Assembly: GCA_030765265.1 (NCBI GenBank)
Contig: JAVCCZ010000071.1
Coordinates: 1-40,796, forward strand
From: Candidatus Erginobacter occultus
Lineage (GTDB): Bacteria > Auribacterota > Erginobacteria > Erginobacterales > Erginobacteraceae
DNA: 40,796 bases
Direction: 5' to 3'
The first letter of the stretch is position 1; the number at the start of each line of letters is the position of its first letter. The notes under the pieces are model-generated. The model saw only the letters and a program-made list of their open reading frames with translations, had not been told where the DNA came from and did no database searches. This document shows, in pieces, positions 1-40,796 of the stretch. Position numbers and translations under genes: made by a program.

Positions 1-346
1 AGTTGGGGATGTTCCACATCGGGTTCCCGCCGGTTAATGGCGTGTCATTAGCCACGCCGAAACCGAAACGGGTGATTCCCCTGATCATCCACCTTCCGGC
101 AGTCGCCCCGGCAGTGGGCCGAAAGATTGCGATGTCGGATTTCCCGTCTTGGTCATAATCGGCCGGCACGGGGATATCGCCCGTCTGCCCGAAGGCGCAC
201 GAGGTTACCCCCTTGACCCGCCACTGTCCCGTGTTGGGACGGTAGATGCCGAAGTCACTCTGTCCGTCGCCGTCAAAATCGGCGGCGAGCAGTCCGGCGG
301 TCCCCGTCAGCAGGAAAACCGACGCCACCAAAACCAGCTTTTTCAT
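1..346 (-). CDS. Secreted VCBS/FG-GAP-like repeat protein, N-terminal part (cut by window edge)
   Basis: This ORF has no stop inside the window, so it is missing from the ORF track; I translated it by hand. About 115 residues are visible. It starts MKKLVLVASVFLL, a signal peptide ending near GLLAA. Two calcium-loop-type units follow (DFDGDGQSDFGIYRP and DYDQDGKSDIAIFRP), each with a 'W-x-(V/I)-(K/R)-G-(V/I)-T' strand and an FG turn. The start ATG is preceded by a strong ribosome binding site (AGGGAGGGG). The repeat is the same type as in the next gene and in the protein at 7941, but the wording is more diverged (GQWRVKGVTS instead of GLWAVRGLTR). The likely role is an exported or surface protein; function unknown. 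The C-terminal domains lie outside the window. Confidence 0.8.
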   Translation of the reverse strand, partial: MKKLVLVASVFLLTGTAGLLAADFDGDGQSDFGIYRPNTGQWRVKGVTSCAFGQTGDIPVPADYDQDGKSDIAIFRPTAGATAGRWMIRGITRFGFGVANDTPLTGGNPMWNIPN

Positions 347-417
347 ACATCCCCTCCCTTGTTTGTTCTCCCGGAGGAAAACGTTTATGCCCGTGAACCC
401 GGGTACACGATAAGTTA

Positions 418-445
418 AAGTTATCATTCCAATGCGAAAAGTCAA
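418..445 (-). promoter_or_regulatory. Candidate sigma70-type promoter for the truncated secreted-protein gene
   Basis: On the minus strand TTGACT is followed after 16 bases by TAACTT, upstream of the ATG at 346. The -10 lies in a short palindrome (GATAA/TTATC arms). The region is clearly more AT-rich than the flanking genes. The -10 match is only partial, so this is a suggestion. Confidence 0.4.
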
Positions 446-578
446 GAGACTTTGTAGATATTCTACTCAAATTTCAGGGGATCAATGTCAAGTAATATCT
501 GTGCCTGTTCCCGGCCGGGGCCGAAAAAGTGTTGTTAAGGTACTCGCGGGATCTCCGCCGCCGCTTATCTCCCCGAGA

Positions 579-1763
579 TCAGTCGTTGCACGCCGCCGTA
601 TGGGTGCAGTTAAACCAATCGATCCCGTTGCTGGCCGCGTAACTGGCCGAGACATAACTGCAGTTGGCAAAACCGTAATTCGTATTGCCGATGGATTCGG
701 AGGCGGCGATCTGGTGACAGTCGTCGACGCCGTTGACGGAGCCGGAGGCACTGCAGTTGGCCATCTGATTGCACCGGTAAAAGCCGCCGCTCCCCGTCCC
801 GCCCCCGTCCGCCAGGCAGTTGGCCAGGTTGTCGCAGGTGTGAAAGCCGATCCCCCCGCAACCCTGGGCGATGCAGTTGACGAAACCGCTGTTGCCGGGG
901 AAGCGGTAGAAGCCGTGGCCGGCGGCGGAAATCGCCTGGCAGTTGACGAAGCTTGCCTCATCCGCCCCGCCGCTTCCGGCAAACCCGTGTCCGGCGCTGT
1001 TCTGAACGTTGACATTGGAGAAACCGGTTTGGGCCGCCGCGGCGCCCACCTGGATCTGGCCGTCTCCCTCCCCTCCGTTCCAGATAGAGATATTTTCCAG
1101 AGTTACTCCCCCGGCGGTTTCCAGAAAAATATGGCAGTCAACGCCGAGCATAATCCGGGTATTCTCCCGGCCGGCGCCGCTGATTAATTTCACCCCGTTG
1201 ACGCGGATGTCGCTCTGAACCGCGTAATCGCCCCGGGGGATAAAGACGCTGCCGTAAACCGGGCTTTGCAGGCCGGCCTCCAGGTCGTCTCCGTCGCCGG
1301 ACTTAATCACGTAATCATAGAGTCTCTGTCCTACCCCGCCCTGGATCGGCAGATCGCCGGGCAGCCCGTAATAAATCCTGGTCATACCCCTCACCGCCCA
1401 GAGCCCCGTCGCCGCCCGATAGACGGCGATCTCGGCGCTGCCGCCTCCGCTGTAGTCACCGGGACGGGGAATGTCGCCGCTTCTGCCGAAATATACCCGG
1501 GTCAGACCCCGGACCGCCCAGAGTCCGGAGGAAGCCCGGAAGATCGCGGCCTCAATTCCATTGCCGCCGGAATAATAATCGGGCTGGGGCAGATCCCCGT
1601 CTCTTCCAAAGAAAAACCGGGTTACCCCGCGCACCGCCCAGAGCCCGCTGGCGGGACGGAAGACGGCGATATCTTCCCGGCCATCGCCGTCGAAGTCAGC
1701 GGCGCCGGCGAAGGCCGGCAGAAGAAACAGAACCGCCAGCCGGAATAAGGCGGACATCTTCAT
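579..1763 (-). CDS. Secreted protein: three GLWAVRG/VCBS-like repeats plus cysteine-rich beta-helix-like domain
   Basis: I chose the ATG at 1763 (MKMSALFRLAVLFLLPAFAGA) rather than the longer ORF start because it gives a clean signal peptide and is preceded by GAGGAGAAG. The mature part opens with three repeats of about 45 residues of the form DGDGxxDIAVFRPxSGLWAVRGxTRxYFG. About 230 residues follow that read as a parallel beta-helix of the pectate-lyase-like kind (GSVFIPRGDYAV, then regular turns with ISIWNGG and SNVNVQNS). In the tail, rung after rung carries 'NC' or 'C' at the same place (FVNCQA, FVNCIA, LANCLA, MANCSA, FANCSY, WFNCTH), suggesting a cysteine ladder. The likely site is outside the cytoplasm, possibly glycan-binding or an adhesin-like surface protein. 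No catalytic residues are recognised. The palindromic repeat at 1789-1846 lies just upstream. Confidence 0.8.
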   Translation of the reverse strand: MKMSALFRLAVLFLLPAFAGAADFDGDGREDIAVFRPASGLWAVRGVTRFFFGRDGDLPQPDYYSGGNGIEAAIFRASSGLWAVRGLTRVYFGRSGDIPRPGDYSGGGSAEIAVYRAATGLWAVRGMTRIYYGLPGDLPIQGGVGQRLYDYVIKSGDGDDLEAGLQSPVYGSVFIPRGDYAVQSDIRVNGVKLISGAGRENTRIMLGVDCHIFLETAGGVTLENISIWNGGEGDGQIQVGAAAAQTGFSNVNVQNSAGHGFAGSGGADEASFVNCQAISAAGHGFYRFPGNSGFVNCIAQGCGGIGFHTCDNLANCLADGGGTGSGGFYRCNQMANCSASGSVNGVDDCHQIAASESIGNTNYGFANCSYVSASYAASNGIDWFNCTHTAACND

Positions 1764-1788
1764 CGCTTCTCCTCGGTTAATGTTCATA

Positions 1789-1846
1789 GTAGCACAGGCA
1801 TTCTTGCCTGTGGACAAGGGGCCACAGACAGGAATGTCTGTGCTAC
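1789..1846. repeat. Palindromic intergenic repeat (AGCACAG family), two arms
   Basis: Two 25-base arms (1789-1813 and 1822-1846) face each other across 8 bases and match at 22 of 25 positions. Each arm is itself nearly palindromic (CACAGGCATTCTTGCCTGTG and CACAGACAGGAATGTCTGTG). A single arm of the same family recurs at 20990-21015. The element sits between the secreted-protein gene and the end of lpdA. Strong hairpin potential could make it a transcript-end structure, but the recurrence argues for a dispersed REP-like repeat. Confidence 0.8.
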
Positions 1847-1893
1847 TTTCCCGCCCCTGGTTTGTTGGACGAAATTCAGGTTCTAACTGCTGT

Positions 1894-3297
1894 TCAGATG
1901 TGCAGGGCGCGGTTGAGGGCAGCGTCGGCGGCTTCTCCGACGGCCTCGGAGAGGGTGGGGTGGGAGTGGATGTTGGCGGCGATATCTTCCAGGGTCAGGC
2001 CGGCCCGCCGGGCCAGGGTCAGTTCGCCGAGGAGTTCGGTGACCTCGGGACCGGCCAGGGCGGCGCCGAGGATCTTCCCGGAATCTTTCTCGGCGACGAT
2101 CTTGACGAAACCCTCCCGTTCGCCCAGGCCGAGGGCCTTGCCGTTGGCCAGGAAGGGAAATTTCCCGACCGCGACTACAAATCCGGCCGCCCGGGCTCCC
2201 TCCTCGGTGAAACCGAACGAGGCGGCCTGGGGTTGAGTGTAGACGCAGCGGGGGATCATCCGGTAATCGAGCGGTTCCGGGTTTTCCCCGGCGGCGGCCT
2301 CGGCGGCGGCCACGCCCATCGCGGTGGCGGCGTGGGCGAGCATCAGCTTCCCGGTCACGTCGCCGGCGGCGAAGATCCCGGCAACGGAGGTCTCCATCTT
2401 CTCGTCGACCGCGATGAATCCGCCCTTCTCCGTTCTGGATACTCCCAGGTCTTCCAATCCCAACCCCTCCACGTTGGGTTGGAAACCGGCCGCCACCATC
2501 AGCCAGTCGGTTTCCAGGTTCCGCTCTCCCTTCGGCGCGGCGAGCCGGACCCTGACCCCGGAGGGGGTCTTCTCCGTTTGCTCCACCCGGCTGGCGGTAT
2601 GGAGGGAGATCCCGGATTTTTTCGCCGCCCGCTCAATAGCGGCCGAGACTTCCGGGTCCTCGGCGGGGAGGAGCCGGTCGAGGATCTCGACGATCGTCAC
2701 CTCGACCCCGTAACTTCTCCAGATGGCGGCGAACTCGACGCCGATCGGGCCGCCGCCGATAATGACCGCCCGCTTCGGGAGGGCGGGGGAGAGGATGGCC
2801 TCGGTATAGGTAATGATCTTCTCCCCGTCGGTCTCCAAACCGGGGAGGGCGCGGGGCCGTGCGCCGGTGGCGACGATGATCTTCTCCGTCTCCAGGATGG
2901 AGGTTTCTCCCCCGCCGGTTTCAATCCGGACCCGGCGGGGGGATTCCAGGTAAGCCCGGCCCCGGCAGCTGTCAACGCCGTTCTTCTTCAGCAGGAGGTT
3001 GACCCCCTTGACCAGCCGCTCCGAGACCTGGCGGCTGCGGCGGAAGGCAGCTCCGTAATCGAGGGTCAGGTTGTCGAATCCCAGTCCGAACTCCTTCGCC
3101 CGCCGGGAGACGATCCCGGCCAGCTCGGCGTTTCTCAGCAGCGCCTTGGTGGGGATACAGCCGACGTTGAGGCAGACCCCGCCCCAGTATTCTTTTTCGA
3201 TAATGGCCGTCTTCAAGCCGAGCCGGGAGGCCCGGATGGCCGCCGGATACCCGGCCGGCCCGGCCCCGATCACGATCAGGTCGTAGGATTGTTTCAT
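1894..3297 (-). CDS. lpdA: Dihydrolipoyl dehydrogenase (E3)
   Basis: This FAD-dependent enzyme reoxidises dihydrolipoamide on 2-oxoacid dehydrogenases or the glycine cleavage system, using NAD+. The 467-residue length is normal. Visible are the N-terminal FAD loop GAGPAG (residues 11-16), the redox-active pair in GGVCLNVGC (Cys42 and Cys47), the second Rossmann loop GGGPIGVEFA, the FAD-contact segment FAAGDVTG, and the C-terminal interface motif HSHPTLSEA, whose His completes the active site of the partner subunit. The start ATG overlaps the rmuC stop (ATGA), so translation is probably coupled. It is the last gene of the lipA operon, consistent with lipoyl metabolism. No dehydrogenase E1/E2 or glycine cleavage genes are in the window, so the partner complex is unknown. 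Confidence 0.96.
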   Translation of the reverse strand: MKQSYDLIVIGAGPAGYPAAIRASRLGLKTAIIEKEYWGGVCLNVGCIPTKALLRNAELAGIVSRRAKEFGLGFDNLTLDYGAAFRRSRQVSERLVKGVNLLLKKNGVDSCRGRAYLESPRRVRIETGGGETSILETEKIIVATGARPRALPGLETDGEKIITYTEAILSPALPKRAVIIGGGPIGVEFAAIWRSYGVEVTIVEILDRLLPAEDPEVSAAIERAAKKSGISLHTASRVEQTEKTPSGVRVRLAAPKGERNLETDWLMVAAGFQPNVEGLGLEDLGVSRTEKGGFIAVDEKMETSVAGIFAAGDVTGKLMLAHAATAMGVAAAEAAAGENPEPLDYRMIPRCVYTQPQAASFGFTEEGARAAGFVVAVGKFPFLANGKALGLGEREGFVKIVAEKDSGKILGAALAGPEVTELLGELTLARRAGLTLEDIAANIHSHPTLSEAVGEAADAALNRALHI

Positions 3298-4550
3298 AGC
3301 TCTTCCGGCTCCGTTCTTTCTGAAGGTTCTTCCCCGGCCTCCGCTTCCTCCCCTGGTCGCGCCAGGTCATCCGGGATCGCTTTTCTCACCTTGGCCCCGA
3401 GCCGGCGGAGTTCCTCCACCCGGCCGACCAGGTTGCCCCGTCCCTCGCCCAGCCGCTTGAGCGCCAGGTCGAACGACTCCGAGACCCCGGCCAGCCGTCT
3501 TTTCGCCTCGACCATCGTCTCCGCGATCCGGGCCACCTGGTCGTAGAGCCTCCCCGCCCGGTCGGCGATCTCGGCGGCGTTGCGGTTCTCGTTTTCCCGC
3601 CGCCAGATCTGGGAGATCAGCTTCAGGGTGATCATCAAGGTGGCCGGCCCGGTGATGACGACGTCGGTCCGGGCCAGGTCGTAAAAGAGGTTCTGGTCGG
3701 CCCCCACGGCCGCCCCGTAGGCCGGTTCCAGGGGGATGCACATCACCACGAAGTCCAGGGTCCGGTTGCCGAGCAGGGAGGTGTAATCCTTCTCCCGCAG
3801 TTCCTCGATATGGTTCCGGACCGACTTCAGGTGGTCGGCGAGATGGGCCTGGCGCTCCTCGGGGTCGGCGGCGGACCAGTACCGCTCGAAGGCGGTCAGC
3901 GAGACCTTGGAGTCGACGATCACGGCTTTCTCCCCGGGGAGGTAAACCAGGAAATCCGGTCGCTTCAGCCTGCCGTCGTCGTCCCGCAGCGCGGTCTGGG
4001 CGTCGTACTCCCGGCCCTTTTCCAGTCCCGAGGCCTCGAAGATCCGCTCGACGATCAGCTCTCCCCAGTCGCCCTGGGCCTTGGCGTCGCCCTTGATCGC
4101 CCGGGCCAGGCGGTTGGCCTCATCGCTGACCCGGTTGCTCAGTTCCGACAGCTGACGGACCTGCTCCACCAGCCGGGCCGAGCGCGCGGTGTCGTCGCGG
4201 TGGACCTCGTCGACCCGGTTGCGGAAGGAGGCGAGCTGTTCCTTGAAGGGCTGCAGCAGGTCGGCGAGCCGCTCCCGGTTCTGTTCGGTCAGAACCCGGC
4301 CCCGGTCCTCGAAGATCCGGTGGGCGAGGTTCTCGAACTCCTGCTTCAGGCGGACCTCGGCGTCCTGGAGGAGGGCGATCTTTTCCCCCGAGGCCGCTCT
4401 TTCGTTGTCGAGGACGGTTTCGAGGCGGACTTTCTCCACCCGGCTGTCTTCCAGTTCACCGGCTTTTTTTCTCAACCCGGCGGCCAGGGAGGCGGACAGG
4501 GCGATCGCGGCCAGAAGGGCGGCCGCTAAAATGATCAGGACGATCTCCAT
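3294..4550 (-). CDS. rmuC: RmuC family DNA recombination protein
   Basis: RmuC proteins carry a nuclease-like domain behind a coiled coil; E. coli rmuC limits inversions at short repeats. I start the 418-residue protein at MEIVLIILAAALL (ATG 4550), preceded by GAGGAAT, and not at the 48-residue longer ORF. It has one N-terminal membrane helix (about 1-25), a charged coiled coil (about 30-170), then the RmuC core with AQGDWGELIVERIFEASGL, RPDFLVYLPG, AVIVDSKVSLTAFERY and FVVMCIPLEPAY. The stop of the upstream 74-aa gene overlaps its start (TAATG), and its own stop overlaps lpdA (ATGA). Regulation is therefore probably operonic with lipA. The link between RmuC and lipoate genes is positional only. 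Confidence 0.93.
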   Translation of the reverse strand: MEIVLIILAAALLAAIALSASLAAGLRKKAGELEDSRVEKVRLETVLDNERAASGEKIALLQDAEVRLKQEFENLAHRIFEDRGRVLTEQNRERLADLLQPFKEQLASFRNRVDEVHRDDTARSARLVEQVRQLSELSNRVSDEANRLARAIKGDAKAQGDWGELIVERIFEASGLEKGREYDAQTALRDDDGRLKRPDFLVYLPGEKAVIVDSKVSLTAFERYWSAADPEERQAHLADHLKSVRNHIEELREKDYTSLLGNRTLDFVVMCIPLEPAYGAAVGADQNLFYDLARTDVVITGPATLMITLKLISQIWRRENENRNAAEIADRAGRLYDQVARIAETMVEAKRRLAGVSESFDLALKRLGEGRGNLVGRVEELRRLGAKVRKAIPDDLARPGEEAEAGEEPSERTEPEEL

Positions 4551-4774
4551 TATTCCTCGGGGCCGGGGGGGTCCCGATGTTCCACCTTGACGGTCAGGTT
4601 CGGTTTCACCCCGGCCAGGGCGGGAAGGAGGTGATTCAGGACTTGCTCGGCGGTCATCCGGAAGGTCCGGTCGCGTGCCGACACCTTGAACCATCCGTTC
4701 TTGTCCCGGCAGTACTGCTCGGTGAAATTATCGGTCCCGATCCGGATCAGGTAGCTGTCATTGGTCAATTTCAT
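4550..4774 (-). CDS. Small conserved-looking hypothetical protein, 74 aa
   Basis: I do not recognise this protein. The sequence begins MKLTNDSYLIRIGTDNFTEQYC, is rich in charged and aromatic residues and has no membrane segment or signal peptide. I placed the start at ATG 4774 because GAGAGGG lies nine bases upstream. An alternative ATG at 4819 would add 15 residues and overlap the lipA stop as ATGA, so it cannot be excluded. The stop overlaps the rmuC start as TAATG. Tight coupling on the rmuC side argues that it is a real translated gene and part of the lipA-rmuC-lpdA unit. Confidence 0.7.
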   Translation of the reverse strand: MKLTNDSYLIRIGTDNFTEQYCRDKNGWFKVSARDRTFRMTAEQVLNHLLPALAGVKPNLTVKVEHRDPPGPEE

Positions 4775-4815
4775 ATCTGCCAGCCCTCTCTGCCGCCCTG
4801 CGTCTCGACGCGCGG

Positions 4816-5700
4816 TCATTCAGCTTTGGTGAGATTAAATCTTTTCCGGTAATTTATCAAGTCCGCCCACTGTTCCCGGGCCCGGTGGGAGCTGCGGACG
4901 AAGACCCCGGACCGGACGCTGGGGAAACCCAGGGCCTGGGCCCGGCGACGGTACTGGGCGAATTTCTCTTCCGGGCGGGGACGGACCAGGGGAAGATGCC
5001 GGGCGGTGGGGGGGAGGTAGTGGCCGATGGTGAGCATCCGCGCCCCGGCGGTAAAGATATCGGACATCAATTCTTCGATCTCCTCCTCGGTCTCGCCGAG
5101 GCCGACCATAAATCCGGACTTGACCGGGATCTTTCCCGACCGGGCGGCCGAGGAGAGGACCTTCAGGCTGCGCCGGTAGTCGCTGTCTCTCCGGGCCTGG
5201 GGGTAGAGGCGGCGGACGGTCTCCAGGTTGTGGCCGATGACGTCGGGGCCGGCTTCCAAAACGGTATTCAGGGCGGCCGGGTTGCCTCCGAAGTCAGGGA
5301 CCAGGACCTCCACCCCGGATTCAGGCAGTTCTTCTTTGACCCGGCGGATAACGGCGGCCAGGTGGGCGGCCCCGCCGTCAACCAGGTCATCCCGGGTGAC
5401 CGAGGTGATGACCACGAAATTCAGCTTCAGTTCCCTTGCGGCCCGGGCGATCTTCTCCGGTTCCTCCGGGTCAAGGGGGAGGGGCCGGCCCCGGTTGACC
5501 CCGCAGAAGCGGCAGGACCGGGTGCAGATCTCCCCCATCGCCATAAAGGTCAGCTCCCCCGCCGTGAAGCACTCGGAGATGTTGGGGCAGAGGGCCTGTT
5601 CGCAGACCGTGGCCACGCCGAGGGAGCGGAGGCGTTGTTTCAATCGAAAGGTTTTCCCGCCGAGGCGGACTTTCTTCAAGAGATAGGGAGGGCAGCGCAT
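4816..5700 (-). CDS. lipA: Lipoyl synthase
   Basis: This radical-SAM enzyme inserts two sulfurs into protein-bound octanoyl groups to make lipoate. The auxiliary cluster motif CEQALCPNISEC comes first, then the SAM-cluster motif CTRSCRFC, and the family's C-terminal RSS motif (VRSSHRAREQ). The track ORF of 600 residues is far too long. Family homology begins at MRCPPYLLKKVRLGG, so I take ATG 5700 (294 aa); ATG 5745 would give 309 aa. Neither has a clear ribosome binding site, and the region between 5701 and 5817 must hold promoters for both lipA and the divergent helicase gene. No lipB is visible, but downstream lpdA supports a lipoate operon. Confidence 0.95.
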   Translation of the reverse strand: MRCPPYLLKKVRLGGKTFRLKQRLRSLGVATVCEQALCPNISECFTAGELTFMAMGEICTRSCRFCGVNRGRPLPLDPEEPEKIARAARELKLNFVVITSVTRDDLVDGGAAHLAAVIRRVKEELPESGVEVLVPDFGGNPAALNTVLEAGPDVIGHNLETVRRLYPQARRDSDYRRSLKVLSSAARSGKIPVKSGFMVGLGETEEEIEELMSDIFTAGARMLTIGHYLPPTARHLPLVRPRPEEKFAQYRRRAQALGFPSVRSGVFVRSSHRAREQWADLINYRKRFNLTKAE

Positions 5701-5817
5701 AATCGGGTGGGCGGAAATCGCTGTTATTTTCCAGTATCTTAGCATAGTCTGAACGGCCGGATAAAGAAACAAATCCGAAGATCGGCATCCATTTGGGCCA
5801 GGAGATAGATCAGGGAG

Positions 5818-7857
5818 ATGGAAGAACCAACGAACAGGGAAGAGCCGGAACCGGCGGCGGGTTTTTTTGCCGAGGGGGGGGCGCTCTCGGGATCCCATCC
5901 CCGCTACGACCACCGTCCCCAGCAGGAGGCGATGGCGGCGGCGGTGGCGGAGGCGATCGAGGAGAAGGCCACCCTCCTGGTCGAGGCCGGGACCGGGGTG
6001 GGGAAGAGTTTGGCCTACCTCCACCCCTTCGTCGCGGCGGGGAGGGAGAACGGAAAGGTGGCGGTCTCCACCGGGACCAAGACCCTCCAGACCCAGCTGA
6101 TCGAAAACGATATTCCCTTTCTCGCCCGGGTCCTGAATATCCCGATCCGGGCTGAACTCTGCCTGGGAGCGGCCAACTACCTCTGCCTTTACCGGATGAA
6201 CCGGGCCTCCGAGCGGGGGACATTTTCCAGCCGGGCTGCGGCGAAACAGTTTCCCCGGATCGAGGAGTGGTCGCTGGAGACCCCGACCGGGGTCAGGCTT
6301 GATCTCGATTTTCTCCCCCGGCCCGATGTCTGGTCGGCGGTCTCGGTGGAGCACGACTTCTGCCTCAGGCAGATCTGCCCCTGCTTCGAGGAGTGTTTCT
6401 ACTTCCGGGCCCGGGCCCGGCGGGAGAAGGCCGATATCCTGGTGATGAACCACCACCTCTTCTTCGCCAATCTCGGCGCCGGAGGGGGGATCCTTCCCCA
6501 GTTCAAGGCGGTGGTCTTCGACGAGGCCCACCAGATCGAGGAGATCGCCACCGAGTTTATGGGTTACGAGGTCTCCAACTACCGTCTCCCCAACCTGCTT
6601 GGCTACCTCTACAGCCACCGCTCGAGTAAGGGCTTCCTCCCTTCCCGGATCGAGGACGAGGACTGCCTGGAGAAGTGGCGGGAACTGATCGAGAAACTGT
6701 CCGACCTCAACCGGGAGTTTTTCGCCTCGCTGGAGGAGAAGTGGCCCGACGCCTTCCGGACCGTCCGTCTTAAAGAGCCGGGTTTCGCCGAGGATATCCT
6801 CTCCGGGCCCCTGGCCGAGCTGGAGGAGCGGCTGGAGGAGATGGAGGCTACGATCACCGACGAGGAGGGCCAGACCGAACTCAAGACCTATCTCTCCCGG
6901 ACCCGGAAGATCCGGGAAGAGCTGTCGGCGATCGTGAATATGGAGGACCGGGAGTATGTTTACTGGTACAGCCGTTCCAACCCCGGACCCCGGATACGAC
7001 AGACCCTCCAGATGGCCCCGATCGAGGTCGGGGAGTACCTGAATAAATCCCTCTGGGAGAAGTTCGGGCCGATCGTCCTCACCTCGGCCACCCTCAGCGT
7101 GGGGGGGGAGTTCGGCTACCTGAAAAAGCGGTTGGGGATCGATGAGTGCCGGGAGTTGATCCTCACCTCCCCCTTCGACTATGCCGGCCGGGTGATGATC
7201 TACGCCGACGGCGGGATCCCCGATCCCGGCCGGGAGCGGGAAGAATACGAGGAGAGAGTGATCCAGGATACCGGCCGGCTGATCATCCTCTCCGGGGGCG
7301 GGGTCTTCGCCCTCTTCACCAGTTACCGGATGCTGGACAAGGCTTACCGGAGGCTCTCCGGCCCGCTGGCCGAGTACGGCTGCCTGAAGCAGGGGGAGAT
7401 GGAACGCTACCAGCTATTAGAGGAGTTTCGCTCCCGGCCGGGCTCGGTTCTCTTCGGGACGACCAGTTTCTGGCAGGGGGTGGATGTCCCGGGGGAGGCC
7501 TTGAAGTGCGTGATCATCACCAAGCTCCCCTTCGCCGTCCCCGACGACCCGGTGACCGAGGCCCGGATCGACTTCATTCGGGAGTCGGGAGGAGATCCCT
7601 TCCGGGAGTACCAGGTCCCCCGGGCGGCGATTATGCTCCGGCAGGGCTTCGGGCGGCTGATGCGCCACCGGGAGGACTATGGGATCGTGGCCATCCTCGA
7701 CCCCCGGTTGCGGACCCGCTCCTACGGGAAGACCTTCCTCGCCTCCCTCCCCCCCTGCCCGGTGACCGCGGAGATGGCCGACCTCGACCGGTTCCTGAAG
7801 CGGATTCGGGGAAGGGAAAATGGAGAGGGTGAGGAGTGCGGTCCCCAGGCCAGGTAA
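5818..7857 (+). CDS. dinG: DinG/YoaA-type ATP-dependent DNA helicase (iron-sulfur, XPD-like)
   Basis: A 679-residue superfamily 2 helicase of the DinG class, which unwinds DNA 5'-3' in repair. Visible are Walker A EAGTGVGKS (about residues 56-64), motif Ia STGTKTLQTQL, the iron-sulfur cysteines (Cys123, then Cys182, Cys187 and Cys193 in FCLRQICPCFEEC), Walker B FDEAHQ (about 234-239), motif III LTSATLS, and motifs V-VI TSFWQGVDVPG and LRQGFGRLMR. There is no exonuclease domain, so it is the short DinG/YoaA form rather than the Bacillus type. AGGAGA lies upstream of the chosen ATG. It is transcribed divergently from lipA and followed at short distance by a secreted-protein gene with its own ribosome binding site. 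Confidence 0.9.
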   Translation: MEEPTNREEPEPAAGFFAEGGALSGSHPRYDHRPQQEAMAAAVAEAIEEKATLLVEAGTGVGKSLAYLHPFVAAGRENGKVAVSTGTKTLQTQLIENDIPFLARVLNIPIRAELCLGAANYLCLYRMNRASERGTFSSRAAAKQFPRIEEWSLETPTGVRLDLDFLPRPDVWSAVSVEHDFCLRQICPCFEECFYFRARARREKADILVMNHHLFFANLGAGGGILPQFKAVVFDEAHQIEEIATEFMGYEVSNYRLPNLLGYLYSHRSSKGFLPSRIEDEDCLEKWRELIEKLSDLNREFFASLEEKWPDAFRTVRLKEPGFAEDILSGPLAELEERLEEMEATITDEEGQTELKTYLSRTRKIREELSAIVNMEDREYVYWYSRSNPGPRIRQTLQMAPIEVGEYLNKSLWEKFGPIVLTSATLSVGGEFGYLKKRLGIDECRELILTSPFDYAGRVMIYADGGIPDPGREREEYEERVIQDTGRLIILSGGGVFALFTSYRMLDKAYRRLSGPLAEYGCLKQGEMERYQLLEEFRSRPGSVLFGTTSFWQGVDVPGEALKCVIITKLPFAVPDDPVTEARIDFIRESGGDPFREYQVPRAAIMLRQGFGRLMRHREDYGIVAILDPRLRTRSYGKTFLASLPPCPVTAEMADLDRFLKRIRGRENGEGEECGPQAR

Positions 7858-7940
7858 AGAATTCCCGCTTGATTAACCAGCCGGCCGGAAATACTATCTG
7901 GCCGAGAGTTGATCGTTTTAACTAACAGGGAGGAAGGCTG

Positions 7941-9803
7941 ATGAAGAAAGCGGGAATCTGTTCGGTTGTATTCCTGGCGGTGTTAATTTGGGGGTGGAAT
8001 TCCCTTCAGGGAGGAGTGGGGGACTGGACCATTCAGACGGTGGATGATTATCAGGTCGGCGGGGGGCTGGGTCAATATTCCTCTCTGGCCCTGGACGGAT
8101 CCGGCAACCCCCGGATCAGTTACTACCGCGAGCAACTGGGCCGGCTCGGCTACGCTTCCTGGAACGCGGGGACCTGGACCCTGGAAAGTCTCGATACCGG
8201 GGAAGACGACATTGGAACATTTACCTCCCTGGCCCTCGATCAGTCCGGTTATCCCCGGATCAGTTTTCGGGCCCAGTCCCCGGGATATAATCTGCGCTAC
8301 TGCTCCTGGGACGGGAGCCAGTGGAACTTTCAGACCGTGTTCACCGCTAAATATTCCGGCGAGGGAAATTCGCTGGCCCTGGACACACTCGACCAGCCGC
8401 GCATCAGCTTCATCGTCAGTTCATCCTACGGTGCCTCGGGGAATCTGCGGTATGCCGTTTGGAACGGCGCCCAGTGGAATATCCAGACCGTGGACGCCGG
8501 AGGCGCCGTCAGCGGATACACATCCCTGGCCCTGGATAGCGCCGGCCACCCCCACATCAGTTACTTCCGCCAGGGCTCGCCCGACGCCCTGATCTACGCG
8601 TCCATCGGAGACGGGACGGCCTGGACACTGGAGACGGTGGACCAGGGATCCGCCGTGGGGATGTATTGCTCCCTGGCTCTCGACAGCGCCGGCCGGCCCC
8701 GGATCGGCTATTATCACGGGTCGCAGCCCTGCCTCAAGTACGCCGCTTTCGACGGGGCGGCCTGGTCGATCGAGACCGTGGACGCCGGGGGGGACGTGGG
8801 AAGGGGGGTCTCCCTCGCCCTGGACTCTTCCGGTTGCCCCCATCTGAGCTATCAGGATCACCTGGGCGAGTATTCCGGCAATCTCAAGTACGCCCGGCAA
8901 CGCGGCGGCAGCTGGATTATTCAGACCGCGGATGCCGGGGGGGACGCGGTATACAAGACCACGTCCCTGGCGCTCGACCCCGACGGCAACCCCCGGATCA
9001 GCTATGCCACGATCAATGAGCCGCAAAAACTGAAGCTGGCCGAGTACGACTTCCCTCCCCCCTCCGCGTCCTGGATTTACGACTATGAAGGCGACGGGAC
9101 CTCCGACATCGCGATCTTCCGGGCTGCCACCGGCCTCTGGGCGGTCCGGGGTCTGACCCGGGTCTACTTCGGGGGAACTTACGACCAGCCGGCGCCCGGG
9201 GACTACGACGGCGACGGAACGACCGAGATCGCCGTCTTCCGGGGTTCTTCCGGCCTCTGGGCGGTCCGGGGTCTGACCCGGGCCTACTTCGGCGGCATCT
9301 ATGACCTCCCCCAGGCCGGGGACTACACCGGCGACGGCACCTGGGAAGCGGCGGTCTTCCGTTCCCAATCCGGCCTCTGGGCAATCCGGGGGTTGACCCG
9401 CTGTTACTTCGGGGGGGCCTCCGACCTCCCGGCGGCCGGTTTCTATGGTGGGGATAATCTCAAGAAGATTGGGATTTTCCGGCCCGGTTCCGGCCTCTGG
9501 GCGGTCCGGGGGGTCACCCGGTTGTATTTCGGCGGCTCGTCCGACACCCCGCGCCCGGGGGACTATGACGGGGATGGGACCTTCGAGGCCGCCATCTTTC
9601 GTCCCGTCTCCGGTCTCTGGGCGGTGAGGGGGGTAACCAGGAGATACTTCGGGACGTCCACCGACTCCCCGGTGCCGGCCGACTACGACGGCGACGGGAC
9701 CGACGGGATCGGGATCTTCCGGTTCAACTCCGGCCTCTGGGCCGTGGCCGGCCTGACCCGGGTCTATTTCGGCGGAAATAACGACCTGCCGATTACCCGG
9801 TAA
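7941..9803 (+). CDS. Secreted two-part repeat protein: propeller-like N-terminus and six GLWAVRG/VCBS-like repeats
   Basis: The protein has 620 residues with a signal peptide (MKKAGICSVVFLAVLIWGW) behind a strong GGGAGGAAGG site. Residues about 30-360 hold roughly seven units of 45-55 residues, each with a 'SLALDxxGxPxISY' strand followed by 'LxYAxxxGxxWxxxTVDxG'; this looks like a beta-propeller. Residues about 375-620 hold six units of about 41 residues of the type DYDGDGTxEIAVFRxxSGLWAVRGLTRxYFGG. The acidic DxDGDG loops suggest calcium binding as in VCBS/FG-GAP repeats. The same C-terminal repeat is in the minus-strand protein at 579-1763. Location outside the cytoplasm is likely; the ligand is unknown. 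The repeats are very similar at the DNA level, so copy number may vary by recombination. Confidence 0.85.
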   Translation: MKKAGICSVVFLAVLIWGWNSLQGGVGDWTIQTVDDYQVGGGLGQYSSLALDGSGNPRISYYREQLGRLGYASWNAGTWTLESLDTGEDDIGTFTSLALDQSGYPRISFRAQSPGYNLRYCSWDGSQWNFQTVFTAKYSGEGNSLALDTLDQPRISFIVSSSYGASGNLRYAVWNGAQWNIQTVDAGGAVSGYTSLALDSAGHPHISYFRQGSPDALIYASIGDGTAWTLETVDQGSAVGMYCSLALDSAGRPRIGYYHGSQPCLKYAAFDGAAWSIETVDAGGDVGRGVSLALDSSGCPHLSYQDHLGEYSGNLKYARQRGGSWIIQTADAGGDAVYKTTSLALDPDGNPRISYATINEPQKLKLAEYDFPPPSASWIYDYEGDGTSDIAIFRAATGLWAVRGLTRVYFGGTYDQPAPGDYDGDGTTEIAVFRGSSGLWAVRGLTRAYFGGIYDLPQAGDYTGDGTWEAAVFRSQSGLWAIRGLTRCYFGGASDLPAAGFYGGDNLKKIGIFRPGSGLWAVRGVTRLYFGGSSDTPRPGDYDGDGTFEAAIFRPVSGLWAVRGVTRRYFGTSTDSPVPADYDGDGTDGIGIFRFNSGLWAVAGLTRVYFGGNNDLPITR

Positions 9804-9836
9804 CCGCGGCCACTCGAGAAAAGGCGTTATTAGTAA

Positions 9837-10778
9837 ATGATCCGGGGAAGAGAAATTCCGCGAGATTCGGACCGGGAAGGCTTCGGCCCCGGCGTTGATG
9901 CTTATGAGAAGGGCGCCCGCGCGGCCTGGGTCGGGATCGCCGGGAATATCTTCCTCTCCCTGATCAAGTTCCTGTCCGGCATTCTCGGCCATTCGGCGGC
10001 GATGGTGGCCGACGGGGTCCACAGCCTCTCCGATATCTTGAGCTCGGGGATCGTCCTGGCCGGGATGAAGATGGCCCGGAAGTCCCCCGACCATGAGCAT
10101 CCCTACGGCCACGGGAAGGCCGAGTCGGTGGCGGCCCAGGCCGTCTCCCTCTTCCTGATCTTTCTCGGGGGGATGATCTTCTACAACTCGGTCCGGGGCC
10201 TCTCCCGGCCCACCCCGCCGGCCCCGGCGAATTATGTCCTGGTCATCGCCGCGGTTTCGATCCTGGTCAAGGAAGGGCTCTTCCGGTACAAGATCCGGCT
10301 GGGGAAAAGGCTCGGCTCCAGTTCCCTGATCGCCGATGCTTGGCACCACCGCTCCGACGCCTTCTCCTCGATCGCGGTTCTGGTCGGGGTGGCCCTGGCC
10401 ATTCTCGGCGGACCCCGGTTTCATATCGCCGACCACCTGGCGGCGATGGCGGTGGCCGGGATCATCTGCTATACCGGAATCAAGCTGCTCCTGAAGACCA
10501 GTTCGGAGTTGTTGGACCGGGTGGTGGACGGCGAGGCGGCCGAAGAGATCGGGCGGCTGGCCGCGCAGACGGCCGGGGTGGAGAGGGTGGAGAAGCTGCT
10601 GGTCCGGAAGTCGGGGCTGGAGTTAATGATCGACATCCACATCGAGGTCGATCCTGCTCTCTCCGTGGTCGAGGGGCATCGGATCGCCGGGCGGGTGAAG
10701 GGGGAGTTGATGGGAAGGGTGCCGGCCCTGAAGAGCGTCCTGGTCCACGTCGAGCCCCACCGGCCGGCTCTGGAATAA
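9837..10778 (+). CDS. Cation diffusion facilitator (CDF) family metal transporter
   Basis: This 313-residue inner-membrane protein probably exports a divalent metal such as zinc, iron or manganese in exchange for protons. The CDF hallmarks are visible: the first metal-site helix with ADGVHSLSD (about residues 58-66), the DHEHPYGHGK loop (about 86-95), and the second metal-site helix DAWHHRSDAFSS (about 168-179). The site-A pattern is therefore D-D / H-D, usual for zinc-type members. About six membrane helices precede a cytoplasmic C-terminal domain (VEKLLVRKSGLELMIDIHIEV). The ATG at 9837 has only a weak AAAAGG site. The gene converges with fabD, with the hairpin repeat at 10785-10861 between them. 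Confidence 0.9.
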   Translation: MIRGREIPRDSDREGFGPGVDAYEKGARAAWVGIAGNIFLSLIKFLSGILGHSAAMVADGVHSLSDILSSGIVLAGMKMARKSPDHEHPYGHGKAESVAAQAVSLFLIFLGGMIFYNSVRGLSRPTPPAPANYVLVIAAVSILVKEGLFRYKIRLGKRLGSSSLIADAWHHRSDAFSSIAVLVGVALAILGGPRFHIADHLAAMAVAGIICYTGIKLLLKTSSELLDRVVDGEAAEEIGRLAAQTAGVERVEKLLVRKSGLELMIDIHIEVDPALSVVEGHRIAGRVKGELMGRVPALKSVLVHVEPHRPALE

Positions 10779-10784
10779 GAAAAC

Positions 10785-10861
10785 CCAATAACCAACAAGG
10801 AATAACCAATGAAGAAGGAAAGACGATACTTGGAAGTTGGATATTCCTTGTTGGTTATTGG
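10785..10861. repeat. Perfect 20-bp inverted repeat between convergent genes
   Basis: CCAATAACCAACAAGGAATA (10785-10804) is exactly reversed and complemented at 10842-10861, with a 37-base loop. It lies between the end of the CDF transporter gene (plus) and the end of fabD (minus). It may be a dispersed palindromic repeat or serve as a bidirectional transcript end. It is AT-rich and lacks the GC stem with T-run of an ordinary intrinsic terminator. Confidence 0.85.
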
Positions 10862-10913
10862 ATATTGAAGAAAATTATTCCCATCCCACGGGTCTCCCCG
10901 GTCCCGGCGTCCC

Positions 10914-11843
10914 TCAACCGAGGGTCGAGAGCAGCCCTTCGATCGACTCCGGGGTCTCCACCGGGATGCAGGCCACGTCCCGGTTGGTCTTCTTCATCAG
11001 GCCGGTCAGGACCTTGCCCGGTCCGACTTCGACGAAGGTGTCGATCCCCTGTGCGATCATATACTCCACGGTCTCCGTCCAGCGGACCGGCCCGTTGACC
11101 TGGGCGATCAGGTTCTTCCGGATCTCCTCGGCCGAGGTCTCCGGGGCGGCAGTGACGTTGGCGATCACCTCTACGGCGGCGGCGTTGACCGCGGCCGCCT
11201 CCAGTTCCGGCCGGAACTGCCCGGCCACCGGGTCCATCAGGCTGGAGTGGAAGGGGGCGCTGACCGGGAGCATCATCGCCCGCTTGGCCCCTTTCGCGGT
11301 GGCCAGCTCGATGGCCTTTTCCAGCCCGGCTTTGTCTCCCGAGATCGCCGTCTGCGCGGGCGAGTTGTAGTTGGCCGCCTGGACGATCCCGGCCGCCGAG
11401 GCTTCCCGGCAGATCTCCTCCACTTCGGCCGGGGTCAGGCCGATGATGGCGGCCATCCCCCCGGAGACCGATTTGGTGGCGTCGTGCATCAGCTGCCCCC
11501 GGGTCCGGACCAGGCGGACAGCGTCGATAAAGCTCAGCGATCCGGCGGCGGCCAGGGCGCTGTATTCGCCCAGGCTGTGGCCGGCCACCATCTCCGGCTT
11601 GATCCCCTTCTCGGCCAGGAGCTGGAAGGCGATCAGGCTGACGGTGACAATCGCCGGCTGGGTGTTGTAGGTCAGGGTGAGTTCTTCGGCCGGCCCCTCG
11701 AAGCAAAGGGTGCTGAGCGGGAAACCGAGGGCTTCGTCGGCTTGGAAGAAGAGTTTCTCCCCGACCGGGGTTTGGGCGATCTCCCGGCCCATCCCCACGT
11801 ACTGCGAGGCCTGGCCCGGGAAGATTAAGGCGATTCTGGCCAT
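10914..11843 (-). CDS. fabD: Malonyl-CoA:ACP transacylase
   Basis: FabD transfers malonyl from CoA to acyl carrier protein at the entry of fatty acid synthesis. The 309-residue protein has the normal length. It shows FPGQASQYVGMG at the N-terminus, the nucleophile elbow GHSLGE (Ser90), the malonyl-binding arginine region RTRGQLMHDA (about 113-122), and the catalytic His in APFHSSLMDP (about 196-205). The ATG follows an excellent AAGGAGGAAAG site. No other fab or acpP gene lies alongside, unlike the usual fabH-D-G-acpP cluster, so this copy is detached. Confidence 0.95.
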   Translation of the reverse strand: MARIALIFPGQASQYVGMGREIAQTPVGEKLFFQADEALGFPLSTLCFEGPAEELTLTYNTQPAIVTVSLIAFQLLAEKGIKPEMVAGHSLGEYSALAAAGSLSFIDAVRLVRTRGQLMHDATKSVSGGMAAIIGLTPAEVEEICREASAAGIVQAANYNSPAQTAISGDKAGLEKAIELATAKGAKRAMMLPVSAPFHSSLMDPVAGQFRPELEAAAVNAAAVEVIANVTAAPETSAEEIRKNLIAQVNGPVRWTETVEYMIAQGIDTFVEVGPGKVLTGLMKKTNRDVACIPVETPESIEGLLSTLG

Positions 11844-11906
11844 TACTTTCCTCCTTGTTGTTGCGCCCCGGCGCCGAAAATACGGCCGGGATAATTTTGA
11901 TTCCGG

Positions 11907-12644
11907 TTACTGCCGGTCGAGGATGACGAAAGCCCGCAGGGCGGTGCGGATGGCGTTTTCCGGGTCGACCGACTTGATGATCGGTTTGCCGGCCCAGGTC
12001 TGGCCGATGATGGTGGCCAACGCCCCCACCCGGACCTTGCGCAGCGAGCCGACCACGAAGAGGGCGGCTTCCTCCATTGAGGTGGAGATGACGTTGGCTC
12101 TCAGCCAGGTCTTCCAGAGATGCTGGTTAAACTCCTCCTGGGCGGCGTAGCCCTCGTGCTCGGAGTAGAAGGCGTCCTTGCAGTGGGTGATCCCCAGGTG
12201 GTTGGGGTAACCGAGTTCGCCCGCCGCCTGCTTGAGGGCGAAGAGGACCTCGGGGTCGGAGACGGCGGGGTAGGAGAGGGGGATGTACTGCCGGGTGGTC
12301 CCCTCTTCCCGGATCACCCCGGTGGCGATCGCCAGGTGGCCGACATCGACCTCCTCCTGGAGCGAGCCGGCGGTCCCGACCCGGATGAAAGTATCCGCCC
12401 CGATCGCGACCAGTTCCTCGAGGGCGATCGCCGCCGAGGGGCAGCCGATCCCGGTCGAGGTGACCGAGACCTTGATCCCCTCCACCGTGCCGGTGAAAGT
12501 CCTGAACTCCCGCTTGAAGGCGACCTCCCGGGGGTCGTCGAAGTAGGCCGAGATTTTCTCCGCCCGGGCGGGGTCGCCGGGAAGCAGGACGTAACGCCCC
12601 ACGTCGCCGGGGGCGAGATCGATGTGATATTGTTTTTCCGCCAT
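11907..12644 (-). CDS. udp: Uridine phosphorylase-like nucleoside phosphorylase
   Basis: A member of the PNP/UDP phosphorylase family that splits nucleosides with phosphate to a free base and ribose 1-phosphate. The 245 residues include the phosphate-binding LLPGDPARAEKI (about 19-30), the family signature STGIGCPSAAIALEEL, RVGTAGSLQ, and the ribose-binding segment STSMEEAALF. The length and the late QTWAGKP-type segment resemble uridine phosphorylase more than purine phosphorylase; base specificity cannot be fixed by eye. The start follows CAGGAGGAAC. It lies upstream of fabD in the same direction. A cytosine-deaminase-like gene in the same region might feed the same pyrimidine salvage pool (inference). 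Confidence 0.9.
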   Translation of the reverse strand: MAEKQYHIDLAPGDVGRYVLLPGDPARAEKISAYFDDPREVAFKREFRTFTGTVEGIKVSVTSTGIGCPSAAIALEELVAIGADTFIRVGTAGSLQEEVDVGHLAIATGVIREEGTTRQYIPLSYPAVSDPEVLFALKQAAGELGYPNHLGITHCKDAFYSEHEGYAAQEEFNQHLWKTWLRANVISTSMEEAALFVVGSLRKVRVGALATIIGQTWAGKPIIKSVDPENAIRTALRAFVILDRQ

Positions 12645-12723
12645 AATGTTCCTCCTGTTTATTTAGCCCGGCGTCGATTTGCCGGGAGACCGATAATAAC
12701 TGATTCGAGGATTAAATCAAGCT

Positions 12724-14493
12724 TCAGTCCGCCGGGATCAGTTCGAGGTTGCGGCGGAGTCCGGGTTGGCGGGGATCGATCTCCAGCGCCCGCTCCCAGT
12801 AATATCGGGCCTCATCCCATTCCCCGAGCCGGTAATGGCAGTAGCCGAGGCCGGAGAGGGCGGAAAACGACCGGGGGTGGAGGGCGAGGGCTTGCCGGAA
12901 AGAGTCGGCGGCGGCGGAGAAGTCACTCTGGGCGAGCAGGATTTCACCCCGGTTGAGGTAACCGTCGGGCTCGAAGGGCCGGGCGGCGATGAAGCCGTCG
13001 ATCTCCTCGAGGGCCCGGCCGATATCCCCGGTCCGGAGAAAGAGGGTGGAGAGATTGAGCCGGACCAGGGGATCGCCCGGGTTGAGGGCGGCCGAGCGCT
13101 GGAACTGGAGCAGCGACTCCTCGAATCTTCCCTCTTCTCCGTAGGCGACGCCGAGGGAGTTGTAGTAGAGCGGTTCGCGGGGAAAGATGGCGATCGCCCG
13201 CTGGAATTCCTCGATTGCCGCCGCGGTCCGGCCGAGCCGGAAATACTCGTTGCCCAAACCGTGGCGGGCCTTGGAACTGCCGGGGCTGACCTCGACCGCC
13301 CGCTTGAAGAGGGTATAATTATCCGCCCAGTCCCGGTTGCGGCTGACCGTTCCCGCCCCCAGGGCAATGAGGAAGACCAAGGCGGCCGGGATGACCACCT
13401 TCCGGCGGCCGACCGACAACTGCCCCAGGGTTTCGGCCGCCCAGACCGCGAAGCCCATAAGCGGCAGGTAGATAAACCGCTCGGCGCCGAGCCGGGCGGT
13501 CGGGACCAGGTTGAGGACCGGGAGCAGGGCGAGGAAGAAGAAGGCCAGGCCGAACTTCCCGATCGGGTTCTTCCCCCGGATCCCCGCCGCCAGGAGAAAG
13601 GCGGCGGTGAGCAAGGCGGGAAGAACCAGGTAACTGGACCAGATGACCGGGGAAAAGGGGTCGGGATATTCCACGGTGAGGCGGACGGGGAGAAAGGCCA
13701 GTCGTCCATAGAGTCCGAGGCTTTTCAGGGCGAGGACCAATCGGGCGAACGGGTCGCCGAACTCGGGGGCGGCGGGCAGTGTCCCGGCCTGGAAGAGGAA
13801 GAGCAGGCGGGCGGCTCCGTAAAGGGCGGCGATCAGGAAGAAGACCAGGATGGAAGGGCGGAGCAGTTCGGTCCACCGCCGCCTCTGGATTATCCGGAGA
13901 TAGGCGGCGATGACCACCGGCAGGGCGACCGCCATCTCCTTGGCGAGCAGGGCCAGGATGAAGAAGAGGAGCGAGAGGGCGTAGGACTTTGTATCCATCT
14001 TCCCCTTCCACCCGGTTTTAACGAAAGAGAGGAGCGAGAGGAAGCAAAAAATAGCGCAGAGGAGGTCCTCCCGGAAGGAGATGCCGTTCACCGCCTCGGT
14101 CTGGGCGGGATGAACGAGGAAGATTAAGGCGGTTAGGAAACCGAGTCCCGGGGCGGAGCAGATTTTCCGGGCCAAAGCATAGACGGCCAGGCCGGCCAGG
14201 AGGTGGAGGAGGAGGTTGGTCAGGTGGTAGCCCCGGGGGTCTTCCCGGAAGAGGGCCCAGTCGGAGAAGTAGGTCAGAGTGACCAGGGGGCGGAAAGAGT
14301 ACTCCTCGGAGCGGGCGTAATAATCCCGGGAGAAGAATTTCCCCAGGTTGCTCCAGTCCCGGATGAAGAAGTTTTCCTCCACCGTGACCAGGTCGTCATA
14401 GACGAAGCCGTTGTCCAGGGAGTTGAGGTAGACCCCGGTTCCGACCAGAAGGAGGAGCAGGATCGGGGCGAGATTTCGGGGCCTGATGCGCAT
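12724..14493 (-). CDS. TMTC-like polytopic membrane protein with C-terminal TPR repeats
   Basis: The 589 residues divide into an N-terminal multi-pass domain (about 9-10 hydrophobic helices, residues 8-385) and a C-terminal TPR domain (about 395-585, five repeats, e.g. YNSLGVAYGEEGRFEESLLQ). The early loop YLNSLDNGFVYDDLVTVEEN and the loop with DWALFREDPRGYHLTNLLLH are typical of TMTC/O-mannosyltransferase-like (GT-C) proteins, which transfer sugars from lipid carriers on the outer face of the membrane. The acidic DD in the first loop fits a GT-C catalytic loop. The donor and acceptor are unknown. The start ATG has no ribosome binding site and lies at the edge of the GCGCATAG repeat. Confidence 0.78.
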   Translation of the reverse strand: MRIRPRNLAPILLLLLVGTGVYLNSLDNGFVYDDLVTVEENFFIRDWSNLGKFFSRDYYARSEEYSFRPLVTLTYFSDWALFREDPRGYHLTNLLLHLLAGLAVYALARKICSAPGLGFLTALIFLVHPAQTEAVNGISFREDLLCAIFCFLSLLSFVKTGWKGKMDTKSYALSLLFFILALLAKEMAVALPVVIAAYLRIIQRRRWTELLRPSILVFFLIAALYGAARLLFLFQAGTLPAAPEFGDPFARLVLALKSLGLYGRLAFLPVRLTVEYPDPFSPVIWSSYLVLPALLTAAFLLAAGIRGKNPIGKFGLAFFFLALLPVLNLVPTARLGAERFIYLPLMGFAVWAAETLGQLSVGRRKVVIPAALVFLIALGAGTVSRNRDWADNYTLFKRAVEVSPGSSKARHGLGNEYFRLGRTAAAIEEFQRAIAIFPREPLYYNSLGVAYGEEGRFEESLLQFQRSAALNPGDPLVRLNLSTLFLRTGDIGRALEEIDGFIAARPFEPDGYLNRGEILLAQSDFSAAADSFRQALALHPRSFSALSGLGYCHYRLGEWDEARYYWERALEIDPRQPGLRRNLELIPAD

Positions 14494-14575
14494 AGATCAT
14501 AGGGCAAAGCGCATAGGAGCGTAGCGCATAGAGCCCGGGTCCTGACGCTATGCGCTATGCCCTATGCGCTATGCG
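14488..14575. repeat. GCGCATAG palindromic repeat cluster
   Basis: Four GCATAG-type units on the left (14488-14532) face four CTATGC units on the right (14547-14575), which together can fold into a long imperfect hairpin around CGGGTCCT. The cluster fills the gap between the cyclase stop and the TMTC-like start, and its left edge overlaps the TMTC start codon. No promoter is recognisable inside it. Confidence 0.8.
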
Positions 14576-14577
14576 AA

Positions 14578-15402
14578 CTACGGAGCCATCGCGATGATCC
14601 GGCAGCCGGAGGATTCCATCTCCACCGCCCGCCAGGGGAAGGCGCCGATCCAGCAGCGCTGGTTGCTCAGCCGATCGATATCGCCGCCCAGGCACTCGGC
14701 GTGGACGATCTTTTTCGGGAAGAGCTTGAGGTGCATCACCTGGTAGTAGTAGTCGGGGGGGAAAAGCTCGTCCCATTTCTTCCCGAATTCCTTCTCCAGC
14801 TTGGCCTCGGCCCGGGCAAAGTGATCGGGCTGCCATTTCCGGATGATGGTGTTCATCGGGTGGTCGGCGCTGCCGCAGTCGACTCCGATCCACTTGAACT
14901 TCATCTTCCGGCACCATTTGTCGAAGCCGGGTCCGGGTCCGGGATGCATCACCATATAGCGGACCTCGTCGGCGGTCTTGTGGGTCCAGTCGAAGCGGTG
15001 GTAGCCGGTGTTGATGATCAGGATATCGCCTTCGCGGATATCGGCTTTGCTCATCAGCAGCTCCGGGGAGTAGAGGCTGTAGTCGGAGACCTCTTTCGAG
15101 ATATCGACCACCACTCCGCTCCCGATCCATTCCTGGATCGGGACCGTCCCGATCGGCCGGCCGGCGCCGTAGAAATGGATCTCTCCGTCCATATGGGTCC
15201 CGATGTGGTTGCTGAGCTTGATCACCTGGCCGTTGGCCCCCGGTCCGCCGCCGTGGCAGCCCGCGATCCGTTTGAAATACTGGATCTGCAGCGGCATATA
15301 GCTCGGCCAGGGCGGGGTGTGGATGGAGAGGGGCATCGTCAGGTCGTAAACCTCAACCCCGTCCATAAAGTTCAAGAAATCTTCCATCTTCATCTTCTTC
15401 AT
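14578..15402 (-). CDS. Cyclase family metal-dependent hydrolase (kynurenine formamidase-like)
   Basis: A 274-residue protein of the cyclase/KynB family. The metal-binding signature SNHIGTHMDGEIHF is at residues 64-77, giving the expected H-x3-H-x-D-x3-H set (His66, His70, Asp72, His76). Other family features are YDLTMPLSIHTPPWP near the start, GDILIINTGYHRFDW, and GVDCGSADHPMN. Known members hydrolyse N-formylkynurenine, isatin or related amides and cyclic esters. No tryptophan-catabolism genes are nearby, so the substrate is open. The start follows GGAGGGAAGA. The last few bases run into the GCGCATAG repeat cluster. Confidence 0.85.
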   Translation of the reverse strand: MKKMKMEDFLNFMDGVEVYDLTMPLSIHTPPWPSYMPLQIQYFKRIAGCHGGGPGANGQVIKLSNHIGTHMDGEIHFYGAGRPIGTVPIQEWIGSGVVVDISKEVSDYSLYSPELLMSKADIREGDILIINTGYHRFDWTHKTADEVRYMVMHPGPGPGFDKWCRKMKFKWIGVDCGSADHPMNTIIRKWQPDHFARAEAKLEKEFGKKWDELFPPDYYYQVMHLKLFPKKIVHAECLGGDIDRLSNQRCWIGAFPWRAVEMESSGCRIIAMAP

Positions 15403-15694
15403 TCTTCCCTCCTGGTTCTGGTCCGCTGATTACTGTCTTCTCTCCCCCGTCCCGGCCTCTTTTTGGAACCACGAATCCTCGCCAATCTTCGCGCACGTTG
15501 CGGGGGATTAATCGCTATCGGGATCGCTATCGCTATCGGGATCGAATTCTTTGGTTCCTCCCCCCGCCTCGGCCCCTTTTATCCACTAATTCCACCAATT
15601 ACCACGAATTTAATATACCATTCCCTATTCCCCATCCCCCCCTCAATCTTCCCCGATATGCCGGGAGATGACAAGGTATTTAGCTCCCCCTCCC
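15403..15694. other. Intergenic stretch without a recognised gene
   Basis: About 290 bases separate the TPR lipoprotein gene (end) from the cyclase gene (start), both on the minus strand. It holds short repeats of ATCGCTATCGGG at about 15511-15544 and several CCACGAAT-like words. A promoter for the cyclase should lie near its right edge, but I cannot point to one. No convincing ORF is seen. Confidence 0.6.
15511..15544. repeat. Short ATCGCTATCGGG tandem repeat
   Basis: ATCGCTATCGGG is followed by ATCGCTATCGCTATCGGG and then ATCG, so a 6- and 12-base register is reiterated. This looks like slippage in a non-coding stretch. Confidence 0.75.
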
Positions 15695-17068
15695 TCACTC
15701 CCCGGCCGGGGTGGGGGAGAGATGGATCCGGTCAAAGACGGTCTCCCAGAAATGTTCCTGCTTCCCGGTTGCTTCGGCCGGGGTCGGTCCCCCGACTCCT
15801 TCCAGTCGATCCAGTTCCTGGCGGGCGCTGAGGCCGGCTTCGCCTTCCGGGTCGAGGGCGATTGCCTGCTCCAGGACCTCGCGTCCCCGGTCGGGCTGAC
15901 GGATCCGGAGGTAGAGCCGGCCCAGGTCGAGAAGAATTTCCGGGTTCTCCGGGTCGATCTCCCCCGCCCGGGAGAGGGCGTTTTCCGCCTCCCGCCAGCG
16001 GTCCCGGGCCAGGAAGAGTTCGGCGGCCTGGCGGTAATAATCCGGGTTGTCGGGGTCGAGGTTGAGGGACCAGAGGATGGCGGTCCCGGCCTGTTCGTAT
16101 TCCCCGCGCTTCAGCCGGGCCCGGCTCAAAAGCGCGTAGGACGCCGGTTCCCGGGGGGCAAGTTCGATGGCTTTTTCCAACAATTTCACCGCTTCCCCGG
16201 TCTCCTCGAGCCGGAGAGCCACCTCGCCCAGCCGGATGTAGGCGGGGGCGAAATCGGGGGCGCGTTCGAGGATCGCCGCGTAGGCTTCGCGGGCTTCCGG
16301 GAAACGCCCGTTTTCGTAATGGACCGTTCCGGCCAGGACGTAGGCCGGGATCAGGTCCGGGTCGAGCCGGATGGCTTCCGCAAAGCTCTGCAGGGCCAGG
16401 TCGTTCTCGCCTCGATCCCGGCGGATCAGCCCCCGGTTGAGGTGGGCCTTGGGGTAATCGGGGCTGACTTCCAGGGCCCGGTCGAGTAATTCTTCCGCCC
16501 GGTCCGGCTCGCCGGCCTGGAAGCGGGCCATCGCCAGGTTATTCAGCGCTTCGGGAAAATCCGGGTCGAGTTCGACGGCATCGGCCAGGGCGGTGATCGC
16601 TTCCTGGTAGAGTCCGACCTTGCCCAGGGTCACCCCGAGTTCGTTGAGATAGTTGACGTTTCCGGGTTCGATCTGGACGGCCTTCCGCAGCGACCAGACC
16701 GCGTCTTCCAGCCGTCCCTCCCGGGTTTGGGCTCGGCCCAGGTCCTCCCAGGCCGCCGCCCGAAGGGGATCGAGCCGGACCGCGTTCTTCCCGCTCCGGA
16801 TCGCCTCGGCGGTCCGGCCGGTCAGCAGGTAAACCCGGGCCAGCCCGGCGGCGGCGTCGGCGGAGTCCGGATCGGATCGGAGGACCTCCCGGAAGAGGGA
16901 TTCGGCGCCGCCGACCCGCCCGGATTCCAGGTACTCCCCGGCCAGGCGGAGCTTGCCCTCCAGGACGGCTTTGCCCTCGGGGCTCTCCCTCCCCGGGTCC
17001 GGCCCGACCTCGGTGCCGCAGCTGGCCGCCAGGAGGAGAAGAACCGGGAACAGGATCCGATATTTCAT
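15695..17068 (-). CDS. TPR-repeat lipoprotein
   Basis: I start at ATG 17068 (MKYRILFPVLLLLAASCGTE, 457 aa) because it gives a textbook lipoprotein signal with lipobox LAASC (Cys17). The ORF-track start at 17098 is a TTG that would add ten residues. An AAGGG lies about 13 bases upstream. From residue about 35 to 430 there are around eleven TPR units (e.g. NYLNELGVTLGKVGLYQEAI and PEALNNLAMARFQAGEPDRA). The C-terminal 30 residues are not TPR. It is probably anchored in a membrane facing the periplasm and scaffolds a protein complex; no partner can be named. The gene is not obviously in an operon: a MITE-like element lies upstream and a 290-base gap downstream. Confidence 0.85.
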   Translation of the reverse strand: MKYRILFPVLLLLAASCGTEVGPDPGRESPEGKAVLEGKLRLAGEYLESGRVGGAESLFREVLRSDPDSADAAAGLARVYLLTGRTAEAIRSGKNAVRLDPLRAAAWEDLGRAQTREGRLEDAVWSLRKAVQIEPGNVNYLNELGVTLGKVGLYQEAITALADAVELDPDFPEALNNLAMARFQAGEPDRAEELLDRALEVSPDYPKAHLNRGLIRRDRGENDLALQSFAEAIRLDPDLIPAYVLAGTVHYENGRFPEAREAYAAILERAPDFAPAYIRLGEVALRLEETGEAVKLLEKAIELAPREPASYALLSRARLKRGEYEQAGTAILWSLNLDPDNPDYYRQAAELFLARDRWREAENALSRAGEIDPENPEILLDLGRLYLRIRQPDRGREVLEQAIALDPEGEAGLSARQELDRLEGVGGPTPAEATGKQEHFWETVFDRIHLSPTPAGE

Positions 17069-17126
17069 AATTACCGTTGCCCTTATTAGACAATTCAAGT
17101 CATACCTGAATTGTATATTAAGGGGC

Positions 17127-17277
17127 TAGTGTCGCGTCTTGCAAATAACTTGAATAAGTATGTCATTGCGAGGAGCAGAGCGACGAAGCAATCTATTCCC
17201 TGACAACGGATTGAGATTGCTTCGTTATCGCTCGCAAATGACAATTTAATGGACGTTATTTTTGAAACACTACACTA
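17127..17277. mobile_element. MITE-like nested palindrome carrying a GTCATTGCGAGG core
   Basis: Outer arms TAGTGT...AAATAAC (17127-17149) and their reverse complement (17255-17277) match at 17 of 23 positions. Inside, a second pair of arms begins GTCATTGCGAGGAGC (17162-17194) and is mirrored at 17214-17242. The GTCATTGCGAGG...GACGAAGCAATCT word is a repeat seen in many unrelated bacterial genomes and recurs here at 31549-31700. No ORF is inside. The right end supplies the TAG stop of the deaminase-like gene. Confidence 0.72.
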
Positions 17278-18483
17278 ATCGCGGAGGGCATCGAGGTCGA
17301 CCTGGTTGCCGTGGCTGACTAGGTACTTGACCTCCCGGTGGTTGCGGAAGGCCTCGAGGACGGAGTCATCCTGGAGGACGACCAGGTTGGCGGACTTGCC
17401 GACTTCCAGCCCGAAATCCTCCACCCCCATCGCCCGGGCGGCGTCGACGGAGATCATATCGTAGAGGATCTCCATATCGGCGGCGGTGGTCATCCAGAGG
17501 AGATGGGAGTTGAGGAAGGCGACTTCGAGCATATTGTTCCGGCCGTAAGGATAGTAGGCGTCGGAGACGTCGTCCTGGCCCAGGCAGACCAGGGCGCCCT
17601 CCGCCAGCAGGTCCTTCACCCGAGCGTGGAGCGGGCCGGTGTGGGGATCGCTGACCACGCCCAGCCGGGCCCGCTTGAGCAGGGCGACCAGCTTCATAAA
17701 GTAGGGGTCGGGATAGAGGCACATCGCCCGGGCGTGGTGGGCCAGCACCCTCCCTTCCCAGCCTTTCTCCAGGGTCTTCAAGGCCAGCATCTCCAGGGTC
17801 CGCAGTCCCGGGTCGCCGGCGTCGTCGACCAGCATCGAGACGTTCCGGTCGAACTCCACGGCCAGGTCGACCATCTGGTCGATATGGGACTGCTCGTCGG
17901 CGTCGGTGAACTCGATCCAGGGGATCCCCCCGACCACGTCGGCCCCCATCTCCAGGGCCTCCCGCACCAGCCCGGCGGCCTCAGGTTCCCGGACCACCCC
18001 GTCCTGAGGAAAAGCGACGACCTGGAGGTCGACGATCCCCTTGAACTCTTCTTTGAGCTTGAGCAGCGCCTTGATCCCTTCCAGCTTCGCCTTGCTGTCG
18101 ACGTCGGCCAGGGCCCGGATGTGGGTGGTCCCGTTGAGGGCGGCCAGCTTGACCGCCTTTCTCGCGTTGGGGAGGATCCACTTCTCGTCGTAGTTCTCCT
18201 TGATTTTGGCCGCCGCCTCGATGGCGGTCATCGCCTTTCCCATCCCCCCCTCGTGGTAATCCTTGAGCGCGTCCTCGCTCATCATCTGCAGGGTGTAAAC
18301 CTTGCAGAGATGGAGGTGGGCGTTGAGGAACGACTCCGTGACCAGGCAGCCGCCGGCGTCGATCTCGGTGCCGGCCTCCCCCTCGATCCGCTCGGCGATC
18401 TTTTCGATCTTCCCGCCGGTGATGGCGATATCCCGGGTTCCTTCCGTCTTCCTAAGTTGAGCATTCTTGATCAGCAGATCCAT
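17275..18483 (-). CDS. Cytosine deaminase-like amidohydrolase with altered active-site motif
   Basis: A 402-residue amidohydrolase most like cytosine deaminase/AtzC. It has the metal pair in FLNAHLHL (His56, His58), the later His in VLAHHARAM, and the catalytic Asp block CLGQDDVSDAYYPYGRNNML, close to the CodA wording. CodA has 'HCDE' in the middle, with a metal His and a proton-shuttling Glu; here the aligned stretch reads MLVDDAGDPG, lacking that His and with Asp in place of Glu. Chemistry or substrate may therefore differ from CodA. The ATG follows AAGGGAGGGAACC. It is divergent from the MBL hydrolase. Its TAG stop belongs to the MITE-like element. Confidence 0.85.
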   Translation of the reverse strand: MDLLIKNAQLRKTEGTRDIAITGGKIEKIAERIEGEAGTEIDAGGCLVTESFLNAHLHLCKVYTLQMMSEDALKDYHEGGMGKAMTAIEAAAKIKENYDEKWILPNARKAVKLAALNGTTHIRALADVDSKAKLEGIKALLKLKEEFKGIVDLQVVAFPQDGVVREPEAAGLVREALEMGADVVGGIPWIEFTDADEQSHIDQMVDLAVEFDRNVSMLVDDAGDPGLRTLEMLALKTLEKGWEGRVLAHHARAMCLYPDPYFMKLVALLKRARLGVVSDPHTGPLHARVKDLLAEGALVCLGQDDVSDAYYPYGRNNMLEVAFLNSHLLWMTTAADMEILYDMISVDAARAMGVEDFGLEVGKSANLVVLQDDSVLEAFRNHREVKYLVSHGNQVDLDALRD

Positions 18484-18651
18484 AATGGTTCCCTCCCTTA
18501 AGTTATGCTTCCCGGTTGACTCGCTGAAACAGCCCAGTATAAATTATTCCGGGAGAAAGTAAAGGCTTCCCGGGAATTTTTCCTGTCGCCGGCCCGGGGA
18601 TATGATATATTTTATCATTATCGGCAAAGCAATATTCAGGAGACACCCCTT

Positions 18652-19788
18652 ATGAACTGGATCCAAAGGTTTTCCCGCTCCCCGCTGCCCCTGGTTGCCC
18701 TGTCGTTTTTCTTGTCCGCCCCCCTGATTTTCGCGGCCGAGACGGAGATCACGCCCCTGGTTGTCAACTTCGTCGATGTCGGCCACGGCGACTGCATCTG
18801 GATCCAGACCCCCGACGACGGGATCAAAGGCAACGGGATCTATGAGGGCTACAACATCATCATCGACGGCGGTCCCAGTTCCCAGCGGATCCAGGATATT
18901 ATGCTCGATCTTGGGTTGAGATGGGGATCCGAGATCGAATGGATGATCAATACCCACGCCCATAACGATCATTACCGGGGACTGATCGGGATGCTGGAGA
19001 TGTACCGGGCGAAATGGATTATCGATCCCGGCTACCAATCTTCGAGCACATTTTTCGGGGCGTTCTGCTGGATCGCCCTGATCGAGCCTCACAGTATCTT
19101 TTACTTCCCCGCCATCGGGATCCCCGCCATTCCGGGGACGAAGTCGCTCGGCCAGAGCGTGCCCCTGAAGCTGGAATGGGGGGAGGAACTGGACGTGGAG
19201 ATCCTCTACAGCAACCCGGCGGTCTCCGACAGCACCGTCAACGACAGCTCGCTGGTGATCCGGATGGAATACGGCGATGTCAGCTTTCTCTTTACCGGCG
19301 ACCTCGAGGGGAAGACCCGTCCCGACTCCTACGGTTATCACGATCCCGACCATCCGATCGGGGCGGAGCGGTATCTTCTGGATAACTACGTCGGCGAGGA
19401 CGAGAATCGGCTCCGTTCCACCATCCTCAAGATCCCCCACCACGGCAGCGAAACTTCCAGCACCAACCCGTATATCGAGGCGGTGGCCCCGAAAGAAGGG
19501 ATCATAATGGCCGGCAACCGCCACGGGCTTCCCGACGCTTCCCTGATCAAGAGATACGAATCCCACGGGGTCAGGATCTGGCGGACCGACCGGCTGGACA
19601 GGGGAAAGTCGGGATCGGAGTGCCACGGCGACGATCACATCCGGGTCACCACCGACGGGAAGGAATACGAGATCCGTTACCTGAAACCCGATCCGGTGGA
19701 GTCCGCGGAGCAGGCCCGGATCCGGCGGGAAGCCGCCCGGAAGGAGAAAGCCGTCGCGCCGGAGCCCGGAGAAGGGGAAGAAGACTGA
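18652..19788 (+). CDS. Secreted ComEC/Rec2-like metallo-beta-lactamase-fold hydrolase
   Basis: A 378-residue protein with an N-terminal signal peptide (PLPLVALSFFLSAPLIFAAE) and one MBL domain. It shows FVDVGHGDCIWI, the metal motif THAHNDHYRG (His102, His104, Asp106, His107), LVIRMEYGDVSFLFTGD, and KIPHHGSETSS. This order is that of the C-terminal domain of ComEC, but the membrane channel part of ComEC is absent, so it is a stand-alone exported hydrolase, probably a phosphodiesterase or nuclease. The ATG follows CAGGAGACA. The upstream AT-rich palindrome (TGATA/TATCA at about 18603-18617) probably marks its promoter or operator. The tail after about residue 345 is charged and low complexity. 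Confidence 0.85.
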   Translation: MNWIQRFSRSPLPLVALSFFLSAPLIFAAETEITPLVVNFVDVGHGDCIWIQTPDDGIKGNGIYEGYNIIIDGGPSSQRIQDIMLDLGLRWGSEIEWMINTHAHNDHYRGLIGMLEMYRAKWIIDPGYQSSSTFFGAFCWIALIEPHSIFYFPAIGIPAIPGTKSLGQSVPLKLEWGEELDVEILYSNPAVSDSTVNDSSLVIRMEYGDVSFLFTGDLEGKTRPDSYGYHDPDHPIGAERYLLDNYVGEDENRLRSTILKIPHHGSETSSTNPYIEAVAPKEGIIMAGNRHGLPDASLIKRYESHGVRIWRTDRLDRGKSGSECHGDDHIRVTTDGKEYEIRYLKPDPVESAEQARIRREAARKEKAVAPEPGEGEED

Positions 19789-19806
19789 CCCAATCCCTAT
19801 TCCCCA

Positions 19807-19825
19807 CCCTTCGACAAGCTCAGGG
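19807..19825. repeat. CCCTTCGACAAGCTCAGGG dispersed repeat word
   Basis: This 19-base word lies between two convergent genes. I recognise it as a word common in intergenic DNA of many bacteria. Only four pairs of its ends are complementary, so it is a weak hairpin at best. Confidence 0.45.
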
Positions 19826-19841
19826 CAAGTTTCCCCATTCT

Positions 19842-20873
19842 CTAATCTTCACTCCGTTCGATCAGCGGGGTGGGGGAGAGGTCTTCCGGGAGGCCCAGTT
19901 CCTTGTAAATTCTTTTGAAGAGGGTCTCTTCGAGGCCGTTTCTCTCCTCGGTCGACATCCCGGCGAGTTCGACTTGGCCTCCGGCGATCATCTCGTGTCC
20001 CCCGGCGTTCCCCCGTTTACCGATCACCTTCCGTAAAAGTTTTCCCGCCCGGGCTCGGGGATGGGTGGTCCGAAGCGAGATATGGAGAGAATCCCGGTAA
20101 CGGCCGGTGACGAAGCACCAGGTGGCCCGCCGCAGCGAGACCAGGAAATCGGCCAACTGGGCGACGAAGCTCGGGTAGTAAACATCATCGAGCCGGGCCC
20201 CGATGAAGGTTTTGTAGGTGAAGGTCTGGCCCAGGGCCCGGTGGAGCTGCTGGAAATATTCCCGGTTCTGGGCCGGATGCTCGATCCGGGAGATCAGCCG
20301 GTGCCGGGCGAGAGGGAAGAGGAAGGTTGAGGCCTGGATGTCCCGGTCGGTGACATCCCTGCCCAGGTGCTGGGTTTCGGAGATCAGGGCGTAGTAAAGG
20401 GCGGTGGCCAGCAACGTGGGCGGGGCGATCCCAGCTTCCCGGAGGTACTCGATCAAAATGGTGGCGGTCGCCCCGCAATCGGGCTGAATGTCGGTGAAGG
20501 GGGCTTTGGTGGTCTTCAGCCGGGGATGGTGATCGATCACGATCAAAGGATCGACCTCCGGGGGGAGGCTGACGTTTCCCCCCCGCGGCTGGCAGTCAAC
20601 CAGGGCGACCGAGGAGTATTTTTTGAAGTGAGAGGATCGCAAACCCACCGCCTTGATCTTCAGCTGGCTCTTGAAGGTCCGGTTCTCCTCCCGGCCGAGA
20701 ATCCCCCCGTAGGCGACGGTGGATGCGATCCCGGACTTTTGCTCCAGGAGGTACTGGAGGGCCCAACCGCTGGCCAGGGAATCGGGGTCGGGATGGTTGT
20801 GAGGCAGGATCAGCAAGGAGGACTTTGGCTCGCAAACCTTGAGGAGTTCGTTAAGTTTATTGTTTTTGGCCAT
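19842..20873 (-). CDS. nrnA: DHH/DHHA1 phosphoesterase (NrnA-like oligoribonuclease / pAp phosphatase)
   Basis: A 343-residue cytoplasmic phosphoesterase. It carries the DHH motifs HNHPDPDSLASG (residues 25-36), ALVDCQPRGG (about 90-99), VIDHHP (about 112-117), and the DHHA1 glycine motif GKRGNAGGHEMIAGGQV near residues 285-301. NrnA-type enzymes degrade short RNAs and 3'-phosphoadenosine 5'-phosphate. The length matches NrnA and is too short for RecJ. No clear ribosome binding site precedes the ATG at 20873. The gene converges with the MBL hydrolase. NrnA may be the family-level answer only; exact substrates are not predictable. Confidence 0.85.
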   Translation of the reverse strand: MAKNNKLNELLKVCEPKSSLLILPHNHPDPDSLASGWALQYLLEQKSGIASTVAYGGILGREENRTFKSQLKIKAVGLRSSHFKKYSSVALVDCQPRGGNVSLPPEVDPLIVIDHHPRLKTTKAPFTDIQPDCGATATILIEYLREAGIAPPTLLATALYYALISETQHLGRDVTDRDIQASTFLFPLARHRLISRIEHPAQNREYFQQLHRALGQTFTYKTFIGARLDDVYYPSFVAQLADFLVSLRRATWCFVTGRYRDSLHISLRTTHPRARAGKLLRKVIGKRGNAGGHEMIAGGQVELAGMSTEERNGLEETLFKRIYKELGLPEDLSPTPLIERSED

Positions 20874-20989
20874 AATCGACGACGAGGATTAGGTTGTGGT
20901 TGGTTGCGGCCGGCTGGATTTCTGCTTAAGTTGATGATTCAGTATCGCATAAGGCCGGCCGATCGGACAAGGGGGCATTTCGGCCAAAG

Positions 20990-21015
20990 AGCACAGACAG
21001 GGATGTCCGTGCTAC
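20990..21015. repeat. Single AGCACAG-family palindrome overlapping the polX stop
   Basis: AGCACAGACAGGGATGTCCG and the following TGCTAC form one arm of the repeat family at 1789-1846. The polX stop codon TAG lies inside it. Confidence 0.75.
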
Positions 21016-22727
21016 CGGAGCGGGCGATTGAGGACGTCGAGGAGTTTTTTCAGGGGATAGGTATTGATCACGTCATCTTTCTCCAGCCAGGCCCGCCGGG
21101 CGGTAAAGACCCCGTATTCCATCAGCCCGAGCTGGAGGGAGGAGTGGGCGTCGGTATCGATGACCAGGCGGGCCCCCAGTTCCTTCGCCCTCCGGGCCAG
21201 GACGTCGTTCAAGTCGAGGCGGGCCGGGTGGGCGTTGATTTCCAGGGTCACGCCCTCCCCGACCGCGGCCTTCACTACCTCCTCGAAGTCGAAGGAGTAA
21301 GGTTCCCGCTGGAGAAGCAGCCGGCCGGTGGGATGGCCGAAGATATTGACCTGGGGGTTTTTCAGCCCCCGGACGATCCGCCGGGTCATCTCCTTCTCCG
21401 GGAGGTTGAAGTTGTAATGGATCGAGGCCACCACCACCTCGCACTCCCGGAGGATCTCGTCTTGGAGATCGAGAGTTCCGTCGGCCAGGATGTCGACCTC
21501 GACTCCCTTTAAGATCCGGATCCCCGGGCATTTTTTCCCGGCCTTATCGATCTCCTTGAGATGCTCGGCCAGTTCCTTCTCGTTGAGGCCGCCGGCCACC
21601 CGGACCGCCTGGGAATGGTCGGTGATCGCGATATAACGGTAGCCCCGCTTTTCCGCCGCCCGGGCCATCTCGAGGACGCTCTCCTTCCCGTCGGAAGCGG
21701 TCGAGTGCATCTGGAGGTCGCCCCGGATCGCTTCCGGTTCGATCAGCCGGGGGAGCCGATTTTGTTCCGCCGCCTCGATCTCGCCCCGGTTTTCCCGCAG
21801 TTCGGGCGGGATCCAGGGGAGGCCGAGCGCCCGGTAGCACTCCTCCTCGGTTTCCCCGGCGATCCTTTTCTCTCCCCGGAAAATCCCATATTCACTCACC
21901 TTCAAACCCCGCTCCCGACCCCGACGCCGCAGGGCGATGTTGTGAGCTTTCGACCCGGTAAAGTAGAGGAGGGCGGAGCCGAACTCTTCGCGGGCCATCA
22001 CCCTTAAGTCAACCTGGAGTCCGTTCTCCACCCGGACGGCGGACCGGGTCGAGCCTTGGGCCAGAACGGCGGTGGTCTCCGGTTGGCCGACGAACCGCTC
22101 CATCAGGCCGGGTCCATCCCGGGTGACGGCCAGGATATCGAGGTCGCCGACCGTCTCCCGGCGGCGGCGCAGGCTCCCGGCCGGGACGAGATCGTCGGCC
22201 GCCGGTTCCAGGTAAGCGGTGATCTCTTCGGCGGCGGCGAACCCGGTATCGAGCCGGAACCGGCCGGCCGTCTTCCGGTAACTCTCGATCGCCCGGACGA
22301 TCTTCTCTTCCGTCTTCTCCCCCATCCGGTCCAGCCCGCGGAGGCGCCCGGCCCGGGCCGCCCGGTCGAGGCTGTCGATCGAGTCGATCCCGGCCTCTTC
22401 GTAGAAGAGCTTGACCTTTTTCGGTCCGACCCCCTCCAGCCGGAGGAGTTCCGGGAGTCCGGGGGGCAGGGTTTTCTTCAGGTCATCGAGGAACTTCAGT
22501 CTCCCGGACTGGACGATCTCGGCGATCTTGGCCGCCAGGTCCTTCCCGATCCCCGGCAGGTCGGTCAGGTCTTTCCCCTCGCCCGCCGCCCCGGCCAGGT
22601 TCTCCGGAAGGTCTTCGATCGTCCGGGCGGCGGCCCGGTAGGACCGGATCCGGAAGGGGTTATCCCCCCGGATATCGAGGAGGTCGGCGATCCGGTTGAA
22701 GATATCGGCGATTTTCTGATTTTCCAT
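21012..22727 (-). CDS. polX: DNA polymerase X with PHP domain
   Basis: Bacterial PolX fills short gaps in base excision repair and has a PHP-domain 3'-5' exonuclease. I start at MENQKIADIFNRIADLLDI (ATG 22727, 571 aa), which has GGAGC upstream; the longer ORF begins MIFSFQPAGAT. In order there are an N-terminal helix-hairpin-helix region (LTDLPGIGKDLAAKI, LLRLEGVGPKKVKLFYEEAGI), the nucleotidyl-transfer palm with GSLRRRRETVGDLDIL (about 180-195), and a PHP domain from about 335 (DLQMHSTASDG, ITDHSQ, EVDIL, ASIHYN, FGHPTGR, EINAHP, DTDAHS). All PHP metal ligands I expect are present, so the exonuclease is probably active. Confidence 0.95.
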   Translation of the reverse strand: MENQKIADIFNRIADLLDIRGDNPFRIRSYRAAARTIEDLPENLAGAAGEGKDLTDLPGIGKDLAAKIAEIVQSGRLKFLDDLKKTLPPGLPELLRLEGVGPKKVKLFYEEAGIDSIDSLDRAARAGRLRGLDRMGEKTEEKIVRAIESYRKTAGRFRLDTGFAAAEEITAYLEPAADDLVPAGSLRRRRETVGDLDILAVTRDGPGLMERFVGQPETTAVLAQGSTRSAVRVENGLQVDLRVMAREEFGSALLYFTGSKAHNIALRRRGRERGLKVSEYGIFRGEKRIAGETEEECYRALGLPWIPPELRENRGEIEAAEQNRLPRLIEPEAIRGDLQMHSTASDGKESVLEMARAAEKRGYRYIAITDHSQAVRVAGGLNEKELAEHLKEIDKAGKKCPGIRILKGVEVDILADGTLDLQDEILRECEVVVASIHYNFNLPEKEMTRRIVRGLKNPQVNIFGHPTGRLLLQREPYSFDFEEVVKAAVGEGVTLEINAHPARLDLNDVLARRAKELGARLVIDTDAHSSLQLGLMEYGVFTARRAWLEKDDVINTYPLKKLLDVLNRPLR

Positions 22728-22902
22728 AGTTGCTCCGGCAGGTTGGAAGGAGAATATCATACGTTGATATATCGTGACAGAAGAGATAACATACTGAAAA
22801 GATCGATACCGAAACCGACCCCGATCCGGGCGCCCCGGCCGGGCATTTTTCGCGGTTGCTATCGGGGCCGGAATCGGAACCAGCTTAAATGAGGGACAGG
22901 GA

Positions 22903-23457
22903 ATGAGGACGTCAACCGTCCAACCCTCCCCCCGGCGGCGGCGAAATTTATTCGCCCGCCTGACCCGGAGAGAGTGGGCGATCCTCTCCGTGCTGGCGGC
23001 GGCCCTGCTCTGCGGGGCGGTCGGGGGGACGGTGGAGATTATCCGCGGGCAAAGAGAGGCGACCCGCGCCCCGGTCGCTCTCTACCGTGAACTGCGGCAA
23101 GCGTTGCCTGATCCGGAATTTGCCGCCCAACCGGTTAACGGCTCAGAAAGGACCACGGAACATCTCCGCCGGTTGGTCTATCTGACCCGGCCGCCTTTTT
23201 CCGGGGAAGCGGAAGTGGAGACGGCGGAGGACGGCTGGATCTTCTTTCCCCGGGATTACTATACCACAATCAATATCAACCGGGCCGGGTTCGACGAGCT
23301 GGTCTCGCTCCCCGGGATCGGCCCGGTTGCCGCCTGGCGGATAATCAATTACCGGCGGCGGTTCGTCGGGTTCAGCCGGATCAAGGCCCTGATGAGAGTC
23401 AAGGGGATCGGGGAGAAGACCCTGAAAAGTCTGGAAGGCGAGATCCGGTTGTATTGA
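22903..23457 (+). CDS. ComEA-like helix-hairpin-helix membrane-anchored protein
   Basis: The 184 residues have one N-terminal membrane helix (about 26-47, WAILSVLAAALLCGAVGG), a linker, then a C-terminal HhH pair beginning ININRAGFDELVSLPGIGPV (about 124-143) and continuing with LMRVKGIGEKTLKSL. This is the DNA-binding module of ComEA; the SLBB domain of full-size ComEA is absent. Position outside the cytoplasm with DNA binding would fit DNA uptake, and the secreted ComEC-like MBL protein is about 3 kb away. No pilus or channel genes are in view, so competence is only a suggestion. The ATG follows AGGGACAGGGA. Confidence 0.82.
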   Translation: MRTSTVQPSPRRRRNLFARLTRREWAILSVLAAALLCGAVGGTVEIIRGQREATRAPVALYRELRQALPDPEFAAQPVNGSERTTEHLRRLVYLTRPPFSGEAEVETAEDGWIFFPRDYYTTININRAGFDELVSLPGIGPVAAWRIINYRRRFVGFSRIKALMRVKGIGEKTLKSLEGEIRLY

Positions 23458-23551
23458 GGAAATGGGGGATATGGACTCGGTAATGGAGACGGCGAACGGG
23501 GCCGTTTCGGCCCCGCCGCCGCCTGGTTGCCATCCGCGGTTGCCGGGAAGA

Positions 23552-24055
23552 TTATTCCACCGCCTCCGGTTCGACCGGCCAGCCTCTCCTGGCCGCTTCG
23601 CCCCGGGGACCGCCCCGCATTTTTCTCTTCATCCTCTCTCCCATCCGCTGCCGCCCGGTCTGCAGTTCATCCCATTGCTCGGCGGTCAGGATCTGTCGGA
23701 TGGCGATCATCCGGGCGGTATTTAACCGCGACCGTTCGGCGGCCAGCCCGGCCAGGACCTCGCCCAGCCGGTCCACTTCACCGGTCGAGAATTCTTCCGC
23801 GGACATCGCCGCCTGCAGTTCCTCCCGCCCAGCCTGCCAGCGTGCGGATAATTCCCGGTTTTGGGCTTGGAAATCCGCCCCGGTTGTTTCCAGTTTTTCC
23901 ACCTGCTCCGGGGTCAGGGCCAGTTTCTCCACCACCCGCTCGCTCCGCCAGAAGTCTCTTCCCTCTCTCCCGCGGGGAGAACCTTCTCTCGCGCCGGCGG
24001 TGTGGGCCAGGCCCATCACCAACGGCGCTGCCAGTAATCCGATCCATATTCTCAT
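23552..24055 (-). CDS. Spy/CpxP-like periplasmic LTxxQ protein
   Basis: I use ATG 24055 (MRIWIGLLAAPLVMGLAHTAGA, 167 aa), which has GGGAGG upstream and a clear signal peptide; the track ORF start adds 16 residues. The mature protein is helical and has the twin LTxxQ-type motifs LALTPEQVEKLE and ILTAEQWDELQ about 90 residues apart, as in Spy, CpxP and zinc-resistance proteins. The C-terminus is rich in arginine, proline and glycine. The likely role is a periplasmic chaperone or metal/envelope-stress protein. It is divergent from grpE across about 190 bases. Confidence 0.8.
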   Translation of the reverse strand: MRIWIGLLAAPLVMGLAHTAGAREGSPRGREGRDFWRSERVVEKLALTPEQVEKLETTGADFQAQNRELSARWQAGREELQAAMSAEEFSTGEVDRLGEVLAGLAAERSRLNTARMIAIRQILTAEQWDELQTGRQRMGERMKRKMRGGPRGEAARRGWPVEPEAVE

Positions 24056-24173
24056 CGTCGTACCTCCCTGATGAGGGTTGAGGGTTTTGGGCTTTAATCT
24101 CAACGCCCGCCGTGTTATCTATGAAACGGGAAAAGGAGAAAAAAGTTTAAAAATTTCTCCCGCCGGCCGGGGC

Positions 24174-24202
24174 TTGACAACCTTGTTCCGCTCGGATATA
24201 TC
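24174..24202 (+). promoter_or_regulatory. Sigma70-type promoter of the grpE-rpoD gene cluster
   Basis: TTGACA (24174-24179) is followed after exactly 17 bases by TATATC (24197-24202). Transcription would begin about 40 bases before the grpE ATG. No CIRCE inverted repeat is seen between it and grpE, so HrcA control is not indicated. Confidence 0.72.
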
Positions 24203-24249
24203 TATGGGCCGGAAAATCCCGATCACGGAATTCAGAAGAGGAAAACAAG

Positions 24250-24846
24250 ATGACCGAAGAGAAAAAGCCACATCACCGGAAAAAGTCCGAAAAAGAAGAG
24301 AAGCCGTCCCAACCCGGCCCGGTCCCGGAGACCGATTCGGAGCTGGTGGAGATTCCCCGCTCGGAGCTGGAAGAACTCCGCCTCCGCGCCGGCACCGACT
24401 CCGAGTACCGGGAGAAGATGCTCAGGACCCTGGCCGATATGGAGAATCTCCGCAAGCGTCTTGACCGGGAGCGGAAGGATTACATCACTTACGCCAACCA
24501 GGAGTTGCTGGGGGAGTTTATCCCGGTGCTGGATAACTTTCACCGGGCGCTGAACTCTATCCCCCGGACCGAATCCTCCGGCCCGCTTCTCGACGGAGTC
24601 GAGATGATCCGTCGCCAGCTGGAACAGGTCTTGCAGAAGCAGGGACTGGAAGAGGTTGAGGCGGAAGGTCAGCCCTTCAACCCCCATCTCCACGAGGCTG
24701 TCCAGGTCGAGGCCACCGACAGCTGTCCCGAGGATACCGTACTTGAAGTTATCCGGAAGGGTTATCTCTTCCGGGGCCGTCTGCTCCGGCCGGCCGAAGT
24801 CAAGGTTTCCCGTCCGCTTTCGGTAAATCCTGAGACCGATGAGTAA
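24250..24846 (+). CDS. grpE: GrpE nucleotide exchange factor
   Basis: GrpE releases ADP from DnaK. The 198 residues comprise a charged, disordered N-terminus (about 1-30), a long coiled-coil helix ([20 protein letters not shown], about 52-71), and the C-terminal beta domain ([33 protein letters not shown]). This is the usual size. AGAGGAAAA precedes the ATG. The last eight bases overlap dnaJ (ATGAGTAA), so the two are translationally linked. dnaK and hrcA are not adjacent, unlike the common hrcA-grpE-dnaK-dnaJ order. Confidence 0.96.
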
Positions 24847-25975
24847 GCGCGACTATTACCAGGTTCTCGGGATCGGGAGAACGGCCGACGCCGCCGAGAT
24901 CAAGAAGGCCTACCGGCGCCTGGCGGTCCAGTACCACCCGGACAAGAACCCGGACGATCCGGCGGCCGAGGGACGGTTCAAGGAGGTGGCCGAGGCCTTC
25001 GAAGTCCTGAGCGACCCCCGCAAGCGCGAGGTTTACGACACTTACGGCCACGAGGGTCTGAAGGGGAGGGGGTTCGGTTTCCACGACCCCGCCGACATCT
25101 TCCAGCAGTTTATGGGCGCGGCCTTCGGTGGGGGAGGAATCTTCGGGGATATCTTCGGCTTCGGCGGCGGCGGCCGGTCCCGTCCCGCGGCGGGTCCCAG
25201 TATCGAGTACGAGATGGAGATCAGCCTCGAGGAAGCCGCCGCTGGCGCCGAGAAGAAAATCAAGATCTTCCGCCGGGAGACCTGTCCCCGCTGCCAAGGC
25301 GAGGGGGCGGAACCGGGGAGCGAACGCGAGGTCTGCTCCCGCTGCCGCGGCGCGGGCCGGATCCGGCAGGCCCGGCGGACCCTGCTCGGGACCTTCGCCA
25401 CCGAGAGCGTCTGCCCCGACTGCCGGGGGGAAGGCCGGATCATCAAGGAACCTTGCCGGGACTGCCGGGGACAGGGGACGGTGGAGCGGGAACGGGAGGT
25501 CACCGTCCGGATCCCCGCCGGTGTGGGGGACGGCTCGATTCTGAGACAGCGGGGCGGCGGGGAGACCGCTCCCCGGGCGGCGGGCCCCGGCGACCTGATA
25601 ATCTACCTCCGCGTCCTCGAACATCCGATCTTCACCCGTTCGGGGGACGATATTTTCTGCCCGGCGACGGTCGGTTTCCCCCTGGCCGCCCTGGGCGGCG
25701 AGATCAAGGTCCCGACCCTGGAAGGGGAGACCACGTTGAAGATCCCGCCCGGGACCCAGAGCGGGGAGGTCTTCAAGCTCCGCGGGCTCGGCATCCCCCA
25801 TCTCCACGGCTCCGGCCGGGGCGACGAGCAGGTCACCGTTACCGTGGAGGTTCCTTCCCGCCTGAACAAGAAGCAGAAAGAGCTGCTGCGCCAGTTCGAG
25901 GAGACCTATTCCGACAAGAACCGCCCGCTGCATAAGAGTTTCCTCGAGAAGTTCCAGGAGTTTTTAGGGAAGTAG
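24839..25975 (+). CDS. dnaJ: Chaperone DnaJ (type I)
   Basis: The J-domain co-chaperone of DnaK, 378 aa. It has the J domain with YHPDKN (His-Pro-Asp, about 33-38), a Gly/Phe-rich linker ([16 protein letters not shown]), and four zinc-finger repeats [24 protein letters not shown] and CRDCRGQG (about 145-210). The substrate-binding C-terminal domains carry the family segments [19 protein letters not shown] and [19 protein letters not shown]. It overlaps grpE by eight bases and is followed two bases later by rsmE. Confidence 0.97.
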
Positions 25976-25977
25976 CT

Positions 25978-26721
25978 ATGAAACGCTTCTTTCTCTCCCC
26001 CGGTTCGCTCCAGGGCCGCCGGATGGTCTTTACCGGCCCCGACGCCCGTTATATCTCCCGGAGCCTTCGCCTGAAGCGGGGCGCGGAGATTGTCGGTTTC
26101 GACGGCGCGGGGATGGAATATACCGGGACGATCGCCATCCTCTCTCCGCGCCGGGTCGAGGCCGTGATCAGCGAAACTTCGGTCTCGGAGGAATTACCCT
26201 CCGTCCGGATCGCGCTCGCCCAGTCGCTCCTCAAGGGCCGGGGGCTGGACGGCGTGCTGCGGCAGGCCACCGAACTGGGGATCTCGGAGTTCATCCCCCT
26301 GGCCACCCGCTACACGATCCCCCGGCTCTACCAGGAAGGCGAGAAGCGCCGCCAGCGCTGGGCCCGGATCGCCGCCGACGCCTCGCGGCAGTCCGGGCGG
26401 AAGATCAACCCGGTGGTTCATCCGGTCGAGCAGTGGAAAAACTTTCTCGCCCGGGCCCAAGAATACGATCTTTCCCTCCTCCCCTGGGAGAAGGAGGGGG
26501 AGAAGTCCTTGAAAGCGGTGACGGCCCGCTCGGCCGGGGGCGGCGTCCCGGCCCGGATTTTGGTCGCGATCGGGCCCGAGGGAGGGTTTACCGAGAGCGA
26601 GGCCGCCGAGGCGGTCGAGGCCGGATTCCTGGCGGTCAGCCTGGGCCCGCGAATCCTCCGGGCGGCCACCGCCGGCGTGGCCGCCGTCGCTTACCTCCAG
26701 CTGGCGCTCGGCGATCGGTAG
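25978..26721 (+). CDS. rsmE: 16S rRNA (uracil1498-N3)-methyltransferase
   Basis: A SPOUT-fold enzyme that methylates U1498 of 16S rRNA; 247 aa. It has an N-terminal PUA-like part (MKRFFLSPGSLQGRRMVFTG) and the SPOUT knot with LLKGRGLDGVLRQATELGI, VAIGPEGGFTESEA, and LGPRILRAATA near the end. It begins two bases after the dnaJ stop with GGGAAG inside dnaJ as its site. rsmE directly after dnaJ is a common order in several bacterial phyla. Confidence 0.95.
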   Translation: MKRFFLSPGSLQGRRMVFTGPDARYISRSLRLKRGAEIVGFDGAGMEYTGTIAILSPRRVEAVISETSVSEELPSVRIALAQSLLKGRGLDGVLRQATELGISEFIPLATRYTIPRLYQEGEKRRQRWARIAADASRQSGRKINPVVHPVEQWKNFLARAQEYDLSLLPWEKEGEKSLKAVTARSAGGGVPARILVAIGPEGGFTESEAAEAVEAGFLAVSLGPRILRAATAGVAAVAYLQLALGDR

Positions 26722-26746
26722 CCGCCGGCGGTTTTCTTCTTTCGCG

Positions 26747-28006
26747 ATGAAGACGTCCCCCACCACTTTTGCCATCCTCACCCTGGGCTGCAAGGTCAAC
26801 CAGTACGAAAGCCAGCTGCTGAGAGAGCGGATGTCGCGCTCCGGCTGTCGGGAGGACCGGGCCGACCCGGGATTGCTGATCATCAATACCTGCGCGGTGA
26901 CCGCCCGGGCGGAGGCCAAGGCGCGAAAGCTGATCCGGCGGAAGCTCGCCGAGTTTCCCCGTGCCGAAATCGTGATCGTCGGCTGCGGGCGGCGCTATTC
27001 CCGCCTCCTCGGCCGCGACCTGGAGAACCTCGTTCCTCCGCCCCGCCGGGGCCGGTTTCCCTTCTCCCCGGACGGGGAAGGTCTCCGGGCGACCACCTTC
27101 GCCGCCGGGCGCAGCCGTCCCCTGGTCAAGGTCCAGGACGGCTGTGACGCGTTCTGTGCCTACTGCGTGATCCCCCTGGTCCGGGGCCGCCCGTCCAGTC
27201 GGCCGGCCGCCGGGGTGCTCGCCGAGATAGCGGGCCTGGTAAAAGCCGGTTACCGGGAGATCGTCCTGACCGGGATCAACCTCGGTCTCTACCGCGACCG
27301 GGACCTCGACCTGGCCGGTCTGGTGGAGAGGGCCTGCCGCCTTCCGGGCGATTTTCGCCTCCGCCTGAGTTCGGTGGAACCGGAGGAGAAGACCGCCGCC
27401 CTGGGCCGGTTGATCGCTTCGGAGCGCCGTCTCTGCCCTCATCTCCATCTCCCTCTCCAGAGCGGCTCCGACCGGGTGCTGGAGCTGATGAACCGGGGCT
27501 ATACGATCGGGGGGTACCGCGAGCTGGCCGCCAGCCTGAGGAGCGATTGCCCCGATCTCGCCCTCTCCACCGACTGCCTGGTCGGTTTCCCCGGCGAGAG
27601 CGAGGCTGATTTTCAGCTGACCTGCCGGGCGGTGGAGGAACTGGGCTTCAGCCGGGTTCATATCTTTCCCTACAGTTCCCGTCCCCTGACCGAGGCTTCA
27701 CAAACGCCCGCTCCCCCCCGGGAAACGGTTAAGGCCCGGGCGGCGATTCTGGGAAAAGCCGCTCTCCGGGCGGCCGACCGCTACCGGGAGGGGTTCCGGG
27801 GCGAGACGGTTGAGGTGCTGGTCGAGTCCCTCTCCGGGGCAGGGGAGGGGAGCGGACTGGAGAGGCATTACCTCCGGACGGTCATCCGGGGCCCGGGGCT
27901 GAAACCGGGGGGGATTTTCCGGGGCCGGGTATCCGGGATTGAGCAGGGGGAACTTCGGGCCGAGCTGATCGGGAAACCGGTTCCTTCTCCCCCCGCCGCC
28001 GATTGA
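26747..28006 (+). CDS. mtaB: tRNA t6A methylthiotransferase MtaB
   Basis: MtaB converts t6A37 of tRNA to ms2t6A using two iron-sulfur clusters. The 419 residues show the N-terminal UPF0004 domain with FAILTLGCKVNQYESQ and INTCAVTARAEAKARKLIRR, the radical-SAM motif DGCDAFCAYCVIPLVRG (about 125-141), LTGINLGLY, and a C-terminal TRAM-like region. The domain order and the LGCKVNQYE wording indicate MtaB rather than MiaB. No ribosome binding site is obvious in the 25 bases after rsmE. Confidence 0.93.
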   Translation: MKTSPTTFAILTLGCKVNQYESQLLRERMSRSGCREDRADPGLLIINTCAVTARAEAKARKLIRRKLAEFPRAEIVIVGCGRRYSRLLGRDLENLVPPPRRGRFPFSPDGEGLRATTFAAGRSRPLVKVQDGCDAFCAYCVIPLVRGRPSSRPAAGVLAEIAGLVKAGYREIVLTGINLGLYRDRDLDLAGLVERACRLPGDFRLRLSSVEPEEKTAALGRLIASERRLCPHLHLPLQSGSDRVLELMNRGYTIGGYRELAASLRSDCPDLALSTDCLVGFPGESEADFQLTCRAVEELGFSRVHIFPYSSRPLTEASQTPAPPRETVKARAAILGKAALRAADRYREGFRGETVEVLVESLSGAGEGSGLERHYLRTVIRGPGLKPGGIFRGRVSGIEQGELRAELIGKPVPSPPAAD

Positions 28007-28107
28007 CATTAATCCAGTTCTATGTTAATAAATAACAATTGCCGGCTGTCTATCCGCCGCGGGCGCGGCCGCCCGGGACGGCCGCCGGCCGGGCAAAGAT
28101 CATCGAT

Positions 28108-29879
28108 ATGGCTCCTCTCTTTTCTCCAGACCAGGTCGATCTCGTCAATTCGTCCAACGATATTGTCGAGGTCGTCTCCCAGTACCTGCCCCTGAAGCGC
28201 TCCGGCCGGAACTTCAAGGCCCTCTGTCCCTTCCATAGCGAGAAGACCCCATCCTTCACCGTCAGCCCGGATAAGCAGATCTTTCATTGTTTCGGCTGCG
28301 GGGCCGGGGGCGATGTCTTTTCCTTCGTGATGCGCAAGGAGAATATGACCTTCCCGGAGGCGGTCCGTTACCTGGCCCGGCGGGCCAATGTTCAGCTCCC
28401 CGAAGCCGACCCCCGGGCCGCTTCCCGAAGGGAGAAGCTCTTCGAACTGCACCGGCTGGCCGCCGATTATTTTCACTGGGGCCTGACCCGCTCCCGGGCC
28501 GGCGAGCGGGCCCGGGAGTATCTGAATCGGAGGGAGATCACGAAGGACTCGATCAAGACCTTCGAGATCGGCTACGCCCAGCCGGGTTGGGAGAGCTTGC
28601 TCAACCGGGCCCGGAAGAAGGGTTATCCCGAGGAGCTGCTGGTCGAGGCCGGGCTGGTGATCAAGCGGGAGAAGGGAGGAGGCTGTTACGACCGTTTCCG
28701 CGACCGGCTGATCGTCCCGGTCCGCGACGGCCGGGGGCGGACGATCGCCTTCGGCGGCCGGGTCCTCGACGACTCGCTCCCCAAGTACATCAATTCCCCG
28801 GAGACCCCGCTCTTCCGGAAGGGGGGGATTCTCTTCGGTATCGACCGGGCCCGGGTCCGGATCGGGGAAGCCGGGGAGGCGATCATCGGCGAGGGCTACT
28901 TCGACGTCATCCGGGCCCACCAGGAAGGGGTGGAGAATATGGTCTGTTCCCAGGGGACCGCCTTCACCGAGATCCAGGCCCAGGTCTTAAAGCGCTATAC
29001 CGACAAGGTGGTGGTCGCCTTCGACGCCGACCAGGCGGGGACGGCGGCCGCCCTCCGGGGACTGGCGGTATTTCTGGAGAAAAATTTCGAGGTTCGAATT
29101 ATTGTTCTTCCCCCCGGGGAAGACCCGGACAGCTTTATCCGGAAACACTCGGGTCCGGCTTTCGAGAAACTGGCCCAGGAGAGCCGACCCCTGCTCGACT
29201 TCAAGCTGGACTGGCTCTGTAAGCAGTATGACATTGCCGCCGATCGCGGACGGATGTCGGTGGCCCGCCAGATGCTGGAGAGTATCTCCCTGATCGAAAA
29301 CGCCGTTCTCCGGGAAACCTACCTGAGGAAACTGGCCGGGCGACTCGGGGTCTCTCCGGAAGCGGTCCAGGAAGAGTTTGGGAAGCGCAAACCGCCGGCC
29401 CCCCCGTCCCGGACACCGGCGGCCGTCCCGGAGGGAAAAATTGACAAATATCAGCTCCGCCTCTTGAAATACTTGATGGGAAATGATACCTTTTTCCGAA
29501 GAGTGGAAGAAGAACTGTACCCGGACGTTTTCTCCCCGCCGCTGCAACCGGTAGTTACCCTGATGCTCGAGTTGATCCGCCAGGGGCAGGTCCCGCTCTC
29601 GAAGACCCTGGTCGGGGCGCTTCGGGATCGCCGGGCGCAGGAGATGGTGTCGGGTTGGCTGCTGGATTCGGACGGGTCCGGTCCGGAGGTCGGCGAGGCG
29701 GTCCAGTTGATCATCAACCTGGCCCGGAAGCGGGTTCGTTCCGAACTGCTCCGGGCCCGCCGGGAACTGGCCGCGCGGGAAGGATTGGAAGAGGACAGAG
29801 CTTTGATCCTCCGCCGTTGCGCGGCCCTGCAGAAGGAATTACAGTCGTTACCCTCCCGGATCCGGGAGAAAGCCGGTTT

Positions 29880-29883
<4 letters not shown>
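28108..29883 (+). CDS. dnaG: DNA primase
   Basis: DnaG makes RNA primers for replication. I start at ATG 28108 ([14 protein letters not shown], 591 aa); the ORF-track start is a TTG upstream that adds an unconserved leader. It has the CHC2 zinc ribbon ([20 protein letters not shown] then [10 protein letters not shown], about 38-66), the catalytic core with KSYINSPET-like text ([12 protein letters not shown]), Toprim acidic motifs ([18 protein letters not shown]), and the C-terminal helicase-binding region (about 450-591). The ribosome binding site is weak. Its stop overlaps the rpoD start as ATGA. Confidence 0.95.
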
Positions 29884-31541
<1,658 letters not shown>

Positions 31542-31548
31542 TCCCCCG

Positions 31549-31705
31549 CAGTTTGTCATTGCGAGGAGCGGATCTAACCCCCGGCAGTTTGTCATTGCGA
31601 GGAGCGGATCTAACCCCCGGCAGTTTGTCATTGCGAGGAGCGGATCTAACCCCCGGCAGTTTGTCATTGCGAGGAGCGGAGCGACGAAGCAATCTCTATC
31701 GCCCG
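31549..31705. repeat. 36-bp tandem repeat derived from the GTCATTGCGAGG element
   Basis: Copies beginning CAGTTTGTCATTGCGAGGAG start at 31549, 31585, 31621 and 31657, exactly 36 bases apart. The first three run on into GCGGATCTAACCCCCGG. The fourth continues instead into GGAGCGACGAAGCAATCTC, the full word of the dispersed element at 17162. There are no variable spacers, so it is not a CRISPR. ORFs in the track with repeated MTNCRGLDPLLA and APRNDKLPGVRS are translations of this array and are not genes. Confidence 0.92.
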
Positions 31706-31762
31706 GGCTGACAATATTGTTTTTCGTGAATAATCCGGGTTAGTGATTAGACGACCGAGTTT

Positions 31763-32002
31763 TTACAGGAGGTTGTTTCGATGAACTTTCCTGGTGATGC
31801 TCTGTCCTCCGGCTTCGGAATATTTGTCGAAGAAAAGCTTGTGGAGGGCTGTCCCGCCGCGGAAGATCAGGCTTTCGGAGAGCAGGGGGTCGTTGAATAT
31901 CTCCACCAACATCCGGCTGAGGATCAGGTCCTGCTCAACCATTGACCAGGTCCCCCAGGGGGCCCGGTCGTACCACTCCCTGACATACGATTCCGGGATC
32001 AT
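31763..32002 (-). pseudogene. AbiEii toxin (nucleotidyltransferase) fragment
   Basis: The 79 residues match the beginning of the AbiEii/DUF1814 nucleotidyltransferase toxin: WSMVEQDLILSRMLVEIFND, then the signature SLIFRGGTALHKLFFDKYSE. After KYSE, where active members continue toward the catalytic aspartates, the sequence breaks off and ends at 31763. Full-length toxins are about 250-300 aa, so the catalytic core is lost. Its ATG overlaps the upstream AbiEi remnant (ATGA), the normal arrangement of this toxin-antitoxin pair. The break lies close to the tandem repeat array, which may have taken part in the deletion. Confidence 0.75.
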
Positions 32003-32265
32003 CTCTCGATATCCGGTTGAATCTCCGTATTGACGACTATCTTCCAGCGCCGGTCCTTTTCTCCGTCATCGGCCAATCGGCTATCCAGGGGGCGCCATAA
32101 CAGCTTCTTTTTTTGCAGGGCCAGGTGCAGCAACCCGGTCTTCTCCCCCCAGTCGGCCCGATCAAGAAGCCACCCGACCCGCTGAAAGACCGGGAGCATA
32201 CCGCCCCCATCGACCAAGGCGGGCAGTTTCTCCTCTGAGATGGCCTCGCCGAGTTCGACCAGGAC
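31999..32265 (-). pseudogene. AbiEi antitoxin C-terminal fragment
   Basis: In the frame of the 166-aa track ORF, the last 88 residues (from VLVELGEAISEEKLPALVDG) look like the C-terminal part of an AbiEi-type antitoxin: FQRVGWLLDRADW, LLWRPLDSRLADD, and the ending DRRWKIVVNTEIQPD. Upstream, the frame does not continue the family; the DNA there codes in another frame for a recombinase fragment. The DNA-binding N-terminus is therefore missing. The stop overlaps the toxin ATG. I recognise the family from wording, so a profile search is needed for certainty. Confidence 0.65.
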
Positions 32266-32266
32266 C

Positions 32267-32395
32267 GTGGGAGGCGTAGGTGTGGCGGAGCATATGGACG
32301 GTGACGTTCTTCCTGATCCCGGACTTCCTGACAATTCTCTTGCCGCGGACAGAGAAATCCGTATAGTTAATGACGGACGTATTGTTTCCTGATAG
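32267..32395 (-). pseudogene. Tyrosine recombinase (phage-type integrase) fragment
   Basis: Not in the ORF track. A minus-strand frame of 43 residues reads INYTDFSVRGKRIVRKSGIR followed by KNVTVHMLRHTYASH. The H-x-x-R-H box (HMLRHTYASH, 32267-32296) is the catalytic His-x-x-Arg signature of XerC/D-type tyrosine recombinases. The upstream catalytic Arg and the downstream Tyr are missing. The frame is closed by TGA on the left and runs directly into the AbiEi remnant on the right. This is the debris of a mobile element. Confidence 0.75.
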
Positions 32396-32532
32396 TCAGA
32401 GCTGATTCTCCGGGCTCTCGATTGAATTGGAAAAGTTTCCGGAGGCATTGGCAGGGGCAGGGGGTGGCCGGGGTTAAAATTTGAATTGGAACATTCCATC
32501 GGGTGTGGAGCACAGCGTCTTCCCCGATGCCA

Positions 32533-32553
32533 CCTTTTTTCGCAGAAAAAAGG
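32533..32553. repeat. A/T-rich hairpin abutting the tRNA 5' end
   Basis: CCTTTTTT (32533-32540) and AAAAAAGG (32546-32553) are perfectly complementary around CGCAG. The last two bases are the first two of the tRNA. It may affect tRNA processing or be chance. Confidence 0.5.
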
Positions 32554-32625
32554 GCCCGTAGCTCAGCTGGTTAGAGCACCGGACTCATAATCCGATGGTC
32601 GTAGGTTCGAGTCCTACCGGGCCCA
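32552..32625 (+). tRNA. tRNA with CAU anticodon, probably tRNA-Ile2 (lysidine type)
   Basis: All arms fold. The acceptor GGGCCCG pairs perfectly with CGGGCCC, with discriminator A. The D-arm is GCTCAGCTGGTTAGAGC, the anticodon loop CTCATAA with CAU at 32586-32588, and the T-arm GTAGG-TTCGAGT-CCTAC. CCA is not encoded. CAU could mean elongator Met or Ile2. The pairs C4-G69, C5-G68 and C6-G67 and the A73 match the TilS recognition set, and the GGTCGTAGGTTCGAGTCCTA segment resembles Ile2 tRNAs, so I favour Ile2. The 27-43 pair is a C-A mismatch. Confidence 0.9.
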
Positions 32626-32780
32626 TAAAACAATGCTGATCAACGATTCGACGTTGTTTATCAATCGGCTTTAAGTTGGGAGAGACGAGGCAGGACGAGA
32701 ACCGGGTGAGCTTGGGCTGAGGGGAGCGAAGCAAGCTCTCCCGGGCCCGGCCGGCGGTCATCAAACATAGCGGTTACGAT

Positions 32781-33149
32781 ATGAAGATATTCTACTGGCT
32801 GATCGTAATAATGAATATCACACTGCTGCTCCTGCTCTGGCTCTATATCTACAACCTCTACCTTCAGGATCATATCCCGGTTTACGACTATCCCTCCCAG
32901 GTCTTTCAGTCCGACACGGCGATCCCGGTCATCGTCCTGGGGGTGATCCTCAATACCGCGGCCATCGTGCTGCTGGTCCGGGACAGTCGGCGGCGCCGGG
33001 GCGAAGAGGAATCCCGCCGCCGGAATTTTCCTCCCCCCGACCGGCTCCGGGATATCGCCGAGCAGGACGAGATCAAGGACCTGGAAGATCACCTGGAGCA
33101 GGTCGTGGAGAGGCTGGAAGAATTGCGGAAACACCACGGGCGGGGATGA
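32781..33149 (+). CDS. Small two-helix membrane protein with C-terminal coiled coil
   Basis: I do not recognise this 122-residue protein. Two hydrophobic helices (about 5-27, FYWLIVIMNITLLLLLWLYI, and about 47-66, AIPVIVLGVILNTAAIVLLV) flank a short external loop (LQDHIPVYDYPSQVFQSD). An arginine-rich segment follows (RDSRRRRGEEESRRR), then an acidic-basic coiled coil (DEIKDLEDHLEQVVERLEEL). The positive-inside rule puts the tail in the cytoplasm. The ribosome binding site is weak. The TPR protein gene begins 55 bases downstream in the same direction and could be cotranscribed. Confidence 0.7.
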   Translation: MKIFYWLIVIMNITLLLLLWLYIYNLYLQDHIPVYDYPSQVFQSDTAIPVIVLGVILNTAAIVLLVRDSRRRRGEEESRRRNFPPPDRLRDIAEQDEIKDLEDHLEQVVERLEELRKHHGRG

Positions 33150-33204
33150 CCGTCCCGGCCTCGTTACCCGGCTTTTACCGCCCGTTTCCGGCGGTCAGTT
33201 CTCC

Positions 33205-35223
33205 GTGAAAGCCAACCAGTTCAGACTGATTTTCTTTGCCCTGGGACTTCTTGGCGCCCTGCCGCTCCCGGCCGCCGAGGAGAATTCCCCGATTTTTCTC
33301 GATCCCTTCCAGCGGGAGCGGATGCCCTGGCTGGAGGCCGCCGAGGCCGGAAACCGCCTCTGGGAGGAAGGCGACGAAGCGGGAGCGGTCCGGGAATGGG
33401 AGAAGGCGGTGGCCGAGGGGTTTACCGACGGGATCGCCTTTTTTTACCTCGGCCGACATTATCTCCTCCGGGAGGATTGGCCGAAAGCCATCCGTTATCT
33501 CCGTTCGGCCCGACCCCGGCTGGAAGGTTCCGGCGCGGAGGAAGGGATGATCCTGGCTGCCCGCGAGATGCTGGCCCTGGCCTACCTGCGGGAAGGCGAA
33601 TACTTCGAGTCTTATCTCCATTATCTCCAGGCCCAGAGGCTGGCCCCCGATTCTCCCTCGATCCATCTCGGCCTGGCCCAGCTCTACCTGCTCCAGGGAA
33701 AGTTCGATCAGGCCGAGAGCTCGGCCCGGCGGGTCCTGGAGATCTCCCCGGAAATCGGTCAGGCCGGGCGGATCCTGGCCCGGGTCGCGGAAAAGCGGGG
33801 TGACTACCCGGCGGCGGCGGAATATTACCGGATCTTTCTCGCGGATGAGCCTCAAGACTTAAACGCCCGGCTGGCCCGGGGCCTGATCCTTGCCGTTCAC
33901 CTTGGCCGGGACCGGGAAGCCGAGCGGGAATTGGGTCTGGTAATTGAAGGCGACCCCGACCGGGACCAGGCCCACGCGGTTCTGGGCGAGATCCGCCTGA
34001 GGCGGGGCGAGATCGAGGCCGCCGAAAAATCGGCCGAGCGGGCATTGAAGATCAACCCGGAAAATTACCGAGCCCTTACCCTGTTAGGCCGCCTCCGGCT
34101 CCAGGCGGGCGACCCGGCGGAGGCCGAAACCCTCTTCCGGAAAGCGCTCCGGGTCGAGCCGGAAGGCGCCCTGGCGCTTTACGGGCTGGGGGTGGTTTAT
34201 TTCGAGAGCCGGGACTACGAAAAAGCGGAGGTCCATTTCCGCCGGGCCCTGGGGCGGGTGGAAACTTTTCCGGAAGCCGCTCTCAACCGGGGTCTGGCCC
34301 TGGAAGCCCTGGGCCGCCGGGAGGAAGCTCTCGAGGTGCTCGGTAAACTGGTCGGCGATTACCCGGATTTCGCTCCCGGCCAGCTCGGGTGGGGCCGGGT
34401 CTATTACTATTCCGGGGATATCGACCGGGCCCTCCCCCTTTTTCGCAACGCCCTCGCCCTCGACCCCTCGGCCTGGGAACCGTATTTTTTCATCGGCAAG
34501 TGCCTCTGGGAAGCCGGAGCGAAGGCGGAGTCCCGGGAATATTTTCGCGCCGCCCGCGCCCGGGGAGGTGAGGCTCCCGCTCTTTTGACCGATCTGGCCC
34601 GGGTTTACGAGAATTCGGGGGAGTTTGACCGGGCGGAAGCGGTTCTGGAACAAGCCTTGGCCGCCGACGCCGCCTATATGCCGGCGCTCTTTGGGCTTGG
34701 CCGCTTGAGAGCTCTGAGGAATCAGACCACCGAGGCCGAGCGGCTCTACCGGCAGGCCCTGGTCATCCGGCCCGGGGAAGCGGTCTGGGAGTATGCCGGC
34801 GAAGAGCGGGAATTTCTTCTCCGGCTGATCTCCGGGGTGGAAGATCACCTCTCCGGCGGGTTGGACTATCAGAGCCTGCTGGTCCTGATCCGGAATCTTT
34901 CCCGGGAGCGGGAGATCCTGACCGGGCTGATCCCGGACCTGCGGGAGAAGGTTGCCTCCCACCCTCTGCGGCCGGAATATTCCCATCTTCTGGGCCTGGC
35001 CTACGAGGAGAAGGGCGAGGCGGAGAACGCGGAGAGGTACTTCCGGGGGGCCCTGCGGATCGACCCCGATTTCACCGCCGCCCATCTCAGCCTCGGCCGG
35101 CTCTATACCCGTCTCGGTCGGACCGCCGAAGCCCGGCGGCATCTCTCCGCCGTGCTCCTGCTGGCCCCGGATTCGTCGGTGGACCCGGAAGTCCGCGAGT
35201 TGCTGAAAGACCTTCCCCAATGA
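33205..35223 (+). CDS. Large secreted or periplasmic TPR-repeat protein
   Basis: The 672 residues begin with a GTG codon (MKANQFRLIFFALGLLGALPLPAAEENS), giving a signal peptide without a lipobox. Nearly the whole mature protein is TPR: about fourteen units in two blocks (about 45-500 and 590-665, e.g. AQAHVLGEIRLRRGEIEAA-like units). A non-TPR stretch with LLRLISGVEDHLSGGLDYQS lies between. The repeat wording and tone resemble the lipoprotein at 15695-17068, suggesting a paralogous family. It is probably a protein-interaction scaffold in the periplasm. The start has only a poor ribosome binding site, so a modest shift of the start is possible. Confidence 0.82.
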   Translation: MKANQFRLIFFALGLLGALPLPAAEENSPIFLDPFQRERMPWLEAAEAGNRLWEEGDEAGAVREWEKAVAEGFTDGIAFFYLGRHYLLREDWPKAIRYLRSARPRLEGSGAEEGMILAAREMLALAYLREGEYFESYLHYLQAQRLAPDSPSIHLGLAQLYLLQGKFDQAESSARRVLEISPEIGQAGRILARVAEKRGDYPAAAEYYRIFLADEPQDLNARLARGLILAVHLGRDREAERELGLVIEGDPDRDQAHAVLGEIRLRRGEIEAAEKSAERALKINPENYRALTLLGRLRLQAGDPAEAETLFRKALRVEPEGALALYGLGVVYFESRDYEKAEVHFRRALGRVETFPEAALNRGLALEALGRREEALEVLGKLVGDYPDFAPGQLGWGRVYYYSGDIDRALPLFRNALALDPSAWEPYFFIGKCLWEAGAKAESREYFRAARARGGEAPALLTDLARVYENSGEFDRAEAVLEQALAADAAYMPALFGLGRLRALRNQTTEAERLYRQALVIRPGEAVWEYAGEEREFLLRLISGVEDHLSGGLDYQSLLVLIRNLSREREILTGLIPDLREKVASHPLRPEYSHLLGLAYEEKGEAENAERYFRGALRIDPDFTAAHLSLGRLYTRLGRTAEARRHLSAVLLLAPDSSVDPEVRELLKDLPQ

Positions 35224-35407
35224 CCCTTCCGGCCCGCCAATTTTTACTTTGCGAAAAGGCCCCGGTCGGTTAAATTGGAAGAGGCTGGGCGGCCTGTTCC
35301 GGCCGGGGGTTCCTCGATCGAGCAATTCCCCTGCCTGTCAGGACCATCGTACCCGGCGGAGAACGAGCGACCTTAATCGGAATCCATAAACATAAAGGAG
35401 GAAGAAA

Positions 35408-36748
35408 ATGAGTTCTGATTTAATCATCGGCAACGGCCTGGTGGCCACTCTCGGCGAAGAAAACCGCCTGATCGAATCCGGCGCGGTCCTGATCCGTGAC
35501 GGCAAGATCGAAGCGGTGGGAAAGGAAGAGGAGATCAAATCCCTGTCCCCGGAAGCCGAGTACATCGACGCTGACGGCGGGTTGATTATGCCCGGCTTCA
35601 TCAACGCCCACCATCACCTTTACAGCACCTTCGCCAAGGGGCTCTCCCCCCACGACCCGCCGCCCTATTCATTCGTCGAGATCCTGGAGCGGATGTGGTG
35701 GCCGCTGGATAAGGCGTTGGGCAAGGAGGATATCTATTACAGCGGACTGGTCCCCCTGATTGATTGCGTCAAGAAAGGCGCCACCACCATCATCGATCAC
35801 CACGAGAGCCAGGGGTACCAGATGGGCAGCCTCGAGCAGCTGGCCCGGGCGGCGAGAGAGATCGGGATCCGCTCCTCCTTCTGCCTGGGGATCTCCGACC
35901 GCTACGGCAAGGGCGAAGAGGGGATCGAGGAGAATATCCGCTTCGTCAGGGAGGTCCAATCCTCCCCGGACAGCGAGCGGGAGATGGTGACCGGGATGTT
36001 CGGTCTCCACGCCGCCTTCACCGTCAACGACGATACCCTCGACCGCGCGGTCTCCGCCGCCTCCGAGCTGGGGGTCGGTTTCCATTTCCACGCCGCCGAA
36101 GCCGCCTCCGACCAGGAAGCCAACCTGGAGAAGTACGGGCTGCGGGTCCTCGAACGGCTCCAAAAGAAGGGGGCGATGGGACCGAAGAGCCTGGCCATCC
36201 ACTGCGTTCATATCAACGAGAAGGAGATGGAGATCCTCAAGGAGACCGGTACCGCCGCCGTCCATAACCCGGAATCGAATATGAACAACGCGGTCGGCGT
36301 GGCCCCGATCCTGAAGATGATGGCGCTGGGGATCGAGGTCGGTTTGGGTACAGACGCGATGACCTCGAATATGTGCAAGGAGGTCCAGCTGGCCAATATC
36401 CTCCAGCACCTGGCCGAGATGGATCCCCGGGTCGCCTTCTGCGAGTCCTGCCAGCTCCTGCTGGAGAACAACCCCCGGATCGCTTCCCGGCTCTTCGGGT
36501 TGGAGGTCGGGGTCCTGAAGCCGGGCGCCGCCGGGGACGTGATCGTGGTTGACTACGCCCCGCCGACCCCGATCAACGAGGCCAACTTCCTCGGACATTT
36601 CCTCTTCGGGGTCTGCGAGTCCCCGGTCGACACCACCGTGGTCAACGGGAAAGTCCTGCTGAGAAAGAAGGAGCTGGTCGGGATCGACGAGGAGAGGATC
36701 GCCGCCCGCTCCCGGGAACTGGCCGCGGAGTTTCTCAAACGGTTCTAA
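35408..36748 (+). CDS. ssnA: SsnA-type aminohydrolase (amidohydrolase superfamily)
   Basis: A 446-residue zinc or iron amidohydrolase. The metal motif is FINAHHHLYSTFAKG (about 65-79). Other landmarks are TTIIDHHES (about 124-132), the His in GFHFHAAEA, IHCVHINEKE, HNPESNMNNAVG and GLGTDAMTSNM (catalytic Asp). This order and wording match SsnA, known from purine/selenium-related gene clusters and related to guanine and chlorohydrolase enzymes. No xdh or selenium genes are adjacent, so the substrate is not known. The start follows an excellent AAAGGAGGAAG. It is preceded by a 184-base gap likely to hold its promoter. Confidence 0.9.
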   Translation: MSSDLIIGNGLVATLGEENRLIESGAVLIRDGKIEAVGKEEEIKSLSPEAEYIDADGGLIMPGFINAHHHLYSTFAKGLSPHDPPPYSFVEILERMWWPLDKALGKEDIYYSGLVPLIDCVKKGATTIIDHHESQGYQMGSLEQLARAAREIGIRSSFCLGISDRYGKGEEGIEENIRFVREVQSSPDSEREMVTGMFGLHAAFTVNDDTLDRAVSAASELGVGFHFHAAEAASDQEANLEKYGLRVLERLQKKGAMGPKSLAIHCVHINEKEMEILKETGTAAVHNPESNMNNAVGVAPILKMMALGIEVGLGTDAMTSNMCKEVQLANILQHLAEMDPRVAFCESCQLLLENNPRIASRLFGLEVGVLKPGAAGDVIVVDYAPPTPINEANFLGHFLFGVCESPVDTTVVNGKVLLRKKELVGIDEERIAARSRELAAEFLKRF

Positions 36749-36776
36749 TAAGACGGGATTATCGTCCCCCGCGTTC

Positions 36777-36900
36777 AGCCCCCGCAGGGGGCGAAACCAC
36801 ACGAGCCACGGGCGTCAGCCCGTGGGCAGCAGGTCTGCAAATAGTTCTCTCAAGCCCCCGCAGGGGGCGACACCGGACTTCGCGCGGGCGTAAGCCCGCG
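36777..36900. repeat. Cluster of GC-rich hairpin repeats
   Basis: The gap between ssnA and apgM holds AGCCCCCGCAGGGGGCGA twice (36777 and 36853), CCACGGGC-GTCA-GCCCGTGG (36806-36825) and CGCGGGC-GTAA-GCCCGCG (36883-36900). The last two have matching loops (GTCA and GTAA). They look like dispersed palindromes used in pairs; they would also stall or end transcripts. Confidence 0.85.
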
Positions 36901-36929
36901 GACCATAAATATCCGCTCGGAGGCTAACT

Positions 36930-38135
36930 ATGATCCCGCAGGAAATTATCCAATCACTGTCCGTCTCCACCCCGAGCAAGATCGTTCTCCTGGTCCTCGA
37001 CGGGCTGGGGGACATCTCCACGGGGGAGGGGACCCCCCTGGAAGTCGCCGACTCCCCCAATCTCGACCGCCTGGCCGCCGAGGGGATTCTCGGCCGGACC
37101 GACCCCATCTCCCCCGGGATCACCCCCGGGTCCGGCCCCGCCCATATCTCCCTCTTCGGCTATGACCCGATCCGTTATCAGATCGGCCGCGGGGTCCTGG
37201 AGGCCACCGGGATCAATATGTCCCTCACCCCCTCCGATGTCTGTACCCGGGGCAACTTCGCCTCGATGGACGAAAAGAACCTGATCACCGACCGGCGGGC
37301 GGGGCGGATCCCGACCGAGGAGAACCGGCGGCTGATCGATCTTTTGAGCAAGGAGATCAAGGAGATCGACGGGGTGGAGGTGATCCTGGAGACGGTCAAG
37401 GAGCACCGTTTCGTCGCGGTCTTCCGCGGCGAAGGGATTGACGGCCGTCTGGCCGAGACCGACCCCCAGGCCCTGGGGGTCAAGAGCCTCGACCCCGCCC
37501 CCCTCGACCCGGCGGCCGAGTTCACCTCCTCGGTGGTGCGAAAGTTCATCGACCGGGCCAACCGGGTTCTCGCCGGCGAGCGCCCGGCCAACACATTTTT
37601 GCTCCGGGGCTTTTCCAAGCTCCCGGATATCCCCTCCCTGGAGGACCTCTACCGCCTGAAGCCGGCCGCCATCGCCGCCTACCCGATGTACCGGGGGCTG
37701 GCCGCCCTGGTCGGGATGGAGATCTTAAAGACCGGCGACTCGATCGCCGACGAGTTCGCCACCCTGGAGGAGAACTGGTCCCTGTTCGACTTCTTCTTCG
37801 TCCATATCAAGAAGACCGACAGCTACGGCGAAGACGGGAACTTCCCCAAGAAGGTGGAGATCATCGAGGAGACCGACCGGCTGATCCCGAGGCTGCTCGC
37901 GCTTAAGCCCGACGTGATCGCCGTCACCGGCGACCACTCCACCCCCGCAGTTCTCAAAGGCCACAGCTGGCACCCCAACCCGCTCCTGATCCGCGCCGCC
38001 ACCGTTCGCCGCGACGCCTGTTCGAGCTTCTCGGAAGCCGAGTGCCAGCGGGGCGGCCTGGGCCGACTACCGGCCCTCGAAGTGATGCCCCTGCTGCTGG
38101 CCCACGCGCTGAAACTGGAAAAATTCGGTGCCTGA
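36930..38135 (+). CDS. apgM: 2,3-bisphosphoglycerate-independent phosphoglycerate mutase, archaeal type
   Basis: ApgM interconverts 3- and 2-phosphoglycerate in glycolysis, using two metal ions. The 401 residues match the family length. Visible are the metal motif VLLVLDGLGDISTGEGTPLE (about 19-38), the catalytic Ser region GSGPAHISLFGYDP (about 69-82), the segment IGRGVLEATGINM, and the C-terminal metal ligands in VHIKKTDSYGEDGNF, VTGDHSTPA and KGHSWHPNP. The start follows TCGGAGGC. The enzyme type is common in archaea and in scattered anaerobic bacteria. The gene is followed by a MITE-like element and then amrS. Confidence 0.94.
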   Translation: MIPQEIIQSLSVSTPSKIVLLVLDGLGDISTGEGTPLEVADSPNLDRLAAEGILGRTDPISPGITPGSGPAHISLFGYDPIRYQIGRGVLEATGINMSLTPSDVCTRGNFASMDEKNLITDRRAGRIPTEENRRLIDLLSKEIKEIDGVEVILETVKEHRFVAVFRGEGIDGRLAETDPQALGVKSLDPAPLDPAAEFTSSVVRKFIDRANRVLAGERPANTFLLRGFSKLPDIPSLEDLYRLKPAAIAAYPMYRGLAALVGMEILKTGDSIADEFATLEENWSLFDFFFVHIKKTDSYGEDGNFPKKVEIIEETDRLIPRLLALKPDVIAVTGDHSTPAVLKGHSWHPNPLLIRAATVRRDACSSFSEAECQRGGLGRLPALEVMPLLLAHALKLEKFGA

Positions 38136-38149
38136 GCAATCCTAAAAGA

Positions 38150-38309
38150 TTGAACCGCGAAGAACGCAGAGGACGCAAAGAGGTTTTTTTATGTTTCTAT
38201 CCGAAAGAAATTAAGATCCGGCATTACCATAAATATAGAAATGGCCTGATATTCCCTAATTGAAAATCTTAAATTTATCTCTGCGTCCTTTGCGTTCTCT
38301 GCGGTTCAA
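38150..38309. mobile_element. MITE-like element with about 32-bp terminal inverted repeats
   Basis: TTGAACCGCGAAGAACGCAG (start at 38150) and TTTGCGTTCTCTGCGGTTCA (near 38289-38308) belong to arms that read TTGAACCGC..GAACGCA..GACGCA..AGA from both ends with a few mismatches. The roughly 95 bases inside are AT-rich and have no ORF. The left arm is followed by seven Ts, which could end apgM transcripts. The right arm ends 18 bases before the amrS ATG. Confidence 0.7.
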
Positions 38310-38327
38310 AATTTTTGGTACTTGGTT

Positions 38328-39335
38328 ATGCGAGAGGCTCTGCTTTATGACAGGCTGGATGGGGAAGCGGTTTCCTGCCGCCTCTGCGCCCACCGCTGCC
38401 GGATCCCGGAGGGGAAGCGGGGCCTTTGCGGGGTCCGGGAGAATCGTGCCGGGACTCTCTATTCCCTGGTTTACGGGCAGGTGATCGCCCTCAACGCCGA
38501 CCCGATCGAGAAGAAGCCCCTCTTCCACTTCCTCCCCGGCACCCGGGCCCTCTCGGTAGCCACCGCCGGCTGCAATTTTACCTGCCGGCACTGCCAGAAC
38601 GCCGACATCTCCCAGTCCCCCCGGGAGAACGGAACCATCCCCGGCCGGGAAATCTCCCCCGCCGAGCTGGTCCGGGCGGCCCGCCGGGAGGGCTGCCGGA
38701 CGATCGCCTACACCTACACCGAGCCGACGATCTTCTTCGAGTACGCCCTCGATACCGCCCGCCGGGCCGCCGAGGAGGGGATCAAGAACGTCTTCGTCAC
38801 CAACGGCTATATGACCGGCGAAGCCCTGGAGATGATCGCCCCGGTTCTCGACGCGGCCAACGTGGACCTGAAATCCTTCCGCGACGAATTTTACCGCGAG
38901 GTCTGCGGCGCGAAACTGAAGCCGGTTCTGGAGACGATCAAGAAGATGCCGGAGCTGGGTATCTGGATCGAGGTCACCACCCTCCTCATCCCCGGCTACA
39001 ACGACTCGGAAGAGGAACTGGGAGAGATCGCCGGTTTCCTCTCCGGGATCGACTCCGGAATCCCCTGGCACGTCAGCGGCTTCTATCCCACCTACCGCCT
39101 GACCGACGCCCCGCCCACCCCGGCCGCCGCCCTGAGAAAGGCCCGCGAGATCGGAGAAGCGGCCGGGCTCCGCTACGTCTACACCGGCAACCTCCCGGGA
39201 GACGACGGCGAGAATACCTACTGCCACAGCTGCCGGAAGAAGATCGTCGAGCGGACCGGATACCGCCTGGGAGAAGTCAATATCCGGGACGGCACCTGCG
39301 CCTACTGCTCCACCCCCGCCGCCGGCGTCTGGTAG
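38328..39335 (+). CDS. amrS: AmmeMemoRadiSam-system radical SAM enzyme (AmrS)
   Basis: A 335-residue radical-SAM protein. I start at ATG 38328 (MREALLYDRL); the track start is a TTG two codons earlier. Visible are the N-terminal cysteines (SCRLCAHRC and GLCGV), the radical-SAM triplet CNFTCRHC (Cys82, Cys86, Cys89), the TYTEPTIFFEY segment, VDLKSF and WIEVTTLLIPGYND, and a C-terminal CxxC pair (YCHSCRKK, CAYC). It is the PflA-like member of the AmmeMemoRadiSam family, whose Memo and AMMECR1 partners are not in the window. The substrate is unknown. No ribosome binding site precedes the ATG; the MITE-like element ends right upstream. Confidence 0.92.
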   Translation: MREALLYDRLDGEAVSCRLCAHRCRIPEGKRGLCGVRENRAGTLYSLVYGQVIALNADPIEKKPLFHFLPGTRALSVATAGCNFTCRHCQNADISQSPRENGTIPGREISPAELVRAARREGCRTIAYTYTEPTIFFEYALDTARRAAEEGIKNVFVTNGYMTGEALEMIAPVLDAANVDLKSFRDEFYREVCGAKLKPVLETIKKMPELGIWIEVTTLLIPGYNDSEEELGEIAGFLSGIDSGIPWHVSGFYPTYRLTDAPPTPAAALRKAREIGEAAGLRYVYTGNLPGDDGENTYCHSCRKKIVERTGYRLGEVNIRDGTCAYCSTPAAGVW

Positions 39336-39370
39336 GGTGGGCAGCGGAATTTAACCGCTGGAATCTCTTG

Positions 39371-39389
39371 CTCTGGCTTCCCGCCAGAG
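39371..39389 (+). terminator. Possible hairpin end of amrS transcript
   Basis: CTCTGGC-TTCCC-GCCAGAG forms a perfect 7-bp stem about 35 bases after the amrS stop. There is no U-tract, so it is at best a weak or factor-assisted stop. Confidence 0.3.
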
Positions 39390-39851
39390 GGTGGCAGTTT
39401 CTCCTCCCGGCCGTTTTCCGCCTCAGGAGGGTTCCGATCGTCTGGAAAAAATTGAATTGTCCCCGGTGGGCTTGGCCAACCGGAGCATAAGTTTCATAGC
39501 CAAACCAATCCCTGAAACAATTGCCCCCGGCTGGCTTATCCGGCGCCCCCCGACTTGGAAAGTTGACGTGAAGCCCGGGGGATAGGCGGAATAGGTTGAC
39601 TCGATAGCTTTCTGGCCGTCCGCCAAGAACCGGGTCGGATTGTTTCTCCTCGGTCAACCAGAAGAATATTTCTTGTGGTTAGACGGGCCTGCTGCTAGCC
39701 TTCCTCCGTAAGGTATTCGCCTTGATACGCCTTGATCTTGGCTTCCGCCGGAGAAAAAGCGCTAGCCCAATATGATAGAAAAAATTCTATGTTTGTCAAT
39801 TTCAAGGCGAAAAATATTCAATATCATAGAACGAGTTCTGCTCAATAAATA

Positions 39852-39858
39852 GTTAGGC
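39852..39858 (+). other. Candidate integron core site (GTTAGGC)
   Basis: GTTAGGC matches the consensus GTTRRRY cut site that begins each integron cassette. It lies 47 bases before the ORF6N gene ATG and is the counterpart of the GCCTAAC at 40511. I cannot outline a full attC or attI around it. Confidence 0.5.
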
Positions 39859-39905
39859 TTTCTATGCCATAATGCAAAGGTTATCAATGTAAAAAGGGAA
39901 ATGGA

Positions 39906-40475
39906 ATGAAAGATAAATTAGTTGTCCCAGTTGAAAGAATAAGAAACATCATTTTTCTGATCCGGAGGCAAAAGATAATTTTAGATAGTGATCTCGCAGA
40001 ACTCTATGGTGTGGAAACGGGGGCGCTGAATCGCGCAGTTAAAAGAAATTCTGATCGCTTCCCAAAGGATTTTATGTTTCAGCTTACAGCACGAGAAGTT
40101 GAACGTTTGAGATGCCAAATTGGCATCTCAAAGAATGGGCGAGGAGGAAGACGCTATTCACCTTATGCTTTCACTGAACAGGGCGTAGCTATGCTTTCCA
40201 GCGTCATTAACAGCCGACGTGCCATAGAGGTAAATATTGAGATAATGCGGACTTTTGTCCAATTACGTAGATTTCTTTCAACTCAGGGTGAACTTAAGCG
40301 GAAGCTTGTTGAATTAGACGAACACCTGCGAGATCATGACCAAAAGATTCAAACTATTTTTGAAGCCATTAGACAACTTATGTCCCCTCTTCCTGAACCA
40401 CCTACAAGAAAAATCGGTTTTCATGTCCAGGAACGTCGAGCCGTTTACACGAAAAAGAAAGCGAAAAAGAAGTAG
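39906..40475 (+). CDS. ORF6N-domain protein (probable integron cassette gene)
   Basis: The 189 residues start with the ORF6N domain (about 10-105): IRNIIFLIRRQKIILDSDLA, ELYGVETGALNRAVKRNSDR, FPKDFMFQLT, YAFTEQGVAML. ORF6N is a KilA-N-related, probably DNA-binding module first seen in phages. A coiled-coil linker (LKRKLVELDEHLRDHDQKIQ) and a lysine-rich tail (YTKKKAKKK) follow. AAGGGAAATGG serves as ribosome binding site. Base composition is far more AT-rich than the rest of the window, indicating transfer. The gene is bounded by GTTAGGC on the left and an attC-like site on the right, so it reads as a mobile cassette. Its function in the host is unknown. Confidence 0.85.
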   Translation: MKDKLVVPVERIRNIIFLIRRQKIILDSDLAELYGVETGALNRAVKRNSDRFPKDFMFQLTAREVERLRCQIGISKNGRGGRRYSPYAFTEQGVAMLSSVINSRRAIEVNIEIMRTFVQLRRFLSTQGELKRKLVELDEHLRDHDQKIQTIFEAIRQLMSPLPEPPTRKIGFHVQERRAVYTKKKAKKK

Positions 40476-40510
40476 CTGTAAACTCAATCAGTAAGAATTA
40501 TAGATAAAAA

Positions 40511-40638
40511 GCCTAACAAACCGCTCAAGCAGACCGGAAGGGCGAATGCTACTGTCAAACATTTTTATTTCGCCGGTGTTTTTCCGGGTAGCATGGGTTT
40601 TTGGTCGGCCCCTTCCGGCAGCTTAGCTCTACGTTCGC
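40511..40638 (+). other. attC-like integron recombination site
   Basis: The site opens with GCCTAACAAACCGCTCAAGC (R'' and L'' boxes) and closes with GCTTAGCTCTACGTTCGC (L' and a degenerate R'). Between them the arms pair: AAGC..CCGGAAGGG with CCCTTCCGG..GCTT, and ATGCTAC with GTAGCAT, with unpaired bases on one side as in folded attC hairpins. The 128-base length fits long attC sites. The R' box GTTCGCT departs from GTTRRRY, so its activity is doubtful. It follows the ORF6N stop by 36 bases, as expected for a cassette. Confidence 0.75.
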
Positions 40639-40741
40639 TTGCGATCAAGAAACGTCCATTCGCTAAAAACACAAAATATATGTTGCATAATGCAGCGTTA
40701 TGTAGCATTGTGTCACAAGACTAGAAGATGGAGGTTTAATT

Positions 40742-40796
40742 ATGACTACCGCAGTAAGAATTTCTGATAAATTGGTAAGGGAAGCGAGGCTTGTCA
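40742..40796 (+). CDS. ParD-like antitoxin, N-terminus only (cut by window edge)
   Basis: The window ends 18 codons into an ORF reading MTTAVRISDKLVREARLV. That beginning is typical of the ParD-like antitoxin family (short ribbon-helix-helix-type proteins). GGAGG lies at a good distance from the ATG. The gap since the attC-like site is about 100 bases and includes TGCAT-A-ATGCA, a perfect palindrome that could be an autoregulatory operator. A toxin gene might follow outside the window. Confidence 0.6.
   Translation, partial: MTTAVRISDKLVREARLV

Follow-up and report, generated by a model that had tools for sequence, protein, structure and literature searches.

Remnants of an AbiE toxin-antitoxin operon and a tyrosine recombinase, probably non-functional, between rpoD and tRNA-Met in Candidatus Erginobacter occultus

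The AbiE type IV toxin-antitoxin systems are comprised of the antitoxin AbiEi and the toxin AbiEii, a DUF1814 nucleotidyltransferase (Dy et al., 2014, PMC3985639). The abiE operon of S. agalactiae has a 4-nt overlap, and changes in each of motifs I-IV of its AbiEii abolish toxicity (PMC3985639). The locus described here resembles these systems in gene order, in the 4-nt overlap, in its matches to the PADLOC AbiEi and AbiEii models and in having close homologs in a relative. It differs in that its antitoxin is missing the winged-helix N-terminal part and most of the C-terminal Pfam domain, while its toxin is missing motifs II-IV and contains a premature stop. A second family is represented by a sliver that is similar to the tyrosine recombinase / XerA-XerD-integron integrase superfamily (PF00589) in a 24-residue match around the HxLRH box; the first Arg, the Lys, the second His and the Tyr are absent from it, and its subfamily cannot be assigned. 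The locus shares deletion joins, partial genes and adjoining repeats with the pseudogenised toxin-antitoxin and defence-gene debris of intergenic spacers, and there is no essential difference from such debris, except that the pieces can here be mapped onto an intact relative with unusual clarity. A search of the literature on decayed toxin-antitoxin loci found nothing specific.

The window, that is, the whole stretch that was analysed, is 40,796 nucleotides long (assembly GCA_030765265.1, contig JAVCCZ010000071.1). We hold with high confidence that an ordinary type IV AbiEi-AbiEii operon of the lineage and a tyrosine recombinase have decayed into a non-functional relic in its rpoD-tRNA-Met spacer. 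The debris belongs to known families and to a known kind of pseudogene, and it is a case of ordinary genome decay.

The spacer between rpoD and tRNA-Met

The relic interval (31763-32395) lies between rpoD, which ends at 31541, and an intact tRNA-Met gene. The tRNA gene starts 157 bp past the end of the interval, close to the 160 bases first estimated. Three pieces on the minus strand are real: a sliver of a tyrosine recombinase, the C-terminus of AbiEi, and an AbiEii cut by an internal deletion (Table 1). Searches with profiles, which the initial annotation had proposed as its check, matched all three through NCBIfam or PADLOC, with Pfam weaker or silent.

Table 1. Features in and around the relic, with positions in the window.
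Feature	Position	Strand	Basis
Partial palindromic repeat in 36-bp tandem units (spacing 36), immediately following the rpoD stop	31543..31680	+	repeat search
MITE/REP-like dispersed repeat unit, GTCATTGCGAGGAGCGGAGCGACGAAGCAATCTC...AATCCGGGTTAG	31660..31745		search of genome and relatives for matches
abiEii relic, C-terminal, residues 202-226, in-frame TAA	31757..31831	-	tblastn with G002 AbiEii; codon comparison
abiEii relic, N-terminal, residues 1-58, motif I GGT kept	31829..32002	-	PADLOC; 72% to G002 AbiEii
abiEi relic, last 89 residues (174-262), lacking its own start codon	31999..32268	-	PADLOC AbiEi; G002 alignment
Tyrosine recombinase sliver, IVRKSGIRKNVTVHMLRHTYASH, HxLRH catalytic-box motif	32267..32341 (boundary uncertain)	-	Pfam, NCBIfam, local HMM
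Putative tRNA promoter TTGCCG-16-TATAGT	32340..32367	+	similar sites 5' of tRNA in three relatives
tRNA-Met (CAT), intact	32552..32625	+	ARAGORN

The gene order dnaG, rpoD, spacer, tRNA-Met, 122-aa gene and TPR gene is kept in a relative of the same genus (G001) and in G004. It is also kept in G002, a relative at the level of the family, up to the end of the contig, which comes after the 122-aa gene. Between rpoD and tRNA-Met there are 1010 bp in this genome, 234 bp in G001, 2177 bp in G002 and ~90 bp in G004. The G002 spacer contains unrelated DNA and open reading frames (3769-5669 of locus L045), among them a 389-aa membrane-protein-like frame with no Pfam match above the cut-off and a 181-aa frame. 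The rpoD-tRNA-Met spacer is a spot where debris gathers in this lineage.

The relic sits 5' of tRNA-Met and upstream of a promoter-like site, TTGCCG-16-TATAGT, which together with the leader on the tRNA side matches G001. From the end of this site to the tRNA there are 185 bp here, 95 bp in G001, 34 bp in G002 and 38 bp in G004. If the site is the promoter of the tRNA, a role that is putative, it lies intact downstream of the debris, and the spacer would tolerate debris for this reason. A second copy of tRNA-Met, the 122-aa gene and the TPR gene is found in G001 (contig C87, locus L043, reverse strand 737-927). It is 88% identical to the first copy and sits behind a truncated duplicate of the first ~31 bases of the tRNA; it could have arisen by duplication or rearrangement, or the bin could be mixed.

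What is left of abiEi and abiEii

The initial annotation had read an AbiEi C-terminus here, and the PADLOC AbiEi model bears it out (4.7e-14, profile 174-257 of 258); the same piece gave no match in Pfam. Neither the winged-helix N-terminal part nor a complete C-terminal domain is present, residues 174-262 alone being left. Over these residues the piece is 69% identical to the AbiEi of G002, in which the Pfam domain AbiEi_1 covers residues 76-209. Its 89 codons are open with no internal stop. Descent from the AbiE paralog on contig C238 of this genome was rejected, as the identity to that AbiEi is 51%, against the 69% to G002. The paralog locus itself (C238, 1-1894) has an intact AbiEi and an AbiEii interrupted where the contig ends; behind them come small genes that by eye resemble a RelE/HigB-type pair. 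Contig C90 of the same genome carries two AbiE-type pairs.

The N-terminus of AbiEii, read from 32002 to 31829, matches the PADLOC AbiEii model at 3.4e-25 (profile 1-65) and Pfam PF08843 at 0.0068, which is below the cut-off. Residues 1-58 are 72% identical to G002 AbiEii at the amino acid level. They are contiguous in the window with residues 202-226 (13 of 25 identical to G002; tblastn E 7e-4 against 1 kb and 0.002 against the full window), and the two blocks are joined in frame with ~143 codons gone. The toxin is therefore cut down, as had been claimed, though by an internal deletion and not by simple truncation; the initial annotation had missed the C-terminal block. Motif I of the nucleotidyltransferase is retained, while the deleted residues 59-201 held motif II (YSEDIDL), a motif III-like KMRALYQRR and a motif IV-like KGRDLFD. 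The reading frame then reaches a TAA; the last ~39 codons are unrecognisable, and the dispersed MITE-like repeat starts within about 12 bp. A possible gene start on the plus strand at 31781 (AGGAGG followed by ATG) was rejected because it is the antisense of the C-terminal AbiEii codons.

The two genes lie on the same strand as a bicistronic unit with a 4-bp ATGA overlap at 31999-32002, as had been described. An intact operon on contig C33 of G002, the one intact comparator, encodes an AbiEi of 262 aa and an AbiEii of 265 aa, and its two genes share the ATGA overlap of 4 bp. Because the overlap is shared by the intact operons of G002 and S. agalactiae, it is native and not a mark of decay. Comparison with the G002 operon upholds the claim that deletions joined separate genes. 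The further claim that all reading frames are broken at the junctions fails, since the deletion in AbiEii preserves the frame and the junction between AbiEi and AbiEii is the native one. Relative to G002, most differences sit at third codon positions (first/second/third positions 23/18/46 in AbiEi and 14/7/27 in AbiEii), the pattern expected of genes that selection maintained until recently. From this bias we infer that most of the divergence is older than the loss of function and that decay by deletion is comparatively recent.

The recombinase sliver and its join to abiEi

The recombinase piece matches an NCBIfam XerA-type profile at 2.2e-6 and, over profile positions 115-139 of 172, Pfam Phage_integrase at 0.001. 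A local HMM was built from integrases found in this genome and in four relatives. Among all frames of the window it ranked the piece at the top with 23.9 bits (E 1.1e-6), the runner-up reaching 2.4 bits; the maximum among 50 residue-shuffled control sets was 7.7 bits. The HxxR box is present with its surrounding sequence, VHMLRHTYASH. The full catalytic set R-K-HxxR-H-Y is absent, and the sliver stops within about one residue of HMLRHTYASH.

The initial annotation was right that a recombinase is present and wrong about its length of 43 residues. The match, KRIVRKSGIRKNVTVHMLRHTYASH, is about 22-24 residues long. The longer version was rejected because the frame 5' of the sliver is antisense to the conserved promoter-like stretch, DNA that is kept in G001, and the frame 3' of it is AbiEi in the wrong frame. 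The outer ~8 bp of the sliver are common to the ancestral spacer, and its boundary is uncertain. Likewise, the recombinase had been said to pass directly into AbiEi. The DNA does abut, the recombinase match ending at 32267 and the AbiEi homology starting at 32268; the frames differ, and hence the two are joined as DNA only, with no fusion protein. The CCAC at this join fits both parent types, and GCCACG occurs at the same place in the abiEi of C238. The sequence suggests that the join may have been made by a short-homology deletion.

Intact integrases from this genome and from related ones share 40-50% identity with the sliver. At just this level of identity, the intact integrases of its own genome (C12, C65 and C75) were rejected as its source. 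A search of plasmids with the sliver returned generic integrases alone, and a search of viral contigs for the exact recombinase/AbiEi junction gave no match. The integrase on contig C75 (485-1084) is an intact integron integrase (TIGR02249, E 6e-141).

State and origin of the debris, and the repeats beside it

At least three decay events can be recognised in the relic, and their order is tentative. A deletion joined the catalytic box of the recombinase out of frame to abiEi at codon ~174. Within abiEii, ~143 codons were removed in frame, taking the catalytic Asp motif together with motifs III-IV, and its last ~39 codons were lost or replaced at the dispersed MITE-like repeat. The recombinase gene may have been a former neighbour of AbiE or may have been joined later. 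Very probably the pieces can no longer work. Because no stop interrupts the AbiEi piece and a single one interrupts AbiEii, a short peptide might conceivably still be expressed. Another reading is that what remains of the AbiEi C-terminus is still expressed and works as an orphan antitoxin, an anti-addiction module aimed at the other AbiEii toxins of the genome. In S. agalactiae the C-terminal domain of AbiEi alone neutralises AbiEii (PMC3985639), the frame here is open over 89 codons, and there are other AbiEii matches in the genome. We consider such a role hardly credible, since no start codon lies within the homologous part, the ORF that continues its frame upstream runs antisense to the promoter-like site, and the domain is partial, beginning at 174 when AbiEi_1 covers 76-209 in G002. 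It is also very improbable that the contig joins unrelated fragments by an artefact of assembly. The binned assembly is fragmented (249 contigs, many of them short, 87% complete), the window is one of its contigs, and the joins are sharp with about 4 bp of possibly shared sequence. Against this, synteny with three relatives holds on either flank, G001 has a matching leader and promoter-like site on the tRNA side, and the AbiEii deletion, which is in frame, falls within a single gene.

A different question is where the pieces came from. The initial annotation saw one defence/mobile island beside a tRNA, which is unproven: an integrase-bearing island with AbiE as cargo would have integrated at the tRNA-Met region and later shrunk by deletion. 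This concerns origin and is compatible with the decayed relic, which concerns the present state. In its favour, the recombinase lies next to AbiE in the same orientation, both at 200-800 bp from the tRNA gene, and AbiE systems can stabilise mobile elements (PMC3985639). A single island is nevertheless doubtful, and a meaningful link to the tRNA lacks support. No tRNA-derived att-like direct repeat of at least 12 bases was found in 31540-32800, and the debris lies 5' of the tRNA, upstream of the promoter-like site. Integrations at tRNA genes usually use the 3' end of the tRNA. In addition, the local HMM found no integrase in the 14.6 kb that surround the G002 operon, in the 6 kb next to the AbiEi paralog of C238, or in four IMG/VR contigs with related AbiE, and this absence near AbiE genes elsewhere counts against an island as well. 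The recombinase could be a separate neighbour of AbiE. No intact island was found.

The decayed relic is a clean example of a toxin-antitoxin locus lost by deletion with the adjoining tRNA promoter-like site intact. It is also a warning for annotation, as an ATGA overlap plus an open frame is not enough to call such pieces genes; beyond annotation its relevance is little.

The MITE/REP-like repeat next to the relic is found in at least 46 further places among the matches listed in this genome and in dozens in the relatives. A palindromic repeat, GTCATTGCGAGGAGCGAAGCGACGAAGCAATCTC, and its inverse are abundant in this genome and four relatives and occur also at 17157-17194 of the window; some copies are flanked by TAGTGT...ACACTA-like ends. 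At 31543-31745 a piece of this repeat has grown into the 36-bp tandem units, and another tandem expansion is found in locus L020.
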